Source: a virus. Taken from it: DNA of 60,563 bases. Of the stretch, positions 1 to 60,563 are shown one piece after another (position 1 is the first letter of the stretch; every line of letters starts with the position of its first letter). Position numbers and translations under genes: made by a program. Below the pieces are notes generated by a model that had not been told where the DNA came from, did not search any database, and saw only the letters and a list, made by a program, of their open reading frames with translations. The stretch spans positions 1 to 60,563 of IMG/VR virus record IMGVR_UViG_3300032083_001059. One strand, given 5' to 3'.

Positions 1-420
1 ATGGGACAAATGACAAAGAAAACATTTAAAGAAATTTATTCTCCAAAAGATAGTGAGAAAGATTTAGAAGAATTTAGACTCATCTCTCGTCAACAAAGAA
101 TCAAACAAGCAAGACGCATGAAAAAACTTGCAAAGAGTGCTGCGTTTAAAACAAAAGTTAAAAGGTCTAAACTTAGAGTTGCAGATCCAGCAAAACTTCA
201 AGTTAAAGCAAGAAAAGCCGCAAAGAAAAAAGTAGTTGATAGATTTTATCCAAACTATAATGAATTTTCAATCGCAAGAAGGGCTCAAACTGATCAAATT
301 ATACAGCAAAAATATGGTGGTTTGATTGCAAAACTATCTAAAAGATTACTCATACCCATGAAGAAAAAAGAAATTGAAAAAGTTAAACAAGCTAGGCTTG
401 CTAGACAGGAAAAGAAATGA
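1..420 (+). CDS. Small lysine/arginine-rich protein, possibly 5'-truncated by the window edge
   Basis: A 139-residue, highly basic protein with no domain I recognise. The ATG is the first base of the window, so the true start may lie upstream; another ATG is three codons in. Its stop overlaps the start of the nucleotidyltransferase gene (ATGA), so the two are probably translationally coupled. The C-terminal RLARQEKK resembles RRLARQEQ in the protein encoded at 8895-9416, which suggests a shared basic module. Charge and position in a late block would suit a DNA-binding or internal virion protein, but that is inference. Confidence 0.75.
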   Translation: MGQMTKKTFKEIYSPKDSEKDLEEFRLISRQQRIKQARRMKKLAKSAAFKTKVKRSKLRVADPAKLQVKARKAAKKKVVDRFYPNYNEFSIARRAQTDQIIQQKYGGLIAKLSKRLLIPMKKKEIEKVKQARLARQEKK

Positions 421-2330
421 AAAAATTTAGAGAATTAGTAGAGCAAAAAAACACAATAGTTTTTACTTTTGGTAGATTTAATCCACCAACGACTGGGCAT
501 GAGAAACTTATACAAAAAGTAAAGAGTGTTGCTGGTTCACAACCATTTCGTATCTATCCATCATTTTCACAGAATCAAAAGAAAGACCCACTACCACACG
601 CATTGAAGATTGCGTATATGAGAAAGATGTTTCCACAATATGCAAAAAATATAGTCGCAGATAAAAACTCTAGGACTGCAATTGATATTGCAGTTAAATT
701 ATATGATGAGGGATTTAAAAATTTAACAATGGTGGTAGGCTCTGATAGAGTAAAAGAGTTTGAAAGATTACTTAAAACTTACAATGGTGTTGATGGTAAA
801 AGACATGGGTACTACAAGTTTGACAATATTAATGTTGTAAGTGCTGGAGAAAGAGATCCAGATGCAGAGGGTGTAGAGGGAATGTCTGCATCTAAAATGA
901 GAACAGCTGCATCTGATAGTGATTTTGAATCATTTAAAAAAGGACTTCCATCTAATTTTAAAGATGATAAAAAACTTTATCTTGATGTTCGTAAATACAT
1001 GGGTATTCGTGAGCAAAGAGATATGGGTGAAATGACAGATATGGAATCACTTAGAGATTTATATTTGACTGGACAGATTTGGAACATAGACGATTTAGTA
1101 GAGGCAAATGGTGTTGAGGGCAGAATAATTCGTAGAGGAACAAATTATGTTGCGTTCAATGATAGAGATGGTAAAGTTCACAAAGCTTGGCTACATGAAA
1201 TAACAATAAATGAAATACAAAAAGGATTACGCAGAGTCAAGCAAGATCCAGACATTAAAGGTGATCCAGGCACAGAGCCAGCAAAGTATTATAAAGGTGT
1301 TGCAAAAAGTAAAAAGAAAGATAGAGATGACCATTTTGAAAAAGGTGCAAAAATGGACGATGATAATCCAGCTGCATATACACCAGCACCTGGCGATAAA
1401 GATAAATCTGGTAAATTAAAAAAGACTAAACCATCTAAATATACTCTTAAGTATAAGAAAATGTTTGGTGATGAATATGAAATAAATGAGAAGATTGCTG
1501 GACTTGTAAAGAAAGCAGATAAGTCTGGGGTGTCATATTCAATATTGAAACAAGTTTATAATCGTGGTATGGCTGCATGGAGAACTGGACATAGGCCAGG
1601 CACTACTCCACAGCAATGGGCATTTGCAAGAGTGAACTCATTTTTAACTGGTGGTGGTGCAAGAAAAGCTGATGCAGATTTGTGGACAAAAGCAAAAGCA
1701 AGTAAGAAAAGTAAAAAAGAAGATGTTGAGGTAGCTGCACTATTTAAACCAATTAAAGAAGCACAAGCAGTTGCAAACAATAAAGTTCACAGATTCATTA
1801 AAGGCCATGGCATAACATACAAAGGTAAAAAATATAAAGAGATTGAGTTTGAAAGAATAAAAATTGATAATGGAAGTAAAACAGTTACATTGAGAATGAT
1901 TGCACCTAAAGAACTTTTTGGAAAAGAAGTGCCAGTTAGTTTTAGATTCTTGAGGAGAGGGCCTTTTACAAAATTAGAAGTTCCAAATGCGTTTGAAGAA
2001 AAAACTGAAAAATTAAAAAAATTTAGTGATATGAATGAGTGGGGGCAAATAGTTCAAGAAGCAGAGTATCAAGGACGCAAAGTTAAATTAAATGACCCAT
2101 TTAGATTACCATCTGGTAGCACTAAAAAGTTTGGAGTTTATGTAAAGAATGAAAAAGGTAATATTATAAAGGTTACTTTTGGTGACCCAAATATGGAAAT
2201 AAAAAGAGATGACCCTAATCGTAGAAAAAATTTTCGTGCAAGGCATAATTGTGATAATCCAGGCCCTAAAACAAAAGCAAGATATTGGAGTTGTTTTCAA
2301 TGGCGCTCTGGTGCAAAGGTAGACAACTAA
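417..2330 (+). CDS. Multi-domain virion-type protein with N-terminal cytidylyltransferase-like nucleotidyltransferase
   Basis: Residues about 12-165 form a nucleotidyltransferase (HIGH superfamily) domain: GRFNPPTTGH (19-28) is the HxGH-type nucleotide-binding motif, GSDR (108-111) follows, and SASKMR (157-162) matches the C-terminal ISxTxxR-type motif. The family joins a nucleotide to a phosphorylated substrate, as in NMN adenylyltransferases; the substrate here is unknown. After it come modules common in T4-type marine phages: one around 371-425 (LKQVYNRGMAAW...HRPGTTPQQW) and a C-terminal Cys-containing module ending near CDNPGPKTKARYWSC. The first nine residues (MKKFRELVE) resemble the T4 capsid-targeting leader. 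Candidate prohead-protease sites of form [LI]xE lie at IRE199, LVE229 (followed by A) and IKE448 (followed by A). It starts within the stop of the preceding gene. Confidence 0.85.
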   Translation: MKKFRELVEQKNTIVFTFGRFNPPTTGHEKLIQKVKSVAGSQPFRIYPSFSQNQKKDPLPHALKIAYMRKMFPQYAKNIVADKNSRTAIDIAVKLYDEGFKNLTMVVGSDRVKEFERLLKTYNGVDGKRHGYYKFDNINVVSAGERDPDAEGVEGMSASKMRTAASDSDFESFKKGLPSNFKDDKKLYLDVRKYMGIREQRDMGEMTDMESLRDLYLTGQIWNIDDLVEANGVEGRIIRRGTNYVAFNDRDGKVHKAWLHEITINEIQKGLRRVKQDPDIKGDPGTEPAKYYKGVAKSKKKDRDDHFEKGAKMDDDNPAAYTPAPGDKDKSGKLKKTKPSKYTLKYKKMFGDEYEINEKIAGLVKKADKSGVSYSILKQVYNRGMAAWRTGHRPGTTPQQWAFARVNSFLTGGGARKADADLWTKAKASKKSKKEDVEVAALFKPIKEAQAVANNKVHRFIKGHGITYKGKKYKEIEFERIKIDNGSKTVTLRMIAPKELFGKEVPVSFRFLRRGPFTKLEVPNAFEEKTEKLKKFSDMNEWGQIVQEAEYQGRKVKLNDPFRLPSGSTKKFGVYVKNEKGNIIKVTFGDPNMEIKRDDPNRRKNFRARHNCDNPGPKTKARYWSCFQWRSGAKVDN

Positions 2331-2342
2331 AGGAATGAAAAA

Positions 2343-5225
2343 ATGAGATATACTAACATATCTGACTTATACAGACAAGTAAAAGAAAGAACACTTACAC
2401 CTAAAGAACTTGAAGACCGAGAGAAGATTGCAAAAAAATTACCTATGGATGACTTCAAGAAAAGGTATGGTAAAGATGCAATGGCTGTTAAAATGGCAGT
2501 TGCAACTAATATTGCAAAGGGTAAATCAGAAGAAGTTGAGTTAGATGAGTTCAATAAAATGACTGTTACTGTAAATGACCCTAAACAAAGAAAAAAAGTA
2601 TTTGATGACTTAAAGAAACAGAAAAGATTAGATGTTTCTATGGGGCCTGGTAAGACTATCAAAGTGGATGGTAAAGGTAAGGCACTAAATCTTTTTGCAA
2701 AAGACATAATGAATTTTTATGATGCAGAAATCAGAGCAGAAGAAATAGAAGAAGATGCAAAGATGGCTAAACAATCTGATGATAATCTAAAGTCACTAAT
2801 GAAAAAGTTTCGTGACATGGAAAAGAAAGACCCAAAGATGCCTTCTACACAGTTTATGATTAAAAGACTTGGTAAAGAAATGAAAAAGCGTGGACTTAAA
2901 GAAGAACAATTAGATGAATTAAGACAACCATTCGTAGTTATTGATACTGCTAGAAATAATCAAGTTATAAGTACATCATCTGATGAAATGGGTGCAAAGA
3001 GTGCTGTTGCAAGTGCAGAACTTCCACCATTGAATGTTAAAGATAAGAAAACTTTAAAAATTGTTAAAACTCGCAAAAAACAAATGATTGGATATCCTCT
3101 CAAAGAAGAAACTGAACTTGATGAAGAATTAAAAGGTTTTCAAGTTGACTTTGGTAAAGGTATGAAACAAGGTAAAGCAATTTATAAGAATAAAAAAGAT
3201 GCAGAGGAATTTGCAGCTAGAAGAAAAAAGTTGGGTGAATTACCAGTAAAGATTACTCCAACTACTGTTAAAAATGCAAATATGTTTGATGACCCAATGG
3301 GGCCTAAAAGAAAAAGAATACCAGAAGAAACTGAACTTGATGAAAAGTATGACTTATATCACAAGACATTTTCTGGTGCAATGCAACATGCATACGACTA
3401 TGCAAAGAAAAAGATGGGTATAACAGTAGACCCAAAAGAGATTGACAGTAAAGTTGCAACTGGGCCTAAGAAACCATCTGAGGGTAAAACAAACAAATAC
3501 AGACTCAAAGGTAAAGGTGGTAACTTACAAATTCAAGTACACAATAAAGGTGGCTCAAAACCATTTGAGTTGAATATGTATAAAGAAGAATTTATTAATG
3601 AAGATGGACATGCTGATGTTGCATCTGCAATTCGTCAGTGTAAAACAATTACAGAAGATGCAATGCAAATTATGTCTAAACTTCAAGGCATGAATCCAGA
3701 GGAGTCATTACCAACTTGGTGGACAAACAAACTTGCAGTTGCATCAAACAGTATGAACAAAATGAGAGACTATCTCTTAGTTCCGTCTATGAAAGAATCA
3801 CTTGATAAAGAAGATGAACCTACTGTAAAAAAGGTTGTAAAAATGTTAAAGAAAGCAAGTCAAGCTCACGCTGGACAAGCAAAAGATTTAGAAAAAGCAA
3901 TTACTGAGCAACCAGAGCATGAAATCACAGTAGGTAATTATACTACTAAGTTTTTTCACATGTGTGGCTCTGCACAAAAAGTAATGAAGAAACATGCAGA
4001 TAAAGATGGTGCAGAAGAACTTACTCGTATGCAAGATGTATTCTATAAGATGGAAAAAGATATTATGATGAATGATGGTGGTGCAAGTAATAATCAGAAA
4101 AAGAAAGCAGAAATACTTTACGATAAAATTATTGCAAAAGCTAAAGAAGTTGGTATTGCAGACGAAGTTGATAAGTATATGAAATTACATTTAACATCTG
4201 TAACAAAAGGTGAACCAAAATTAGGATTTGGTAGAACTGATAAGCAAGAGCAAGTAAGTGAAGCTCCAAAAAGAGGAGAATATGCTTTAGTTCTTAAATC
4301 TAATGATAAAATTGCAGATGTTGGTAGTTTAAAAGATATGAGAACACAAAGAAGAAAATTAGGACAAAATAAATATGATGTTTACCCATCACAAGGTGGA
4401 ACACCAGGCGATAACCATAATAAAACTTGTCCACCAGTAAACGAGGAAAATGAAATGAATAAAGATTTAATAGATGCAGCTAAAAAAATTATGTTAGGTG
4501 AAAAAAAGACTGTACGACAGTTAGTTGATCCTAAAAAAGAAGTCATGGTTGTCAAGAAAAATAATGTAATAGTAATTGACAAAAAAGACCAAGACAAGTA
4601 TATGAAGATGGGATATCAACTCGCAGAAAAAGAAAAACTTGACCCTGTAAATCCAAAGGCTGTCAAAAAGAAGTTTGACGATAGAAAAGACAAAGACATT
4701 GACAATGATGGAGATGTTGATTCTACAGATAAGTATCTTCACAAAAGAAGAAAAGCAATTTCTAAAGCAGTAGCAAAAGAAGAAGTTGAACTTGATGAAT
4801 CAATGTCTGGAAAAGAGGTTGCAAAAAGAATGATGAAAATTCAACTGATGAAAGGTTTTGCACCTAAAGTCGCAAAGATGAAAACTGTAAATCGTAGTGA
4901 TTTAGAAAAGTTATTACCAGACTTTATTTCTGGTGGTGACATAACTAAAGTTTTACAAAAAGAAAACTATGAGATTGGAAAAGACTATGGTAAACATACT
5001 AGAGATGTAACTCCAGGCCAATCAAATGATGATTTTGAAAAAATGGTGGATGTCATGCAAAAGAAAAATACAAGTATGCGAGAAGCACTTGCAAAAGTTT
5101 GGAACACAACAGAGGGTAAAAATCCTTTTGTAAAAAAAGAAGAAAAACCTATGACTAAAACTATGACAGGTAAAACACCAACTAAAGTTGAAGTTAATCC
5201 AGAGGTAAAAGAAGATAAAAAGTGA
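2343..5225 (+). CDS. 960-residue modular lysine-rich protein with repeated ELDE motifs, probable internal head polyprotein
   Basis: Not a known enzyme. It is a string of short charged modules separated by a repeated acidic motif: EEVELDE69, EEQLDE192, EETELDE261, EETELDE334 and EEVELDE819, plus FINE420. All fit the T4 prohead protease rule [LI]xE. The module from 421 (GHADVASAIRQCKT... through TWWTNKLAVASNSMNKMRDYL) is conserved in T4-type cyanophage virion proteins. Residues about 781-798 carry an EF-hand/dockerin-like loop (DKDIDNDGDVD) that probably binds calcium. A start at 2337 is also possible; AAAGGA precedes 2343. The downstream nucleotidase starts on its stop codon. I infer a late, capsid-associated protein cut during head maturation. 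Confidence 0.8.
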   Translation: MRYTNISDLYRQVKERTLTPKELEDREKIAKKLPMDDFKKRYGKDAMAVKMAVATNIAKGKSEEVELDEFNKMTVTVNDPKQRKKVFDDLKKQKRLDVSMGPGKTIKVDGKGKALNLFAKDIMNFYDAEIRAEEIEEDAKMAKQSDDNLKSLMKKFRDMEKKDPKMPSTQFMIKRLGKEMKKRGLKEEQLDELRQPFVVIDTARNNQVISTSSDEMGAKSAVASAELPPLNVKDKKTLKIVKTRKKQMIGYPLKEETELDEELKGFQVDFGKGMKQGKAIYKNKKDAEEFAARRKKLGELPVKITPTTVKNANMFDDPMGPKRKRIPEETELDEKYDLYHKTFSGAMQHAYDYAKKKMGITVDPKEIDSKVATGPKKPSEGKTNKYRLKGKGGNLQIQVHNKGGSKPFELNMYKEEFINEDGHADVASAIRQCKTITEDAMQIMSKLQGMNPEESLPTWWTNKLAVASNSMNKMRDYLLVPSMKESLDKEDEPTVKKVVKMLKKASQAHAGQAKDLEKAITEQPEHEITVGNYTTKFFHMCGSAQKVMKKHADKDGAEELTRMQDVFYKMEKDIMMNDGGASNNQKKKAEILYDKIIAKAKEVGIADEVDKYMKLHLTSVTKGEPKLGFGRTDKQEQVSEAPKRGEYALVLKSNDKIADVGSLKDMRTQRRKLGQNKYDVYPSQGGTPGDNHNKTCPPVNEENEMNKDLIDAAKKIMLGEKKTVRQLVDPKKEVMVVKKNNVIVIDKKDQDKYMKMGYQLAEKEKLDPVNPKAVKKKFDDRKDKDIDNDGDVDSTDKYLHKRRKAISKAVAKEEVELDESMSGKEVAKRMMKIQLMKGFAPKVAKMKTVNRSDLEKLLPDFISGGDITKVLQKENYEIGKDYGKHTRDVTPGQSNDDFEKMVDVMQKKNTSMREALAKVWNTTEGKNPFVKKEEKPMTKTMTGKTPTKVEVNPEVKEDKK

Positions 5226-5737
5226 AATTCATACAGCAATTACTAGAGGTAAATAAAGAAGATTTACCAGAAATTTATTGTGATATGGATCAAGTTTTAT
5301 GTAATTTTATGAAAGGTGCTGATAAAGCAGTTGGAGAACCTTTTATCTATGCAGATAGAGTAGATAGGTGGAAAAAGATTTCAAACACGAAAAATTTTTG
5401 GGCAAACCTAGAGTGGATGCCTGGAGCAAAAAGATTATATATGAGAATTGAAAAATATAATCCTCACATATTATCTGCATACTCAGATCGTGACAATAAT
5501 TCACGAGCTGGAAAAATGAAGTGGCTAAGTAGAAATACTAACTTTAAAAGAGGTAGAATACATTTGGTAAAAAGAGCACAAAAAAAAGATTATGCAACAA
5601 CAGATGGTAAACCAAATGTTTTAATTGATGATTATATAAAGAATATAAAAGAGTGGGAATCTAATGGTGGAATAGGTGTACATCACACAAGTGTTAGTAA
5701 AACAATGGGTGAACTTAACAGATTAGGTTTTAAATAA
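5222..5737 (+). CDS. HAD-superfamily 5'(3')-deoxyribonucleotidase-like protein
   Basis: A 171-residue HAD phosphatase. The nucleophile motif is DMDQVL (21-26; DxDxV/T type), followed downstream by SAYSDRD (the Thr/Ser motif region) and the acidic motif VLIDDYIKNIKEW near 135-147. The family dephosphorylates deoxynucleoside monophosphates. It starts at GTG overlapping the previous stop (GTGA). The first nine residues, MKFIQQLLE, look like a capsid-targeting leader ending in a prohead-protease-type LLE, so it may be packaged in the capsid; that is inference. Confidence 0.8.
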   Translation: MKFIQQLLEVNKEDLPEIYCDMDQVLCNFMKGADKAVGEPFIYADRVDRWKKISNTKNFWANLEWMPGAKRLYMRIEKYNPHILSAYSDRDNNSRAGKMKWLSRNTNFKRGRIHLVKRAQKKDYATTDGKPNVLIDDYIKNIKEWESNGGIGVHHTSVSKTMGELNRLGFK

Positions 5738-5738
5738 T

Positions 5739-5746
5739 TATAAATA
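5739..5746 (+). promoter_or_regulatory. T4-type late promoter
   Basis: TATAAATA matches the T4 late promoter element exactly and is followed by GTTTATAA. It lies 25 bases before the start codon of the structural gene at 5772, directly after the nucleotidase stop. gp33, which is needed to use such promoters, is encoded in this window. Confidence 0.75.
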
Positions 5747-5771
5747 GTTTATAAAAAAATAGGAGAAACAG

Positions 5772-6614
5772 ATGCCTTTAGCAAAAAGTTTTAATATCGT
5801 ACTGGAGGAATCCTCGGCTGAAAATGAATATGTTGTTTTAGATGGAACAGATAGCACTGGTGTTGCTGACTCTGGAGATAGAGTCATTGGGCTAGATGCA
5901 AGTCAAAGTGAAGCAAAACCAGAATGGTTAACTGAAGCAGCTGATGGGTCTGGAGATTACGCAAAAGAAAATGTTATCGCATTTGATGGTGGTTGGGGAT
6001 TTCAACCTGGCTCAGCTGCAACTGGTAACGATAACGCAAACGCAGATCCAGAAATTATATCTGCAATAAGAGGACTAAGAAAGTCAATAGATGTTCCTAC
6101 TGCACCACAAATAACAATAGGTAATGCATCAGATAAAACAAAGTATTATCCAGACGGAGATACTTTTAGTGGTGCTGCTTCATCATCTGCTGGTGATATT
6201 GTCGTGTATGTAAGATTTAACGAGCAAGTTGATGTTACAGGAACTCCACAATTGCAGTTGAAACAAGCAACTGCATTAGGTTCTAACTTTGGAACTATAA
6301 TGGATTTCAATACAACATACTCAGACTTATCAAATGGTATTGTTGCATTTGCATTAGCTGCTGGAACAGATACCAGAACAACAAATGTCACAAATAATAC
6401 TTTAGGTGTTAATTCAGATGATACTATCGGTTTAAACAGTGGCACAATTAGTAAAGTTGCTGGTGATAGAGTATTAGATGAAGAAGGTAATCCATTAAGA
6501 TTAGATTCTACTGCTGCTAATACGGACACAAATGGATTGTTAAGACTAGAAGGAATTATGGCTGCAGATTTAACAATGACTGCTGATGCAGACGCAAAGT
6601 TCACTGTATCTTAA
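5772..6614 (+). CDS. Ig-like domain virion structural protein
   Basis: A 280-residue, Asp/Thr/Ala-rich, Lys-poor protein typical of a beta-rich phage surface protein. Residues about 130-275 read as a bacterial Ig-like/SwmB-type domain: IVVYVRFNEQVDVTGTPQLQLK followed by a GDRVLDEEGNPLRLDST-type strand. The N-terminal VVLDGTDSTG resembles NILLDGTDTS in the fibre protein encoded at 11510-12271. It has its own late promoter at 5739 and SD AGGAGA, suggesting abundant late expression. Head decoration or fibre is likely; the exact position is unknown. Confidence 0.75.
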   Translation: MPLAKSFNIVLEESSAENEYVVLDGTDSTGVADSGDRVIGLDASQSEAKPEWLTEAADGSGDYAKENVIAFDGGWGFQPGSAATGNDNANADPEIISAIRGLRKSIDVPTAPQITIGNASDKTKYYPDGDTFSGAASSSAGDIVVYVRFNEQVDVTGTPQLQLKQATALGSNFGTIMDFNTTYSDLSNGIVAFALAAGTDTRTTNVTNNTLGVNSDDTIGLNSGTISKVAGDRVLDEEGNPLRLDSTAANTDTNGLLRLEGIMAADLTMTADADAKFTVS

Positions 6615-6618
6615 CTCG

Positions 6619-6626
6619 TATAAATA
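6619..6626 (+). promoter_or_regulatory. T4-type late promoter
   Basis: Exact TATAAATA followed by GTTTTATAA, nearly the same extended sequence as the element at 5739. It lies between the Ig-like protein gene and the small GTG-initiated gene at 6659. Confidence 0.7.
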
Positions 6627-6658
6627 GTTTTATAATTTTTTGAATTGAGAGGTTTTTT

Positions 6659-6868
6659 GTGATTACTGAAGAATTAATTAAAGAAAGAATTTCTGTAATA
6701 GAATCAGATATTGAAAAGGTACAAAAAGAGATATCTGATGCAGAAAAAAAGAGAACTGAGTCTATTGGTTTGTTAAATGCACTTACTGGTGCAAAGCAAC
6801 AATGTCTTAGTTTTTTAAAAGAATTTAGTAATGATGACCAGCCATCTGGTCAAAGTGATGTAGGATAA
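6659..6868 (+). CDS. Small coiled-coil protein
   Basis: A 69-residue helical protein with heptad-like spacing (ERISVIESDIEKVQKEISDAEKK) and a C-terminal stretch GAKQQCLSFLKEF resembling small proteins common in T4-type marine phages. It starts at GTG with SD GAGAGG five to ten bases upstream, under its own late promoter. A short inverted repeat (TGTAGG/CCTACA, 6859-6877) spans the stop codon but has no U-tract. Function unknown; a chaperone or minor virion component is possible. Confidence 0.65.
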   Translation: MITEELIKERISVIESDIEKVQKEISDAEKKRTESIGLLNALTGAKQQCLSFLKEFSNDDQPSGQSDVG

Positions 6869-6933
6869 TTACCTACAGTAAAATTCCCTAACACAATTAA
6901 GTGGGTGGGTTAATATTATTAAGGAGAAGCCAA

Positions 6934-7401
6934 ATGGCTGATAAGAAAATTACGGCGTTAACCGACTTAAGTACAGGTATTGCATCTGGTGACTTATTTC
7001 ATGTTGTTGATGATCCAACAGGAACACCAATCAACAAAAAAATGAGTGTTGCTGACTTCTTGGGAAATCTTCCTACAGGAGCTCCAGTAGGTTTCAGTAC
7101 AGAAGATGTTGATACAGCTGCTACTTTATCAAACAATGCTACAGTATCGTTTGTTACTGGTGCTGCAACAATTCTTGGTGACGGAACATTAGCTGGACAG
7201 TTAAAAATCATCATTTGTGATGGTGTTGCTACACTTGCTGATGTGGACTACACTGATTCCAATGGTGCTGTTGCAACTACAACATTTGAAGCTGTTGGTG
7301 AGTCTGTTAGTTGTATCTGGAGTGGTACTGCTTGGACTCTAATTGCATATGGTACTGGTGCTGCTACTGCTAACTTAGTTGGTACACAGGACAACACATA
7401 A
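6934..7401 (+). CDS. Probable virion structural protein, short beta-rich
   Basis: A 155-residue protein rich in Thr/Ala/Gly/Val and poor in Lys. The N-terminus MADKKITALTDLSTG is of a kind widespread in phage fibre and appendage proteins, followed by DLFHVVDDPTGTPINKKMSVADF. The ATG at 6934 was chosen over an upstream in-frame GTG because AAGGAG sits at 6921-6926 with good spacing. It ends just before a strong terminator, so it closes the unit that begins at 5772. The structural role is inferred from composition and neighbours. Confidence 0.75.
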   Translation: MADKKITALTDLSTGIASGDLFHVVDDPTGTPINKKMSVADFLGNLPTGAPVGFSTEDVDTAATLSNNATVSFVTGAATILGDGTLAGQLKIIICDGVATLADVDYTDSNGAVATTTFEAVGESVSCIWSGTAWTLIAYGTGAATANLVGTQDNT

Positions 7402-7425
7402 TATTTTTATGTGTTTTTGTTTGGG

Positions 7426-7450
7426 TGGGGGGATTTTCCCCCCATTCTTT
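7426..7450 (+). terminator. Rho-independent terminator
   Basis: TGGGGGG pairs with CCCCCCA around the loop ATTTT and is followed by TTCTTTT. A G6/C6 stem is striking in such AT-rich DNA and recurs almost unchanged at 29228. Confidence 0.85.
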
Positions 7451-7467
7451 TACATAGGAATGGGAAA

Positions 7468-7926
7468 ATGAAATCATTTAAAAAGTATATCAAAGAAGAA
7501 AATAGAGGACTCAGTAGAATGGGTGGTGTTGGAGTTGGAACGACACATTCTCAAGCAGTTGATATGAATATCAATCCAGCTGCGATTTCAAATCCAAATG
7601 TTATTAGAAGATTAAACGCATATGTTGGTGCAATTGCAAACATGGAGTATATGTTACCAGAGCATGCACTAAACAAATTAAAAGAAAAATTAGGTAGACT
7701 TGGTTTTTCTTTTGGACAGATTCCAGAGATGACAGAAAAAAGTGGTTCATTTGATTTACCATTATCCTTGTTTGGTGGAAGATATGGAAAAGATTTAGAT
7801 ACACCAGCCGATGAAATTATAAATGACGATGGTATATCAAACAAAATTGAGGGTGGTTTAGCACTAAAAATACAGTATGAAATGACAAGTAATAATAGCT
7901 GTAAGGTGTTTGCCAAAGTAGAATAA
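7468..7926 (+). CDS. Conserved phage protein with capsid-targeting-like N-terminus
   Basis: A 152-residue protein of a family I recognise only as conserved in T4-type marine phages (NINPAAISNPNVIRRLNAYVG; PADEIINDDGISNKIEGGLAL). The ATG at 7468 is preceded by GGGAAA just after the terminator. The first ten residues, MKSFKKYIKE, match the pattern of the T4 internal-protein leader, with IKE as the cleavage-type tripeptide. It heads a run of five tightly packed genes to 11485. Function unknown; an internal head protein is a reasonable guess. Confidence 0.75.
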   Translation: MKSFKKYIKEENRGLSRMGGVGVGTTHSQAVDMNINPAAISNPNVIRRLNAYVGAIANMEYMLPEHALNKLKEKLGRLGFSFGQIPEMTEKSGSFDLPLSLFGGRYGKDLDTPADEIINDDGISNKIEGGLALKIQYEMTSNNSCKVFAKVE

Positions 7927-8288
7927 TGTACGAAAAAATCACTCCTGAGAATGTTGTGATGTATGCAATTAAACATTATGACAATCCACAGTGTGAGGGT
8001 GAGAAAGAGTTTCAAGATGACATGAAACGATTTAAGTATATTAAAAGACTACTTAGAAAATATCACGACACTAAAATATTAAAAGAAAGACTTATATTAA
8101 ATCACTTAACAGTATTACATAATGTTTTTGGTTCTACTGCTTGCACTACATTATTAATTTTTAAAATTCAAGAAGAATACTGGCCTACACTTAAATCATT
8201 TCTAATTTTCCTAAATAGTATTACAGAAGAAGAACTATCTCATGTTAAAAAAGATGAGTATGTTTTTAAAAAATTAGAGGAACTTTAA
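7926..8288 (+). CDS. Conserved phage protein of unknown function, helical
   Basis: A 120-residue, mostly helical protein. ENVVMYAIKHYDNPQCEGEKEF and LKERLILNHLTVLHNVFG are conserved in many T4-type marine phages, next to the same neighbour as here. It overlaps both neighbours by one base (TAATG), so translation is coupled. No catalytic motif is visible. Synteny with virion genes suggests a structural or assembly role. Confidence 0.75.
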   Translation: MYEKITPENVVMYAIKHYDNPQCEGEKEFQDDMKRFKYIKRLLRKYHDTKILKERLILNHLTVLHNVFGSTACTTLLIFKIQEEYWPTLKSFLIFLNSITEEELSHVKKDEYVFKKLEEL

Positions 8289-8902
8289 TGGGAAGAGCGA
8301 TAGATTTATTTGTTACATACAGATTTATCAAATTACTTACAACACCATTTCAAAAAACTGATGCATTTAAACTTGGCATCATAGATGAAAATGGTAATCG
8401 TATTCGTCAACCCAATTCTACAAAACCAGCTGTTGAGCTTGCTACAACAGAACAAAAAAACGCATACACAATACTTCACAAATTAGTTTTCAATATCAAA
8501 AAATTATTTGCAAAAGTGCCAGGCTTAAGAACTAAAGTTGGAACTTATGCAGCTGCACTATTTTTACTCAAAGATACATTCAAGGAGCATGTTGAAGATC
8601 CAGATATGTTTGAAAAAGAATTTATGAAATACTTAAAAGAAAATGATGTAGAATTAGATAACTCTATATCAGAAGAAGTTATAGGATTTGGTGAGATATT
8701 ACCAAAAGGTGAGTATGTTCTAATTAATGATATTCTAAATAAAGAAGAAGAAGAATTAACTGCAAAAAAAGGTGATAAAGTTATTGCATTTGATGATGAA
8801 TCACCAATTGATACAGTTTTGGGTGTTGAGATATTTCCAGTAGTGCATGATAAAACCCAAGAAAAAATTTATGTAAGTTTAGAGGATATTAAAAATGGGT
8901 AA
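8288..8902 (+). CDS. Conserved phage protein, putative internal or virion protein
   Basis: A 204-residue protein starting MGRAIDLFVTYRFIKLLTTP, a family conserved in T4-type marine phages directly after the preceding gene. The N-terminal two thirds is helical (YTILHKLVFNIKKLF; TYAAALFLLKDTF); after about residue 125 it is acidic. The stop overlaps the next start. No enzymatic motif is seen. Confidence 0.75.
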   Translation: MGRAIDLFVTYRFIKLLTTPFQKTDAFKLGIIDENGNRIRQPNSTKPAVELATTEQKNAYTILHKLVFNIKKLFAKVPGLRTKVGTYAAALFLLKDTFKEHVEDPDMFEKEFMKYLKENDVELDNSISEEVIGFGEILPKGEYVLINDILNKEEEELTAKKGDKVIAFDDESPIDTVLGVEIFPVVHDKTQEKIYVSLEDIKNG

Positions 8903-9416
8903 GAAATGGACAGAGGTTGATGTTTACACAGGCCTAGTTAAAAAAGAAGATGCACCAACAAACGCAACTGGTGTTAATGTTGCTGGAACTGGTGATGACT
9001 CATCAGTAGTTGTTGTAAAAAAGAAAAAGAAAAAAACATTGATTGATGCACGATCAAAAAAATACAAAGAGCATCGTAGAAAACTAGAGCAAGCAAGACA
9101 GAGAAGGCTTGCAAGGCAAGAGCAAAGTAATCTTGTAAAAAAAGTTAAAGAAAATATTGGTGAATTTAATCGTGAACAATATCTTGAAGAAGATAATGTT
9201 GCAAATTTAAGAGATATCGTTAAAAGAAAATCTGCAAAAAGTTTAAAATTTAAAGATGGCTCTATGAAAGTAGATTTGTTTACTGCGAGTGCAATAGTTC
9301 AAATTTTAGATAAAGTAAAGCCAGAAACTAAAAATAAAATGATAAGTATAATTAACAATGGCACAAAGTCACAGATTATGAAACTTCAGCAAGTGGCAAT
9401 GAAAGCAATTAAGTAG
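8895..9416 (+). CDS. Lysine-rich conserved phage protein
   Basis: 173 residues: a flexible N-terminus, a polylysine run (KKKKKK near residue 43), a basic helix (KEHRRKLEQARQRRLARQEQ) and a C-terminal helical module (KVDLFTASAIVQILDKVKPETKNKM) of a type seen repeatedly in marine T4-like virion proteins. The RRLARQE segment recurs in the protein encoded at 1-420. Strong positive charge suggests contact with packaged DNA, which is inference. Confidence 0.7.
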   Translation: MGKKWTEVDVYTGLVKKEDAPTNATGVNVAGTGDDSSVVVVKKKKKKTLIDARSKKYKEHRRKLEQARQRRLARQEQSNLVKKVKENIGEFNREQYLEEDNVANLRDIVKRKSAKSLKFKDGSMKVDLFTASAIVQILDKVKPETKNKMISIINNGTKSQIMKLQQVAMKAIK

Positions 9417-9422
9417 AAATGT

Positions 9423-10673
9423 ATGAAAACATTTCAAGAGTATTACTCAAATTCTTTAGACACATATCCTTATGGTGGCGCATCAGTTGGGCCAGGAATG
9501 GGGCAATATGTTCCAGTTGCAGATCTTAATTTAAGAGCTCAAAAAGAAAAAGAAGTAAAAAAATCAGACATTGACCAACTTGAAAAATATGCAGATAGAT
9601 TATTTGGTGCAGTTGGTATAGATGTAGAATTTACACGACACTTTCTTGATCGTGTTAATGATGCAAGAAATAAAGTTCAAATCACACCATCAGAACTCAC
9701 TCGTCTATTCAGACAATCCTATAAAAAGTTTGGTAAAAGAATTGCAAAGTTAGGCCCTGATGCAGAGGCAGTTATTACGGATATGAAAACTGATATCAAC
9801 ATGCCTTTTGTTTTAAATTTAAAAGGTGGTGAATTAGAACTCATTGCAAAAACTGTAATGAGAAAGAAAGACTTTAAAACACAAAATCCAAAACTTGCAT
9901 TTGAGGGTATCGGAGAGCCAAACATATTCAGTCAAAAGAATCCTAGAATACCAAGAAAAAAAGGACAGCCAGCAAAGTCAAAGAAACATTCTGATTTATA
10001 TACAGATGAAGACCCAAAGGGAACAATACATGGCTTAGGTTTTAAAGATGTCGCAACTGCAAGAGCAAGTGTTAAAAAAATAGAATCATCTGGTAGAACA
10101 CACGCACATAAAATACAAGCTGCAATCGCAATGGAGCAAAGAGCAAGAGTGATGGGAAAAACAGCAGAGGCAAATGTTTATCGTGCATATATTGAAAAAA
10201 TGAAAAAGAAAACTAAAGAGATGAGAAAAGAAGATGCACATGGTTTTAACTGCCCGCCTGGATATAAATTTGATAAAAAATTAATGGCATGTGTTCCAAA
10301 GAAAACAAAATTTAAAACAGTATATGCATATCCATATTTTGGTGGTGGAACTAAGAGTGGAGACCAATCTGGAGAAACACAGAGTGGACAAAATGGAAAT
10401 GGGAATGGTAATGGTGGTAATGGTAATGGTAATGGTGGTAATGGTAATGGTGGAAATGGTGGTAATGGTGCAAGTGGAGGAGAATCATACATAGTTGCAG
10501 ATGTAAGAAAGATGTCTGGTGGTGGATATGGTGTATACGCAGATAAGTTCGTTAAAGGCAAAAGAGTTACACTACCAAGTGGTAAGCACGCAAAAGAACT
10601 TAAAAAAGTTTATCGTAGTAAAGAAAAGGCAAATAAATACATGGCTGCGATTATGATAGGAAAAGGTGGGTAA
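9423..10673 (+). CDS. Multi-module virion-type protein with Gly/Asn-rich linker
   Basis: 416 residues in four parts. (a) Leader MKTFQEYYSN, very like the T4 capsid-targeting start MKTYQEF but without an E at the usual cleavage position. (b) About residues 60-165, a domain FTRHFLDRVNDARNKVQITP...LGPDAEAVITDMKTDINMPF conserved in cyanophages. (c) About 200-262, a helical module GLGFKDVATARASVKKIESS...THAHKIQAAIAMEQRA. (d) A CPPGYKFDKKLMACVPK segment, a Gly/Asn linker (about 324-350) and a C-terminal basic domain. I cannot assign an enzyme. Domain shuffling with neighbouring virion proteins is evident. Confidence 0.75.
   Translation: MKTFQEYYSNSLDTYPYGGASVGPGMGQYVPVADLNLRAQKEKEVKKSDIDQLEKYADRLFGAVGIDVEFTRHFLDRVNDARNKVQITPSELTRLFRQSYKKFGKRIAKLGPDAEAVITDMKTDINMPFVLNLKGGELELIAKTVMRKKDFKTQNPKLAFEGIGEPNIFSQKNPRIPRKKGQPAKSKKHSDLYTDEDPKGTIHGLGFKDVATARASVKKIESSGRTHAHKIQAAIAMEQRARVMGKTAEANVYRAYIEKMKKKTKEMRKEDAHGFNCPPGYKFDKKLMACVPKKTKFKTVYAYPYFGGGTKSGDQSGETQSGQNGNGNGNGGNGNGNGGNGNGGNGGNGASGGESYIVADVRKMSGGGYGVYADKFVKGKRVTLPSGKHAKELKKVYRSKEKANKYMAAIMIGKGG
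10392..10470 (+). repeat. Short tandem repeat coding a Gly/Asn linker
   Basis: Imperfect iterations of GGTAAT and GGTGGTAAT encode about 26 consecutive Gly and Asn residues joining two modules of the host protein. Such repeats can expand or contract by slippage. Confidence 0.85.
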
Positions 10674-11485
10674 TGAAAACATTTAAACAGTTTACTGAAA
10701 GTCTTTGGGCAAACATCCATAAAAAAAGACAGAGAATCAAAAGAGGCTCTGGTGAAAAAATGAGAAAAGTTGGTGATAAAGGAGCTCCTACACCAGCACA
10801 GATGAGGCGTGCAAAAGGTGAGGGATTTCGTGAGGAAATGAAATGTCCGCCTGCAACTCAAAATTTAAAGATTAATACAAAAAACAGAGATGCAACAATT
10901 AAAAACTATAACTATGGCCCTCTGAATGTTGATGAGCCAGGCGACTACTGGAAAAAAATTGCAAGATATTGGAAAACAACTGAACAAGCTGCAAAGAAGT
11001 CTGTATGTAATAACTGTGTTGCGTTTGATGTTTCACCAAGAATGTTAGAGTGTTTACCAGGCGAAACATCTGATAAAGATGGTCGTTTAGGTTATTGTTG
11101 GATGCATCACTTTAAGTGTCATTCTGCAAGAGCGTGTCATACTTGGGCAAAGGGTGGCCCAATTACAACAGATAAGAAATCACATGATTGGCAAGAGCGT
11201 GCAAAGATGACAGAAAGTGGCCACACGCAACTTGCAAAAACAAATATAAGACAAAAAAGAGAATTAGAAAGATTAAAGGTGCAACACGATAGAGAGGACG
11301 ATAGAGCAAGAAGTCAAGATGTTGCAAGAAAAAATATTCAAACAGAAAAAGCACCTAACACATCAGATGCAATGAAAAGATATAAATCAGGTAAAGCAGG
11401 ATTTACTGACATCGCACATTTAAAAGCAAAAGGTTTAATTAAAAGAAGTGATGGAACAAAAAGAAAATCTGATAAATATAAGTAA
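10673..11485 (+). CDS. Virion-type protein with HiPIP-like cysteine cluster
   Basis: 270 residues. The leader MKTFKQFTE resembles the T4 capsid-targeting peptide. The next module, SLWANIHKKRQRIKRGSGEK, is widespread in phage virion-associated proteins. Residues about 115-160 hold CNNC...C...GYCWMH...C...ARAC, a cysteine pattern that I associate with small phage domains related to high-potential iron-sulfur proteins; four of the Cys could bind an Fe-S cluster or zinc. The C-terminal third is a charged helix and a basic tail. The start overlaps the previous stop (TAATG). Metal binding is inferred from the Cys spacing only. Confidence 0.75.
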   Translation: MKTFKQFTESLWANIHKKRQRIKRGSGEKMRKVGDKGAPTPAQMRRAKGEGFREEMKCPPATQNLKINTKNRDATIKNYNYGPLNVDEPGDYWKKIARYWKTTEQAAKKSVCNNCVAFDVSPRMLECLPGETSDKDGRLGYCWMHHFKCHSARACHTWAKGGPITTDKKSHDWQERAKMTESGHTQLAKTNIRQKRELERLKVQHDREDDRARSQDVARKNIQTEKAPNTSDAMKRYKSGKAGFTDIAHLKAKGLIKRSDGTKRKSDKYK

Positions 11486-11509
11486 TAATTAGATTAAAGG
11501 ATAAAAAAA

Positions 11510-12271
11510 ATGGGAAGAGCTAGAGAACTTGCAAGAGGTGGTTCAGGAAACTTTAATGATGCGTTGGTATTAGATACTGCAGCTGATGTTGGAGATAATA
11601 TTTTATTAGATGGAACTGATACCTCTGCAACTAATGCTGGATTTAATCTTACATTAGAAAATGCATCTAGCGATGGTTCAAGTGTTGTAGTTAATGCAAA
11701 TTTAGATGATATAGATGGATATAAAAATGCTGTAGCAGATAGAAAAATAGTATTACCAAATGTAAGCACTGGCGATATGCTTACAACAAGTTCTGTTGCT
11801 GAAACAACAAAAGTGCCAATGTTTTGGGTTACACCAGCTGCTGCTAAAACTATTTCTGATGCTACAAATGCTGTCGTAGAATATGACAATGTTCACTTTG
11901 ATACACATAGTGCATGGGATAATTCAAATTATAGATATGTTGCACCTATTGCTGGATACTATTGGATAAGTATGGGTATATTTTTTGACACTACAGCTCA
12001 TGTTCAAACTCTTTGCACAGCTAGTATAAGATATAATGGTGATACAGTTAATCTTGGTTCTGGTAGAGTAATGTTAAGAAACGGAACTGATAACAATGAA
12101 TCTGAATTAGGTGGTTCTGCAGCTTGGATTATTTATTTTAATGGAACATCTGATTATGTAGATGGTTATGCATATATGGACGCAGATGGAACAAGAACTA
12201 TTTTAGGTGGTACAGGATATAATCAATCTTGGTTGTGTGGTTATCTATTAAGAGCAGGAGTACAAGTATGA
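11510..12271 (+). CDS. C1q-like trimeric fibre/adhesin protein
   Basis: 253 residues. The N-terminal part (NDALVLDTAADVGDNILLDG) is an attachment-type region common in environmental phages. From about residue 125, FDTHSAWDNSNYRYVAPIAG and YYWISMGIFF, ending SWLCGYLL, read as a C1q/TNF-like jelly roll, a fold that trimerises and binds carbohydrate or protein. A tail fibre or capsid whisker tip is likely. A GATAAATA near 11470 may be a degenerate late promoter. Confidence 0.75.
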   Translation: MGRARELARGGSGNFNDALVLDTAADVGDNILLDGTDTSATNAGFNLTLENASSDGSSVVVNANLDDIDGYKNAVADRKIVLPNVSTGDMLTTSSVAETTKVPMFWVTPAAAKTISDATNAVVEYDNVHFDTHSAWDNSNYRYVAPIAGYYWISMGIFFDTTAHVQTLCTASIRYNGDTVNLGSGRVMLRNGTDNNESELGGSAAWIIYFNGTSDYVDGYAYMDADGTRTILGGTGYNQSWLCGYLLRAGVQV

Positions 12272-12486
12272 CATTAGCGGGAAAAATAAAAGTTCTTTAT
12301 GAAACAATTAGTAACTCAGATTTTAGAGCAGATGGTTTTAATAATGGAAGTATAGTTTTGAGAAATGATGGTAAAAGTCCACCAGATGGAAAGGTAAAAG
12401 TTGGTAATGATTACATTGATTCATGGAATCACCCAACATTAGCACAACCAACACAACAGCAGTTAGATGCAATCAATAACGAATGA
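12268..12486 (+). CDS. Small protein following the fibre gene
   Basis: 72 residues; ATG overlaps the fibre stop (ATGA). The C-terminus DSWNHPTLAQPTQQQLDAI resembles the W..P.L.QPT...L ending of phage fibre-assembly or fibre-associated proteins. A role with the preceding fibre is likely from coupling and position, but unproven. Confidence 0.65.
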   Translation: MTLAGKIKVLYETISNSDFRADGFNNGSIVLRNDGKSPPDGKVKVGNDYIDSWNHPTLAQPTQQQLDAINNE

Positions 12487-12866
12487 TTAGAGTATATTTA
12501 ACAATTGCAGTTGTTGGATTGATTGGTGGTATTGTTTATGGTGGATTTTATTTTTACCAAGATGCACAAAAACGCATTGCAACACTACAACAGAATAACG
12601 CAAAACTAGAAGTTGTTGCAAAAGAAAACGAGCAAGTTGTACGAAGTATGCGAGTTGAAACTGCAAGATTAAATGATTTAAATCAAAGTTTACAAGGTAA
12701 ACTAAGTAGAGCAGAGGAGTCAAGAGAAAGATTACTCACAAGATTACAAGAGATAAACTTGAAAAAAGAATCTATGGTTAACCCTATAGAAATAGAGAAA
12801 AGGATAAATGATGGTACTGATGAGATGTTTAACGATCTTGAGTCTATTACTTCTGTTATTCAGTAG
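12483..12866 (+). CDS. Inner-membrane spanin subunit (Rz-like)
   Basis: 127 residues with one N-terminal membrane segment (about 3-25), then a long coiled coil (TLQQNNAKLEVVAKENEQVV onward), the topology of an i-spanin. Spanins join inner and outer membranes and fuse them at the end of lysis. The next gene, overlapping out of frame, encodes a lipoprotein, which is the classic Rz/Rz1 arrangement. The start overlaps the preceding stop. Confidence 0.75.
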   Translation: MIRVYLTIAVVGLIGGIVYGGFYFYQDAQKRIATLQQNNAKLEVVAKENEQVVRSMRVETARLNDLNQSLQGKLSRAEESRERLLTRLQEINLKKESMVNPIEIEKRINDGTDEMFNDLESITSVIQ

Positions 12867-13203
12867 TGGGTGTGCATTATTTAGAAAACCAGAAAAAGAA
12901 ATAATCGTTAAAACAGTAGAGGTAGAGAAACAAATACCAATACAGCAAAGTCCAAGGCCACTTAAATTAGGTAAAGTAACTTGGAAAGTTGTAACCTCAC
13001 AAAATGTTGATGAATTAGTTAAGCAGTATGAAGAAAACAATGGGCCTGATTGGGTGTTCTATGTTATGGAAGTTGAGTCATTTGAAAGACTTGCACTTAA
13101 CATGGAAGATATAAAAAGATATATAAAACAACAAAAAGAAATAATCATATATTATGAAGAAGCGGTAAAACCAAAGGAAAAAACAAATGGGAAAGTTCCA
13201 TAA
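12808..13203 (+). CDS. Outer-membrane lipoprotein spanin subunit (Rz1-like)
   Basis: 131 residues with a lipoprotein signal peptide (LTILSLLLLLFSSGC); Cys at about residue 22 would be lipidated. The first 59 bases overlap the i-spanin gene in another frame. It is longer than lambda Rz1 and lacks its proline richness, so the call rests on the lipobox, overlap and partner. ATGs at 12808, 12811 and 12820 are all possible. Confidence 0.7.
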   Translation: MMVLMRCLTILSLLLLLFSSGCALFRKPEKEIIVKTVEVEKQIPIQQSPRPLKLGKVTWKVVTSQNVDELVKQYEENNGPDWVFYVMEVESFERLALNMEDIKRYIKQQKEIIIYYEEAVKPKEKTNGKVP

Positions 13204-13660
13204 TTTATTAGATGCAAAATTTAATCCACCACGCAACTGGACTTTAGATACTGCACTTAAGTTTGATTCTGATACATTATCAGATAATGATAGAGATATG
13301 CTTAAATATTGTGGTATACAAGTAACAAAGAAAAATGTAATTAGTGTTCCAAAAGGATATATTACAGACTTAGCATCTGTTCCTCGTTTTTGTTGGGCAT
13401 TTATCGCACCATTTGATGTTGCAAGAGCAGCTGTTGTGCATGATATTTTATACGAAAAAATAAATACTGCATACAAAGATGGTAAAATATTCACAAAATA
13501 TGATAGAGAAAAATATAGAAAAATTGCAGATGATGTTTTCAAAGAGGGAATGGAATCTGCTGAGCCAAAAGTTCCAAAATGGAAAATATGGTCTGCTTAT
13601 AATGCAGTAAGATTATTCGGGCGTTGGGCAATCAATAGTTCTGCACCAAGAAAAATCTAA
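13187..13660 (+). CDS. DUF1353 family protein
   Basis: 157 residues with the DUF1353 signatures SVPKGYITDLASVPR (residues about 54-68) and ARAAVVHDILY. The family is common in tailed phages near lysis genes; its function is not established. It overlaps the o-spanin end by 17 bases and ends on the start of the next gene. Confidence 0.85.
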   Translation: MGKFHNLLDAKFNPPRNWTLDTALKFDSDTLSDNDRDMLKYCGIQVTKKNVISVPKGYITDLASVPRFCWAFIAPFDVARAAVVHDILYEKINTAYKDGKIFTKYDREKYRKIADDVFKEGMESAEPKVPKWKIWSAYNAVRLFGRWAINSSAPRKI

Positions 13661-13905
13661 TGTTTTGGGTTGCATGGGCTACTAAAAGCATAGCTGGTAG
13701 TATACTAGGAAATGCAACTTCAAAGTGGTTTGAAAAAACTGCAATGGGTAGATGGTTTCATAAGAAGATGGAAAACATTTACAATTGGGCTGCAAATAGA
13801 TATGGGTTTGAAGTTTTAAAATCTGAAGATAAGTGGAAAAAGAAATACCCTAATGTTGCAAAAAAGATGGAGGAGTTAGAGGAGAGAATCAAAAAGTTAG
13901 AGTAG
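13660..13905 (+). CDS. Small protein of unknown function
   Basis: 81 residues: an N-terminal amphipathic stretch (FWVAWATKSIAGSILGNATSKW) and a C-terminal charged coiled coil (VAKKMEELEERIKKLE). Its start overlaps the stop of the DUF1353 gene. Position between lysis-type genes suggests, but does not prove, a role in lysis. Confidence 0.65.
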   Translation: MFWVAWATKSIAGSILGNATSKWFEKTAMGRWFHKKMENIYNWAANRYGFEVLKSEDKWKKKYPNVAKKMEELEERIKKLE

Positions 13906-13960
13906 GTATAGTTATTGCATGTACTATTTACTTAACAATTTTTTGACACTAGGGGTAACA

Positions 13961-14383
13961 ATGGCACAATCAGATGTAAACACACAAATAGAACTTGAAC
14001 TTCTTAAAAAAGAAATCGCAGACATGAAGCAAATTCATGTTCGTCTTGATACTGCAATAGAGAAAATAACAGACTTTTCAAATTGTATTAATCGTTTACT
14101 TGCAGTTCACGAAGAAAAAATTACACAGCAAGAAGAATCACAGCAAAGAAGTGTTCAAGAATTTACATCTGACATAAAAGAATTACATTCTCGTATTACT
14201 ACTAATACAAAAGAATTAACTGCACTTATGACACAGCAGCACAAAGAACAAAAAGATGTAATAGATAGACTTAAAGATGAAGTATCTAGTCGTGTGGGTG
14301 TGCTAGAAAAGTGGAGATGGATTATCATTGGTGGCTCTATCGTTTTAGGTTTTATCATACAAAAACTTCCAGTCTGGGGTTGA
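13961..14383 (+). CDS. XhlA-like coiled-coil protein with C-terminal membrane anchor
   Basis: 140 residues: a long coiled coil, then RVGVLEKWRWIIIGGSIVLGFII, a single C-terminal transmembrane segment. This is the topology of haemolysin XhlA-type proteins, which can act with holins. ATG at 13961 is preferred because AGGGGT precedes it; an upstream ATG at 13919 has no SD. The gene ends on the -35 box of the primase promoter. A holin-associated role is inferred. Confidence 0.7.
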   Translation: MAQSDVNTQIELELLKKEIADMKQIHVRLDTAIEKITDFSNCINRLLAVHEEKITQQEESQQRSVQEFTSDIKELHSRITTNTKELTALMTQQHKEQKDVIDRLKDEVSSRVGVLEKWRWIIIGGSIVLGFIIQKLPVWG

Positions 14384-14408
14384 CTAATAGTATACATTAG
14401 TGTATGAT
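14380..14408 (+). promoter_or_regulatory. Sigma-70-type promoter for primase; predicted leaderless
   Basis: TTGACT (14380-14385), 17 bp, TATGAT (14403-14408) with an extended TG before it. The usual start of transcription would be about 14415, two bases before the primase ATG. Confidence 0.75.
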
Positions 14409-14416
14409 ATTACACA

Positions 14417-15430
14417 ATGTATATTCAACAAAAATACCTATCAATAGTATCTTCCCAACTTTCTCAATTTAAAAAGAAAGGGGATTTCCTATATAACTTT
14501 CGTTGCCCATATTGTGGTGATTCACAGAAATCACAAACAAAGGCTCGTGGGTTTATCTTTCGTAAAGACATGGATTTAATATATAAGTGTCATAACTGTG
14601 GAAAAGGTGCGAGTTTTACAAATTTTTTAAAATATGTAGACTCAAAGATTCATAATGACTATATAATGGAACGATACAAGAAGGTTGAAAATGTATCTGA
14701 AGTTGAAGTCAGAAAATCTAAAATTACTCAAGGAGAAACCCCACTTAAACAACTCAAACGAATATCTCAACTAGAATGGACTCATGTTGTAAAGAAATTT
14801 GTTCAAAAAAGAAAAATACCATCAAAGTTTCATTATGAATTGTACTTTGCACCAAAATTTTATGAATGGGTTAACACAATCATACCGAACAAATTCTCCA
14901 GTTTACAAAACGATCACCCAAGATTAGTAATACCATTCTTTGATGAAAAAGGTAAGATGTTTGCGTTACAAGGTAGGTCATTCGGTAATGAAACTCCTAA
15001 GTATATAACTATTATTCTTGATTCAACAAAAAACAAAATTTATGGTTTAAACAGAGTTAAAAAAGACAAACCACTATATGCAGTAGAAGGCCCAATTGAT
15101 AGTTTGTTTTTAGATAACTGTGTGGCTGTTGCTGGTGCAGAGTTTACAAGTTTGCCACTTAATACTATAATTATTTTTGATAATGACAGAAGAAACAAAG
15201 AAGTATTAAAACAAATTGAAAAAACAATAAACAGAGGCTATAGTGTTGTTCTTTGGCCTAATGATGTCAAACAAAAAGACATTAATGATATGGTCTTGTC
15301 AGGAATGACAAGGGGTGATATTTATAAAATAATTAAAGAGAACACTTTTAGCGGTGTTCACGCAAAAACAAGATTTGTATTTTGGAAGAAAGTAGAAACA
15401 AATGAAAAAATATTTAGGAATAAAAATTAA
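14417..15430 (+). CDS. 61: DNA primase (T4 gp61 type)
   Basis: 337 residues, close to T4 gp61 (342). N-terminal zinc finger CPYC (about 31-34) and CHNC (about 59-62), then a Toprim domain with VEGPIDSLFL (near 221) and IIIFDNDRRNKE (near 250). It makes RNA primers on the lagging strand with the gp41 helicase. No Shine-Dalgarno is present; the promoter is placed for a leaderless message. The 3' end overlaps nrdA by 29 bases. Confidence 0.9.
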   Translation: MYIQQKYLSIVSSQLSQFKKKGDFLYNFRCPYCGDSQKSQTKARGFIFRKDMDLIYKCHNCGKGASFTNFLKYVDSKIHNDYIMERYKKVENVSEVEVRKSKITQGETPLKQLKRISQLEWTHVVKKFVQKRKIPSKFHYELYFAPKFYEWVNTIIPNKFSSLQNDHPRLVIPFFDEKGKMFALQGRSFGNETPKYITIILDSTKNKIYGLNRVKKDKPLYAVEGPIDSLFLDNCVAVAGAEFTSLPLNTIIIFDNDRRNKEVLKQIEKTINRGYSVVLWPNDVKQKDINDMVLSGMTRGDIYKIIKENTFSGVHAKTRFVFWKKVETNEKIFRNKN

Positions 15431-17162
15431 TGAAGATCGTGATAAACTTCTTTCAGAACAAGCCCAAAAATTATTAAAAGATTATTATTGCAGAGGTGAT
15501 GAAACTTCACCACAGATGGCATTTGCTAGAGCTGCTTATGCTTATTCTTTTGATGATAAAGGACTTGCTCAAAGAATTTATGACTACGCATCACAAGGGT
15601 GGTTTATGTATTCATCACCAGTTTTATCAAACGCACCTTTACCTAAAGAAAAAGTAAAGGCATTACCAATATCATGTTTTCTTGCATATGTTCCTGATTC
15701 ATTAGATGGATTGATTGACCACACTTCTGAATTGAGATGGTTAGCAGTTAAAGGTGGTGGTGTTGGTGGACACTGGAGTGCAGTTCGTTCAGTATCTGAT
15801 ATTGCCCCTGGCCCTATTCCATTTTTACACACAGTAGATGCAGACATGACTGCGTATCGTCAAGGTAAAACTCGTAAAGGTTCTTATGCAGCTTACTTAG
15901 ACATATCGCACCCAGACATCATTGAGTTTTTATCTATTCGTATACCAACAGGTGATGTTGGAAGAAAGTGCTTAAATCTACATCACGCAGTTAATATTAC
16001 AGATGACTTTATGAAAGCTGTTAGAGATGATACAGATTGGAATCTACTTGACCCCAATGATAAGTCTGTTAGAGAAACACTGAAAGCTCGTAAGATATGG
16101 GAAACAATATTAGAAACAAGATTTAGAACTGGTGAGCCTTATCTTAATTTTATTGATACTGCAAATCGTTATTTACCAGAATCAATGAAAGAAAAAGGAC
16201 TTAAAATTCATGGCTCAAATTTATGTAATGAAATACATTTACCTACAAACGAAGAAAGAACAGCAGTTTGTTGCTTATCATCACTTAATTTAGAAAAGTA
16301 TGATGAATGGAAAGATACACGAATTGTGCAAGACTTAATTCGTTTCTTGGATAATGTGTTACAATTTTTTATTGGACACGCACCAGACACAGTAAAGCGT
16401 GCAAAATACTCTGCAATACAAGAAAGAAGTCTTGGATTGGGTGCAATGGGTTTACACTCTTACTACCAAAAACATCGTATTGCGTTTGATTCTGATGCAG
16501 CTGCAATTTTAAACACAGAAATATTTGCAAAGATTAAAAGAGATGCAGTAGAAGAAACAGAGATACTTGCAAAAGAGCGTGGTGAAGCACCAGATATGAA
16601 AGGAACTGGTAGAAGAAATGCACATTTACTTGCTATTGCTCCAAATGCAAATAGTTCAATGATTGTAAGTTGTTCTCCATCAATTGAGCCACACAAAGCA
16701 AACGCATACACGCATAGAACAAGAGCTGGTTCACATTTAATTAAGAACAAGTACCTTGAAGAAGAATTAATTAAAGTCAACATGAATACACCAGAAGTTT
16801 GGACTTCAATTATTACAAATGGTGGCTCTGTTCAGCAATTAGAATTTTTAGATAATGAAGTTAAAGAAGTATTTAAAACTGCTATAGAAATTAATCAGAA
16901 AGTTTTAGTAGAGCAAGGTGGAGATAGACAGAAGTTTTTATGTCAAGGACAATCACTTAATCTTTTCTTTCCAGCTGGTGCAACAAAAAGTTATTTACAT
17001 AAAGTTCACATGAGAGCATGGGAAACAGAGTGCAAGGGATTATATTATTTAAGAACTGAAACATCTCAGCGTGCCGAGAATGTTGCAGAAAAAGTAGAGT
17101 TAGATAAATTAGTAGATTATAAAAACACAGAAGAAGATGACTGTGTTGCTTGTCAAGGATAG
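15402..17162 (+). CDS. nrdA: Ribonucleoside-diphosphate reductase alpha subunit
   Basis: 586 residues. It makes deoxynucleotides with the beta subunit encoded next. Seen: CFLAYVPDSLDG (redox Cys), KGGGVGGHWSAVRS, SNLCNEIHLPT (active-site N-x-C-x-E), CCLSSLNLEKY (second redox Cys) and C-terminal CVACQG for re-reduction by glutaredoxin. It is shorter than T4 NrdA (about 754) because the N-terminal ATP-cone is absent, so the usual dATP overall-activity control is probably missing. It forms an operon with the Grx-NrdB gene. Confidence 0.92.
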   Translation: MKKYLGIKINEDRDKLLSEQAQKLLKDYYCRGDETSPQMAFARAAYAYSFDDKGLAQRIYDYASQGWFMYSSPVLSNAPLPKEKVKALPISCFLAYVPDSLDGLIDHTSELRWLAVKGGGVGGHWSAVRSVSDIAPGPIPFLHTVDADMTAYRQGKTRKGSYAAYLDISHPDIIEFLSIRIPTGDVGRKCLNLHHAVNITDDFMKAVRDDTDWNLLDPNDKSVRETLKARKIWETILETRFRTGEPYLNFIDTANRYLPESMKEKGLKIHGSNLCNEIHLPTNEERTAVCCLSSLNLEKYDEWKDTRIVQDLIRFLDNVLQFFIGHAPDTVKRAKYSAIQERSLGLGAMGLHSYYQKHRIAFDSDAAAILNTEIFAKIKRDAVEETEILAKERGEAPDMKGTGRRNAHLLAIAPNANSSMIVSCSPSIEPHKANAYTHRTRAGSHLIKNKYLEEELIKVNMNTPEVWTSIITNGGSVQQLEFLDNEVKEVFKTAIEINQKVLVEQGGDRQKFLCQGQSLNLFFPAGATKSYLHKVHMRAWETECKGLYYLRTETSQRAENVAEKVELDKLVDYKNTEEDDCVACQG

Positions 17163-17170
17163 GGGAAAAA

Positions 17171-18409
17171 ATGGAAGTACAAATTTATACAAAAACAGAT
17201 TGCCCATTTTGTGTAGAAGCAAAAAAATGGTTTAACGAACACATTATAGATTACAATGAGCATTGTATGGACGATGAAGAAGAACGCCTTGCGTTTTATC
17301 AAAGAATTAATAATGTGCAAGAACAATTAGGTGCAAAAGAAAAAGTTGGAAGTGTTCCACAAATTTTTATTGATGGAGAAAGAGTTGGTGGATATAACGA
17401 ATTAATTAAACAGCAAGAAAAAATTCTTAAAAAAAGAGGCGGTGGACTTTTTCAAACATCACAAACCTATAAACCATTTTACTATCCATTTGCAGTAGAA
17501 CTAACAACAAGACATGAGAAAGCTCATTGGATTGAAGATGAGATTGATTTATCAGAAGATGTAACTGATTGGAAAAGTAATAAAATGACTGAAGTAGAAA
17601 AAGATTATATAACAAATATTCTAAGATTATTTACACAGTCAGATGTTGCAGTTGGGCAAAACTATTACGATCAGTTTATTCCTAAATTTAAAAATAATGA
17701 AGTTCGTAATATGATGGGCTCATTCGCATCAAGAGAAGGTGTTCATCAAAGAGCATATGCACTTTTAAATGACACTCTTGGTTTACCAGATGAGGAGTAT
17801 CACGCATTTTTAGAATACAAAGAAATGGCAGACAAAATTGAATATATGCAAAAGTCAGATGTAACAACTCATAGAGGACTCGCACTTGCACTTGCAAAAT
17901 CTGTATTTAATGAGGGTGTAGCTTTATTTGCATCGTTTGTGATGTTACTTAACTTTCAAAGATATGGAAAGATGAAAGGAATGGGTAAAGTTGTAGAATG
18001 GTCTATTCGTGATGAATCTATGCATGTTGAGGGTAATTCTAAACTGTTTAGAACATTTTGCTCAGAGCACCCTAAACTTATCAATGATGATTTCAAATTA
18101 GAGATATATCAGATGGCTCGTGATGTTGTTAAGCTTGAAGATAAGTTTATTGACCTTGCATATAAAATGGGTAACATTGAAGGCCTTGAATCTGAGGAAG
18201 TTAAAAAATATATTAGATATATAACGGACAGAAGATTGCTTCAATTAGGTTTAAAAACTAACTTTAAGGTAAAAGAGAATCCTTTGCCATGGCTAGAATG
18301 GGTATTGAATGGTGCAGATCATACTAATTTCTTTGAGAATCGTGTAACAGAATATGAAGTTGCTGGTTTAACTGGAAGTTGGGAAGATGCGTATCAAAGG
18401 ATGCAATGA
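17171..18409 (+). CDS. nrdB: Glutaredoxin-NrdB fusion (ribonucleotide reductase beta subunit)
   Basis: 412 residues. Residues 1-85 are a glutaredoxin: TDCPFCVEAKKW (CPFC active site at about 11-14) and GSVPQIFIDGERVGG. The rest is class I NrdB: TQSD, REGVHQRAY, SVFNEGVALF and RDESMHVEG give the D/E/H/E/E/H di-iron ligands, and the Tyr in REGVHQRAY is the radical position. The fusion ties the electron donor to the enzyme it re-reduces. ATG 17171 is preceded by AGGGGA; the upstream in-frame start lies inside nrdA and is less likely. Confidence 0.92.
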   Translation: MEVQIYTKTDCPFCVEAKKWFNEHIIDYNEHCMDDEEERLAFYQRINNVQEQLGAKEKVGSVPQIFIDGERVGGYNELIKQQEKILKKRGGGLFQTSQTYKPFYYPFAVELTTRHEKAHWIEDEIDLSEDVTDWKSNKMTEVEKDYITNILRLFTQSDVAVGQNYYDQFIPKFKNNEVRNMMGSFASREGVHQRAYALLNDTLGLPDEEYHAFLEYKEMADKIEYMQKSDVTTHRGLALALAKSVFNEGVALFASFVMLLNFQRYGKMKGMGKVVEWSIRDESMHVEGNSKLFRTFCSEHPKLINDDFKLEIYQMARDVVKLEDKFIDLAYKMGNIEGLESEEVKKYIRYITDRRLLQLGLKTNFKVKENPLPWLEWVLNGADHTNFFENRVTEYEVAGLTGSWEDAYQRMQ

Positions 18410-18561
18410 AAATAATATTTTATTGCTCACATTGTGAGGCAGATTATATTATTAAGCATGATTTAGAAGAACCATATATAATACAATATTGTCCGTTTTG
18501 TGGCGAACAGATTGATGAAGAAAATACTGATGAGATAGAAGATGAAGACCCAATCAGCTAA
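18406..18561 (+). CDS. Small zinc-ribbon protein
   Basis: 51 residues with two CxxC pairs (CSHC and CPFC) 28 residues apart, a typical zinc ribbon, then an acidic tail. It is coupled to nrdB (ATGA) and overlaps the nuclease gene. The family is unknown to me; such proteins often bind nucleic acid or a protein partner. Confidence 0.75.
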   Translation: MKIIFYCSHCEADYIIKHDLEEPYIIQYCPFCGEQIDEENTDEIEDEDPIS

Positions 18562-18883
18562 AGCAAAAGGTCGTAGATTACAGCAATGGTTTCGTGATTT
18601 ATTGATAGAAAAGTTAAATATTCACCCAGAGGATATTGAAAGTCGCTCAATGGGAGCTGGTGGTGAGGATTTAATTATGGCTAGAGCTGCAAGAGAAAAA
18701 TTCCCATATTCAGTAGAATGTAAAAATCAAGAGAAAATTAATGTATGGGAATCTTACAATCAAGCACAACAAAATTCAAAAGGCCATGAGCCAGTAGTTA
18801 TTCTCAAAAGGAACAATTCAAAGCCACTTGCACTTGTAGATGCAGAATATTTTGTAAAATTACATGATTCTGTATCTAAGTAG
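18542..18883 (+). CDS. PD-(D/E)XK nuclease, Holliday-junction-resolvase-like
   Basis: 113 residues. Motifs: AKGRRLQQWFRD, ESRSMGAGGEDLIM (acidic metal ligand) and YSVECKNQEKINVWESY (E-x-K catalytic pair at about 59-61). This arrangement matches small phage PD-(D/E)XK enzymes related to archaeal Hjc/VRR-NUC nucleases, implying a role in recombination or DNA processing. It ends directly before a terminator/promoter cassette. Confidence 0.8.
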   Translation: MKTQSAKAKGRRLQQWFRDLLIEKLNIHPEDIESRSMGAGGEDLIMARAAREKFPYSVECKNQEKINVWESYNQAQQNSKGHEPVVILKRNNSKPLALVDAEYFVKLHDSVSK

Positions 18884-18946
18884 TTGATTTTAAAAGAATC
18901 TTTTTTTGTACAATCTATTGACAAATGACAATTGTTTTGATAACAT
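18884..18946 (+). promoter_or_regulatory. Terminator-like/promoter cassette, copy 1
   Basis: TTGATTTTAAAAGAATC followed by seven T starts right after the nuclease stop codon. Ten bases later comes TTGACA (18918-18923), 17 bp, TAACAT (18941-18946). GATT...AATC can form a 4-bp stem before the T run. The same design with identical spacing occurs at 25131 and 44522. It recalls the promoter-early stem-loop (PeSL) cassettes known in T4-type phages. Confidence 0.75.
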
Positions 18947-18980
18947 ATAGTTAATGGTTAACAATTTGAAAGGAAATGAT

Positions 18981-19199
18981 ATGTTTGATTTAGGGAACTA
19001 CGAGTCAAATACCACAGAAAGATCTTTATTTAAGGGTATTCCAATTGATTACCTAGATTATATAAAGTCTTGCCTTGCAAAATCAACTGCAATAACTGGT
19101 AGGAAGTATAGAATCCGTTTTAGAGGCCCTAGATATGACGCATTTGCATCAAATTGTTTAAAGAGAGATGCAAAAACATTTGCAATTTATAGAAAATAA
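18981..19199 (+). CDS. Small basic protein of unknown function
   Basis: 72 residues, basic in its second half (GRKYRIRFRGPRYDAF). ATG 18981 has SD AAAGGA at 18969-18974. An in-frame ATG at 18954 would lie almost exactly at the predicted transcription start and could give a leaderless form nine residues longer. First gene of an accessory run; function unknown. Confidence 0.7.
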   Translation: MFDLGNYESNTTERSLFKGIPIDYLDYIKSCLAKSTAITGRKYRIRFRGPRYDAFASNCLKRDAKTFAIYRK

Positions 19200-19213
19200 C
19201 ATAAGGAGATTAT

Positions 19214-19423
19214 ATGGGTGCATTTTCAGATATGGACATTGAGTTACAGAATTGTGAAACAAGTGCTGAAGCTCATACTTTGATACAAAGTTGGGGTATA
19301 GAAAGAAGAAGTGATTTCTATTCTAAATGTTTTCAACATTGGTATAAATCTAAGTATGATTTTAAAGATTTGTCATCAGAACCTAAAGACAGACATTTTG
19401 AATCATTGAGAGGTAACATTTAA
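19214..19423 (+). CDS. Small protein of unknown function
   Basis: 69 residues with no recognised domain; Trp and charged residues in the C-terminal half. A clear SD (AAGGAG, nine bases upstream) and close packing support expression. The last base overlaps the next start (TAATG). Confidence 0.65.
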   Translation: MGAFSDMDIELQNCETSAEAHTLIQSWGIERRSDFYSKCFQHWYKSKYDFKDLSSEPKDRHFESLRGNI

Positions 19424-19641
19424 TGAGTCCAATAGAATTAACACTATTTACCCTTTTATGCACATTTTGTGCGTATCTTTGGGGTAGATATGAAAATAGA
19501 ATCTCAAGTGAGAAAATATCAGAGGCAACAATAGATATTCTTATTAAAGAGGGTTATGTTCAAATTGATAAAGATAGAAACTTAATAAAGGTTAATGATG
19601 AAATGGTTGATAGCAATAGTTCTTTTGATAAGGACAGTTGA
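19423..19641 (+). CDS. Small membrane-anchored protein
   Basis: 72 residues; N-terminal hydrophobic segment (LTLFTLLCTFCAYLWG) followed by a soluble tail (KISEATIDILIKEGYVQIDKDR). The short C-terminal module resembles tails of small phage membrane proteins. Function unknown. Its 3' end overlaps the secreted-protein gene by 47 bases. Confidence 0.65.
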   Translation: MSPIELTLFTLLCTFCAYLWGRYENRISSEKISEATIDILIKEGYVQIDKDRNLIKVNDEMVDSNSSFDKDS

Positions 19642-20041
19642 TTTACAATCTTGTGAATATAAAAGTGATGATGAAATAATATTTCAAGGTAGTATTGAAT
19701 CAGTAAGAATAGTTAAACAAACAGTTTTTCCATACATTGAAGATACGAGAAAATGTAGAATTAAGATAGATGCTCGTATTAAAAGAAAATGGTATCCCTC
19801 ATCTGGCGAATATGTATTTGGCCCAGATATGTCAGAAACAGAAGCTTGCTCTAAAGCAGAAAATCGTGCAAAATTAAGTATTATGCGAGAAGTGATACCT
19901 GAAACTCTTAAAAGTAAGAGAGAACTAAATTGTTCTAAAAAGGACTTGACAAAATCTAAAAGTTCATGTACAATTGCGTATATGGATGTCTTGATTCGTG
20001 GTCAGGGTAAACAAAAACTTAAAATGGAGATGTGCAAGTAA
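19595..20041 (+). CDS. Putative secreted protein, cysteine-containing
   Basis: 148 residues. The N-terminus (MKWLIAIVLLIRTVDLQSC) looks like a signal peptide, possibly with a weak lipobox ending at Cys. The mature part has several Cys (CEYK, RKCRIKID, EACSKAENRAK, ELNCSKK, SSCTIAY), compatible with disulfides in the periplasm. Function unknown. A sigma-70-type promoter lies inside its 3' end. Confidence 0.65.
   Translation: MMKWLIAIVLLIRTVDLQSCEYKSDDEIIFQGSIESVRIVKQTVFPYIEDTRKCRIKIDARIKRKWYPSSGEYVFGPDMSETEACSKAENRAKLSIMREVIPETLKSKRELNCSKKDLTKSKSSCTIAYMDVLIRGQGKQKLKMEMCK
19946..19974 (+). promoter_or_regulatory. Sigma-70-type promoter inside a gene
   Basis: TTGACA (19946-19951), 17 bp, TACAAT (19969-19974). 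It would drive the small membrane protein at 20041 and the LPP20-like lipoprotein. Confidence 0.65.
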
Positions 20042-20181
20042 TGATTAAATTTATTATGGGTATGGCAGTAGGTTTTCTACTATACGATATGGGGCCAGAG
20101 TTAAAAAGTTACATTATTAATTCTGGTAGTGTTGATGTTGCAATTGAAAAATTAGAGGATATTAAAAATGAAAGCAATTAG
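20041..20181 (+). CDS. 46-residue membrane protein
   Basis: M-I-K-F-I-M-G-M-A-V-G-F-L-L-Y is a single transmembrane segment, followed by a short helix (VDVAIEKLEDIKN). The ATG overlaps the preceding stop. Small single-TM proteins of this build recur in T4-type marine phages. It is too short for most gene finders. Confidence 0.6.
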   Translation: MIKFIMGMAVGFLLYDMGPELKSYIINSGSVDVAIEKLEDIKNESN

Positions 20182-20782
20182 TATATTATTATTAGGTGTG
20201 GTTGGTTTAGTTGGTTGTGCAAATAAACCACCAATTGATGTGAAAAGTGTAGATTATAAAACTAAAAAGGTTGAAACTGCAATAAGTCAGATTCCTAAAT
20301 GGTTTTTAGAAATACCAAAAGATGAAGAAAATGTTTACTCTACTGGAACTGGTGTTGCACCAGATTTACAACTTGCAGTAGACATTGCAACTATGAACGC
20401 AAAGACTACTCTTGCAGATAGAATCAATGGTAAACTTGATGCAATGATGAAAACATTTATTGCAAAAGTTGGTCAAGACGATTTAGATAGTGAAGTTTTA
20501 ACAGAGGTAGAAAAAGTTGCGAAAAATTTGATTGCAGAAGTTGATGTTGCTGGTTACACGCCAACAAATGTTGAAGTTTTTGCATCAGGAACACAATTTC
20601 GTGCATTTATTTTATTAACATATTCTGAAAAAGAAGCTCGTAAAGTTATAGTAAATAGATTAAGAAAGAACAATCTTGCATATTCTAAACTTAAAGCGAC
20701 CGATGCTTGGAAAGAATTAGAGGAAGAAATTGAAGAAAATAAAAGAGAAATCCAAGAAAGTGCAAAACTTGAGCAAACTTAA
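20168..20782 (+). CDS. LPP20-family-like lipoprotein
   Basis: 204 residues with a clear lipoprotein signal (ISILLLGVVGLVGC, Cys at about 17). Then IPKWFLEIPKDEENVYSTGTGVAPDLQLAVDIATMNAKTTLADRI-type sequence, characteristic of LPP20 family lipoproteins, which sit in the outer membrane. The C-terminus is a charged helix. A phage copy may alter the host surface (superinfection, lysis or virion release); the purpose is not evident from sequence. Confidence 0.8.
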   Translation: MKAISILLLGVVGLVGCANKPPIDVKSVDYKTKKVETAISQIPKWFLEIPKDEENVYSTGTGVAPDLQLAVDIATMNAKTTLADRINGKLDAMMKTFIAKVGQDDLDSEVLTEVEKVAKNLIAEVDVAGYTPTNVEVFASGTQFRAFILLTYSEKEARKVIVNRLRKNNLAYSKLKATDAWKELEEEIEENKREIQESAKLEQT

Positions 20783-20888
20783 TCCAGTTGCAAAGTTTGG
20801 TTGGTTGTTTAATAAGTGTGGTGTCTTTCAAGACAAAACAAAAAAAATTGAAAGACATCGTAAACATAAAAATTATTTAGTGGAGTAG
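20769..20888 (+). CDS. 39-residue basic protein, TTG start
   Basis: Reads (M)SKLNPVAKFGWLFNKCG then VFQDKTKKIERHRKHKNY. Small basic proteins starting with xSKxNPVAK are common in T4-type marine phages, which is why I accept a TTG start; a GTG three codons earlier is also possible. It overlaps the lipoprotein 3' end by 14 bases. Confidence 0.5.
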   Translation: MSKLNPVAKFGWLFNKCGVFQDKTKKIERHRKHKNYLVE

Positions 20889-20890
20889 AC

Positions 20891-21430
20891 ATGAGAATTA
20901 TTTTAGTTATGATGTTAGTTTTATTAACTGGTTGTGCTGGGATAGGTGGATTTGCACCGAGTGGAGTTAGAGATTATAGTTGTGAGCCAATGTGCAACTC
21001 TGGTGATTTCTATATTCCAGGCAAGGGACATTGGGCACCAAAAAAACAAATGCTTAAAGCAGACTATGGTGCGATAGGTGGTTCTGCAATCGCAGCCGCA
21101 ATTGCAACATCTACCGATGACCCTTTAATTGTTGCGACTGCAGCTGTTGTTGGTTTAGTGGTTGGACATGGTGTTGGTAATACTTTAGATAAGATAGACC
21201 AAATTCATGCGACTATGGTTTTGAGAGATTCACTAAATTATAATCGTGATGGGCAAAGTTCTACTTGGTATCACCCAACAAAAAATATGGTAGTAAATGC
21301 AATGCCAACTGTTACTAATGGAGATTGTAGAGAATTTGTAACAGATGTTCAAGTAGATAAAAACATTAAACAAATGCGTGGAACTGCATGTTTAGATAAT
21401 AATGAGTGGAAACTCAAGGAGATATATTAG
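20891..21430 (+). CDS. Rickettsia 17 kDa surface-antigen-like lipoprotein
   Basis: 179 residues. Lipobox VLLTGC (Cys about 15). Residues about 58-105 form a glycine/alanine-rich glycine-zipper-like stretch (YGAIGGSAIAAAIATS; VGLVVGHGVGNTLDKID). The C-terminal half (SSTWYHPTKNMVVNAM...CREFVTDVQVDKNIKQMRGTAC) matches the typical layout of the alphaproteobacterial 17 kDa outer-membrane antigen. Probably acquired from a host and exported to its outer membrane. Its stop is shared with the start of the bS21 gene. Confidence 0.75.
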   Translation: MRIILVMMLVLLTGCAGIGGFAPSGVRDYSCEPMCNSGDFYIPGKGHWAPKKQMLKADYGAIGGSAIAAAIATSTDDPLIVATAAVVGLVVGHGVGNTLDKIDQIHATMVLRDSLNYNRDGQSSTWYHPTKNMVVNAMPTVTNGDCREFVTDVQVDKNIKQMRGTACLDNNEWKLKEIY

Positions 21431-21672
21431 TGGGAAGAAAGTATAAAAAGGCAAAACAATCTTTTGATAAAAGAATAGAAGTTATTAATGGTGATATAAA
21501 TCGTGCATTAAGAAACTTGAAAAAGAAAGTTCAAAATGGTGGTATCTTAAATGATTTGAGAAAAAAAGAATTTTATCAATCAAGAGGTACTAAAGTTAGA
21601 TTGCAGAAGGCTGCTGGTAAAAGAAGATGGTTAAAAAAACAAGCAGATATGATACCACAAAAGAGGTTCTAA
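21430..21672 (+). CDS. rpsU: Ribosomal protein bS21
   Basis: 80 residues. INGDINRALRNLKKKVQNGG and LRKKEFYQSRGTKVRLQKAAGKRRW follow the bS21 pattern (basic helix pair with KKKV..GI...LR..EFY). bS21 sits on the 30S subunit near the mRNA 5' end and aids initiation. It starts at GTG with AAGGAG 8-9 bases upstream, overlapping the previous stop. bS21 is known in several phages, including phages of SAR11; a phage copy may bias host ribosomes to viral mRNA. Confidence 0.85.
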   Translation: MGRKYKKAKQSFDKRIEVINGDINRALRNLKKKVQNGGILNDLRKKEFYQSRGTKVRLQKAAGKRRWLKKQADMIPQKRF

Positions 21673-21676
21673 AATT

Positions 21677-22150
21677 ATGTCTAAAAGAAAAATGACACCA
21701 GAGCAAAGAGAAGCAGCTGTGGAAAGACTTAGAATCGCAAGAGAAAAACGATTAAAAGAAAATCCACCAGAGTATAAAAACATACACTCAAAAGTAAAAA
21801 ATTTACCTGATGATGATACTTTCTCACTTAAAAATGTTCGTAAGTGGATTAAAACACAAAGAGAATTACTTTTATCTGCAAAAAGTGATGCAAGAAATAA
21901 TATAAAAGGTGCAGAATCAAAAATAATGGATATACAAGGTTATATTCGTCATTGTGAAGATTATATTAAATATGGAGATTGGATTGATATGAGGTGTGGC
22001 GAGTATCAAGAAAAGAAAGTAACTTTTAAATGTACCTCTATGGCATATGATGCAGCTGGAAATCCAAAAAGAGTTGTAGGAATTTGGTATCCTGATATTG
22101 CGTGTGAGTGGACAAGAGAAATGGACGATGAAGAAAGAAATAGAAAATAA
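21677..22150 (+). CDS. Conserved phage protein of unknown function
   Basis: 157 residues: N-terminal basic helix (TPEQREAAVERLRIAREKRL), a central helical pair and a C-terminal WYPDIACEWTREMDDEE. I recall similar proteins in T4-type cyanophages but no function. It is followed by an overlapping gene. Confidence 0.7.
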   Translation: MSKRKMTPEQREAAVERLRIAREKRLKENPPEYKNIHSKVKNLPDDDTFSLKNVRKWIKTQRELLLSAKSDARNNIKGAESKIMDIQGYIRHCEDYIKYGDWIDMRCGEYQEKKVTFKCTSMAYDAAGNPKRVVGIWYPDIACEWTREMDDEERNRK

Positions 22151-22517
22151 TGTTGTTGTAGGGCCGTGGAAAAAATCTTCAAAAACTCCACCAAAATTGA
22201 GTGAAGAAGAAATTAAGAAACGAAAACTTGAAGAACTAAAAAACAACATTATGCAAATAGAAAAACTCACAGAGAATATTGTTTTACAAATGATTCATAC
22301 TTTAAAAGAAAATAATTTTGATTTAAGCTCTACAAATTTTATTAAAGATGTTGCATTTGTAAATGAGTCTATTAAAGGTTTAATTAATAGGCAGTATGGT
22401 TATGAAAATATTATGATTGATTTAATGGATAAATTAATTCAAATGAAAAAAAAAGATGGTAAGTATTACACAACATTTAGAGGTGATATACTTAAAAAGA
22501 TTGTAGAGGATTCGTAA
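22128..22517 (+). CDS. Conserved helical protein
   Basis: 129 residues; N-terminal VVGPWKKSSKTPPKLSEEEIKKR then helices. ATG 22128 is preferred to the ORF's earlier ATG because it begins a plausible N-terminus inside a short overlap with the previous gene. It couples to the 2OG oxygenase (TAATG). Function unknown. Confidence 0.65.
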   Translation: MKKEIENNVVVGPWKKSSKTPPKLSEEEIKKRKLEELKNNIMQIEKLTENIVLQMIHTLKENNFDLSSTNFIKDVAFVNESIKGLINRQYGYENIMIDLMDKLIQMKKKDGKYYTTFRGDILKKIVEDS

Positions 22518-23206
22518 TGGATAATAAAATTAAATTTCACGAACCATTTAGCCCCATCATTATGGAATCTAAAGTTCCAGATAAATTTTTAAATTTAATT
22601 AATGGTGTTGGTGACGAAGTTTTAAATGATGAAGTAAAATCAAGAGAATGGGATTGGTCTGGGCAACTTGTAGGTAAAGTTCATAAAGAAGTTAGAATAC
22701 CAATAACAAATAAAGAAGATAGTGCGTATTGTTTAGATGTTATTAGAAAAGGTTGTTTACAATATTTAAACAATAATATTAAAAGAAATAAAGCTCACAT
22801 AGATTTGTTTACTTTACATAGTGAAAACCACAAATTTAAGCATGGTGATTTAACAGAGCAAAATATTCGTATAGACCAAACTTGGATTGTAAGTCAATAT
22901 AAAGGTGAATACAATCCATGGCATAAACACTCTGGGCATTTGTCTGGTGTGATATATTTAAAAATACCAAAAGATATGGATAAACATTTTGAAAAAGAAA
23001 TGGAAGACCATTATCCAGTAAGTGGTATGATACAGTTCACATATGGTGAATCTGCAAATTTAAGAAATGATACTTTGACATTTAAGCCAGAGGTTGGACA
23101 GTTTTTAATTTTTCCATCATGGTTAAAACATTCAGTATATCCTTTTTATTGTGATGGTGAAAGAAGAAGTATGAGTTTTAATGTTTATTATAAAACAGTA
23201 GGATAA
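22517..23206 (+). CDS. 2OG-Fe(II) oxygenase-type protein (1 of 5 in this window)
   Basis: 229 residues. GEYNPWHKHSGHLSGVIYLK gives the first metal His and the strand after it; FPSWLKHSVYPF gives the distal His, and GERRSMSFNVYYK the Arg that binds 2-oxoglutarate. This matches the phage/marine bacterial TIGR02466-like branch of double-stranded beta-helix dioxygenases, which hydroxylate proteins or small molecules using Fe(II), O2 and 2OG. Target unknown. Confidence 0.8.
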   Translation: MDNKIKFHEPFSPIIMESKVPDKFLNLINGVGDEVLNDEVKSREWDWSGQLVGKVHKEVRIPITNKEDSAYCLDVIRKGCLQYLNNNIKRNKAHIDLFTLHSENHKFKHGDLTEQNIRIDQTWIVSQYKGEYNPWHKHSGHLSGVIYLKIPKDMDKHFEKEMEDHYPVSGMIQFTYGESANLRNDTLTFKPEVGQFLIFPSWLKHSVYPFYCDGERRSMSFNVYYKTVG

Positions 23207-23210
23207 GAAA

Positions 23211-24062
23211 ATGATTATTATTGATATGAATCAAATTGCACTTGCAAGTGTAATGATGCAATTAAGATTAGACGAAACAACACAAGTTGATGAAAGTATG
23301 GTTAGGCACATGATACTTAATTCTGTTCGTAATTATGTAATGGAATTTAAAAGTGATTATGTGCAAACTGATGAAGATATTATTCTCGCATGGGATTCAA
23401 AACACTACTGGCGTAGAGATTTATTTCCACAATATAAAGCTAGTAGAAAAAAGAATAGAGAAAAATCTAATCTTGATTGGAATAAAATATTTGAAGTTAC
23501 AAATAAAATACGAGATGAAATAAAAGAAAATTTACCATACAAATCTGTTGAAGTTTATGGTGCAGAGGCTGATGATATTATTGCAGTTATTACACAAAGT
23601 TGCTACACTAAAGATGTTATGATTATATCAAGTGATAAAGATTTTATACAGTTACATAAAGAAAATGTAAAGCAATGGAGTCCAGTAACTAAAAAAGAAG
23701 TAAATGGACATGATCCAAACACCTATATAAAAGAACACATATTGAAAGGTGATTCTGGTGATGGTGTTCCAAATGTGTTATCACCAGACCATACTTTTAC
23801 TGATGGGTTAAGGCAAAAACCATTAGGTAAAAAAAGAATAGATAAAATGATAAATGAAAATATTGATGATTGGAATGATGAAGTGAAAAGAAACTATCAA
23901 AGAAACTTAAAGCTAATAGACCTTAAAAATATTCCTAACAACATTGAATCAGATATCATTAACGCAATAGAAACTTCATCTTGTGGTGACAGGAGTAAAT
24001 TGTTAAATTATCTTACAACAAACAAATTAAAAACATTAACTGAAAACATTGGAGATTTTTAA
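23211..24062 (+). CDS. rnh: RNase H / 5'-3' exonuclease (T4 Rnh type)
   Basis: 283 residues, T4 Rnh being about 305. Acidic active-site motifs: IIIDMNQIAL (D5 region), DIILAWDSKHYWRRDLFPQYK, YGAEADDIIAV and IISSDKDFIQL, then LKGDSGDGVPNVL, the helix-hairpin entry motif of FEN-1/Rnh enzymes. It removes RNA primers from Okazaki fragments. Confidence 0.9.
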   Translation: MIIIDMNQIALASVMMQLRLDETTQVDESMVRHMILNSVRNYVMEFKSDYVQTDEDIILAWDSKHYWRRDLFPQYKASRKKNREKSNLDWNKIFEVTNKIRDEIKENLPYKSVEVYGAEADDIIAVITQSCYTKDVMIISSDKDFIQLHKENVKQWSPVTKKEVNGHDPNTYIKEHILKGDSGDGVPNVLSPDHTFTDGLRQKPLGKKRIDKMINENIDDWNDEVKRNYQRNLKLIDLKNIPNNIESDIINAIETSSCGDRSKLLNYLTTNKLKTLTENIGDF

Positions 24063-24063
24063 A

Positions 24064-24561
24064 ATGGCAGGCTCAACACTATTATATTCAGAAATCCTTG
24101 AGTTAGTTCACAAGGCAAAAACAAAAAAAGAAAAAGTTAGAATACTAAAACAATACAATTCTGACGGACTTCGCATGATAATTAAGTCATCCTTTGACCC
24201 AAAAATTAAATGGGTATTCCCAAAAGGAGATGTTCCATATACAAAAAATGATGCACCAGCTGGAACAGAACATACCATATTATCTCAGCAAGTAAAAAAG
24301 ATTTTTAGATTTATTGAGGGTGGTGATAGAGAAACACCACAGTTCAAAAAAGAACAGATGTTCATTCAAATGTTAGAAGGTTTACATGAGAGTGAGGCAG
24401 AGTTACTTGTTAATGCAAAAGATAAAAAATTACACCAAGTTTACAAAGGATTATCTACAAATGTAGTTCAAGAAGCATTTGATTGGGATAATAACTTTAT
24501 GTTAATTGGTGATAGGTACATGGCAGCTAGCCGTTCTGCAACTGGTACTGTTGATGAATAG
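24064..24561 (+). CDS. DUF6433-type conserved phage protein
   Basis: 165 residues. STLLYSEILELVHKAKTKKEK, VPYTKNDAPAGTEHT and EQMFIQMLEGLHESEAELLV follow a family conserved in T4-type marine phages next to rnh (I believe DUF6433). Function unknown. ATG 24064, at the rnh stop, was chosen; a slightly earlier in-frame ATG overlaps rnh. Confidence 0.75.
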   Translation: MAGSTLLYSEILELVHKAKTKKEKVRILKQYNSDGLRMIIKSSFDPKIKWVFPKGDVPYTKNDAPAGTEHTILSQQVKKIFRFIEGGDRETPQFKKEQMFIQMLEGLHESEAELLVNAKDKKLHQVYKGLSTNVVQEAFDWDNNFMLIGDRYMAASRSATGTVDE

Positions 24562-24570
24562 GAGATTATA

Positions 24571-25134
24571 ATGGAAAAATATTTACCAGACTTAAAATTT
24601 AAAGTTAGAGTAAAAAGTAAAGTTGGTGTTTCTTATGAGTGGGGAGAATACACAACAGATGATTACTTTGGAAAAGGAAAAAGTGTTTTATTTTCTTTGC
24701 CTGGTGCATTTACACCTACTTGCACTAATTTTCAGTTGCCAGGATTTGATTTAAAATTTAGTGAATTTCAAAAACATGGAGTTGACAATATTTACTGTAT
24801 AAGTGTTAATGATAGTTTTGTTATGAACGCATGGAAAAGTGAATTAAAAATTAAAAATGTAGAGATGATACCTGATGGTAATGGAGATTTTACTGAAAAG
24901 ATGGGTATGTTATGTAATAAAAAACATTTAGGATTTGGATTTAGGTCTTGGAGATACGCTTGTGTGATTGAAGATGGTAATGTTATCGCATGGTTTGAAG
25001 AAAAAGGCTATAATAATAATGGACTTGATGATGACCCATACGAGGAAACTAAACCAGAAAATGTATTGGAATGGTTGGAGAAAAATTCATCACCAGCTGC
25101 ATGGCCTTTTCCAACAAGTCCAGTAAGTGACTGA
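24571..25134 (+). CDS. Peroxiredoxin (Prx5-like)
   Basis: 187 residues. SLPGAFTPTCTNFQLPGF carries the peroxidatic Cys in the P-x-x-x-T-x-x-C motif (Cys about 50), and GVDNIYCISVNDSFVMNAW is the Prx5-family second signature. It reduces hydrogen peroxide or organic peroxides, using thiol donors. A phage copy would protect the infected cell or its iron enzymes. The gene ends inside a terminator/promoter cassette. Confidence 0.87.
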   Translation: MEKYLPDLKFKVRVKSKVGVSYEWGEYTTDDYFGKGKSVLFSLPGAFTPTCTNFQLPGFDLKFSEFQKHGVDNIYCISVNDSFVMNAWKSELKIKNVEMIPDGNGDFTEKMGMLCNKKHLGFGFRSWRYACVIEDGNVIAWFEEKGYNNNGLDDDPYEETKPENVLEWLEKNSSPAAWPFPTSPVSD

Positions 25135-25193
25135 TTTTAAAGGAATCTTTTTTTAATAAAACCCTTGACATATTTGTTAAATAGTAATAAAAT
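25131..25193 (+). promoter_or_regulatory. Terminator-like/promoter cassette, copy 2
   Basis: CTGATTTTAAAGGAATC followed by seven T overlaps the peroxiredoxin stop; ten bases after the T run comes TTGACA (25165-25170), 17 bp, TAAAAT (25188-25193). The layout is identical to the cassettes at 18884 and 44522. Confidence 0.8.
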
Positions 25194-25199
25194 ATACAT

Positions 25200-25229
25200 A
25201 TGATTAACAAATATGGTAATAAATTATGA
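25200..25229 (+). CDS. Candidate leaderless 9-codon leader peptide
   Basis: MINKYGNKL, whose ATG lies six bases after the -10 box, at the predicted transcription start. Its TGA overlaps the ATG of the next gene (ATGA), suggesting termination-reinitiation. No SD serves the downstream start. Purely sequence-based. Confidence 0.4.
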   Translation: MINKYGNKL

Positions 25230-25543
25230 TTGCAGTACAAAAAGGTAACACAGTTTTAGAGGGTATTAATAACATGATTGATGCTATGAAATCTGACTAT
25301 AACAATAGTAGTTTTTCAGGCGATAAACAATACGAAATTAAAGTTGGTAAGAAATACATCAAAGTTATATCAGATGGTGGTGTTAATTCTTTTGTAGTTA
25401 ACACAGACACAGATCCAAAATTTAAGTTAGGTGATGTGTTAATGGCTGCAAGTTGGAACTCTCCAGCAAGAAATTCTGCAAGAGGTAATGTGTTAGAGGG
25501 TGGTTTTCCAATTCAGTGGACAGGGCCACTTTACTTAAGATGA
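25226..25543 (+). CDS. Conserved phage protein of unknown function
   Basis: 105 residues: a short helical N-terminus, then KKYIKVISDGGVNSFVVNTDTDPKFKLGDVLMAASWNSPARNSARGN. The GDVLMAASWxxPARNxARGN motif is conserved in T4-type marine phages, function unknown. Expressed from the cassette promoter at 25165, perhaps through the nine-codon leader ORF. Confidence 0.75.
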   Translation: MIAVQKGNTVLEGINNMIDAMKSDYNNSSFSGDKQYEIKVGKKYIKVISDGGVNSFVVNTDTDPKFKLGDVLMAASWNSPARNSARGNVLEGGFPIQWTGPLYLR

Positions 25544-25544
25544 T

Positions 25545-25958
25545 ATGAATTTAGTATCAGTTGAGGGTAGTTACAAAAGACGGCGTCTTTTAACAGAAGA
25601 TGTCGTTTTCTTTTGTATTGAAAAACTAATGCCCAAAATGAAAACTCTTGAGATTGATGTAACTCTTAAAAATATAAAAGAAGCAGATGGTTATTGTTAC
25701 AGCATCACCACAAGAGAGTTTGACCTTGAAATAGATAAAAAACTAAGTGAAGAAATGTTTATCTCAACTATCGCACATGAGATGGTTCATGTATGGCAAT
25801 ACGCAACAAAACAATTAACTCAAAAGTATAATAAAGAGTTTTGGAAAGGTAATGACTATACAGATACACCATACCATGATGTGCCTTGGGAAAAACAAGC
25901 ATTATTAATGGAAGTAGATTTATTAAAACAATACAAGGAATATAGAAATGAAAAATAA
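25545..25958 (+). CDS. SprT-like zinc metallopeptidase
   Basis: 137 residues. STIAHEMVHVWQYA (about 75-88) has the HExxH zinc-binding/catalytic motif in a SprT-like setting, followed by HDVPWEKQALLMEVD. SprT-like proteins cleave proteins, in eukaryotes often DNA-protein crosslinks; the phage substrate is unknown. It starts two bases after the previous stop and overlaps the next gene by 11 bases. Confidence 0.75.
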   Translation: MNLVSVEGSYKRRRLLTEDVVFFCIEKLMPKMKTLEIDVTLKNIKEADGYCYSITTREFDLEIDKKLSEEMFISTIAHEMVHVWQYATKQLTQKYNKEFWKGNDYTDTPYHDVPWEKQALLMEVDLLKQYKEYRNEK

Positions 25959-26553
25959 AACATTTGTAATATTAGGATTAGTAAATGTAATTTTAATACT
26001 ATCCTTTATTGGTTTATTAATTAGTTTTAAAGTAGACAAAGAAAAAGAAGTAATAGAGGCACAGAAAAAAAGAGAGTTATCTCAAGATGAAATTAATGAG
26101 GTATTTTGTCTTGCAGAAAATATTTATTTTGAAGCTAGAAATCAGGGAACAGCTGGTTGGTTAGGTGTAACTAATGTCACTATAAACAGAAAAAATGACA
26201 GTAGATTTCCTAATACAATTTGTGAAGTTGTCTATCAAGCGTATATGACTGAATCATCTAAAACAAAAGGTAAGGATTTACCACAAGGTAAAAGACAGTA
26301 TGTTCCAATTTTGAACAAATGTCAATTTAGTTGGTTTTGTGATAACAAGCCAGACGATATAGTGCATAAAGATTTATTTCAAGAAATATATGAATTTTCT
26401 GAAATCGCACTTACATCTGATTTTGAAATAAATGATATTACAGATGGTGCAACTCATTACCACGCACACTATGTGAAACCAGCTTGGAGAAAATCAAAGA
26501 CAAGAACAGTAAGTATTGGTGACCATATTTTTTATAGGTGGGAAACTGAATAA
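25948..26553 (+). CDS. SleB/CwlJ-type cell wall hydrolase with N-terminal membrane anchor
   Basis: 201 residues. Residues about 6-28 are a transmembrane or signal-anchor segment; the catalytic domain begins near FCLAENIYFEARNQGTAGWLGV (catalytic Glu in AENIYFEAR) and continues to THYHAHYVKPAW and GDHIFYR, the Hydrolase_2 pattern. A signal-anchor-release endolysin is plausible. SleB-like endolysins occur in phages of marine alphaproteobacteria. Confidence 0.87.
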   Translation: MKNKTFVILGLVNVILILSFIGLLISFKVDKEKEVIEAQKKRELSQDEINEVFCLAENIYFEARNQGTAGWLGVTNVTINRKNDSRFPNTICEVVYQAYMTESSKTKGKDLPQGKRQYVPILNKCQFSWFCDNKPDDIVHKDLFQEIYEFSEIALTSDFEINDITDGATHYHAHYVKPAWRKSKTRTVSIGDHIFYRWETE

Positions 26554-26558
26554 TTGTC

Positions 26559-26587
26559 TTGACAAAAGATTCAATTTATATTACAAT
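26559..26587 (+). promoter_or_regulatory. Sigma-70-type promoter
   Basis: TTGACA (26559-26564), 17 bp, TACAAT (26582-26587), six bases after the hydrolase stop. It gives a leader of about 14 bases that includes the SD GGAG before the gene at 26608. Confidence 0.75.
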
Positions 26588-26607
26588 GAAAAAAACTTGG
26601 AGAAATA

Positions 26608-27177
26608 ATGAACATATTTTATCTACATGAAAATCCAGAGGTGTGTGCGAAGATGCATTGCGACAAGCATGTTGTCAAAATGATAATTGAATACGCACAA
26701 ATGTTATCAACTGCACACAGAATGTTAGATGGTGTTGCAGTTAAAAAACCAAGTAAGTCTGGTAAAACAATGGTGACGCATTGGGATTTATATGAGGGTT
26801 GTGATGATTTAGAGGCAGAGATGACTTATTACAAAGCTGTTCATTTTAATCACCCATGCACAGTTTGGACAAGAATATCAAAACAAAATTATCAATACCT
26901 TTATAATTTATTTTGTGCATTATGTGATGAGTATACTTTTAGATACAATAAAATACATGAAACAGATACTAAACTTAGAAATGCATTATGGGCACTTCCA
27001 AACAATATTTCAGATATTGGTTTTACGGAGCCACCACAAGCTATGCCAGACTATTGTAAAGTAGATGGCAATCCAATACAAGCATATCACAACTACTATA
27101 TAAAAGAGAAATCAAGATTTGCAGTATGGAAAAAAAGAGAGAAGCCGAGGTGGTTTTATGACAGTAAACAAAATTGA
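26608..27177 (+). CDS. Conserved T4-type phage protein, possibly related to pyrimidine-dimer glycosylase
   Basis: 189 residues. NIFYLHENPEVCAKMHCDKHVVKM, YAQMLSTAHRML and HFNHPCTVWTRISKQNYQYL are conserved in cyanophages and other marine T4-like phages. Relatives are sometimes labelled pyrimidine-dimer DNA glycosylase because of the short His/Lys N-terminal motif, but I cannot confirm a DenV fold. Treat as unknown. It opens an operon from the promoter at 26559. Confidence 0.75.
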   Translation: MNIFYLHENPEVCAKMHCDKHVVKMIIEYAQMLSTAHRMLDGVAVKKPSKSGKTMVTHWDLYEGCDDLEAEMTYYKAVHFNHPCTVWTRISKQNYQYLYNLFCALCDEYTFRYNKIHETDTKLRNALWALPNNISDIGFTEPPQAMPDYCKVDGNPIQAYHNYYIKEKSRFAVWKKREKPRWFYDSKQN

Positions 27178-27358
27178 AGAATTAGAAAAACATATTATGG
27201 GTTACAAAAAAGATAATGCAGAGTTAACAAAAACTTATTATGATTCGTTAAAAAGAACTGATAAGTTGGTGCAAGGAATTAATAAACTAATTGAAGAAAA
27301 CAAGAAATTAAAAAAAATGATAAGAACTTTGAAAATGGAACAAATTAAAAATGTTTAA
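27158..27358 (+). CDS. Small coiled-coil protein
   Basis: 66 residues, nearly all helical (KIEELEKHIMGYKKDNAELTK; INKLIEENKKLKKMIRTLK). ATG 27158 is preferred over 27119 because GAGGTGG precedes it. It overlaps both neighbours. Function unknown. Confidence 0.65.
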   Translation: MTVNKIEELEKHIMGYKKDNAELTKTYYDSLKRTDKLVQGINKLIEENKKLKKMIRTLKMEQIKNV

Positions 27359-27575
27359 AGGTAAAGTTGAAGAAATGTTTGGTATATCATCTAATCCCAA
27401 TCATAGAGCAAAAACAATGAAGATGTTAGATGGTATGGATATAAAATATAAAAAAGATGGTAAAAATGGACTTATCATTTTGGGTATTGCACCAGAAGGT
27501 AGAAAAGGTATAATTGATAAAATCCACGAAAATATTGGTATGACTTCTTATAGGGTATATGGTAAAATTATTTAA
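27351..27575 (+). CDS. Small protein of unknown function
   Basis: 74 residues: a basic helix, then YKKDGKNGLIILGIAPEGRKGIID. No recognised motif. Overlaps on both sides place it firmly in the 26608-29163 operon. Confidence 0.6.
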   Translation: MFKGKVEEMFGISSNPNHRAKTMKMLDGMDIKYKKDGKNGLIILGIAPEGRKGIIDKIHENIGMTSYRVYGKII

Positions 27576-28146
27576 TGCAGATTTATTTATTGAAAAAAAC
27601 ATAGGAACTTTAGAAGAAAGAAAACAACTAAAAGATTTCTTAATTTCAATATCTCAAGATGATAAAGTTAAAAATGACCCATTTTCTAATGAGGGTTGTT
27701 TTAGATTTAACTTTAATGTTCTCAACAATTCTATTAATTGGTTAAATGAATCACAACTAAAATTAACAGAAAAAGCTATGAGCCACTATACACCATTAGA
27801 TGAAAAATATAGTGAGCAATTGCAAAAAACAAAATTTACAATGTATTACAATTCTTGGGTAAATATCAATGAGCCAGGCTCTAAAAATACAATACACGCA
27901 CATAAAGAACATATGTTTGCATCAGTATATTACTTACAAGGAACTGATACTGGAAAAATTTGGTTTCACAATGAATCAAATTTATTAGGGCAATGTAGTG
28001 TAACTTCACCATTTGTGCGTAAATTTGGATACGAGCCTGAAGATGGAGATTTAATTCTATGGCCTGCATGGGTGCCACATGAGGTTGAAGTTAATAATTC
28101 AAATAGACAGAGAATAAATATAACAAGTAATATAGATATGAGATGA
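27559..28146 (+). CDS. 2OG-Fe(II) oxygenase-type protein (2 of 5)
   Basis: 195 residues. EPGSKNTIHAHKEHMFASVYYL contains the proximal His motif; DGDLILWPAWVPHEVEVNN the distal His; NRQRINITSNI the 2OG-binding Arg. The pattern is the TIGR02466-like phage branch. It sits directly before another member of the family, which may be an old duplication, although the two share little beyond motifs. Confidence 0.8.
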   Translation: MVKLFNADLFIEKNIGTLEERKQLKDFLISISQDDKVKNDPFSNEGCFRFNFNVLNNSINWLNESQLKLTEKAMSHYTPLDEKYSEQLQKTKFTMYYNSWVNINEPGSKNTIHAHKEHMFASVYYLQGTDTGKIWFHNESNLLGQCSVTSPFVRKFGYEPEDGDLILWPAWVPHEVEVNNSNRQRINITSNIDMR

Positions 28147-28158
28147 GGTGAAAATTTT

Positions 28159-28812
28159 ATGGAAGAAGTTAAAATATTAAAACAAGATGTAATGCCAGTT
28201 CATGCACTTCCAGTGTACAAAGAAGAAACTAATTTTATTTTAACCAAAGACGAACTAGATACTGTTTTAAATCAAGATTATCACATTACTAAACAAAGTG
28301 GTAAGAATGGTGTTAAAATTTCTAAAACTGACAAAGTATTAGAAGATGAAAAATTACACAGAGTTAAAATTTTTATACTTTCAAGATTTAATCATTATGT
28401 AGAAAAAATATTACAAATTGAAAATTGTTTTTACTTAACTCAAAGTTGGAGTGCAATAAATGGTAAAGATTCAACACACCATTTACACGCACACCCAAAT
28501 ACGATTTTAAGCTGTGTTTACTATGCAGCTGCAAATCCTGATAATGGTGGCGAGTTGCGATTAAAAATGCAAAGGAGTAGATTACAAGAGGGTTTTTATT
28601 TTGCTTATGAAAAAAAAGAACCTAATGTTTTTAATTCTCACGCAACAGACATAAAAGTAAAAACTGGAGATATAGTTATGTTTCCTGGCTGGGTTGACCA
28701 TGAGTCATTACCAAATAAAAGTGATGAGCAAAGACTCATCATAGGAACTAATTATTTTGCAGTAGGTAAACTTGGCAAAGTAGCAAATAAAGAATTTATA
28801 GAGATAGGATAA
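28159..28812 (+). CDS. 2OG-Fe(II) oxygenase-type protein (3 of 5)
   Basis: 217 residues. STHHLHAHPNTILSCVYYAA (proximal His), TGDIVMFPGWVDHESLPN (distal His) and EQRLIIGTNYFAVG (Arg). The N-terminal 60 residues are a separate helical region. Substrate unknown; a protein or small-molecule hydroxylase is expected from the fold. Confidence 0.8.
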   Translation: MEEVKILKQDVMPVHALPVYKEETNFILTKDELDTVLNQDYHITKQSGKNGVKISKTDKVLEDEKLHRVKIFILSRFNHYVEKILQIENCFYLTQSWSAINGKDSTHHLHAHPNTILSCVYYAAANPDNGGELRLKMQRSRLQEGFYFAYEKKEPNVFNSHATDIKVKTGDIVMFPGWVDHESLPNKSDEQRLIIGTNYFAVGKLGKVANKEFIEIG

Positions 28813-28815
28813 AGT

Positions 28816-29163
28816 ATGCCAGTATATACATTTTACAATAAAGAAACAGATGAAACTTATGATAAGTTGATGAAAATATCAGAAAAAGAAACTTATCTAA
28901 ATGACAATCCTCATGTTGAGAGTATCATATCTGCACCAGCGATAGTAGGTGACCATGTGGTAAAAAGAATGGACGGCGGTATGAAAGAAGTTTTTAGTCG
29001 TATTTCACAAGCTCACCCTAATAGTCCACTTGCTGATAGATTCGGTGATAATCGCACAAATGCACAGAAAAAGGTGGAAAGTATAGGTAAAAAGCATGGA
29101 ATGGTACGCAAAGATGGTGGACAAGATGTTAGTAAACTTACACGAACATACAAAACTACATAA
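28816..29163 (+). CDS. FmdB-like small protein without zinc cysteines
   Basis: 115 residues. MPVYTFYNKETDETYDKLMKI has the start of FmdB-type zinc-ribbon proteins, but no CxxC is present; FSRISQAHPNSPLADRFG is a C-terminal motif conserved in T4-type phages. Function unknown. Last gene before the terminator at 29228. Confidence 0.75.
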   Translation: MPVYTFYNKETDETYDKLMKISEKETYLNDNPHVESIISAPAIVGDHVVKRMDGGMKEVFSRISQAHPNSPLADRFGDNRTNAQKKVESIGKKHGMVRKDGGQDVSKLTRTYKTT

Positions 29164-29227
29164 ATATAACTGTATAAGTTTCAATATAATAACAAGATTA
29201 ATTCTTAAATTTTAAAGAACTTATATA

Positions 29228-29248
29228 GGGGGGATTTCCCCCCACCTT
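29228..29248 (+). terminator. Rho-independent terminator
   Basis: GGGGGG-ATTT-CCCCCC followed by ACCTTTA. It is almost a copy of the terminator at 7426 and separates the oxygenase operon from phoH. The rest of the 105-base gap is AT-rich with no gene. Confidence 0.8.
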
Positions 29249-29268
29249 TAACTTGGAATAAATTAAAT

Positions 29269-29973
29269 ATGTCAAAGAAAAAAGAAATTAGTAACTCAGA
29301 TTTAGTTGAGATTAAACCAATTACAGATAATCAAAAATTAGTTTTTGAATCATATAAAAAAGGTTTAAATCAATTTTTATTTGGCTGTGCTGGAACTGGT
29401 AAAACTTTTGTTTCAATGTATCTTGCTTTTCAAGATGTGTTAAAAAATGAAACACCATATGAAAGAGTGGTAATGGTTCGCTCTTTAATACCTACAAGAG
29501 AGATAGGTTTTTTACCAGGCGATGAAGAAGATAAAGCTGCATTGTATCAAGTGCCATATTCTAATATGGTACAGTTTATGTTCAAGCAACCAAATGAACA
29601 AGCGTTCAATATGCTATACGACAGATTAAAGGCTCAAGGAAGTTTTTATTTTCTTTCAACATCTTTCCTTAGAGGTTTAACTTTTGATAACTCAATCATA
29701 ATAGTAGACGAATGTCAAAATTTAAATTTTCATGAGCTAGACACAATTGTAACAAGAGTAGGTCAAGATTCTAAAATTATTTTCTGTGGAGATTTCATGC
29801 AGACTGACTTGACTAAAATGAATGAGAGAAATGGATTGCATGACTTTTTAAGAATACTAGAAGAAATGAAACAGTTTAACTGTGTTGAGTTTGATATTGG
29901 GGATATAGTTCGCTCTGGTTTCGTTAGAGATTATCTCATTCAGAAAACTAAATTAGGAATAGGAGTAGAATAA
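29269..29973 (+). CDS. phoH: PhoH-like P-loop ATPase
   Basis: 234 residues. Walker A GCAGTGKT (about 39-46), Walker B IIIVDECQNL (about 143), plus MVRSLIPTREIGFLPGD, the PhoH-specific segment, and VRSGFVRDYL at the end. PhoH-like proteins are widespread in marine phages; the ATPase is proposed to act on RNA, and the link to phosphate stress is not established for phage copies. It follows a terminator without an obvious promoter and ends on the start of the endolysin gene. Confidence 0.9.
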   Translation: MSKKKEISNSDLVEIKPITDNQKLVFESYKKGLNQFLFGCAGTGKTFVSMYLAFQDVLKNETPYERVVMVRSLIPTREIGFLPGDEEDKAALYQVPYSNMVQFMFKQPNEQAFNMLYDRLKAQGSFYFLSTSFLRGLTFDNSIIIVDECQNLNFHELDTIVTRVGQDSKIIFCGDFMQTDLTKMNERNGLHDFLRILEEMKQFNCVEFDIGDIVRSGFVRDYLIQKTKLGIGVE

Positions 29974-30446
29974 TGGCTTTTAAACTTTCAAGTAGGTCAC
30001 TAGGTAGACTTGACGGAGTAGATGAAAAATTATCTAACATTGTTAAGAAAGCGATACAATACACAAAAATAGACTTTGGAGTTATACAAGGACTCAGAAG
30101 TATAGAGGAGCAAAAAGAATTAGTTGCAAAGGGTTTATCAAAAACTATGAACTCAAAACATTTAGAGGGTCGTGCAGTAGACTTAATGGCTTATCTAAAT
30201 GGTAGAGCTTGTTGGGAAGTTAATGTATATGATGATATTGCAGATGCAATGAAACAAGCTGCAGTAGAGGAAGAAGTGCCGCTGAGATGGGGTGCAGCTT
30301 GGACTGTATCAGATATCCGTATGTTTTCAGGCACGATGGAAGAAGCTATGACATCATATGTTGATATTCGTAGATCACAAAATAAACGCCCTTTCATAGA
30401 CGCACCTCACTTTGAACTTATGACTACAATCAACGGAGGTTTTTAA
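29973..30446 (+). CDS. M15-family peptidoglycan peptidase (endolysin)
   Basis: 157 residues. SKHLEGRAVDLMAY (about 61-74) matches the SxHxxGxAxD zinc site; DAPHFEL (about 144-150) supplies the last His. This is the VanY/L-alanyl-D-glutamate peptidase type of endolysin, which cuts peptide stems. No signal sequence, so it would need a holin. It is one of two cell-wall enzymes here, with the SleB-like enzyme. Confidence 0.87.
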   Translation: MAFKLSSRSLGRLDGVDEKLSNIVKKAIQYTKIDFGVIQGLRSIEEQKELVAKGLSKTMNSKHLEGRAVDLMAYLNGRACWEVNVYDDIADAMKQAAVEEEVPLRWGAAWTVSDIRMFSGTMEEAMTSYVDIRRSQNKRPFIDAPHFELMTTINGGF

Positions 30447-30461
30447 TTAGAAATTAATATT

Positions 30462-31127
30462 ATGTTTTATCATTTGAATGTGAATCTGACTGACTTAAAA
30501 ACAAAAACAATAAACAAAAAAAGATACTATGTAACTCCACATGGAAAAGAATATCCATCAATCACCACTGTTCTTTCAGTTAAGAACAAAAAGGGATTGA
30601 TGGAGTGGAGAAAGAGAGTAGGCAATGAAGTTGCAACTTACATTAGTTCCAAATCTGCAATTAGGGGAACTCATGTTCACTCTATGTGTGAGGATTATCT
30701 AAATAATAAAGAAATTTACAAAGATGAATGGATTTTTCTACATTATGTATTGTTTAAACAGTTAAGAGATAAGGGTTTAAATAATATAAATAATATTCAC
30801 GCACAGGAGTGTGCATTATATTCTGATGAATATGAAATAGCTGGTAGAGTTGATTGTATCGCAGAATATAAAGGAAAGTTATCAGTCATTGACTTCAAAA
30901 CTTCATCTAAAGAAAGAAAAGATGAGTGGAATGAAAATTATTACATACAAGCCTCTGCATATGCAGAGATGTATCGTGAGAGAACAAACACAGAAATAAA
31001 TCAAATTGTAATATTAGTTGTTACAGAAGATGGAGTTGTGCAAGAGTTTATTAAAGATAAAAACTCATATATACCATTATTAAAAGAATCTGTGGAAGCA
31101 TGGAAAAACAAGGATATTCTACAATGA
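30462..31127 (+). CDS. Cas4/MGME1-like PD-(D/E)XK exonuclease
   Basis: 221 residues. KEYPSITTVLS and RGTHVHSMCEDYL at the start, then EIAGRVDCIAEYKGKLSVIDFKTSS (about 126-150; the GRVD and D-x-K residues are catalytic) and YIQASAYAEMY (the Q-x-x-x-Y motif). This is the RecB-family layout seen in MGME1-like phage nucleases. A role in DNA end processing, recombination or host DNA degradation is likely. No Fe-S cysteine set is seen. Confidence 0.85.
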   Translation: MFYHLNVNLTDLKTKTINKKRYYVTPHGKEYPSITTVLSVKNKKGLMEWRKRVGNEVATYISSKSAIRGTHVHSMCEDYLNNKEIYKDEWIFLHYVLFKQLRDKGLNNINNIHAQECALYSDEYEIAGRVDCIAEYKGKLSVIDFKTSSKERKDEWNENYYIQASAYAEMYRERTNTEINQIVILVVTEDGVVQEFIKDKNSYIPLLKESVEAWKNKDILQ

Positions 31128-31474
31128 CAGACGAAAGAGTAAAACTAACAGATGCAGCTAAACAAAAATTGCAATTTATGTTATTTGATGATGGTAAATC
31201 TGTTGACTATAATAATCAGATTAGATTATTTGTAGTGGGTGGTGGTTGTGCTGGACTTAATTATGGTTTTGATTTTTCACTTGAAGAAGATGATGATTAC
31301 AAGATACCATTAAATAATATGAATGATGCGTTTTTAGTTGTAGACCCAATGAGTTTTCCTTACATTGAGGGTGCAACAATTGATTACACAAAAACACTTA
31401 TGGGTGAATCATTTACATTCAATAATCCAAACGCATCTGCAACTTGTGGCTGTGGCTCATCTTTTGCAGCCTAA
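31124..31474 (+). CDS. A-type iron-sulfur carrier protein (IscA/ErpA/HesB-like)
   Basis: 116 residues. VKLTDAAKQKLQFML, VVGGGCAGLNYGF (first Cys) and NPNASATCGCGSSF (the CGC pair near the C-terminus) are the HesB-family signatures and all three cysteines are kept. A-type carriers deliver Fe-S clusters to apo-proteins. A phage copy fits with the other iron proteins here. ATG 31124 overlaps the nuclease stop (ATGA). Confidence 0.9.
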   Translation: MTDERVKLTDAAKQKLQFMLFDDGKSVDYNNQIRLFVVGGGCAGLNYGFDFSLEEDDDYKIPLNNMNDAFLVVDPMSFPYIEGATIDYTKTLMGESFTFNNPNASATCGCGSSFAA

Positions 31475-31617
31475 TGAAAAAAAGTACAAAAACAATAACT
31501 AGGTGGATTCTAGCAATCATTCTATTTTTTATTGCAGTGTTAATACATGACGCAAATACAGTTGGTATTGATATAGCTGGTAATACCTATGTTATGAAAC
31601 AAGTTTCCAATTATTGA
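31474..31617 (+). CDS. 47-residue membrane protein
   Basis: A short basic N-terminus (KKSTKTITR), one transmembrane segment (WILAIILFFIAVLI) and a polar tail. The ATG overlaps the IscA-like stop (TAATG). Function unknown; no lipobox. Confidence 0.6.
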   Translation: MKKSTKTITRWILAIILFFIAVLIHDANTVGIDIAGNTYVMKQVSNY

Positions 31618-31624
31618 AATTGTC

Positions 31625-31654
31625 TTGACATACTATCATTAAGTGTGTTAGACT
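31625..31654 (+). promoter_or_regulatory. Sigma-70-type promoter, weaker -10
   Basis: TTGACA (31625-31630), about 18 bp, TAGACT (31649-31654). It gives a leader of roughly 50 bases that ends with AGGAGG at 31705-31710, the strongest SD in the window. Confidence 0.6.
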
Positions 31655-31714
31655 ATTAGAGTTTTGTTAGTTGTACTCTGAAAAAACAATTAACATCAAA
31701 AAAAAGGAGGCAAT

Positions 31715-31942
31715 ATGAACTATCTTGAAACTGCGAAGAAATGGCTTATGTCCATTTTAGATTTAGGTCTTGTAGTGGTTGCACTAGCAGTCGTACTACA
31801 AGTCTTATTTGGTGAGGCTGTGCCATTTGTAGGTGGTGATGTAGTTGCCAATGTAATTCAATTAGTTAACGCTTTGGGTAGCCAAGGGTTAGTTGGTTTA
31901 GTTGCAGTTGGTGTTCTATTTTGGGTTTTTAATCGCAAATAG
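31715..31942 (+). CDS. Small two-TM protein, monocistronic and apparently highly expressed
   Basis: 75 residues: LDLGLVVVALAVVLQVLFG and LVGLVAVGVLFWVFN are two membrane spans around a short Gly/Pro loop (AVPFVGGDVV). Close relatives occur in T4-type cyanophages; none has a function known to me. It has a private promoter, AGGAGG SD and strong terminator, so it is made as a separate unit, in contrast to the polycistronic surroundings. Size and topology would suit a holin, but this is only a possibility. Confidence 0.8.
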   Translation: MNYLETAKKWLMSILDLGLVVVALAVVLQVLFGEAVPFVGGDVVANVIQLVNALGSQGLVGLVAVGVLFWVFNRK

Positions 31943-31958
31943 AATCGTATTAAGTTTT

Positions 31959-31992
31959 GGTGGTTGTACTTGGAACAACCATCATTTTTTTT
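31959..31992 (+). terminator. Rho-independent terminator
   Basis: GGTGGTTGT pairs with ACAACCATC (nine pairs, one G-U) around ACTTGGA and is followed by a T-rich tract (31985-31993). Confidence 0.88.
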
Positions 31993-32008
31993 TATTATGA
32001 GGGTCGTT

Positions 32009-32221
32009 ATGTTAACTTCAAAATCTTTTTCTCTTGAAGTGGAAACAATTGCAAGAGAGAAAAAAATCACACACATGGAAGCAGTTTTAGAATACTGCAA
32101 AGAACATCAACTTGAACCTGAGTCTGTTGCAAGACTTGTATCAAAAGGTCTCAAAGACAAAATAGAAGCAAACGCAAGAGATTTAAATTATTTTCCTAAA
32201 CGAGCAAAACTTCCAGTTTAA
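32009..32221 (+). CDS. 33: Late transcription coactivator gp33
   Basis: 70 residues. FSLEVETIAREKKITHMEAVL and the C-terminus ARDLNYFPKRAKLPV match T4-type gp33, which bridges host RNA polymerase and the sliding clamp at TATAAATA promoters together with gp55. ATG 32009 has GAGGG upstream; earlier in-frame starts overlap the terminator and would add a non-homologous tail. It is coupled to gp59. Confidence 0.87.
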   Translation: MLTSKSFSLEVETIAREKKITHMEAVLEYCKEHQLEPESVARLVSKGLKDKIEANARDLNYFPKRAKLPV

Positions 32222-32817
32222 TGGAGCCTATTGATATCTATCTAATGTATTGTGCAATGAAAGCTCACTTTGGTAAAAGTGATTATGATTTTATTAAGTA
32301 TGAGGGTAAGTCAAAAGTATCTAGGGATTCTTTTTGGAAAAGAAAAGACAGGTCTTTTTTCGTAAAATTATCACGCAAATATAAAACTAAAGATGAAATA
32401 AAAGATTATCTTGTATCTAATTTTGTTAAAGAAAATAAAGGGTGGGTTGGTAATTTTACTGATGAAAATTATATTCAATGGAAAAACACTAATTTAATTG
32501 AACTGTTTAAAAAAGACATTTCATTATTATTAAAAAACTTTGAAGATGGGAAAATTATATTTGTAGTTCCAAAGAGTGGACACCCAAAATTATTAAGAGA
32601 ATATCTAGGAAAAAGAATATCAATTGAAACCATGATTATTTTAGACGAGATTACAAATTATACTTCAAATTGGAATATATCTTTAAAAGATGATGTGGTT
32701 TGGCCAAATATAAATTATTTAATGAATAATTACAAAAAGTTCTTGACAATAGACAAAAAACAATGTAGAATAGACTTATTTAAATCAATAAAAAGGAGTA
32801 AAGATGTCAACTTATGA
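32221..32817 (+). CDS. 59: Replicative helicase loader gp59
   Basis: 198 residues, T4 gp59 being 217. IDIYLMYCAMKAHFG, DFIKYEGKSKVSRDSFWKRKD and FFVKLSRKYKTKDEIKDYLVSNF align by eye with T4 gp59 (KYDVIKY..RVSD..YQKRRDKYFFQKLSEKYK). gp59 loads gp41 helicase onto gp32-coated forks. A promoter lies in its 3' end. Confidence 0.87.
   Translation: MEPIDIYLMYCAMKAHFGKSDYDFIKYEGKSKVSRDSFWKRKDRSFFVKLSRKYKTKDEIKDYLVSNFVKENKGWVGNFTDENYIQWKNTNLIELFKKDISLLLKNFEDGKIIFVVPKSGHPKLLREYLGKRISIETMIILDEITNYTSNWNISLKDDVVWPNINYLMNNYKKFLTIDKKQCRIDLFKSIKRSKDVNL
32743..32771 (+). promoter_or_regulatory. Sigma-70-type promoter inside gp59
   Basis: TTGACA (32743-32748), 17 bp, extended TG-TAGAAT (32766-32771), 33 bases before the start of the coiled-coil gene and thyX. 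Confidence 0.7.
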
Positions 32818-33031
32818 ACAGTTGCAAAAAGACAAAGACTGGTTTGAAAACAAATCAGACAAACTTGAAGCTAAAGTAAAACAGCTTCAATATGACCTTG
32901 CAGAGTTGCAAAAAAGCAATTCTGAACTTTTAGAGAGGTGTAAAAAACTTGCATCTCGCCAACCAGCTTGGCCAAAGGGGTATCGTCCACAACGATACTA
33001 CAATAGTAATAGAAATGCAGCTAAGCAGTAG
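32804..33031 (+). CDS. Small coiled-coil protein
   Basis: 75 residues; a heptad-rich helix (DKDWFENKSDKLEAKVKQLQ) and a polar, aromatic tail (WPKGYRPQRYYNSNRN). SD AAAGGAG is well placed. It overlaps thyX by 17 bases. Function unknown. Confidence 0.7.
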   Translation: MSTYEQLQKDKDWFENKSDKLEAKVKQLQYDLAELQKSNSELLERCKKLASRQPAWPKGYRPQRYYNSNRNAAKQ

Positions 33032-33686
33032 CACAGTAGAACTATTAGACCACATGGGCAGTGATTTGACTATTGCAAACGCAGCTCGTGTGTCTTTTGG
33101 TAAAAGAAAAGAACAATTTGATGCAAAAGATGTTGGACTAATTAATTATCTTGCAAGGCATAATCATTGGAGTCCATTTGGGCATGCATCTTTACAGTTT
33201 CACATTAAAGCACCAGTATTTGTTGCACGACAGTTAGTAAAACATCAAGTAGGTTTAGTATGGAATGAAGTAAGTCGTAGATATGTAGATACTGAACCAG
33301 AGTTTTTTAAAGTTGATTCTTGGAGAGGAAAAGCAGAGAATAAAAAACAAGGCTCTGATGAAAATAAAACAGTTGATAAAATTAAAAAAAATGCATTGTA
33401 TTCAGTTTCAACATCTTCACTTAAAGAGGAAATTGAATCAGATGCATTAAGAAATTATAATTTAATGCTACAATCTGGTATTGCACCAGAGCAAGCTAGA
33501 ATGATATTACCACAATCAATGATGACTGAATGGTATTGGAGTGGGAGTCTATATGCGTTTGCAAGAGTTTGTAATTTAAGATGTAAGCCTGATGCACAAT
33601 TAGAGTCAAGACAAGTGTGTGATTTAATTGATACAAAAGCAGAAAAATTATTTCCAATAAGTTGGAGAGCGTTAAGAGATGAGTAA
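33015..33686 (+). CDS. thyX: Flavin-dependent thymidylate synthase ThyX
   Basis: 223 residues. It makes dTMP from dUMP with FAD and methylenetetrahydrofolate. Seen: NHWSPFGHASLQFHI, ARQLVKHQVGLVWNEVSRRYV (a degenerate form of the RHRx7S signature: K-H-Q replaces R-H-R) and ARMILPQSMMTEWYWSGSL near the C-terminal substrate-binding region. ATG 33015 was chosen because the longer ORF start is inside the previous gene and adds non-homologous residues. Confidence 0.9.
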   Translation: MQLSSSTVELLDHMGSDLTIANAARVSFGKRKEQFDAKDVGLINYLARHNHWSPFGHASLQFHIKAPVFVARQLVKHQVGLVWNEVSRRYVDTEPEFFKVDSWRGKAENKKQGSDENKTVDKIKKNALYSVSTSSLKEEIESDALRNYNLMLQSGIAPEQARMILPQSMMTEWYWSGSLYAFARVCNLRCKPDAQLESRQVCDLIDTKAEKLFPISWRALRDE

Positions 33687-34344
33687 AGTTATAGTCTATG
33701 GAAATGGGAAATCTCGTTTAAAGTATGATGATACTATTTTTGATAATGTTATTACATGGGGTTGTAATGCGATTTATCGTGATATGAAAGTGGATAACCT
33801 TGTTTCTGTAGACTATGGCGCTCAGCATGAAATCTATACATCAGGATATGCAAAAGAAAACAATTGCTGGTTTTTAGATTGGAACATACTACCAAGAGAA
33901 TTTACCATTATGGGTAGTACATTTAATTTAAAATTCAAAAACTTTTATGAAAATGAACCTACTGAAAATGGTTGTGTAATAAACGGAAAACCAAATGATG
34001 ATTTATATACTACATGGATAGATGATGTAGATAAAGTATCTAACATTGATTATCCTAGAGAGTGGTGCTCTGGTGCGACTGCAATTCATCTTGCGTGTCA
34101 GCAAGGAGCTAAAGAATTATTTTTACTTGGATTTGATTTGAGTATAAATAATATATATGAGGGAACAAAAAACTATCCTAAACAAGTAGAACACCCTGAA
34201 TGGAAACAACAGTTGTGTACTACTTTTAGGGAGTTTGGAGATACTGAGTTTTTTTGGGTTGAACCTCAACACTCAGTTGAATCTCTCACTAATTTTAATT
34301 TAAAATATATAACATACGATACATTTAAACATACGATAACATAA
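33679..34344 (+). CDS. Conserved phage protein of unknown function
   Basis: 221 residues. VIVYGNGKSRLKYDD and VDNLVSVDYGAQHEIY, then WCSGATAIHLACQQGAKELFLLGFDLS. The GNGxS start and the GxxAIxLAxxxGxxxxxLLGFD segment suggest a Rossmann-like fold resembling DUF115/MptE-like proteins, but I do not recognise the exact family. Conserved beside gp32 in related phages as far as I recall. Confidence 0.72.
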   Translation: MSKVIVYGNGKSRLKYDDTIFDNVITWGCNAIYRDMKVDNLVSVDYGAQHEIYTSGYAKENNCWFLDWNILPREFTIMGSTFNLKFKNFYENEPTENGCVINGKPNDDLYTTWIDDVDKVSNIDYPREWCSGATAIHLACQQGAKELFLLGFDLSINNIYEGTKNYPKQVEHPEWKQQLCTTFREFGDTEFFWVEPQHSVESLTNFNLKYITYDTFKHTIT

Positions 34345-34354
34345 GGAGATTACT

Positions 34355-35236
34355 ATGTCGTTAGACGCACTTAAGAAGAGCAATTCGCTTGACAAACTTC
34401 TCAATGCAGTAAAAGAAGATTCTGCACCTCAAGAGAAAAAATCATATGTAGACGAAAGACTTTGGAAGCCAGTATTGGATTCATCTGGTAATGGTTACGC
34501 AGTTATTCGTTTCTTACCAGAAGTTCAAGGTGAAGATATGCCTTGGGCAAAAGTTTGGAATCACGCATTTCAAGGCCCAACTGGACAATGGTATATTGAA
34601 AACTCTCTTACTACTATTGGACAAAAAGACCCTGTGTCAGAACACAATACTAAATTGTGGAACTCAGGTTTAGAGTCTGATAAAGAAATCGCAAGAAAAC
34701 AAAAGAGAAAGTTGCAATACTTTTCTAACATCTATGTTGTGAGTGACCCAAAGCACCCAGAAAACGAAGGTAAAGTTTTTCTATTCAAGTATGGAAAGAA
34801 AATCTGGGATAAGATTAATGAAGCTATGTCACCAGCATTTGAAGATGAAAAACCAATTAATCCTTTTGATTTTTGGGAAGGTGCAAACTTTAAATTGAAG
34901 ATTCGTAAAGTTGATGGATATTGGAACTATGACAAATCTAGTTTTGATGCACCATCTAAACTAAAAGAATCTGATGAAGATTTGAATAAGATTTGGAAAA
35001 ATCAATATTCACTTAAAGAGTTTACTGCACAAACAAACTTCAAGTCATACGAGGAACTTAAAACTCGTTTAGATGCAGTTCTTTCTGGAACAGTATCAGT
35101 TGGAAATGTAACAGAGGACATTAATGATGATGTTCCTTTTGCAGAGCCAAAAGTTGATACCAAACCAATTGAGTCTAAACAAGATAAAGATGACGATGAT
35201 ACAATGGGTTATTTTGAAAAACTTGCAAACTCATAA
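34355..35236 (+). CDS. 32: Single-stranded DNA-binding protein gp32
   Basis: 293 residues, T4 gp32 being 301. The N-terminal basic LAST-like region (SLDALKKSNSLDKLL), the core (PWAKVWNHAFQGPTGQWYIENS; FLFKYGKKIWDKINEAM; FWEGANFKLKIRKVDGYWNYDKS) and an acidic C-terminus (KDDDDTMGYFEKL) match. It coats ssDNA and recruits replication proteins. No cysteine is present, so the zinc site of T4 gp32 is missing. SD AAGGAG; a strong terminator follows. Confidence 0.92.
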   Translation: MSLDALKKSNSLDKLLNAVKEDSAPQEKKSYVDERLWKPVLDSSGNGYAVIRFLPEVQGEDMPWAKVWNHAFQGPTGQWYIENSLTTIGQKDPVSEHNTKLWNSGLESDKEIARKQKRKLQYFSNIYVVSDPKHPENEGKVFLFKYGKKIWDKINEAMSPAFEDEKPINPFDFWEGANFKLKIRKVDGYWNYDKSSFDAPSKLKESDEDLNKIWKNQYSLKEFTAQTNFKSYEELKTRLDAVLSGTVSVGNVTEDINDDVPFAEPKVDTKPIESKQDKDDDDTMGYFEKLANS

Positions 35237-35298
35237 AGAAAGGTCTGACACTTCCTACTATTGCTGAAGCTAGCTAGGTTTAAATAGTTTAATGTGTT

Positions 35299-35332
35299 AT
35301 CCCCCACAGAGCTCATAGTGGGGGATTTTTTT
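35299..35332 (+). terminator. Rho-independent terminator after gp32
   Basis: ATCCCCCAC pairs with GTGGGGGAT (nine pairs) around AGAGCTCATA and is followed by six T. It faces the 3' end of the minus-strand tail block and separates the two convergent units. Confidence 0.9.
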
Positions 35333-37025
35333 ATATGGAGCTTGTAGTAAGTTGTCTTAAGAGTGGATCTGGATTTACTATCAAATGACTTGCTTGCTGA
35401 ACTGTTGTTGCATTATTAACAGTTCTTGCACTATTATCCATAACTACTGTTTGTCCACTCGTATTTTCTTTTACTTGTGGTGATGCATCAATCATCTCAG
35501 TTCTTTGTGCAGAATTAGTTTGTGCAGTTGTTGGTGTGGTTGAAACACTACCACCTTTCATTTTTTCAGAGAATACTCTATTAAATGCTTCAAGTGGACT
35601 TTCACCAAAAGGTGCAGCTGCTTTTACAGCTGCTACTACTGCACTAAGCATCGCACTTATAAAATTACCTATTGGTGCAAGTTTTTCTTTTATAGCGTTT
35701 ATAAAAGGCTTAAAAAAATCAAGAACTGGTTTAAAGAAATCAATCGCAGTTTCTAGTTTTGGTTTTATGAATCTGTCGTAGATACCTGATATAAAATTTA
35801 ATACAGGATCAAATATTCCAGATATTATACTCGCACCAAAGTCTAGTGCTTCATCAATCATTGGTTTTATGTTATTTGTATAAATCCCCCCAATAAACTC
35901 AATCACACTATTGAACATATTTTTAATACCACCTAAAATCTTTTCTCCTATTTCGGTTTCTGTCAAGAATACATATACACCAGTCAATGCAGCTATAACT
36001 GCACCAACTGCTAAGCCTATTGGGCCAAACTTAGATGCAAATTTAAAGATGGGCCCTGCCTTTCCAAAAAACTTACCCAACGCACCTACTGATTTTGCTG
36101 CTCCACCTTTAGCAGAATCTTTTAATCCTATTGCTGTTTTTCCTATGCGTGTATTCACTGCTGTGAAAGCAGCTTTCAATTTTTTAAAATCAAATAACAT
36201 TGGTATTGATTTTAAGATTGCACCACTTGCTTTAAAAACTCCTTTACCTATGGAAACAAATGCACCACCTAGTGCAACGATTCCTTTACCAAGTCCAAGT
36301 AAAAGTTTACCGCCTGCTTTAAGTCCATACTTTGCGAGTGTGATACCTATTTGTAGTGCAACTTTTGTAAGTCCAAATCCTATCTGTGCAATTGCTGTTC
36401 CTAATTTAAGAACAGTTGGGAGGAGTCCAAAAACTATAGGTAATAGTTTAACAGTTAGAAAAGTTCCTAATGCTAAAAGTCCAAGAGGGCCTGGGCCTAA
36501 TTCAAAAAGTGCTTTACCTAGTGGAAGTATTATGTTATTATATAAATTAAATACTGCTGGAACTAATGTGCCTGTTATGTAATCTATCATTTGACCAAAA
36601 AGTGGACTTTGAAGAAATCCAATAATTGCTGGAAGAAAAATAAACAGTGCAGCTTTTGAGATAAAACTTAAAAGTCCACCAGCACCTTTTTTTGCGAGTC
36701 CACCAAGACTTGCTAATCCTCCACCTAAACTTTTACCTAATCCTTTAAGTTCACCACCAAGTCCAGTTATACCTTTGGCAATATTAGTTTGTAATTTAAA
36801 ATTTTTACCAAAATCTAAAATTTGACGAAAACGACTTTTCTTATCATCTCTGTCTGTTTTCTTTTTTGAATCTTTAGCTTCTTTATCGCTCTTACTTGTT
36901 TTTGTTGTTTGACTATCTAACGCTTTTGCAATTGCGTTAAGTGCCATAGTGTGACGACTATCTCTACCAGCCTCACTTCTATTGTTCTTTTGTAGTTGTG
37001 CTATAACTTCGTCAAGAGTTGCCAT
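35331..37025 (-). CDS. Tail tape-measure protein (gp29-like)
   Basis: 564 residues, similar in length to T4 gp29 (590). The N-terminus is charged (KTSKSDKEAKDSKKKTDRDDK), followed by a long helical, Gly/Ala/Leu/Ile/Phe-rich region with several membrane-like segments (ISKAALFIFLPAIIGFL; GPIGLAVGAVIAALTGVYVFL), typical of tape measures that set tail length and are ejected with DNA. It lies downstream of the gp26/gp51 frameshift gene, where tape measures usually sit relative to tail chaperones. Identity with gp29 is inferred from this, not from an alignment. Confidence 0.72.
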   Translation of the reverse strand: MATLDEVIAQLQKNNRSEAGRDSRHTMALNAIAKALDSQTTKTSKSDKEAKDSKKKTDRDDKKSRFRQILDFGKNFKLQTNIAKGITGLGGELKGLGKSLGGGLASLGGLAKKGAGGLLSFISKAALFIFLPAIIGFLQSPLFGQMIDYITGTLVPAVFNLYNNIILPLGKALFELGPGPLGLLALGTFLTVKLLPIVFGLLPTVLKLGTAIAQIGFGLTKVALQIGITLAKYGLKAGGKLLLGLGKGIVALGGAFVSIGKGVFKASGAILKSIPMLFDFKKLKAAFTAVNTRIGKTAIGLKDSAKGGAAKSVGALGKFFGKAGPIFKFASKFGPIGLAVGAVIAALTGVYVFLTETEIGEKILGGIKNMFNSVIEFIGGIYTNNIKPMIDEALDFGASIISGIFDPVLNFISGIYDRFIKPKLETAIDFFKPVLDFFKPFINAIKEKLAPIGNFISAMLSAVVAAVKAAAPFGESPLEAFNRVFSEKMKGGSVSTTPTTAQTNSAQRTEMIDASPQVKENTSGQTVVMDNSARTVNNATTVQQASHLIVNPDPLLRQLTTSSI

Positions 37026-37282
37026 TATTTTTTACTTGACCCTGTGTAAAGTCCAAACCATGCAGCTCCAGCACCTACCACAATACTGACTAAACCACTT
37101 TGCTCTATTGTTGGGTTACTTAATTCCATATACCACATAACGACTGCATAGAGTAGATAGATATAAGTTGTTATGAATATTCGTGGAAAGATTCTCCACT
37201 GGTCAACTGCACGAGCCATATCTATCCATTTTTGGTAACGATTAACTTCTTGACTTTGCTCTTTCTTTTTCAATTCTTTCAT
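37025..37282 (-). CDS. Small two-TM protein
   Basis: 85 residues. A charged N-terminal helix (ELKKKEQSQEVNRYQKWIDM), then IFITTYIYLLYAVVMWYM and LVSIVVGAGAAWFGLYTG as membrane spans. Similar proteins occur in T4-type marine phages. It lies between the gp26/gp51 gene and the tape measure and its start overlaps the frameshift extension by 41 bases. Function unknown; holin-like topology. Confidence 0.72.
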   Translation of the reverse strand: MKELKKKEQSQEVNRYQKWIDMARAVDQWRIFPRIFITTYIYLLYAVVMWYMELSNPTIEQSGLVSIVVGAGAAWFGLYTGSSKK

Positions 37283-38137
37283 TTTCTTCCCTTATATGTT
37301 CTGCGAGTAATCCCACATATATTTCCCTCTCCCAAGGCATCATATTCTCTAACTCTGTCAAACTATATTTATGATGTTGCATTAGTGCAAAATTTGTTTT
37401 ATAGTAATTAAACAAACTATCATGGGAGAGCGCTATTCTAAAAAACTCTGGAGGCCCTCCAATATAACCTCACTTTTTTTCTTTGTTTTCGGATTAGTTA
37501 CTGTTATTGGGTGTCTTAACTTGGGCATCGTGTTAAAGAAAACCATAACTTTTTCAAACTGACTGGTTGTTAACTGGTCAATAAATTCTGTTAGTTCTTT
37601 GTCACTCATGTCTGCTCTATGATATACAGTATCACCACTATGTATTTCATCAATACAAGTATTTAACAGTTTAAAAACTGTTTCTGTTTCTGACATTTTT
37701 TCAACTCCACCCAAATCATTAAGTAATGGATATCTTAGATGTATTTTAATTGAGTCTGTTAACTCAATGACATTTGTATGCTCATCTGTAACTTGTACGA
37801 AAATATCAGATAAATTTAATTTTACTGGAACTCTTGTCTTTTCATCGTCTGGGCAAGTTATATTAACTTCAACAGTTTCACCTACTGACTTTCCTCTAAT
37901 TTGTAAAAACAAATATTCAACATCAAATACTGGAGATGTTGTTGCATTTACTTTATTAAAAGTACAAGAGTTAACTAAATTTGATACAGTATTAACTACT
38001 TGTGTTTGGTCATTTGATTCTTGTGCAACCATTAATAATTTTTGCTCTTTAACTAAAAATGGTCTGTATTTTATTTTTTCGCCTGTTGATGGTAACTGCA
38101 ATTCATAGGTTGGTGTTTCTAATTTAGGTAAAGCCAT
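37242..38137 (-). CDS. Predicted gp26-gp51 fusion made by -1 ribosomal frameshifting
   Basis: Slipping -1 at T TTT TTA just before the gp26 stop would join 233 gp26 residues to 65 more (RIALSHDSLFNYYKTNF then ALMQHHKYSLTELENMMPWEREIYV, ending AKSRS), about 298 in all. The extension frame is open, has no good start codon of its own before the conserved part, and looks like gp51-type sequence from marine T4-like phages. The arrangement matches the tail-assembly chaperone pairs (lambda G/GT) that precede tape-measure genes. Not proven; an internal ATA, TTG or other weak start could instead yield a separate gp51. Confidence 0.6.
37433..38137 (-). CDS. 26: Baseplate hub protein gp26
   Basis: 234 residues. 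The N-terminus (ALPKLETPTYELQLPSTGEK, then IKYRPFLVKEQKLLMVAQES) and SCTFNKVNATTSPVFDVEYLF are typical of gp26 in T4-type marine phages (T4 baseplate protein family). FLQIRGKSVGETVEVNITCP follows. In T4, gp26 is a hub component or assembly factor. The stop codon lies three bases after a slippery heptamer, so a longer form is likely. Confidence 0.85.
   Translation of the reverse strand: MALPKLETPTYELQLPSTGEKIKYRPFLVKEQKLLMVAQESNDQTQVVNTVSNLVNSCTFNKVNATTSPVFDVEYLFLQIRGKSVGETVEVNITCPDDEKTRVPVKLNLSDIFVQVTDEHTNVIELTDSIKIHLRYPLLNDLGGVEKMSETETVFKLLNTCIDEIHSGDTVYHRADMSDKELTEFIDQLTTSQFEKVMVFFNTMPKLRHPITVTNPKTKKKSEVILEGLQSFLE
37439..37460 (-). promoter_or_regulatory. -1 frameshift signal: slippery heptamer with upstream SD-like element
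   Basis: On the minus strand, T TTT TTA (37445 down to 37439) is in the gp26 zero frame, the ideal X XXY YYZ form. GGAGG (37460-37456) lies 10 bases upstream, the spacing at which an SD-like element stimulates -1 slippage in E. coli dnaX. GGAGGGCCTCC is also a palindrome. Confidence 0.65.
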
Positions 38138-38154
38138 AATTTTTCATCCTTTAA

Positions 38155-38883
38155 TTATAATTTAGATAATACTTTTGGTATTTTTGATAATATTTGTCTT
38201 TCAACTGAATCACCTATCACATCTCTAATTCTATCACCGAGTGGTTTAGGTAAGTCTGCTTCGTCTGCAAGTGATTGATAGTATCTATATGCAAACGATA
38301 CTTGAACTGTTTGTAGTGTACTTGAAGCTCCATAGTCTAGTGCTTGCTCTCCAATTGCTTTTGGATAACACTCTATAAGTCTGACACCATATCTTCTTCT
38401 ATCATTGTTATCTAATTGATATATGTCTAATGAGCCAGTGTAGGAATCATAATACTGCATAGCCCAAGTTTGTGGATTGTATGCGAGTCTTTGCCATGTT
38501 TCAAAGAATTTTCTTTCTCTTAAATCACTTGAGCATTGAAATGTTGCAGACAAGTCTGCATATGTGACACCTTGTGCGATTTGTCTAGGTGGCCCATAAA
38601 TATTTGTATCTGGTACAGTTTCCATAGTTCTGCCAGGAATAGATATTTGACTACATCTTAATCCACTTCTTCTTGCAACACCTTGCTTGGTATTCTCTTG
38701 CATAACTTTAGAAAATATGTTCATTAAGTTTTGATTACCTCTTTCTCCAGTAGGTGCGTGTAAAACCACCTCATAACGAGATTGCGTTGCGTAACCATCA
38801 TCATCACGAAACTCTGCGAGTAACTCATTTAATACTCCGTATGCAGTTCCCTCTAATGCACTACCTAAATCAAACTTTGCCAT
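38155..38883 (-). CDS. Tail tube/tube-initiator-like protein (gp54-like)
   Basis: 242 residues. SRYEVVLHAPTGERGNQNLMN, RCSQISIPGRTMETVPD, YGPPRQIAQGVTYADLSATF and FFETWQRLAYNPQTW are the hallmarks of the T4 tube fold shared by gp19, gp48 and gp54. Length and baseplate setting favour gp54, the tube initiator, over the shorter tube subunit gp19. Its partner gp48 is divergent at 39935. Confidence 0.75.
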   Translation of the reverse strand: MAKFDLGSALEGTAYGVLNELLAEFRDDDGYATQSRYEVVLHAPTGERGNQNLMNIFSKVMQENTKQGVARRSGLRCSQISIPGRTMETVPDTNIYGPPRQIAQGVTYADLSATFQCSSDLRERKFFETWQRLAYNPQTWAMQYYDSYTGSLDIYQLDNNDRRRYGVRLIECYPKAIGEQALDYGASSTLQTVQVSFAYRYYQSLADEADLPKPLGDRIRDVIGDSVERQILSKIPKVLSKL

Positions 38884-39444
38884 TTAAATCATTCCTCTAC
38901 TATCTGACCAAACTTTTCTTGATGAAGCCTTTTTAAATTGTTGTACTGGTAACATGGTTGCAATCACAAATTCGTCTGCATCTATTCTACGAAATTGTGA
39001 CTTTGTATATCCCTTTAAGTATTTATGTAAAGTTGGTTGAACTAATTTTATTCTTTTAACACTATTATAAGTTACTCTCAATCTAGTGCTTTCATCTAAT
39101 TTATCATTATTACTATAGTCTGATACAAGCCTATCTAACAATCTCACTCTTAAAGGAATTGGTAAGTAGTGAAAATTTATTCCTAAAAATCCCTCTGCAT
39201 AAAACTCCAATGGTAACACTAAAGGAAATATATCATAATATGGGAGTTTTTGTTTTAACTTTGGATCATAGATAAACATATTTAATTTACCTATGAATGG
39301 AGTGGATTTTCTTCTACCCTCTCTGACTAATTGTGCAGATGTTGGAATACCAAATTCTCTTATCTTTTGGCGATACCACTCAGTAGATAAATTTCTTCCA
39401 CCTACTTGTTTTTTTAAAGTTTGTATATATTTACTTTGAGCCAT
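38884..39444 (-). CDS. Conserved virion-assembly protein of unknown function
   Basis: 186 residues. NMFIYDPKLKQKLPYYDIFP and LEFYAEGFLGINFHYLPIPL are strongly conserved in T4-type marine phages beside gp4 and tail genes. No catalytic motif. Probably a tail or neck component by synteny. Confidence 0.75.
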   Translation of the reverse strand: MAQSKYIQTLKKQVGGRNLSTEWYRQKIREFGIPTSAQLVREGRRKSTPFIGKLNMFIYDPKLKQKLPYYDIFPLVLPLEFYAEGFLGINFHYLPIPLRVRLLDRLVSDYSNNDKLDESTRLRVTYNSVKRIKLVQPTLHKYLKGYTKSQFRRIDADEFVIATMLPVQQFKKASSRKVWSDSRGMI

Positions 39445-39447
39445 GTA

Positions 39448-39894
39448 TTATTTATATTGTGGATTTAAATGGTCTTCAGTAAGTATTTTAAACTCCATGT
39501 TTTGATCTTTACAATATTCTGTTGCAGATTTCCATTTTGCAGAGTTGATTCCCCAAGTTTCTACCTCTTTAAACCATTTTTTAGTTTTTCTTTTTGGATT
39601 TTTTACTGGTGGCTTGCATTGATATTTAGGCTTAACTTCAATAATAAACTTTTTAATATTGCCACTAGATTGCTTAACTTTCATATAGAAGTCTGGAAAA
39701 TAACGATGTATTTTACCATCCCACGGCGACTTATATGGTATAATAATTTCTTCACTTCCCCATTCTAATACTGCACTATTATTATCACAGTAAACCATGA
39801 GTTTTCTCTCCCACAATGAGCGATATATCACTTGAGATGGATTACCTTTATATTTTTTAGGGTTTAGTGGTTTATAGATACCTTTATATGCCAT
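39448..39894 (-). CDS. 4: Head completion protein gp4
   Basis: 148 residues, T4 gp4 being 150. YKGIYKPLNPKKYKGNPSQV, YRSLWERKLMVYCD, WGSEEIIIPY and YFPDFYMKV...IEVKPKYQ align with T4 gp4/50. The E..D..ExK pattern is that of a PD-(D/E)XK nuclease fold. It acts on filled heads before tail joining. A late promoter faces it from the divergent intergenic region. Confidence 0.88.
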   Translation of the reverse strand: MAYKGIYKPLNPKKYKGNPSQVIYRSLWERKLMVYCDNNSAVLEWGSEEIIIPYKSPWDGKIHRYFPDFYMKVKQSSGNIKKFIIEVKPKYQCKPPVKNPKRKTKKWFKEVETWGINSAKWKSATEYCKDQNMEFKILTEDHLNPQYK

Positions 39895-39898
39895 AGTG

Positions 39899-39906
39899 TA
39901 TAAATA
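39899..39906 (+). promoter_or_regulatory. 48: T4-type late promoter for gp48
   Basis: Exact TATAAATA, 28 bases before the gp48 ATG. It sits in a 40-base gap between divergent genes and opposes the element at 39928-39935. Confidence 0.8.
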
Positions 39907-39927
39907 ATAATAAAATAGTTACAGGAA

Positions 39928-39935
39928 TATTTATA
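39928..39935 (-). promoter_or_regulatory. T4-type late promoter for gp4 and the minus-strand tail block
   Basis: On the minus strand this reads exact TATAAATA, about 33 bases upstream of the gp4 ATG. Its first base is the A of the gp48 start codon, so the two late promoters point past each other within 37 bases. Confidence 0.78.
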
Positions 39936-41167
39936 TGGCCATAGATTTCGCAAGAGGTGCTGCTACTCAAGTAGGTACAACCATACTTAGAAAGGTAGCT
40001 GGTGGTATTGGACAAATCATTAAGAGTAGGCAACCATCTCCCACATCACCAGTAGAATCAACAACAAGAACAAAATATGCAACAAAAAGTTTAAGTTTTC
40101 CACTAGACATAGGTGAAGATCCAGGCGTGGGTAATCATGGACATTACATGATGTTCTTTATCAATGAGGTTAAACCAGCAAAATTAAAATATGGAACTCC
40201 ACAAGATGGTTCAAAAAATGGACAGCGTGCAAAGGCTCAGATGAATGTGCATGAAGAAGTGAGAGAGTCTGACACAAAACAAATTAGTTTAACAGAATCA
40301 GTTAATGTTCAAAGAAGTGGTGGACTTGTAAAGAATACAAAAAAGAAAGATGATATAACTCAACAAAAAACTCAAGACGAGGTGGTAGCAGAAAAAGCAA
40401 GACAGCAAACAAATCAAAAAGGAAAAAATACTCTATCAATTCAAAGAGCACCCACCACTCGTTTAGATACTGCGATACAGTTGTATATGCCACCTCAAGT
40501 GCAAGTATCTTATGCTGCAAATTATACTGATACTGAAGTTGGTATTTTAACTCAGACTGGAGTGAATGTATTTGACTCAATTATGAGAGGTGATAATGTT
40601 AGTATTGGTGACCAGTTTAAAAAAGGTGCAGTAGACCTTGGCGTATCTTCGTTATTAAAAATGGCAGATGTAGCTGCACCAGGCGCTAGAGCTGCATATG
40701 AAATAGGACAAGGACAAATAATTTCTGATAGACTAGAACTTGCATTTAAAGGTATCGCAAAAAGAAAGTTTCAATATGTGTTTAAAATGATGCCCAGAAA
40801 TGAAAGAGAAGCTCAAGAGATTAAACAAATATGTCAAGCATTTAAAGTAAATATGTTACCAGAATTTGTTGGTGGTGATAGACAAGGTAGAAGAATGGTA
40901 GTTCCAAATACTTTTAATATTCATTACATGTATTTGGGAAGTCAAAACCAATATCTTGACCCAATATCAGAATGTGTATTAACAAACATGAGTGTATCTT
41001 ATGGTGGAGAAAGATTTAGAACTTTTGACCCAGATTCATCTGGTAATCCACCGCCTGTAGAAACACAGATACAATTAGATTTTTCTGAACTAGAACTCAT
41101 CACTAGAGAAAAAGTATTAGAAGAAAATGAGCCAATGTCATTTGGCCCAACCAACTCAACGAATTAA
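39935..41167 (+). CDS. 48: Baseplate tail-tube cap gp48
   Basis: 410 residues, T4 gp48 being 364. The C-terminal half (RKFQYVFKMMPRNEREAQEI, CQAFKVNMLPEFVGG, FNIHYMYLGSQNQYLDPISE, CVLTNMSVSYG) is the tube-like fold of gp48. The N-terminal half has an extra charged stretch (KNTKKKDDITQQKTQDEVVA) that looks disordered. Late promoter upstream; gp53 follows after nine bases. Confidence 0.85.
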   Translation: MAIDFARGAATQVGTTILRKVAGGIGQIIKSRQPSPTSPVESTTRTKYATKSLSFPLDIGEDPGVGNHGHYMMFFINEVKPAKLKYGTPQDGSKNGQRAKAQMNVHEEVRESDTKQISLTESVNVQRSGGLVKNTKKKDDITQQKTQDEVVAEKARQQTNQKGKNTLSIQRAPTTRLDTAIQLYMPPQVQVSYAANYTDTEVGILTQTGVNVFDSIMRGDNVSIGDQFKKGAVDLGVSSLLKMADVAAPGARAAYEIGQGQIISDRLELAFKGIAKRKFQYVFKMMPRNEREAQEIKQICQAFKVNMLPEFVGGDRQGRRMVVPNTFNIHYMYLGSQNQYLDPISECVLTNMSVSYGGERFRTFDPDSSGNPPPVETQIQLDFSELELITREKVLEENEPMSFGPTNSTN

Positions 41168-41176
41168 GGATAGCTG

Positions 41177-41686
41177 ATGTATTTTGAAAACTTTCCAGTA
41201 ATCACTTATAAGAAAAAAGATGTAACTAATTTACTTAGACGAGTTGCAATTAGGTCTAAAGTAAAAACTAATACACTATTTTTTGATACATATGATGTAA
41301 AAGAGGGTGAAACACCAGAAATAATTGCAGATAAATTATATGGTGACTCACAGTTACATTGGATAATAATGTTAGTTAATAATATCGTGGACAGATACCA
41401 TGAGTGGCCAATGTCTGGAAATCAGTTTCTTGATTATGTAAACGAAAAATACTCAAACCCATCTGCAATACATCATTATGAAATTGAACAATCATCTGGT
41501 GATACATCTGTTAAAATAGATATTGGAGCAGACAACACAGACTATCCAACTGCAACTGCAATAACAAACTATGAGTATGAGGTAAATGAGCAAGATGAAA
41601 AAAGAAAAATTAGATTGTTAGACCCAAGATTTACTGATGATTTTGTTACAGAATTTAAAGAGTTAATGAAAGAATCAATTATATAA
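41177..41686 (+). CDS. 53: Baseplate wedge protein gp53
   Basis: 169 residues, T4 gp53 being 196. YFENFPVITYKKKDVTNLLRR, then DVKEGETPEIIADKLYGDSQ and LHWIIMLVNNIVDRYHEWPM, the LysM-like segment conserved in gp53. It joins wedges into the hexagonal baseplate. Immediately followed by the hub gene. Confidence 0.88.
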   Translation: MYFENFPVITYKKKDVTNLLRRVAIRSKVKTNTLFFDTYDVKEGETPEIIADKLYGDSQLHWIIMLVNNIVDRYHEWPMSGNQFLDYVNEKYSNPSAIHHYEIEQSSGDTSVKIDIGADNTDYPTATAITNYEYEVNEQDEKRKIRLLDPRFTDDFVTEFKELMKESII

Positions 41687-43105
41687 ATGGCCACAGATAA
41701 TCAAATCCAGTATTCTGGTGAATATAAACTTGAAACATTAGAATTAATAACACTCAATGGTAATATTGATTTAGTTAATAATTATGTGCAAATAGACTTA
41801 TTTGAAAGTATATTTACTCACACTCTGTCTGGAAGTTTAACAATTGTTGATACAAATAATTTGTTAGTAAATTTACCACTTACTGGGCAAGAATATTTAA
41901 GATTAAAAATAAAAACTCCAGGCGTTTCCAATACAGATGCAATAGATTACACAGAAAATGTATTATCAGTTTATAGGGTTGGACAAGTTATTGACGCATC
42001 AAGAGGATCACAGTTAGTTGAGTTAAGCTTAATATCACCAGAGGCTTTAACAAATCAAAGAATGAGAGTAAGTAAAAGTTATGTTACATCTATGAATGAT
42101 ATTATTAAAGATGTATTGCGAAACAATCTATATCTTGACAGTAGAAAAAATTTATTTTTAGAAAAATCAAAAGGGAATATGAGAATAATCTCACCAAACA
42201 TTCACCCTTTTGATTTAGTAGATATGGTTACAAGTGAAACTGAAGCGACTAATGATATAACTGATGGTTTAAATTATTTCTTATTCTATGAAAATACAAA
42301 AGGATTTCATTTTAAATCAATATCTAATTTGTTTTCACAAGAAACTCAAGGTGATTATCATGGAGGAGATGTTGGAACAATTGATAGAAAAGAACAAGAA
42401 ATGGAAGATTTTAAAAGAGTTATATCATTTGAAAGAGTTGGTAATGTTGACATGTTACAAAATATAGTATCTGGTATGCTAGGGTCAACTCTAACAACTC
42501 ACGATATATATAAAAAAACATATGATAGGTATAGTTTTGGTTATTTTGATAACTATCCTAGAGTAGAAGAAAATCCTATATATTCAGATACACAAATAGA
42601 TTATCAAGGTAGGACAGTTGGTGATTTTAGAAATTCAAAAATATACTTGAACTCTAGGTCAGGAGATACAATTAATAAATTTTTTTCAAGAAATACAAGT
42701 GATTCAGAGGAAAACACAGAGGGTATATCAAGTAATTTAACAACAGGCAAAAATTTGTTACATAGGAGAGCAAAGTTTGCAGAAATGATAGGAACTGTAA
42801 GTTATAGAATAAAGGTAGCTGGACACACCGAAATGAAAGTAGGAGATATGATTAATTTTTCTGTACCAACAGTTGGAAACGACCATGGCAAGGGTGCTGA
42901 AAATGATTTCATATCAGGTAAATTTTTAATTAAAAAACTAAGGCACACATTTTATCGGGCACCAGAGGTTAAACATGAAGTTGCAATGGAGATAACAAAA
43001 GATTCATTTAGAATACCATTACCAGATGGTGATTTGGAGCAACCAGTAAAGAGTAGTGGATTCACAACTGAATTAGATGGTGGTGACGATTATGGCGCAA
43101 TGTAA
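41687..43105 (+). CDS. Baseplate hub protein (gp27-like)
   Basis: 472 residues. The N-terminal half (LFESIFTHTLSGSLTIVDTN; LRLKIKTPG) and the C-terminal segment KVAGHTEMKVGDMINFSVP...GKGAENDFISGKFLIKKLRHTF follow the gp27/gpD hub fold, which forms the trimer at the tail tip. Assignment to gp27 is by domain pattern and place after gp53, so moderate certainty. Confidence 0.7.
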   Translation: MATDNQIQYSGEYKLETLELITLNGNIDLVNNYVQIDLFESIFTHTLSGSLTIVDTNNLLVNLPLTGQEYLRLKIKTPGVSNTDAIDYTENVLSVYRVGQVIDASRGSQLVELSLISPEALTNQRMRVSKSYVTSMNDIIKDVLRNNLYLDSRKNLFLEKSKGNMRIISPNIHPFDLVDMVTSETEATNDITDGLNYFLFYENTKGFHFKSISNLFSQETQGDYHGGDVGTIDRKEQEMEDFKRVISFERVGNVDMLQNIVSGMLGSTLTTHDIYKKTYDRYSFGYFDNYPRVEENPIYSDTQIDYQGRTVGDFRNSKIYLNSRSGDTINKFFSRNTSDSEENTEGISSNLTTGKNLLHRRAKFAEMIGTVSYRIKVAGHTEMKVGDMINFSVPTVGNDHGKGAENDFISGKFLIKKLRHTFYRAPEVKHEVAMEITKDSFRIPLPDGDLEQPVKSSGFTTELDGGDDYGAM

Positions 43106-43167
43106 GAGAAAGGAGAAAAACTATAAGAAATATATCATGTAAACAATTCTTAAAAGAAAGGTAATTT

Positions 43168-43323
43168 ATGACTAATAAAACGAAACAAAAATTGAAGAAA
43201 ATGAATTTTTTAGGACAAAGGAGAATTGACCCAACGAAAGTTAAACATGAAAAACTTATAGAAAATTCGTATGAAAACATTTACACAGATTCAAGAAGGA
43301 GTTTACGATCCCAATATTCTTAA
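43168..43323 (+). CDS. Possible 51-residue basic protein overlapping the kinase gene
   Basis: Starts MTNKTKQKLKKMNFLGQRRI with SD GAAAGG; basic throughout. Its last 53 bases overlap the kinase gene in another frame, so it may be only a spurious ORF, but the 165-base gap after the hub gene has no other content and the SD is good. Confidence 0.4.
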   Translation: MTNKTKQKLKKMNFLGQRRIDPTKVKHEKLIENSYENIYTDSRRSLRSQYS

Positions 43324-43933
43324 AGCATTTTTTCTAGCTGGTGGGCCAGGTAGTGGTAAATCATATGTTGTAAGGCAAGCAACTGGTGGATTAGGAATGA
43401 GGATAATAAACTCAGATATACATTTTGAGAGACTTCTCAAGCAAGCTGGGTTAAGTGCAAAGATGCCACCAGAAGAGCAACAACCAAGAGATGTTGTTCG
43501 TGCAAGAGCAAAAGAGTTAACTAAATTACAACAAAAGAATTATTTGATTGGGCGTTTAGGACTTATCATTGATGGAACTGGTAAGGACTTTGACAAAATT
43601 GCATATCAGGCTCGTGAGCTAGAAAGTTTAGGGTATGATACTCACATGATATTTGTAAATACATCACTTGATGTTGCACTACAAAGAAATAAAAAAAGAG
43701 ATAGATCTGTTCCAGAATCCATAGCAGTGAAATCTTGGAATGAGGTACAGAGAAACATTGGTAAGTTTAGTAACTTTTTTAAAGGTAACTTCATCATAGT
43801 AGATAATAATGATGTTGATGAAGATATGATGTTTCAAGTATTTAAAAGAGTTAAATCCCTTGCAAATAAAAAAGTGCAAAATCAAAGAGGTTTACAATGG
43901 ATTAGAAATGAGTTAGAAAAAAAGAAAAGATAA
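43271..43933 (+). CDS. P-loop kinase (zeta-toxin/polynucleotide-kinase-like) with capsid-targeting-like leader
   Basis: 220 residues. FLAGGPGSGKSYVVRQA (Walker A about 20-28), IINSDIHFERLL, GLIIDGTGKDFDKIA (Walker B-like) and RNKKRDRSVPE form a small P-loop kinase of the zeta-toxin/PNK group, known in T4-type marine phages. The start MKTFTQIQE, followed by G, is the closest match here to the T4 internal-protein leader plus IxE cleavage site. It may therefore travel in the virion; substrate unknown. A strong terminator follows. Confidence 0.8.
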   Translation: MKTFTQIQEGVYDPNILKAFFLAGGPGSGKSYVVRQATGGLGMRIINSDIHFERLLKQAGLSAKMPPEEQQPRDVVRARAKELTKLQQKNYLIGRLGLIIDGTGKDFDKIAYQARELESLGYDTHMIFVNTSLDVALQRNKKRDRSVPESIAVKSWNEVQRNIGKFSNFFKGNFIIVDNNDVDEDMMFQVFKRVKSLANKKVQNQRGLQWIRNELEKKKR

Positions 43934-43964
43934 GTCTTTGATTTTAAAGGAGAAAAAAATATAT

Positions 43965-43993
43965 AAACCCTTGATTTTCAAGGGTTTTTTTTT
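43965..43993 (+). terminator. Rho-independent terminator
   Basis: AAACCCTTGA pairs with TCAAGGGTTT (ten pairs) around TTT and continues into a T run. A partial copy of the cassette 24-mer (TTGATTTTAAAGGA, 43938-43951) lies just before it. Confidence 0.9.
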
Positions 43994-44003
43994 GCGTATA
44001 AAC

Positions 44004-44032
44004 TTGACAAAATAAATGTAATTCTGTATTAT
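44004..44032 (+). promoter_or_regulatory. Sigma-70-type promoter
   Basis: TTGACA (44004-44009), 17 bp, TATTAT (44027-44032), ten bases after the terminator T run. It drives the genes at 44063 and 44209. Confidence 0.82.
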
Positions 44033-44062
44033 TGATACTGTATTAATTAATTGAGATATATT

Positions 44063-44209
44063 ATGAAAAATAAACTTTTAACAATGATTGCAAAAATGAT
44101 AGTTAATTCTTCACTTAAGACAGCTGAAGATTTTGAGAGATTACTTGGGTATTTAATTGAGGACAAATATCGTTCAAGTAAAGATCCATTTTTTGAGGAC
44201 ACTCAATAA
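44063..44209 (+). CDS. 48-residue protein of unknown function
   Basis: KNKLLTMIAKMIVNSSLKTA then EDFERLLGYLIEDKYRS: a small helical protein. SD GAGAT about eight bases upstream; stop overlaps the next start (TAATG). First gene of a strong-promoter unit. Confidence 0.62.
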   Translation: MKNKLLTMIAKMIVNSSLKTAEDFERLLGYLIEDKYRSSKDPFFEDTQ

Positions 44210-44517
44210 TGATATTGTATACACCTACTTCTTTTAAAAGAAAGAGAAAAAAGGTTTCTAATCCTACACCAAAATCGTATAGAAAACAAATGAATGGTAA
44301 TTCCACATTTTCTAGTTTTATGACTGTTACAACTACATATAGAAGAAAAGATGAGAATATACCATCACTCTCTACTACTTCAGGCTCTTGTGTAAAACAA
44401 AAGACTAAAACATATACAGGCAGTAAAATGGTGGGAATAGGAACATTACACAAATCTAATGCAATTCCAATATTTTCAGATGATGATGCAAAAGATTTAA
44501 GTAGTATGAGGAGATAA
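44209..44517 (+). CDS. Conserved small phage protein
   Basis: 102 residues; basic N-terminus (SFKRKRKKVSNPTPKSYRK) and the C-terminal motif VGIGTLHKSNAIPIFSDDDAKDLSSMRR, which recurs in T4-type cyanophages and many other phages. Function unknown. It ends four bases before a cassette. Confidence 0.75.
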   Translation: MILYTPTSFKRKRKKVSNPTPKSYRKQMNGNSTFSSFMTVTTTYRRKDENIPSLSTTSGSCVKQKTKTYTGSKMVGIGTLHKSNAIPIFSDDDAKDLSSMRR

Positions 44518-44521
44518 GTCA

Positions 44522-44584
44522 TTGATTTTAAAGGAATCTTTTTTTAAAAAAAGTATTGACAAACCCATTAACATCTGTTATTAT
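44522..44584 (+). promoter_or_regulatory. Terminator-like/promoter cassette, copy 3
   Basis: TTGATTTTAAAGGAATC followed by seven T (to 44545), then exactly ten bases, TTGACA (44556-44561), 17 bp, TATTAT (44579-44584). Same spacing as the copies at 18884 and 25131. Confidence 0.82.
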
Positions 44585-44597
44585 TATTGTATTGATT

Positions 44598-44921
44598 ATG
44601 AATAAAACTATGAAAAAAAATCTAATGGCCGCAACAATGGAACAAGTCGCAGTCATACATACAGTTGGAAAAAGTAAACCACAGACAGTAGCTATGGTTT
44701 ATGTTGAAAAAGACCTTAATGTGCAACAGAAGGCAGAGATTGCTTTTATGGCAACACAGTCCATAAAAGACGCTTGGTGGAATAATGACAATGTTGTTCC
44801 AATTTTTGATAATGGAGATACAGTTCGTTCAACAGTTTATGGTGACCAAGTTTTAGTTGGTAACGAAAAATATGAATGGGTTGATATGGATTCTACTCCA
44901 CTCGTAAAGAGGATTATATGA
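44598..44921 (+). CDS. Conserved small protein of unknown function
   Basis: 107 residues. VAVIHTVGKSKPQTVAMVYV then ELNVQ-type turn and AWWNNDNVVPIFDNGDTVRST. ATG 44598 lies 13 bases after the -10 box, so the leader is only about seven bases and has no SD; ATG 44610 is an alternative. Function unknown. Confidence 0.68.
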   Translation: MNKTMKKNLMAATMEQVAVIHTVGKSKPQTVAMVYVEKDLNVQQKAEIAFMATQSIKDAWWNNDNVVPIFDNGDTVRSTVYGDQVLVGNEKYEWVDMDSTPLVKRII

Positions 44922-45004
44922 TGATATTAGATATATTTTTTACTTTTATGTTTTTCTTATGCTGCTATGTTTTTATAGTGGGTTTATTTGCTGAGGGAGT
45001 GTAA
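44918..45004 (+). CDS. 28-residue hydrophobic peptide
   Basis: MMILDIFFTFMFFLCCYVFI plus VGLFAEGV: a single membrane span. ATGA overlap with the previous gene and exact abutment to the next gene support it, but it is very short. Confidence 0.5.
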   Translation: MMILDIFFTFMFFLCCYVFIVGLFAEGV

Positions 45005-45211
45005 ATGACAACATACACTTATGAAGATTACTTATACAGCGATTTCCATAAAGATTCACTAGGCTTCAGACCTAGTAAAGAAATGAGAGATGCTTGGGAC
45101 GCAATGACACCTGACGAAAAACAAAATGAATGGGATAGGTTAGCTGAAGAATTTAAAAATGCAGATGGCTATATCTCTGATGAAGAAATGCAAAGGAGAT
45201 GTAACAAATGA
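45005..45211 (+). CDS. Conserved small acidic protein
   Basis: 68 residues. YSDFHKDSLGFRPSKEMRDAW and MTPDEKQNEWDRLAEEF are of a type common in T4-type phages. Function unknown. It overlaps the next gene by four bases. Confidence 0.7.
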   Translation: MTTYTYEDYLYSDFHKDSLGFRPSKEMRDAWDAMTPDEKQNEWDRLAEEFKNADGYISDEEMQRRCNK

Positions 45212-45420
45212 GTTCAAAAAAATATGTAGTTTATCCTAAACTAAACAATAAAAAATTATCAAAAACTTTTGATGATCCAAAAGTTGCACTAAAGTGGGCA
45301 AAAGAAGGCCTTGACTATGGTGAAGAATTTGTGTATTATAAAGGTAAGAAAGAATCGTGGGAAGATGCTTTCATTGGTAATTTAGTAATAATTGGAAAAG
45401 GTGAAATAGTAAATGTTTAA
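45208..45420 (+). CDS. Small basic protein of unknown function
   Basis: 70 residues (KYVVYPKLNNKKLSKTFDDP; a short alpha/beta protein). SD AGGAG inside the previous gene. No motif recognised. Confidence 0.62.
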   Translation: MSSKKYVVYPKLNNKKLSKTFDDPKVALKWAKEGLDYGEEFVYYKGKKESWEDAFIGNLVIIGKGEIVNV

Positions 45421-45673
45421 AGCATTAATGATAGTAGCTGCAACTTTATCTTCAGGTGAAATTCGCACTACAATGAATAGTATGGAAGATTGCCTTGAGG
45501 CTAAACAAATGATTATGCAACAAGATGAAAATGCAAGTGTTTTGTGCGTTCCACAGACTCCAGAGGAATCTGAATACGCAAAGATGCAACAATTTTTTGA
45601 CATGTTTTTATTAATGATAGATAGTTTAGAAGATTATCAACAAGCAAAACAAGACAGGTTTACTTACAAATGA
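45413..45673 (+). CDS. Small putative secreted protein
   Basis: 86 residues. A short hydrophobic start (FKALMIVAATLSSG) may be a signal peptide; the mature part has two Cys (EDCLEAKQM; VLCVPQTPEE) that could form a disulfide. Overlaps on both sides. Function unknown. Confidence 0.6.
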   Translation: MFKALMIVAATLSSGEIRTTMNSMEDCLEAKQMIMQQDENASVLCVPQTPEESEYAKMQQFFDMFLLMIDSLEDYQQAKQDRFTYK

Positions 45674-45888
45674 AAACTAAAATTCATGTCAATCAGCACA
45701 TAATTCGTTCCAATAAAAAACAAGGAAAGAAAGAGCCAGTATTGACAGTAAAGACATATAAAAGTAACACATATGCAAATGCAGTAGAAATTAAAGGGCC
45801 GAGTAAAGTTGTTTACTCGCCTGACAAACCACTCTCTTGTGGTGCAAGAGTTTGGATTGAAACCGAATCAGAAGTGGTAACACACTGA
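45670..45888 (+). CDS. Conserved small phage protein
   Basis: 72 residues. KIHVNQHIIRSNKKQGKKEP and VVYSPDKPLSCGARVWIETE form a compact beta-rich family that I recognise from many tailed phages; function unknown. Last gene before the tRNA. Confidence 0.75.
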   Translation: MKTKIHVNQHIIRSNKKQGKKEPVLTVKTYKSNTYANAVEIKGPSKVVYSPDKPLSCGARVWIETESEVVTH

Positions 45889-45894
45889 TAACAG

Positions 45895-45970
45895 GCTGGT
45901 ATAGCTCAATTGGTAGAGCAACGCACTTGTAATGCGTAGGTTGTGAGTTCAAGTCTTACTACCAGCACCA
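45895..45970 (+). tRNA. tRNA-Thr (anticodon UGU), CCA encoded
   Basis: Acceptor GCTGGTA/TACCAGC, D stem GCTC/GAGC, anticodon stem ACGCA/TGCGT with loop CTTGTAA (anticodon TGT at 45928-45930) and T arm GTGAG-TTCAAGT-CTTAC are all intact; the 3' CCA is in the DNA. It reads ACA, which is frequent in this AT-rich genome. Confidence 0.95.
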
Positions 45971-46001
45971 TTTAACTTTATTGATAAGGAGTATTATTAT
46001 T

Positions 46002-46262
46002 ATGGCTAAGAAGCTTACTAAAAAACAAAAGGTTTTAAATCTTTTAACTAAAGGCAAGAATGTGACTTGGAAAACTCTTAGAAAGAGATTTGACCTTGCA
46101 TCACCAACTGCAATGATTCACACTCTTAGAAAAGAGGGCTTTGCAATCTATCGTAATGAAACACCAAATGGTGTAGCATTTAGATTAGGTTCACCAAACA
46201 AAGCAATTATTGCGGCTGGTATTGCTTCAGTTCTTGGAGTAGAACAAGCGTATAAGTCTTAA
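46002..46262 (+). CDS. Winged-helix-type small DNA-binding protein
   Basis: 86 residues. KKLTKKQKVLNLLTKGKNVT then WKTLRKRFDLASPTAMIHTLRKEGFAIYRNE reads as a winged helix (recognition helix about 32-45). Relatives are conserved in T4-type cyanophages. ATG 46002 has SD AAGGAG. A structured RNA element follows. Regulatory role likely, target unknown. Confidence 0.75.
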   Translation: MAKKLTKKQKVLNLLTKGKNVTWKTLRKRFDLASPTAMIHTLRKEGFAIYRNETPNGVAFRLGSPNKAIIAAGIASVLGVEQAYKS

Positions 46263-46274
46263 TTTTCCTAGATA

Positions 46275-46352
46275 TAAGGGTGAGGCAGAGTAAAAACTAG
46301 AAGGCTCAAAATTAGTGGGGAAGTTCCACTACCTCCACCCTTAATCTTTTTT
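46275..46352 (+). ncRNA. Candidate structured RNA ending in a U-tract
   Basis: TAAGGGTG and CACCCTTA close an outer stem of eight pairs, extended by AGG/CCT across a bulged C; inside is the hairpin AGTGG-GGAAGTT-CCACT and a 28-base arm with a possible GAG/CTC closure. AATCTTTTTTT follows. It could be a small RNA with its own terminator or an elaborate terminator. It is not a tRNA. Confidence 0.45.
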
Positions 46353-46362
46353 TGGAGAATAA

Positions 46363-46554
46363 ATGAATAAAAATTATAAAGTTTTAAGTGAATTTTATGG
46401 AAATGAAATTGAAACTAATAAAGTAATAGTAGTTTTCAATGGTTTAAGGCAAAGATATGAAGTCATGCATGATGGTGTTTTAGTGGACTCATGCTTAACA
46501 GAGCAAGTAGCACAAAACGCTGCAGAGGACTATATCAATGAAAAAGGTTTATGA
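46363..46554 (+). CDS. Small protein of unknown function
   Basis: 63 residues; beta-rich start (YKVLSEFYGNEIETNKVIVV) and a helical end (EQVAQNAAEDYINEKGL). SD GGAG follows the U-tract of the structured element. Overlaps the next gene. Confidence 0.62.
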   Translation: MNKNYKVLSEFYGNEIETNKVIVVFNGLRQRYEVMHDGVLVDSCLTEQVAQNAAEDYINEKGL

Positions 46555-46744
46555 AAAAAAACCAATTTCTGAATTAAAAAAAGACTTTAAAAAAGTCGTA
46601 AATGAAATTAATTTAGATTACGAAAAACTCATAAGAAATGCTAACTCTGCATTACAAAATGGTAAGAGTGATTGGAGTAAAAACTATTGGGGAACAGTAG
46701 TTGCACAATTAGAGAGAAAATCTAAAAAACCATTATTGAATTGA
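46538..46744 (+). CDS. Small basic helical protein
   Basis: 68 residues, Lys/Asn-rich, two helices (ISELKKDFKKVVNEI; YEKLIRNANSALQNG). No recognised domain. Coupled by overlap with the preceding gene. Confidence 0.6.
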   Translation: MKKVYEKKPISELKKDFKKVVNEINLDYEKLIRNANSALQNGKSDWSKNYWGTVVAQLERKSKKPLLN

Positions 46745-46755
46745 GGTAATAAATT

Positions 46756-47631
46756 ATGACACTCGCACTTATTGTTTTAGGTGTTGCACTTGCAATATCT
46801 GGAGTAGCTGCATTTTATAGTATCGTAGGTTTGATGGCGATATTTTCTGCAGCTTCAAGTTCAATCGCAATCATGGGAACTGTATTGGAAGTTGGTAAAC
46901 TTGCAACAGCATCATGGTTGTATCAAAATTGGAAAAAAATACCAAAGTTACTTAAATACTATTTGACAAGTGCAGTCGTAGTTCTTATGTTTATCACAAG
47001 TATGGGTATCTTTGGTTATCTATCTAAATCACACATAGACGCTGGAACAGGCACATCAGAATTATATGTTAAGTTAGAAAGACTTGACAGTAATATAGAA
47101 TCAGAAAAAAAAGATATTAGTCGTGCAGAAAGTCAATTAGAAAAGTTAGACTCTGCACTTGAAAAATATATTGAACTTGATGCAGTTTCAAAAGGATTAA
47201 GAAAACGAGATGAGCAAAAACCAGAGAGAGATAAACTTTCACAAATAGTAGAAGAATCTCAAGATAAGATTGATGTATATTTAGATGAGCGTGCAGAGAT
47301 ACAATTACAAATCAAAAGTTTTGAAGTAGAAGTTGGGCCACTCAAATATATTTCTGCACTTATATTTGGTGAAAGTGATTCTGTTAATTACTTGGACAAA
47401 GCAGTTCGTTATGTAATTATATTATTGATATTTGTTTTTGATCCACTTGCAGTATTAATGTTAATAGCCGCAAATATGAGCTTAAAAGAAGAGCAACAAA
47501 AAAGAAAAAGAAAAGAAAAAGTAAAGATTCCAAAAGATGCAATGAAAACTAAAGTAACAAACGATGAGCAAACTGGTATGAAGTTAGTTACTAAAGAAAA
47601 GAATGGAGTTCAAATACAATATTATGAGTAG
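46756..47631 (+). CDS. Multi-span membrane protein with coiled-coil loop
   Basis: 291 residues. Membrane spans near 3-25, 28-48, 70-92 and 217-245 (YVIILLIFVFDPLAVLMLIA); between the last two is a long coiled coil (LERLDSNIESEKKDISRAES...). MGTVLEVGKLATASWLYQNW and FDPLAVLMLIAAN are strongly conserved in T4-type cyanophages. Some relatives are called structural, without evidence known to me. A role at the host membrane is as likely. Confidence 0.75.
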   Translation: MTLALIVLGVALAISGVAAFYSIVGLMAIFSAASSSIAIMGTVLEVGKLATASWLYQNWKKIPKLLKYYLTSAVVVLMFITSMGIFGYLSKSHIDAGTGTSELYVKLERLDSNIESEKKDISRAESQLEKLDSALEKYIELDAVSKGLRKRDEQKPERDKLSQIVEESQDKIDVYLDERAEIQLQIKSFEVEVGPLKYISALIFGESDSVNYLDKAVRYVIILLIFVFDPLAVLMLIAANMSLKEEQQKRKRKEKVKIPKDAMKTKVTNDEQTGMKLVTKEKNGVQIQYYE

Positions 47632-47911
47632 GTTTAAATATAAAATTGTTGAAATAGATTATTCAGTATGTGAAATTGCAGTAAGATATTGGACAGATGG
47701 AATGACATCATATGATGCAAATGTGCAAAGTATCAGATTTTATCCAGACGAAATAAAAGATTTGACACTAGAGGAATTTGATAGATTTATTTACAAGAAT
47801 GTTGAAGTTGATTTTAAAAATCTTATAAAAAGACTTCAAGAATATAAAGATGGTAAGTTTGATGTTTTGGAAAAAGCATCTAACACAGTAAGAGTATTAG
47901 ATGTCGTGTAA
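47624..47911 (+). CDS. Small protein of unknown function
   Basis: 95 residues; alpha/beta (FKYKIVEIDYSVCEIAVRYW; FDRFIYKNVEVDFKNLIKRL). ATG 47624 overlaps the stop of the membrane-protein gene and is preferred over an earlier in-frame ATG. No family recognised. Confidence 0.6.
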   Translation: MSRFKYKIVEIDYSVCEIAVRYWTDGMTSYDANVQSIRFYPDEIKDLTLEEFDRFIYKNVEVDFKNLIKRLQEYKDGKFDVLEKASNTVRVLDVV

Positions 47912-48527
47912 GTTTGAGTATGAGATAAGAAAGCCACTCTTATTAAGAAATTTAATTAGAAATAATTTTACAGTTAAAGAAAGTGATTTACATGAGAGTG
48001 TAATTAATGAACTCCAGCAAGTCGCTGACTATTGCTCAATTAGTGGTGTAAGTAATTTAATACAATCTAAAAAAATATTTTATAGCCACTCTGTTTACCT
48101 AGTTGATGAAATAAGATTTGCATCATTTACATATTCAGATGAGTATTATAATCATTTTAAGTTTCAAGATGGAAAAATGACGGATTACTATGAGGAAACA
48201 ACTGCACATATGTTTAATAATCATCAAACATGGAAGCAGTGGAATCCAGATACAAAAGAATTAGAACACATTTATAATTTTAAAAATAAAGTAGAAACAA
48301 AATATGACTTACAAGGTAATAAGATTGGACAATTACTTTTAGATATTAACATACCATTTAATGATATACATAATAAGATAAAAGAATCAGAAATACCAAG
48401 AGATGAATTTCACGCAAGAGCTTGGGGATTTAAAAACTATGGTAGAGTGGTTGAATTTTGGCCAAGAGGTTCATACCAAAGTTTTACAGTAAGGAAAATA
48501 AAATGTATGAATACAGATGTAGAATAA
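47901..48527 (+). CDS. Protein of unknown function
   Basis: 208 residues, rich in Tyr, His, Asn and Phe (IYN, YYNHFKF, MFNNHQTWKQWNP). No catalytic motif I can name. It overlaps the preceding gene by 11 bases and the nuclease gene by 25. It may be a host-takeover factor, but nothing in the sequence shows this. Confidence 0.65.
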   Translation: MSCKFEYEIRKPLLLRNLIRNNFTVKESDLHESVINELQQVADYCSISGVSNLIQSKKIFYSHSVYLVDEIRFASFTYSDEYYNHFKFQDGKMTDYYEETTAHMFNNHQTWKQWNPDTKELEHIYNFKNKVETKYDLQGNKIGQLLLDINIPFNDIHNKIKESEIPRDEFHARAWGFKNYGRVVEFWPRGSYQSFTVRKIKCMNTDVE

Positions 48528-48928
48528 TAAAAGTAGTTGATGGTGATACAGTTGATGTTGATATTGATTTAGGGTTTGGTGTTTGGATGCATAATGAACG
48601 CATAAGATTATATGGAATTGATACACCAGAATCAAGAACAAGAGATTTAGAAGAAAAGAAATATGGATTACTTGCAAAAGAGTATGTTTTGAAAGCGTTA
48701 CCTATTGGAAGTGAACAAATCTTAATTACTATGAAAGATAAAACTGGTAAGTTTGGTAGGATATTAGGAAAGTTTAAAATTGTTTTAGCTGACATAGAAA
48801 CTACTTTAAATGAGTTAATGGTTATAAACCATCATGCAGTAGAGTATCATGGGCAATCAAAACAAGAAATTGCAAACAAACATTTAGCAAACAGAAAACT
48901 AGTTGAGAATCAAATTGTATATAAATAG
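48503..48928 (+). CDS. Staphylococcal-nuclease-like (TNase) protein
   Basis: 141 residues. VVDGDTVDVDIDLGFG, IRLYGIDTPESR and DKTGKFGRILGKF give the SNase OB-fold and its Asp, Arg and Glu/Arg positions. Such enzymes cut DNA or RNA using calcium. No signal peptide, so it acts in the host cytoplasm, perhaps on host nucleic acid. ATG 48503 has SD AAGGA. A late promoter overlaps its stop. Confidence 0.85.
   Translation: MYEYRCRIIKVVDGDTVDVDIDLGFGVWMHNERIRLYGIDTPESRTRDLEEKKYGLLAKEYVLKALPIGSEQILITMKDKTGKFGRILGKFKIVLADIETTLNELMVINHHAVEYHGQSKQEIANKHLANRKLVENQIVYK
48920..48927 (+). promoter_or_regulatory. T4-type late promoter
   Basis: Exact TATAAATA followed by GTT, the same extended form as at 5739 and 6619; it overlaps the nuclease stop codon and lies about 80 bases before the gene at 49008. 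Confidence 0.65.
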
Positions 48929-49007
48929 TTCAAAGGAAAATAGAGTTCGTTATCAAAATAAGTTAAATTTACTGACAAATCAAAATTCTATTTTAGGAGT
49001 TGAAAAA

Positions 49008-49214
49008 ATGAGTAGTATATCAAATGTAACACAAGGTATTAACGCAGATATTTTAACAAACATGAAATCATCAAAAAAGATTTTAAGCAAGGTAGCTGAA
49101 GATAGACAACAGGCTGCAATAGAATCTAAAGAATATTTTAAAGAAGTAATAAACAAATCAACTGAAATAAAAGACAATGTTGCTAAAGGTATTAATGTAG
49201 ACATTACAGTTTAG
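49008..49214 (+). CDS. Small helical protein
   Basis: 68 residues (MSSISNVTQGINADILTNMK; AEDRQQAAIESKEYFKEVIN). ATG 49008 has SD AGGAG at 48995-48999; upstream in-frame ATG lacks one. The GIN-I/V-DI motif is repeated at both ends (QGINADI, KGINVDI). Function unknown; late expression likely. Confidence 0.65.
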   Translation: MSSISNVTQGINADILTNMKSSKKILSKVAEDRQQAAIESKEYFKEVINKSTEIKDNVAKGINVDITV

Positions 49215-49250
49215 TATAATTATTATTCCTTTTAGGAATTAGAAAATCTT

Positions 49251-49262
49251 CTAAATAATAGT
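49251..49262 (+). promoter_or_regulatory. Late-promoter-like element CTAAATAATAGT
   Basis: The same 12-mer occurs at 50205-50216. Both contain TAAATA and both lie 46-55 bases before small genes, so a variant late promoter is likely. A short ATTCC/GGAAT hairpin lies just upstream (49227-49239). Confidence 0.45.
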
Positions 49263-49269
49263 GTACAGA

Positions 49270-49305
49270 GGAAAAGGCCTTTTCCCATAATTAGAAAGGG
49301 GAAAA
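49270..49305 (+). promoter_or_regulatory. Alternative hairpins before a small gene
   Basis: GGAAAAGG/CCTTTTCC is a perfect inverted repeat (49270-49285). The 3' half plus one C (TTTTCCC, 49280-49286) can instead pair with GGGAAAA (49299-49305), which contains the likely SD of the next gene. The two folds exclude each other. Confidence 0.5.
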
Positions 49306-49307
49306 GA

Positions 49308-49412
49308 ATGTACAGAACACTTAAAAAAATATATATTTCACTTTTACAAGCACAAAAAAAGTCTGCATTGCAGAGGCTACGCTACTATCGTGGAGAAGGT
49401 GTAAGATTATGA
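49308..49412 (+). CDS. 34-residue basic peptide, DUF1127-like
   Basis: YRTLKKIYISLLQAQKKSAL then QRLRYYRGEGVRL: a basic helical peptide resembling DUF1127 (YjiS-like) proteins of alphaproteobacteria, though too short to be sure. The GGGGA before it is embedded in a switchable hairpin. Stop and next start overlap. Confidence 0.5.
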   Translation: MYRTLKKIYISLLQAQKKSALQRLRYYRGEGVRL

Positions 49413-49585
49413 AAAAATTTTTTACTAATATTTTTGACTGGTTTCAAACACTAGATGTAAAACTTTACAACAAAAGATTAGAAAGATTTGTTGGTAAAGT
49501 AAACTCTGTGTCAGAAGCAGAGTATAAAATTAGAGAGTTTGAGAAAAAAGAAAGGGAAATGAATTTATTTTCTTATCGTCCCTGA
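49409..49585 (+). CDS. 58-residue helical protein
   Basis: KKFFTNIFDWFQTLDVKLYN then a charged helix (SEAEYKIREFEKKEREMN). Possibly related to the same small alphaproteobacterial helical proteins as its upstream neighbour. Its 3' end overlaps the convergent minus-strand gene by 13 bases. Confidence 0.55.
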   Translation: MKKFFTNIFDWFQTLDVKLYNKRLERFVGKVNSVSEAEYKIREFEKKEREMNLFSYRP

Positions 49586-49716
49586 CCTCTATAAAGTTTA
49601 AACTGCCTCCTTTTATGTTTATTCATCATCTGTAAAGAAGGCTTCTTTCCCATAGAGGTCTTCTTATACTTTGATTGAGTTTCAAAAGTTGAGGTTTCTT
49701 TAAATCTTTTTGCCAT
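49573..49716 (-). CDS. 47-residue basic protein, KYRGQGR family
   Basis: Reads MAKRFKETSTFETQSKYKKT ... MMNKHKRRQFKLYRGQGR. The C-terminus is a hallmark of a small basic protein found across T4-type cyanophages and relatives; function unknown. It is convergent with the plus-strand genes and overlaps the next minus gene upstream by 17 bases. Confidence 0.72.
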   Translation of the reverse strand: MAKRFKETSTFETQSKYKKTSMGKKPSLQMMNKHKRRQFKLYRGQGR

Positions 49717-49882
49717 GTTTTATTGTTTCCTTCATTTCATTAATTCTATTTTCTAAAACTGAAATAGTTGTATGTAGATGTCCAGTAGCTTGTGGTTCTA
49801 ATCTACCTTTTAAAATACTAATTTCCTCTTGCAATACAGCTATTTTTACATCTTCTATCATCATACCTAAATCATTTGTCAT
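49700..49882 (-). CDS. Small coiled-coil protein
   Basis: 60 residues. AVLQEEISILKGRLEPQATGHLHTTISVLENRINEMKETI contains the central GRLxPQxTGHLxTxIxVL motif conserved in T4-type marine phages. Function unknown. Part of a three-gene minus-strand island. Confidence 0.75.
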   Translation of the reverse strand: MTNDLGMMIEDVKIAVLQEEISILKGRLEPQATGHLHTTISVLENRINEMKETIKHGKKI

Positions 49883-49899
49883 TGTAGTATTATTTACTC

Positions 49900-50163
49900 C
49901 TATAAATTATTGTTATAGTCTATGTATGTATCCCTAGTCATACAGCCTTGCTCAACAATTTTATAGGTTGGTTTATTTCCCTTAAATTTGTTGCACAAAT
50001 GTTTCTCTAACGATTTTTGAATATATTCTTGCATAGGTTCAGAATTTAAGTAGTATCCACATTCTGAATATGATAAATATTGTTCTTTATGTTGAACATA
50101 TCTGTGAATTTCTTCATTATCACTACCAAGAAACATTATTAATATTGTTATATAGTATACCAT
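49900..50163 (-). CDS. Small protein, possibly exported
   Basis: 87 residues; hydrophobic start (VYYITILIMFLG) and three Cys in the rest (SECGYYL; HLCNKFKG; QGCMTRD). No SD is evident, and a late-like AATAAATA lies just upstream on this strand. Function unknown. Confidence 0.55.
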   Translation of the reverse strand: MVYYITILIMFLGSDNEEIHRYVQHKEQYLSYSECGYYLNSEPMQEYIQKSLEKHLCNKFKGNKPTYKIVEQGCMTRDTYIDYNNNL

Positions 50164-50176
50164 AATGTTTATTTAT

Positions 50177-50194
50177 TGTGCATAAAATGTGCAT
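50177..50194. repeat. Direct repeat TGTGCAT spaced 11 bp, candidate operator
   Basis: TGTGCAT at 50177-50183 and 50188-50194 in the divergent region between the minus-strand island and the plus-strand membrane protein. One-helical-turn spacing is typical of a regulator binding site. Confidence 0.4.
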
Positions 50195-50204
50195 GTTATA
50201 TTAC

Positions 50205-50216
50205 CTAAATAATAGT
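50205..50216 (+). promoter_or_regulatory. Late-promoter-like element CTAAATAATAGT
   Basis: Identical 12-mer to 49251-49262. It precedes the TTG-initiated gene at 50271 by 55 bases. Confidence 0.45.
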
Positions 50217-50270
50217 AACTATTGAATTGAAGTTTTCGTGTTGCTGTGTTATGAAATACGGAGACAAGAT

Positions 50271-50774
50271 TTGATAGATCCAGTAACTGCATTTGCAGCT
50301 GCAACTACAGCCTTCAAAGGAATTAAAGCACTCGTTAATGCTGGACGAGAGGTTGAAGATGTTACCAGCCAGATTGGTAAGTGGTTTAGTGCAGTCGCAG
50401 ATTATCAGCATGCAGCTGCTGAAAAGAAAAAAGCAAATGAAAGTGGTGTTAAAAAATTATTTGCGCCACAAAGTGTTGAGCAAGAAGCACTTGAATATGT
50501 GATGCATAAGAAAAAAATTAGAGAAATGGAGAGAGACTTAAAAAATATGTTAACTTGGGGTAATTATCCATCTGGTATGTATGAGGAGATGATACAAGCT
50601 AGAAGAAGAATTAAAAGAGAGCGTGAAGAGGCTGTTTATAAAAAAGAACGCATGAAAAGGGATATAATTACCAACATAATATATTTTAGTATACTCGGAG
50701 TTGTCTTGTTTCTAACATGGTGGGTAATTGGAACAATTGTTGATATGTGGCCAGAATCGTCAGGTGAAGAATGA
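50271..50774 (+). CDS. Conserved protein with C-terminal membrane span, TTG start
   Basis: 168 residues. Starts (M)IDPVTAFAAATTAFKGIKALV, a start conserved in T4-type cyanophages, so I place it at TTG 50271 with SD GGAG at 50260-50263 instead of the upstream ATG. A charged helical middle (SVEQEALEYVMHKKKIREMERDL) and a C-terminal span (IIYFSILGVVLFLTWWVIG) follow. Relatives occur near virion or lysis genes; function unknown. Confidence 0.75.
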   Translation: MIDPVTAFAAATTAFKGIKALVNAGREVEDVTSQIGKWFSAVADYQHAAAEKKKANESGVKKLFAPQSVEQEALEYVMHKKKIREMERDLKNMLTWGNYPSGMYEEMIQARRRIKREREEAVYKKERMKRDIITNIIYFSILGVVLFLTWWVIGTIVDMWPESSGEE

Positions 50775-50890
50775 CTTCATTTAGTTGTGGGTGTAGTTTT
50801 TTAGACATACTCATTGCAGTATTTGTTCTCTTATCGTTACCATTCTTTATAATATTCTCTGTATACGCATATATAAAAGTTGGAAAGTGA
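50771..50890 (+). CDS. 39-residue membrane peptide
   Basis: TSFSCGCSF then LDILIAVFVLLSLPFFIIFS, one membrane span. ATGA overlap with the previous gene. Similar tiny membrane proteins follow the same neighbour in related phages as far as I recall. Confidence 0.55.
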   Translation: MTSFSCGCSFLDILIAVFVLLSLPFFIIFSVYAYIKVGK

Positions 50891-50897
50891 GATTAAA

Positions 50898-51176
50898 ATG
50901 AAATATTGGTTATCAGTAGTATCTATGCTACTCGCATCATGTTTATTATATGTGTTAACTCTAAACACAATGATACACGCAAAAGAAATTGATTGGTCAA
51001 AATATGATTTACCAGACATAGGTGAAGATAAAATGTGGTGCATGTTTACTGAATATGAGATGGTAAATGAAGAGCGACAATTTATGATATGCACATACAC
51101 TTGTCAAAATGGTATGCTAGTAAATATGCCAGGCATTGGTAGATGCAGACGAGATATTCAAGAAATTAGGTGGTAA
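50898..51176 (+). CDS. Putative secreted cysteine-containing protein
   Basis: 92 residues. Signal-like start (YWLSVVSMLLASCLLYVLT) with a possible lipobox-like ASC; four more Cys in the mature part (MWCMF; MICTYTCQNG; GRCRRD). Likely periplasmic with disulfides. Function unknown. Confidence 0.6.
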   Translation: MKYWLSVVSMLLASCLLYVLTLNTMIHAKEIDWSKYDLPDIGEDKMWCMFTEYEMVNEERQFMICTYTCQNGMLVNMPGIGRCRRDIQEIRW

Positions 51177-51234
51177 AATGGTATTTACTTTTTTCTGCCG
51201 TCTACACTCATATTTATAAAAATTACAAACTCAA

Positions 51235-51348
51235 GTGAAACCAGAAACTAAAAAATTGATAAGACAAATAATTTTTGAAATTATATTACCAATAGCATTA
51301 CTTATTTGGTTTATGTCATGGTTATTAGGGCCAGTAGGAAAAGGATAA
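51235..51348 (+). CDS. Possible 37-residue membrane peptide, GTG start
   Basis: KPETKKLIRQIIFEIILPIA then LLIWFMSWLLGPVGKG: a basic start and one hydrophobic span. No good SD. The shared TAATG with the next small ORF is the main support. Confidence 0.4.
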   Translation: MKPETKKLIRQIIFEIILPIALLIWFMSWLLGPVGKG

Positions 51349-51434
51349 TGAAAAAGATAATAGAGAAAATAAAACTTAAATTAAAATACAAATCTACTAC
51401 ATGGGTAAAACCATATTTTGAAGATTGTTTATAA
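51348..51434 (+). CDS. Possible 28-residue basic peptide
   Basis: KKIIEKIKLKLKYKSTTWVK then PYFEDCL. Starts on the previous stop; very short, no homologue recognised. Ends three bases before a promoter. Confidence 0.35.
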   Translation: MKKIIEKIKLKLKYKSTTWVKPYFEDCL

Positions 51435-51437
51435 TAC

Positions 51438-51467
51438 TTGACACCTATATACTATCTGTGGTAACAT
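51438..51467 (+). promoter_or_regulatory. Sigma-70-type promoter for the cytochrome/SET/2OG operon
   Basis: TTGACA (51438-51443), 18 bp, TAACAT (51462-51467). TAACAT is also the -10 of cassette copy 1. It gives a leader of about 25 bases with SD TGAGGA. Confidence 0.65.
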
Positions 51468-51499
51468 GATAAAAATTTAGAAAATGAGGATAGTATACT

Positions 51500-52342
51500 A
51501 TGAAATTAAAAGACACACCAAATCCAGAGCAACCAAAAACGCAAGCAGATTACTGGAAAAATAAAAAAGTTTACGAAAAAGTTCAATACCAGATTAATAA
51601 TTTCTTTGGGCCACCACTTGCAAGAATTGTTGTTCCACAAGAAATAGTTGATGGGTTAAACAAAACAGTAGACAGAAAACTTAATGAGCAATATAAAACT
51701 CATGGGGATAGATTAGTTGGTCAGATTAATCACGAGCCTGACTTGTCACTTCAAGATTTAGATGAGTCTGGAGCTGCACATTTTTTTCATTCATGCACAG
51801 CATCTTTTGTTCACCAAGTTCTATCATCAAGATTTGGTGGCAGAGAAAATTTAAAAAAGAATTTTCAGCTTTCAGTTCTATATAAAAGTGCATGGGCAGT
51901 TTGTCAATATGAAAATGAATATAATCCAGTTCACTTTCACACAGATTGTGACATCAGTTCAGTCATGTATCTTAAAATACCAAAGTATGAAAAAAGATGG
52001 GATGACACAAAGCCATATAAACAAAATTGGGTAGATGGGAATATTGAATTTATTGCTAACTCTGCTGGAACAATGGGATTAGAAATGGGTACTTATCAGC
52101 ACACTCCACAAGTAGGAGAGTTATTTTTATTCCCATCAAATTTACTTCACACAGTATATCCATTTTTAGGTAAAGGTGAAAGAAGAAGTCTTGCATTTAA
52201 CATGTCATATCAACTTAGAGATTTAGAAAGAGGTGTAGTTGTTAATGGGTTTAACGATCCAGTTGGACTTGGAGATGGTGGAATGGGAGCTTCAATGATT
52301 CCTAAACCTATTCACGACATGGTGCAAAGTAGAAAAAAATGA
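51500..52342 (+). CDS. 2OG-Fe(II) oxygenase-type protein (4 of 5)
   Basis: 280 residues, the longest of the five. NEYNPVHFHTDCDISSVMYLK gives the proximal H-x-H-x-D cluster; FPSNLLHTVYPF the distal His; GERRSLAFNMSYQ the 2OG Arg. It most resembles the oxygenase at 22517-23206 (same FPS..LH.VYPF...GERRS segment). A C-terminal Gly-rich tail follows. It is the first gene of the operon and couples to the cytochrome gene by a four-base overlap. Confidence 0.82.
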   Translation: MKLKDTPNPEQPKTQADYWKNKKVYEKVQYQINNFFGPPLARIVVPQEIVDGLNKTVDRKLNEQYKTHGDRLVGQINHEPDLSLQDLDESGAAHFFHSCTASFVHQVLSSRFGGRENLKKNFQLSVLYKSAWAVCQYENEYNPVHFHTDCDISSVMYLKIPKYEKRWDDTKPYKQNWVDGNIEFIANSAGTMGLEMGTYQHTPQVGELFLFPSNLLHTVYPFLGKGERRSLAFNMSYQLRDLERGVVVNGFNDPVGLGDGGMGASMIPKPIHDMVQSRKK

Positions 52343-52725
52343 AGTTTAAAAGAAAACCAGAATGGTGGGTTTGGGTAATTGTTTTTTTACAAGTGGCATT
52401 ATCTGCATTTTTAATTTTTTTATCATACACAAGTGCAGATGATGAGTTTTTAAAAGTTAATGATCCAGTGTATTCTATTTTTAAAAAGGAGAGATGCACA
52501 AAATGTCATGCATTAAAAGAAGATTTGGGTGGCCCATCATTTACTGCAATATCAATCAGATACAAAGATGCTGATACTACAAAAATTCGCACACTATCAA
52601 AAACTATTATGTATGGTGGTGTTGGTAATTGGGGTGATATTCCAATGCCTCCAAGTAGTGTTCACGACCAGCAAGCAGAACTGATAGTGAGATGGATTTT
52701 AAGACTACCACATGAAGATTTATAG
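52339..52725 (+). CDS. Membrane-anchored monohaem cytochrome c
   Basis: 128 residues. One N-terminal span (about 9-30), then a class I cytochrome c domain: KKERCTKCHALKEDLGGPSF carries CxxCH (Cys 53, Cys 56, His 57), and WGDIPMPPSSVHDQQAELIVRWI has the Met ligand (about 102) in the typical PMPP setting before the last helix. It resembles c551/c8-type carriers. Haem would be attached in the periplasm by the host. Overlaps both neighbours, so it is a real part of the operon. Confidence 0.87.
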   Translation: MKFKRKPEWWVWVIVFLQVALSAFLIFLSYTSADDEFLKVNDPVYSIFKKERCTKCHALKEDLGGPSFTAISIRYKDADTTKIRTLSKTIMYGGVGNWGDIPMPPSSVHDQQAELIVRWILRLPHEDL

Positions 52726-53065
52726 GCCACTACCTAGTTGCTTATCTATAGAGCCATCTGAAATACATGGATTAGGACTTGTCGCAATAGATGATATTGA
52801 AGAAAATACTAATTTAGGTGTTACTCATTTTTTTACTGGAATTGAAATTATAAGAACGCCTCTTGGTGGATTTGGTAATCACTCGGAAACGCCAAACTGT
52901 AGAAAACAAAAGTTGCCTTGGGAAATTGAAGTTGGTTTGTTTGGAGATTTGTGGATACTAATCACAAATCGTTATATAGAATGTGGTGAGGAAATAACTT
53001 GGCAATATGACTTTTACAATCCAACAATAAAAGATAATGGAGATAAAACTTTTGGAATTATTTGA
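52712..53065 (+). CDS. SET-domain protein (putative lysine methyltransferase)
   Basis: 117 residues. SEIHGLGLVAIDDIEENTNLG (SET-N), then GGFGNHSETPNC (the N-H-S-x-x-P-N-C motif that binds AdoMet, about 54-64) and YIECGEEITWQYDF (the GEEI..Y motif with the catalytic Tyr). It is small, lacking pre- and post-SET domains, as in bacterial and viral versions. Substrate unknown. Starts inside the cytochrome gene end. Confidence 0.82.
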   Translation: MKIYRPLPSCLSIEPSEIHGLGLVAIDDIEENTNLGVTHFFTGIEIIRTPLGGFGNHSETPNCRKQKLPWEIEVGLFGDLWILITNRYIECGEEITWQYDFYNPTIKDNGDKTFGII

Positions 53066-53501
53066 TTCAGTAACAGATTTTACTATTGAAAAAGATATTG
53101 TACGCCCAGAGTATGATAGAAACTTTCGTATTGGTTCAAATCGTGAAGTATTTGGATGGGGAGAAGAAAGTAATTATGCATCTTTGTGCTGTATTGCATA
53201 TTGCAGTGAAATACCTACAACTATGAAAGAGTTGGAAGATGATACCTCTATAATATCACCACACAAATCAGATATTGCAGTTGCGTATACTATATGGAAT
53301 AATTCTGACACAGTTAAAGGTGCAGGCCGATCTTTGATACTTGCACTTCAAGAATATTTTTCTTTTGACAGAAATATTATGAGATTAGTAACTTTATCAC
53401 CACTAACTGAAATGGCAAAAAAGTTTCACTTGTCTAATGGTGCAAAGTTATTACAAACTAATAGTGAGAGTTACAATTTTGAATACAAAATTTCAAATTA
53501 A
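53037..53501 (+). CDS. GNAT-like acetyltransferase-type protein
   Basis: 154 residues. AVAYTIWNNSDTVKGAGRSLILALQEYF resembles the acetyl-CoA-binding motif A region, followed by VTLSPLTEMAKKFHLSNGAKLLQ, a motif known from phage and cyanobacterial GNAT-like proteins. The canonical Q/RxxGxG/A is degenerate, so activity is uncertain. Overlaps the SET gene by 29 bases. Confidence 0.65.
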   Translation: MEIKLLELFDSVTDFTIEKDIVRPEYDRNFRIGSNREVFGWGEESNYASLCCIAYCSEIPTTMKELEDDTSIISPHKSDIAVAYTIWNNSDTVKGAGRSLILALQEYFSFDRNIMRLVTLSPLTEMAKKFHLSNGAKLLQTNSESYNFEYKISN

Positions 53502-53991
53502 AAAACATAAATTATCAATTAATACAAAACCAATTAAAGAATATGCACTCTCTTTAAGTGAGGGTAGAGAGGTATCTAATGTTGGTGGGTTTCAATCAAC
53601 TAAATTTATAGAGCCACCAAAAATATGTGAGGATTTGTTTACAGAGATAGAAAAACATCTCCCTAGAAAAATGATACTATCATCTCTATGGTTTAACATT
53701 AATGGTAAGAATAATTACAATATAAAACACAATCACGAAGATAAAAAAACTTATATGGTAAAGCATGGTGATAGATGGATATTAGTCAATCACTTAAATG
53801 GATTGAGTGGTGTGTTTTACATAGATGTTCCAGATGAAAACATGGGTGATATTGTTTTTGACAATGATAGAATATCACCAAAGACAAATGATTTAATTTT
53901 ATTTTCAAATCTTGAAAAGCATGAAGTTGAAAAAAACAAATCTGACATGAAAAGAATTAGTTTAGCTTTTAATTATGGTGATAAGGTTTGA
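53479..53991 (+). CDS. 2OG-Fe(II) oxygenase-type protein (5 of 5)
   Basis: 170 residues from TTG 53479, preferred because GAGAG lies upstream; an ATG at 53437 would extend it deep into the GNAT gene. NYNIKHNHEDKKTYMVKHGD and LSGVFYIDVPD are the proximal His region and strand; FSNLEKHEVEKNKSDMKRIS has the distal His and Arg, then LAFNYG. Last gene of the operon; the gp43 -35 box overlaps its stop. Confidence 0.72.
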   Translation: MNTKFQIKKHKLSINTKPIKEYALSLSEGREVSNVGGFQSTKFIEPPKICEDLFTEIEKHLPRKMILSSLWFNINGKNNYNIKHNHEDKKTYMVKHGDRWILVNHLNGLSGVFYIDVPDENMGDIVFDNDRISPKTNDLILFSNLEKHEVEKNKSDMKRISLAFNYGDKV

Positions 53992-54016
53992 CACCACCAC
54001 TTAACTATGATATCAT
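53988..54016 (+). promoter_or_regulatory. Sigma-70-type promoter for gp43; predicted leaderless
   Basis: TTGACA (53988-53993), 17 bp, TATCAT (54011-54016). The start of transcription should fall at about 54023, which is the A of the polymerase ATG. No SD is present. Confidence 0.78.
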
Positions 54017-54022
54017 TATACA

Positions 54023-56530
54023 ATGAAATTTTATACCAATATTACACAATGGGGTGATAATTTACTTGTTCGTGAATACAAAGACGGACAAAGAGTCAAT
54101 CGCAAGATAAAGTATCAGCCTACTTTATATACAGTCGTTAGTAAACCAACAGAATACAAAACTCTTGAGGGAAAATATGTTACACCTATGAAACATACTT
54201 CTATGAAAGAGGCAAAAGAGTGGGTAAACAATTATAAAAATCAGCCACATCTAATTTATGGAAATACTTCTTTTGCATACAATTACATTGCAGATGAATA
54301 TCCTAATGAAGTAAAATGGGATAGTGAGAAACTTTTACTGGTAACAATTGATATTGAGGTTGAATGTGAAAATGGATTTCCTAATCCAGAGGAAGCAAGT
54401 GAGCCACTGTTATCAATTACAATCAAGAATCATCAAAGTAAAGAAATTATTGTTTGGGGATTAAAAGACTTTACTACAGATAGAGAAGATGTAACTTATA
54501 TACTTTGCGATAGTGAGAAAACATTACTGAATCGTTTTGTTACATTTTGGACTGATAATTATCCAGATATAATTACTGGCTGGAATACAGAGTTTTTTGA
54601 TTTACCTTATATTTGTAATCGTATCTCAAGATTATTTGATGAAAAAATGTTAAAAAAGTTATCGCCTTGGGGTAATGTTTCAAGTCGTAACATTTACTCA
54701 CAAGGACGCAGTCATCAAGTGTATGAGGTGCAAGGTATTGCACATTTAGATTATTATGATTTGTATCGTAAGTTTACATATACAAACCAAGAATCGTATA
54801 GGTTAGACCACATTGCATTTGTTGAACTAGGTGAAAGAAAAGATGGTAATCCATTTGAAACTTTTAGAGAGTGGTATACCAAAGACTATCAATCTTTTAT
54901 TGAATATAATATTACTGATGTTGAGTTGGTTGACAAGTTAGAGGATAAGTTAAAACTTATTGAGTTATGCTTAACTATGGCATATGATGCAAAAGTTAAT
55001 TACATGGATGTTTTAGGAACTACAAAGTATTGGGATATACTCATATATAATTACTTGCGTGGTAAAAATATTGTTATACCACAAAAGATTGAGCAAAAGA
55101 AATCAAGTAAGTTTGAAGGTGCGTATGTAAAAGATCCACAAGTGGGAGAGCATAAATGGGTAATGTCATTTGATTTAAACTCATTATATCCACACTTAAT
55201 CATGCAGTATAACATATCACCAGAAACATTATATTCTAAAAAACCACTGTGGCAAGATTCACAAGTTGAGGAGATGATAAAGTTAGAAAAGGACACATCA
55301 GCTCTCAAGAAGAAAAATGTAACACTTACTCCAAATGGTGCATTATTTAAAACAGATAAGAAAGGATTTTTGCCTGAAATAATGCAGAAGATATATGATG
55401 ATAGAGTGAGTTATAAGAAGCTTATGATTCAGGCAAAGAAAGAATATGAGAGAACAAAAAATCCCAAACTCATTAAAGACATTGCAAGATATAACAATAT
55501 TCAGATGGCTAAAAAAATCTCTCTTAATAGTGCCTATGGTGCTATCGGTAATAATTGGTTTCGTTATTACAATATATTGGTTGCTGAGGCTATTACTACG
55601 AGTGGTCAGTTATCCATTCGCTATATTGAACATTCAATTAACAAGTATATTAATTCAATTATTGGAACATCTGGAAAAGATTTCATTCTTGCTTCAGATA
55701 CAGATTCAGTGTACATTACATTTGACGAACTCGTTAGTAAAGTGTTTAGAGAGGGAGCAAAGACTGAAAAAATCATCAACTTCTTGGATACTGTGGCCAG
55801 AGAAAAAATTGAACCATTTATTGATAAAAGTTATTCGGTTCTCTCTGAATACATAAACGCATACGAGCAAAAGATGAGTATGAAGCGTGAGGTGATTGCA
55901 GATAAAGCTGTATGGGTTGCAAAGAAAAGATACATACTTAACGCATGGGATGTTGAGGGTGTAAGATATAAAGAGCCACAGTTAAAAATCATGGGTATTG
56001 AAGCAGTTAAATCATCAACGCCTGCGCCTTGCAGAGAGAAACTTAAGTCTGCACTTAAGATTATTATGAATGGTGATTCTTCTGAATTAAATGATTTTAT
56101 ACAGGATTTTCGTAAGAAGTTTATGGAACTACCAGCTGAGGAAATAGCATATCCAAGAAGTGTAAATGGATTAGACAAATTTACAACATCACATAACCTC
56201 TTTTCTAAAGGAGCTCCTATACATTGTAAGGGTGCGATATTATATAATCACTTATTGCGAAAACAAAAACTTACGCACAAATATCCATTCATACAAGAGG
56301 GAGATAAGATTAAGTTTGTTCACATGAAAACTCCAAATGTTTATCAATCTACTGCAATGTCGTTTATGACTAGATTACCAAAGGAGTTTAATGTGCAAGA
56401 TAAGATTGATTATGATATGCAGTTTGAAAAAAGTTTTATGGAGCCTCTTAAGTTTATCACAGATAAAATAAGATGGAAACTAGATGAGAGTTATGGAACA
56501 CAAGGAACATTAGAAGAATTTTTTGTTTGA
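54023..56530 (+). CDS. 43: DNA polymerase gp43 (family B)
   Basis: 835 residues, T4 gp43 being 898. Exonuclease motif TIDIEVECENGFP (about 108-120), then NTEFFDLPYI (ExoII-like). Polymerase motifs: SFDLNSLYPHLIMQY (A, about 382), KKISLNSAYGAIGNNW (B, about 495-510) and LASDTDSVYI (C, about 555). Both proofreading and polymerase sites look intact. It is the replicative enzyme and works with the gp44/gp62 loader encoded next. Confidence 0.95.
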   Translation: MKFYTNITQWGDNLLVREYKDGQRVNRKIKYQPTLYTVVSKPTEYKTLEGKYVTPMKHTSMKEAKEWVNNYKNQPHLIYGNTSFAYNYIADEYPNEVKWDSEKLLLVTIDIEVECENGFPNPEEASEPLLSITIKNHQSKEIIVWGLKDFTTDREDVTYILCDSEKTLLNRFVTFWTDNYPDIITGWNTEFFDLPYICNRISRLFDEKMLKKLSPWGNVSSRNIYSQGRSHQVYEVQGIAHLDYYDLYRKFTYTNQESYRLDHIAFVELGERKDGNPFETFREWYTKDYQSFIEYNITDVELVDKLEDKLKLIELCLTMAYDAKVNYMDVLGTTKYWDILIYNYLRGKNIVIPQKIEQKKSSKFEGAYVKDPQVGEHKWVMSFDLNSLYPHLIMQYNISPETLYSKKPLWQDSQVEEMIKLEKDTSALKKKNVTLTPNGALFKTDKKGFLPEIMQKIYDDRVSYKKLMIQAKKEYERTKNPKLIKDIARYNNIQMAKKISLNSAYGAIGNNWFRYYNILVAEAITTSGQLSIRYIEHSINKYINSIIGTSGKDFILASDTDSVYITFDELVSKVFREGAKTEKIINFLDTVAREKIEPFIDKSYSVLSEYINAYEQKMSMKREVIADKAVWVAKKRYILNAWDVEGVRYKEPQLKIMGIEAVKSSTPAPCREKLKSALKIIMNGDSSELNDFIQDFRKKFMELPAEEIAYPRSVNGLDKFTTSHNLFSKGAPIHCKGAILYNHLLRKQKLTHKYPFIQEGDKIKFVHMKTPNVYQSTAMSFMTRLPKEFNVQDKIDYDMQFEKSFMEPLKFITDKIRWKLDESYGTQGTLEEFFV

Positions 56531-56553
56531 ATTTGAAAAAGGAGTAATATATT

Positions 56554-57489
56554 ATGGAAACATTTTTATGGGTAGAAAAGTATCGTCCAGATACAATTGA
56601 ATCTTGCATACTACCAAGTGAACTGAAAGAAACATTTGGTGAGTTTGTAAAAGACAAGCACATACCAAACTTAATCTTATCAGGTGGGCCTGGTGTAGGT
56701 AAAACCACAGTTGCAAAGTCAATGATAAATCAGATTGGCTCAACATACATGATGATAAACGGATCAGAAGAATCTGGGATTGATGTTCTTAGAACTAAAA
56801 TTAAAAACTTTGCATCAACAGTTTCACTTGAGGGTGGTAGAAAATACATTATACTAGATGAGGCAGACTATCTCAATCCACAATCTACTCAGCCTGCACT
56901 TCGTGGATTCATGGAAGAATTTCACAAGAACTGTGGATTTATTCTGACTTGCAATTTTAAGAATCGCTTGATATCACCACTGCAATCAAGATGCAGTAAT
57001 GTAGATTTCATCATACCAAAGAAAGACAAGCCTAGACTAGCTCAAGACTTCTTCATTAGTGTGACAAATATACTTAAGAAAGAAAATGTAGAGTATGATA
57101 AGAAAGTTGTGCTTGAGTTGATTACTAAATATTTTCCAGATTGGAGAAGAATACTCAATGAACTACAGAGATATTCTGCATCAGGTAAAATAGATGCAGG
57201 CTTACTCGTCAATCTAAAAGAGGAGCATATTAATGACCTTATGGTATCACTCAAAAAGAAAGAATTTAAGAAAGTACGAGAATGGGTTGTACAGCATATT
57301 GATAACGATCCAATGCGTATTTATCGCCTTATTTATGACTCTCTGTATGATAATGTGGATGGTTCTACTATCCCCCATGCTGTTGTTAGCATTGCTGACT
57401 ACAGTTACAAAGCATCCTTTGTCGCAGATCAAGAGATAAATCTACTTGCGTGCTTAACAGAGCTCATGGCTCAATGCAAATTTAAGTAA
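56554..57489 (+). CDS. 44: Sliding clamp loader large subunit gp44
   Basis: 311 residues, T4 gp44 being 319. WVEKYRPDTIESCILP start, Walker A SGGPGVGKTTVAKS (about 42-55), Walker B YIILDEADYL (about 97-106), sensor 1 ILTCNFKNR and the SRC motif LQSRCSNVDF. It opens the gp45 clamp with gp62 using ATP. SD AAAGGAG upstream. Confidence 0.94.
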   Translation: METFLWVEKYRPDTIESCILPSELKETFGEFVKDKHIPNLILSGGPGVGKTTVAKSMINQIGSTYMMINGSEESGIDVLRTKIKNFASTVSLEGGRKYIILDEADYLNPQSTQPALRGFMEEFHKNCGFILTCNFKNRLISPLQSRCSNVDFIIPKKDKPRLAQDFFISVTNILKKENVEYDKKVVLELITKYFPDWRRILNELQRYSASGKIDAGLLVNLKEEHINDLMVSLKKKEFKKVREWVVQHIDNDPMRIYRLIYDSLYDNVDGSTIPHAVVSIADYSYKASFVADQEINLLACLTELMAQCKFK

Positions 57490-57924
57490 ATGTCTAATCT
57501 ATGTGAATTTATAGAAGATGAATCACCAGTTGCTGGTATCGTCTGCATTAAGTGTGAGGAAGAAAAACCACTATCACACTTTAGCCAGATGAAATACCAA
57601 ACTGGTAAGAGTAGCTCTGAGATTAAAAGAACTTGCAAGGATTGTAGAAATAAAGCAACCAGAATAAGAGGGCAACTGAAAAAAGAAAATCCTATGCCGT
57701 CAAGAAAAGAGCCATGCCCGTCCTGTGGGTACACTCTGGAGTATCTTGGTAGATTAGGGCAATCTGTTTTTAAAAAATGGAGATTGCATCATTGCCACAA
57801 AACTGGAAAGTTTTTAGGATATATTTGCCATAAGTGTAATCAAGGGTTTGGTGCATTTAATGACAATCCAGACCAAATGCAAAGAGCTTTAAACTGGCAA
57901 AAAGAAAGGCTAGAAAATGTATGA
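57490..57924 (+). CDS. Endonuclease VII-like HNH nuclease
   Basis: 144 residues, T4 gp49 being 157. N-terminal CIKC...CKDC and CPSCGYTL zinc pairs, then RLHHCHKTGKFLGYICHKCN and QGFGAFNDNPDQM, the His-Me/HNH finger of endonuclease VII. It could be the Holliday-junction resolvase gp49 or a free-standing homing-type relative. It lies between gp44 and gp62, which are adjacent in T4. Confidence 0.85.
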   Translation: MSNLCEFIEDESPVAGIVCIKCEEEKPLSHFSQMKYQTGKSSSEIKRTCKDCRNKATRIRGQLKKENPMPSRKEPCPSCGYTLEYLGRLGQSVFKKWRLHHCHKTGKFLGYICHKCNQGFGAFNDNPDQMQRALNWQKERLENV

Positions 57925-58312
57925 ATTGAAAGAATATCTCAACGCAATTAATCATAGTAAAAAGAAACTCATGGACACTGATGATGAGATGTGGGAGAAG
58001 AAGTATCCACCATTTATTGTTAATAAGTGCCTGTCTGCATTTCCAGAAACGCTCATGCTGGTGAATGAGATGAACATGAGAACGAATCTTGATAAGAAAC
58101 TCCAGTTTGATTTTTTACTAAATAGTATACGACCACGCAAGAGATTTGCACAATGGTTGAAGGCGAGTAAAATAAAAAACATAGAGTATGTTAAAGAGTT
58201 TTATGGATATAGTAATGCAAAGGCTAGGTCTGCTCTTGAAATACTTACAGATAATCAACTAGATTATATAAAAGAAAAATTGAACAAAGGTGGAAAAAAT
58301 GGAAAGTATTAA
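57917..58312 (+). CDS. 62: Clamp loader small subunit gp62
   Basis: 131 residues, shorter than T4 gp62 (187). LKEYLNAINHSKKKLMDTDD, YPPFIVNKCLSAFPETLMLV and FLLNSIRPRKRFAQWLK are typical of gp62 in T4-type marine phages. It partners gp44. The start overlaps the end of the nuclease gene by eight bases and its stop overlaps regA. Confidence 0.87.
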   Translation: MYELKEYLNAINHSKKKLMDTDDEMWEKKYPPFIVNKCLSAFPETLMLVNEMNMRTNLDKKLQFDFLLNSIRPRKRFAQWLKASKIKNIEYVKEFYGYSNAKARSALEILTDNQLDYIKEKLNKGGKNGKY

Positions 58313-58709
58313 TTGGACTCAAGAGAAGATGCTAGAGGTTACTCTCAAAGAACCAGACGATTTCCTCAAAATAAGAGAAACTCTATCACGCATTGGAGTT
58401 GCATCTCGTAAAGAAAAGAAATTATATCAGTCTTGCCACATACTACACAAGCAAGGACGATACTACATCGTGCATTTTAAAGAGTTATTTGCACTTGACG
58501 GAAAGCAAACAAACCTATCAGAGAACGATATCGCAAGAAGAAACACTATTTCAAAACTTTTAAAAGATTGGGGATTAGTGGAGATAAAAGGTGAGCCAGA
58601 GCCAAGCGCTCCTTTGTCGCAAATTAAAATCATATCGTTTAAAGAAAAAGGTGATTGGACACTTGAAACAAAATATAACATTGGAACTAAAAAAGGAGAA
58701 TCGGAATGA
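58299..58709 (+). CDS. regA: Translational repressor RegA
   Basis: 136 residues, T4 RegA being 122. EVTLKEPDDFLKIRETLSRIG, LYQSCHILHKQGRYYIVHFKELF and NDIARRNTISKLLKDWGLVE align with RegA, which represses early mRNAs by binding near their start codons. ATG 58299 follows AAAGG; an internal ATG at 58329 would match the T4 start better. The gene order gp44-gp62-regA is as in T4 apart from the inserted nuclease. Confidence 0.9.
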   Translation: MESINWTQEKMLEVTLKEPDDFLKIRETLSRIGVASRKEKKLYQSCHILHKQGRYYIVHFKELFALDGKQTNLSENDIARRNTISKLLKDWGLVEIKGEPEPSAPLSQIKIISFKEKGDWTLETKYNIGTKKGESE

Positions 58710-59005
58710 GTAATATCGTGAAAGCATTACAATTAAAGTATGAAAGTGAAATAGAAAGTGCTCGTGCAAATATTGATGTTTATATGTCAAATCCATCAGG
58801 CATCGGAGAGCACCCTGACTTAGTCAGCGCAGTAGACAGCGAATTGATTAAGCTGTCCACAGCTGAAGATAAATTGAACTCTTTAAAGAAGAATTATGGG
58901 AGGGAAAATCACTTCTCTGCAACGCAAAGTGCAGAGTATCTCTATGAGAGTGATATGGGAAATATTAATCCATTAAAAGTTCAAGGAGAACTTGACTTAG
59001 ACTAA
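58706..59005 (+). CDS. Conserved small helical phage protein
   Basis: 99 residues. IVKALQLKYESEIESARANI, NPSGIGEHPDLVSAVDSEL are conserved in many T4-type phages after regA or replication genes; function unknown. ATGA overlap with regA. The methyltransferase promoter lies in its 3' end. Confidence 0.75.
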   Translation: MSNIVKALQLKYESEIESARANIDVYMSNPSGIGEHPDLVSAVDSELIKLSTAEDKLNSLKKNYGRENHFSATQSAEYLYESDMGNINPLKVQGELDLD

Positions 59006-59020
59006 ATTTTTTGATATAAT
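58992..59020 (+). promoter_or_regulatory. Sigma-70-type promoter for the methyltransferase; nearly leaderless
   Basis: TTGACT (58992-58997), 17 bp, TATAAT (59015-59020, perfect). Transcription should start about 59027, leaving a leader of some three bases before ATG 59030. Confidence 0.8.
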
Positions 59021-59029
59021 ACTTACATT

Positions 59030-60226
59030 ATGAAATACTTTAGATATACACTAGATGACTTGAAGAAGTCATCAGACAGAAAACTTTTTACCTATATTTC
59101 TTTCTTCTCAGGTGGAGGTGGGAGCTCTGCTGGGTACAAGCTTGCAGGCGGAGATTGCTTCTTTGTGAATGAATTTCAAAGAGTTGCAATGGACACTTAC
59201 CTTGCAAACTGGCCTGGAACTCCCAACATCTGCGATGACATTAGAAAAGTAACAGGTAATCAAGTCTTAGAGAAGATGAATATACCACAAGGAGAATTAG
59301 ATATTCTTGATGGTAGCCCACCATGCCCACCATTTTCCATGTCAGGAACAAAGCAAAAAGGGTGGGGTAAAGAGAAAACTGCATACGGCATCAAGCAAAA
59401 GAACATTGAGGACTTAACTTGGGAGCAAATACGCATTGCAAAAGATGTTAAACCAAGAGTAATTGTGTGCGAAAATGTCAAGGGATTGACAATGGAATAT
59501 GCAAAAGAGCATTTACAAAGAATGGTAAATGACTTTGAATCACTAGGATATTCCACATTGTACAAGGTTCTCAAGGGTAGTAATCATGGCGTTCCACAAA
59601 AGAGAGAAAGAGTCTTTATTGTATCAGTAAGAAATGATGTTCTTGATGCGATAGGAGTACCCTTTATGGTATTGGATTCATTGGTTTTTCCTACTCCTGA
59701 TGAGGTATCTCCTACAATACGAGATGCGATAGAGGATATACAAAAGGATAAGAATAATCTTCTTGAATCACAAGAACTTTGCGATGCAATGAAAAAGTCT
59801 GCAAAGTATAAGTGGATGAAGCGATTACCCAAGAATCCAAAGACATATGTATCCGTTGGTGATGATGTAGTAGGGCCTTGGTATGATAAACTCATTGCAC
59901 ATAGAGCAAAATGGGGTAAAACCATACCAGAAAGAAAGCAATCATTCTATCAATCAAGGAGAGTTGGGTGGGATAATCCATCGCACACTTTATCAGAGCA
60001 AGGACTACAAACATCACTTGCAGTGCATTTACACCCATGCGAGGATAGAGTATACACAACAAGAGAAGCTGCAAGAATAATGACACTACCAGAAGATTAC
60101 AAGTTTACAGGAACATTGAACGAGAAACTTGCAAGAATAGGATTGATGGTTGCACCATTACAGATGAAATACCTTGCAGAGAACATTTACGCAAATATCT
60201 TGAGGCCATACCATGACACTTTATAG
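59030..60226 (+). CDS. C5-cytosine DNA methyltransferase
   Basis: 398 residues. SFFSGGGGSSAGYKLAGGDC (motif I, AdoMet), LDGSPPCPPFSMSG (motif IV with the catalytic Cys in PPCP, where most enzymes have PCQ), VIVCENVKGLT (motif VI, ENV), QKRERVFIVSVRND (motif VIII) and a C-terminal motif X-like GLMVAPLQMKYLAENI. It should methylate cytosine in a specific site, probably protecting phage DNA or masking regulatory sites. Confidence 0.9.
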   Translation: MKYFRYTLDDLKKSSDRKLFTYISFFSGGGGSSAGYKLAGGDCFFVNEFQRVAMDTYLANWPGTPNICDDIRKVTGNQVLEKMNIPQGELDILDGSPPCPPFSMSGTKQKGWGKEKTAYGIKQKNIEDLTWEQIRIAKDVKPRVIVCENVKGLTMEYAKEHLQRMVNDFESLGYSTLYKVLKGSNHGVPQKRERVFIVSVRNDVLDAIGVPFMVLDSLVFPTPDEVSPTIRDAIEDIQKDKNNLLESQELCDAMKKSAKYKWMKRLPKNPKTYVSVGDDVVGPWYDKLIAHRAKWGKTIPERKQSFYQSRRVGWDNPSHTLSEQGLQTSLAVHLHPCEDRVYTTREAARIMTLPEDYKFTGTLNEKLARIGLMVAPLQMKYLAENIYANILRPYHDTL

Positions 60227-60437
60227 AAACCATACAGTAGTAATGCAAGAGATTGAAAACTATCATTTCAGAAACGAATATGACTTTCAATTACGAGTGA
60301 GAGTTGAAGATGATGAAATAAAGTTCAGATATCTTAATCAATGGAATACTATATCAAAAGATGCACTATTAGAGATGCTCAGCCAAAGTGGATTACCTAA
60401 TAATTTATATACAAAACTAAGAATGAGGATAGTATAA
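60213..60437 (+). CDS. Small protein of unknown function
   Basis: 74 residues (YDFQLRVRVEDDEIKFRYLN; DALLEMLSQSGLPNNLYTKL). Overlaps the methyltransferase end and the next start (TAATG). No family recognised. Confidence 0.62.
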   Translation: MTLYRNHTVVMQEIENYHFRNEYDFQLRVRVEDDEIKFRYLNQWNTISKDALLEMLSQSGLPNNLYTKLRMRIV

Positions 60438-60563
60438 TGACAATAGAAGTAAGAACATTTTCCTATGACGACAATTCAGGAAAAGAAGCAGTTATCGTAA
60501 AAGAAGAAACTGGATACTTGAGAAATAAGGGGTACTATGTGCATATAAAGGACAGAGATGGAG
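60437..60563 (+). CDS. Protein of unknown function, truncated by the window end
   Basis: The first 42 residues are visible (TIEVRTFSYDDNSGKEAVIV...YYVHIKDRDG) and the frame stays open to the last base. Coupled to the previous gene by overlap. Nothing can be said of function. Confidence 0.6.
   Translation, partial: MTIEVRTFSYDDNSGKEAVIVKEETGYLRNKGYYVHIKDRDG

Follow-up and report, generated by a model that had tools for sequence, protein, structure and literature searches.

The gp26 gene and the gp51-like reading frame behind its 3′ end very probably form a tail assembly chaperone (TAC) pair, in which a short protein (TAC-N) and a longer gp26–gp51 fusion (TAC-NC) would be generated by −1 frameshifting. 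The locus lies in the window, i.e. the whole 60,563-nt stretch of viral DNA analysed here. A fusion of gp26 to a gp51-like tail had been proposed in a sequence-only reading of this DNA, and it is supported because the slippery heptamer is conserved in related phages, the upstream Shine-Dalgarno (SD)-like element appears to be kept by synonymous codon choice, the −1 frame has the properties of a coding frame from the shift point on, and gene 51 of the T4 group corresponds to the fusion.

Organization of the gp26 locus

The features of the locus and its neighbours are as follows:
37433..38137, minus strand: gp26, short tail assembly chaperone (TAC-N), the 0-frame product of 234 aa (PF12322, E 5e-67; phrog_150, E 1e-73)
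37460-37456, minus strand: GGAGG, candidate internal SD-like stimulator, with a spacer of exactly 10 nt to the heptamer
37445-37439, minus strand: slippery heptamer T TTT TTA in the gp26 frame; T TTT TTN is kept in 169 of 176 loci
37435-37433, minus strand: TAG, 0-frame stop of gp26, read from the sequence
37415..37432, minus strand: position of the stop-adjacent hairpin, degenerate in the window (5 of 7 pairs)
37242..37439, minus strand: −1 frame tail, gp51-like (TAC-C), 65 codons plus stop (phrog_634, E 8e-31)
37025..37282, minus strand: 85-aa probable membrane protein (phrog_10198, unknown function)
35331..37025, minus strand: tape-measure-like protein of 564 aa (phrog_1535, phrog_1272, and others annotated as 'tail length tape measure protein', E 3e-10 to 8e-6)

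The chaperone gene is located upstream of the tape-measure-like ORF, the 564-aa product of which is presumed to be the client of the chaperone. The earlier placement of the gp51-like tail ahead of a tape measure gene holds in that such a gene is present downstream, but the two are not directly adjacent: the 85-aa ORF intervenes, and its first 41 nt are shared with the 3′ end of the −1 tail.

The AlphaFold2 model of gp26 has a pLDDT of 88.9. Its best structural neighbour is the HK97 tail assembly chaperone (gp14, 2OB9), to which residues 1–85 were aligned over 83 residues at 3.9 Å with a VIA-align Z of 7.6, a moderate match for which the Foldseek E value (1.8) is not significant. YqbN was the second neighbour (Z 6.8), and unrelated rows reached Z values of at most 3.1. 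The resemblance of the modelled N-terminus to the HK97 TAC fold is thus supportive but not decisive. No significant match was obtained for the gp26 sequence among solved structures, and the NCBIfam search returned no match for gp26 or the fusion.

The slippery site at the 3′ end of gp26

The 3′ end of gp26 reads ...GAG GGC CTC CAG AGT TTT TTA GAA TAG, with the three nucleotides GAA separating T TTT TTA from the stop. The sequence-only reading had placed the heptamer in frame with gp26 and three bases short of the stop codon, with GGAGG 10 bases upstream and a −1 frame open for 65 codons, and each of these statements is exact. The heptamer alone proves little because T TTT TT(A/C/T) occurs in frame 16 times in the 18,051 codons of the ORFs of at least 100 aa in this AT-rich window; its rarity was accordingly dropped as evidence. 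Its significance derives from its position and conservation.

Conservation in related phages, which had been suggested as a check, was confirmed in 176 homologous loci, comprising the closest viral loci, further cyanophage-like loci, and named phages. All 80 of the closest viral loci (52–100% identity to the window gp26) carry T TTT TT(A/C/T) before the gp26 stop, and this sequence lies in frame and exactly 3 nt 5′ of the stop in 168 of the 176 loci. One further locus, that of Rhizobium phage RHph_Y68 (L174, near 2181-2187), has T TTT TTG at the same distance, and in two further loci the heptamer is found 6 nt before the stop. The loci bearing the heptamer span Kyanoviridae, Straboviridae (KVP40 and Aeromonas phage 65), Menderavirus, Pootjesviridae, and a Desulfovibrio phage, and also include Stenotrophomonas phage Moby and Ochrobactrum phage OC. 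Scans with the gp26 sequences of KVP40 and Moby returned only near relatives of the respective query. In Pelagibacter phage Mosig (L083, 3200-3232), the heptamer is present and the 0-frame stop is located 24 nt, not 3 nt, downstream; the short form of Mosig therefore carries extra C-terminal residues, and the deposited annotation places the start of a separate 'gp51' inside the tail.

The first Phe codon at the site is TTT in 144 of 144 distinct loci, compared with 78% in the rest of these genes, and the codon preceding it (Ser, Asn, or Asp) ends in T in all 144 (65–82% elsewhere), figures that describe how the site is built and do not test it independently, because these loci were chosen for the heptamer.

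Klebsiella phage Magnus (L175, ~2260-2304) and Pseudomonas phage Cygsa01 (L179, ~1765-1809) lack T TTT TTN and share ATT TTC Axx TAA at the heptamer position. Their −1 tails are still open for 56 and 60 codons (...LMPWH... and ...MLPWH...), respectively, and it is possible that another slip site, perhaps of the single-tRNA type, is used in these phages.

The SD-like element and the downstream hairpin

GGAGG or GAGG at a spacer of 10 nt was found in 121 of the 144 distinct loci. For the Glu residue encoded by the element, which unlike the heptamer played no part in locus selection, 88 of 101 clusters use the codon GAG vs 29% elsewhere, and G precedes this codon in 59 of 108 (55%) vs 15% elsewhere; the P-values of these codon biases treat clusters as independent and are thus too small. 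Both excesses point to selection at the RNA level rather than the protein level, with synonymous codon choice favouring an SD-like element.

A perfect 7-bp hairpin, which begins 6 nt past the heptamer and abuts the stop, was found in part of the near relatives. Complete variants include GACTATC-TCAC-GATAGTC, GACTCTC-GAGAGTC, GACTTTC-GAAAGTC, and GGCTCTC-GAGAGCC, which differ from one another by compensatory changes, and 60% of the hairpin cells are paired in register, compared with 29–38% when the partner is slid. S-SSM7 has a longer post-stop hairpin. The mean folding z was −1.9 for the 144 loci and −0.2 for control windows from the same genes. In the window itself, the folding z is −0.81 and the minimum-energy fold does not use the remaining 5 of 7 pairs, and a complete downstream hairpin was discarded as a feature of this sequence. 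The SD-like element is therefore the sole clear candidate stimulator in the window.

The gp51-like tail in the −1 frame

The −1 tail (RIALSHD...KSRS) ends at TAA (37244-37242). Its gp51-like character, recognized in the sequence-only reading, was borne out by the match to phrog_634, 'baseplate hub assembly catalyst' (gp51), and it also matches the C-terminal part of phrog_150. Joined to residues 1–233 of gp26, it yields a virtual fusion (TAC-NC) of 298 aa. The sequence-only reading had seen no credible start in the −1 frame; the earliest possible starts are TTG 37415, which has no GGAGG-like element just upstream, and ATG 37382.

Among the divergent clusters with a complete tail, all 107 have a tail of 56–70 codons, whereas off-frame runs of at least 55 codons occur at a frequency of 0.005 (P 0.005 each). 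Conservation begins at the first post-slip codon (R, 87%), which is followed by L-S-H-D, and includes H (88%, position 5), Y (95%, position 11), N-F (95–96%, positions 15–16), and P-W-E-R (92–96%). In pairwise comparisons, third codon positions, as counted in the −1 frame, account for 51% of the differences. These patterns indicate coding constraint on the −1 tail from the shift point on.

Correspondence with T4 genes 26 and 51

T4 gp26 and gp51 are listed as hub assembly chaperones, and gp51 is required for assembly and absent from the particle (PMC3004832). Both belong to PF12322 and are weak paralogues (BLASTP E 2e-6). T4 gp26 covers positions 14–235 of phrog_150, T4 gp51 covers positions 13–280, and the window fusion covers positions 5–280 of 282 (E 2e-87). 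The short and long forms thus share the N-terminal domain; T4 gp26 corresponds to the short form only, and T4 gp51 is a full-length protein colinear with the frameshift fusion. An HMM built from the −1 tails alone matched the C-termini of the 44RR, T4, and SonariX gp51 proteins (E 4e-13 to 3e-8) and did not match gp26. T4 gene 26 ends in GAG TTC TTT, with no slippery site there. Since T4 gp26 has the extent of the short form, T4 gp51 has that of the fusion, and T4 lacks the slippery site, T4 encodes both forms in two genes. Unlike in the window, the two forms in T4 reside on separate, diverged, and divergently transcribed genes without a slippery heptamer. In the other T4-type phages sampled, both forms appear to be produced from one gene by slippage.

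Alternative explanations

The gp51-like frame might be expressed as a separate small gene by re-initiation or translational coupling past the gp26 stop, e.g. from TTG 37415 or ATG 37382. Many cyanophage relatives have an ATG in the −1 frame a few codons past the shift point, from which a separate tail could be made, and databases annotate small gp51 genes there. However, no start-codon position is conserved among the clusters: the first ATG is found anywhere from codon 2 to codon 32, and one cluster has none. In the group to which the window belongs, conserved residues precede the first start, and the homologue in the T4 group is a single continuous chain. As re-initiation also has no need of an invariant heptamer or of an SD-like element 10 nt away from it, a separate gp51 is improbable.

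Transcriptional slippage on the run of six T residues would also yield the fused frame. Six T residues are few for this process, and their phase relative to the codons is fixed (NNT TTT TTN), with the SD-like element kept synonymously 10 nt upstream, an arrangement that fits ribosomal slippage only, so that this explanation appears even less probable than a separate gene. The least probable is that a chance heptamer stands beside an unrelated or pseudogenized frame, or that a sequencing error has split a fused gene. The abundance of in-frame heptamers in this AT-rich DNA would allow for the former, but the arrangement recurs in 169 loci from several phage families and the tail bears the marks of coding constraint; this conservation already contradicts either version.

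Proposed mechanism

Ribosomal −1 frameshifting thus remains the preferred reading. We infer that slippage occurs in this phage and that both forms are made, at a slippage rate such that the majority of ribosomes would stop at the gp26 TAG and release TAC-N. During decoding of the heptamer, 16S rRNA would pair with GGAGG and a ribosome could move back by one base on T TTT TTA; slipped ribosomes would bypass the gp26 stop and append the 65-residue gp51-like tail, giving the 298-aa TAC-NC. The functions of the two forms may parallel those of lambda gpG/gpGT: the tape measure protein would be coated by numerous copies of the short form and a small number of the long form, the added domain of the long form would recruit tail tube subunits, and, again by analogy with lambda, neither form would stay in the virion.

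Comparison with known frameshifting systems

The E gene of P2 has a slip site of the T TTT TTG type, to which the variant of Rhizobium phage RHph_Y68 belongs, and the lambda slip heptamer differs from T TTT TTA. An SD-like element is located ~10 nt upstream of the heptamer in Escherichia coli dnaX, as in the window; dnaX combines A AAA AAG with a stable downstream stem-loop, whereas the window combines T TTT TTA with a decayed hairpin. In lambda gpG/gpGT and P2 E/E+E′, as proposed for this locus, the −1 shift is located towards the 3′ end of the gene for the short chaperone, upstream of the tape measure gene (PMC5009743). The same 2016 recoding review described G-T frameshifting as conserved in long-tailed phages 'except T4' (PMC5009743).

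The sequence-only reading was aware of no clear description of frameshifting for the gp26/gp51 pair, which proved wrong: T4-like TAC genes were identified by Vladimirov, Gautam & Davidson (2022, Virology 566:9-15), as cited in two later papers (PMC10885494, PMC12846349). The PRFect paper cites that study for separate short and long genes in T4-like phages (PMC10885494), and the Adele paper cites it for poly-T frameshift signals in T4-like TAC-N genes (PMC12846349). As far as these citations describe them, the T4-like TACs are similar to the window locus in gene family (gp26/gp51), in the logic of short and long forms, and, in some groups, in their poly-T signals; the window differs from the earlier cases in representing an uncultured marine relative. 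According to its abstract, the 2022 study reportedly found frameshifting to be conserved in several T4-like groups, with T4 using genes 26 and 51. The mechanism proposed in the sequence-only reading is therefore very probably right but not new in kind, because the idea of T4-like frameshifting, so far as the citing papers convey it, was published in 2022.

Two features are possibly unreported: codon-level selection on the SD-like element, and the post-stop hairpin that covaries among relatives. The stimulators, unlike the kind of frameshift, have in our judgement an even chance of being new; they comprise an SD-like element apparently held at 10 nt by synonymous choice across marine T4-type phages, a lineage-variable and compensated post-stop hairpin, and a putative swap to ATT TTC in Ackermannviridae (Magnus) and Cygsa01.

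For many T4-type phages, the sequence evidence is thus strong that gp26 and gp51 together constitute a single chaperone gene with a frameshift. Entries named 'gp51' in the genomes of cyanophages and pelagiphages would accordingly be fragments of the fusion and need to be re-annotated as joined genes. The results also support the reading of T4 genes 26 and 51 as a pair of paralogues taking the place of the frameshift, with which T4 would no longer be the exception noted in the 2016 review.
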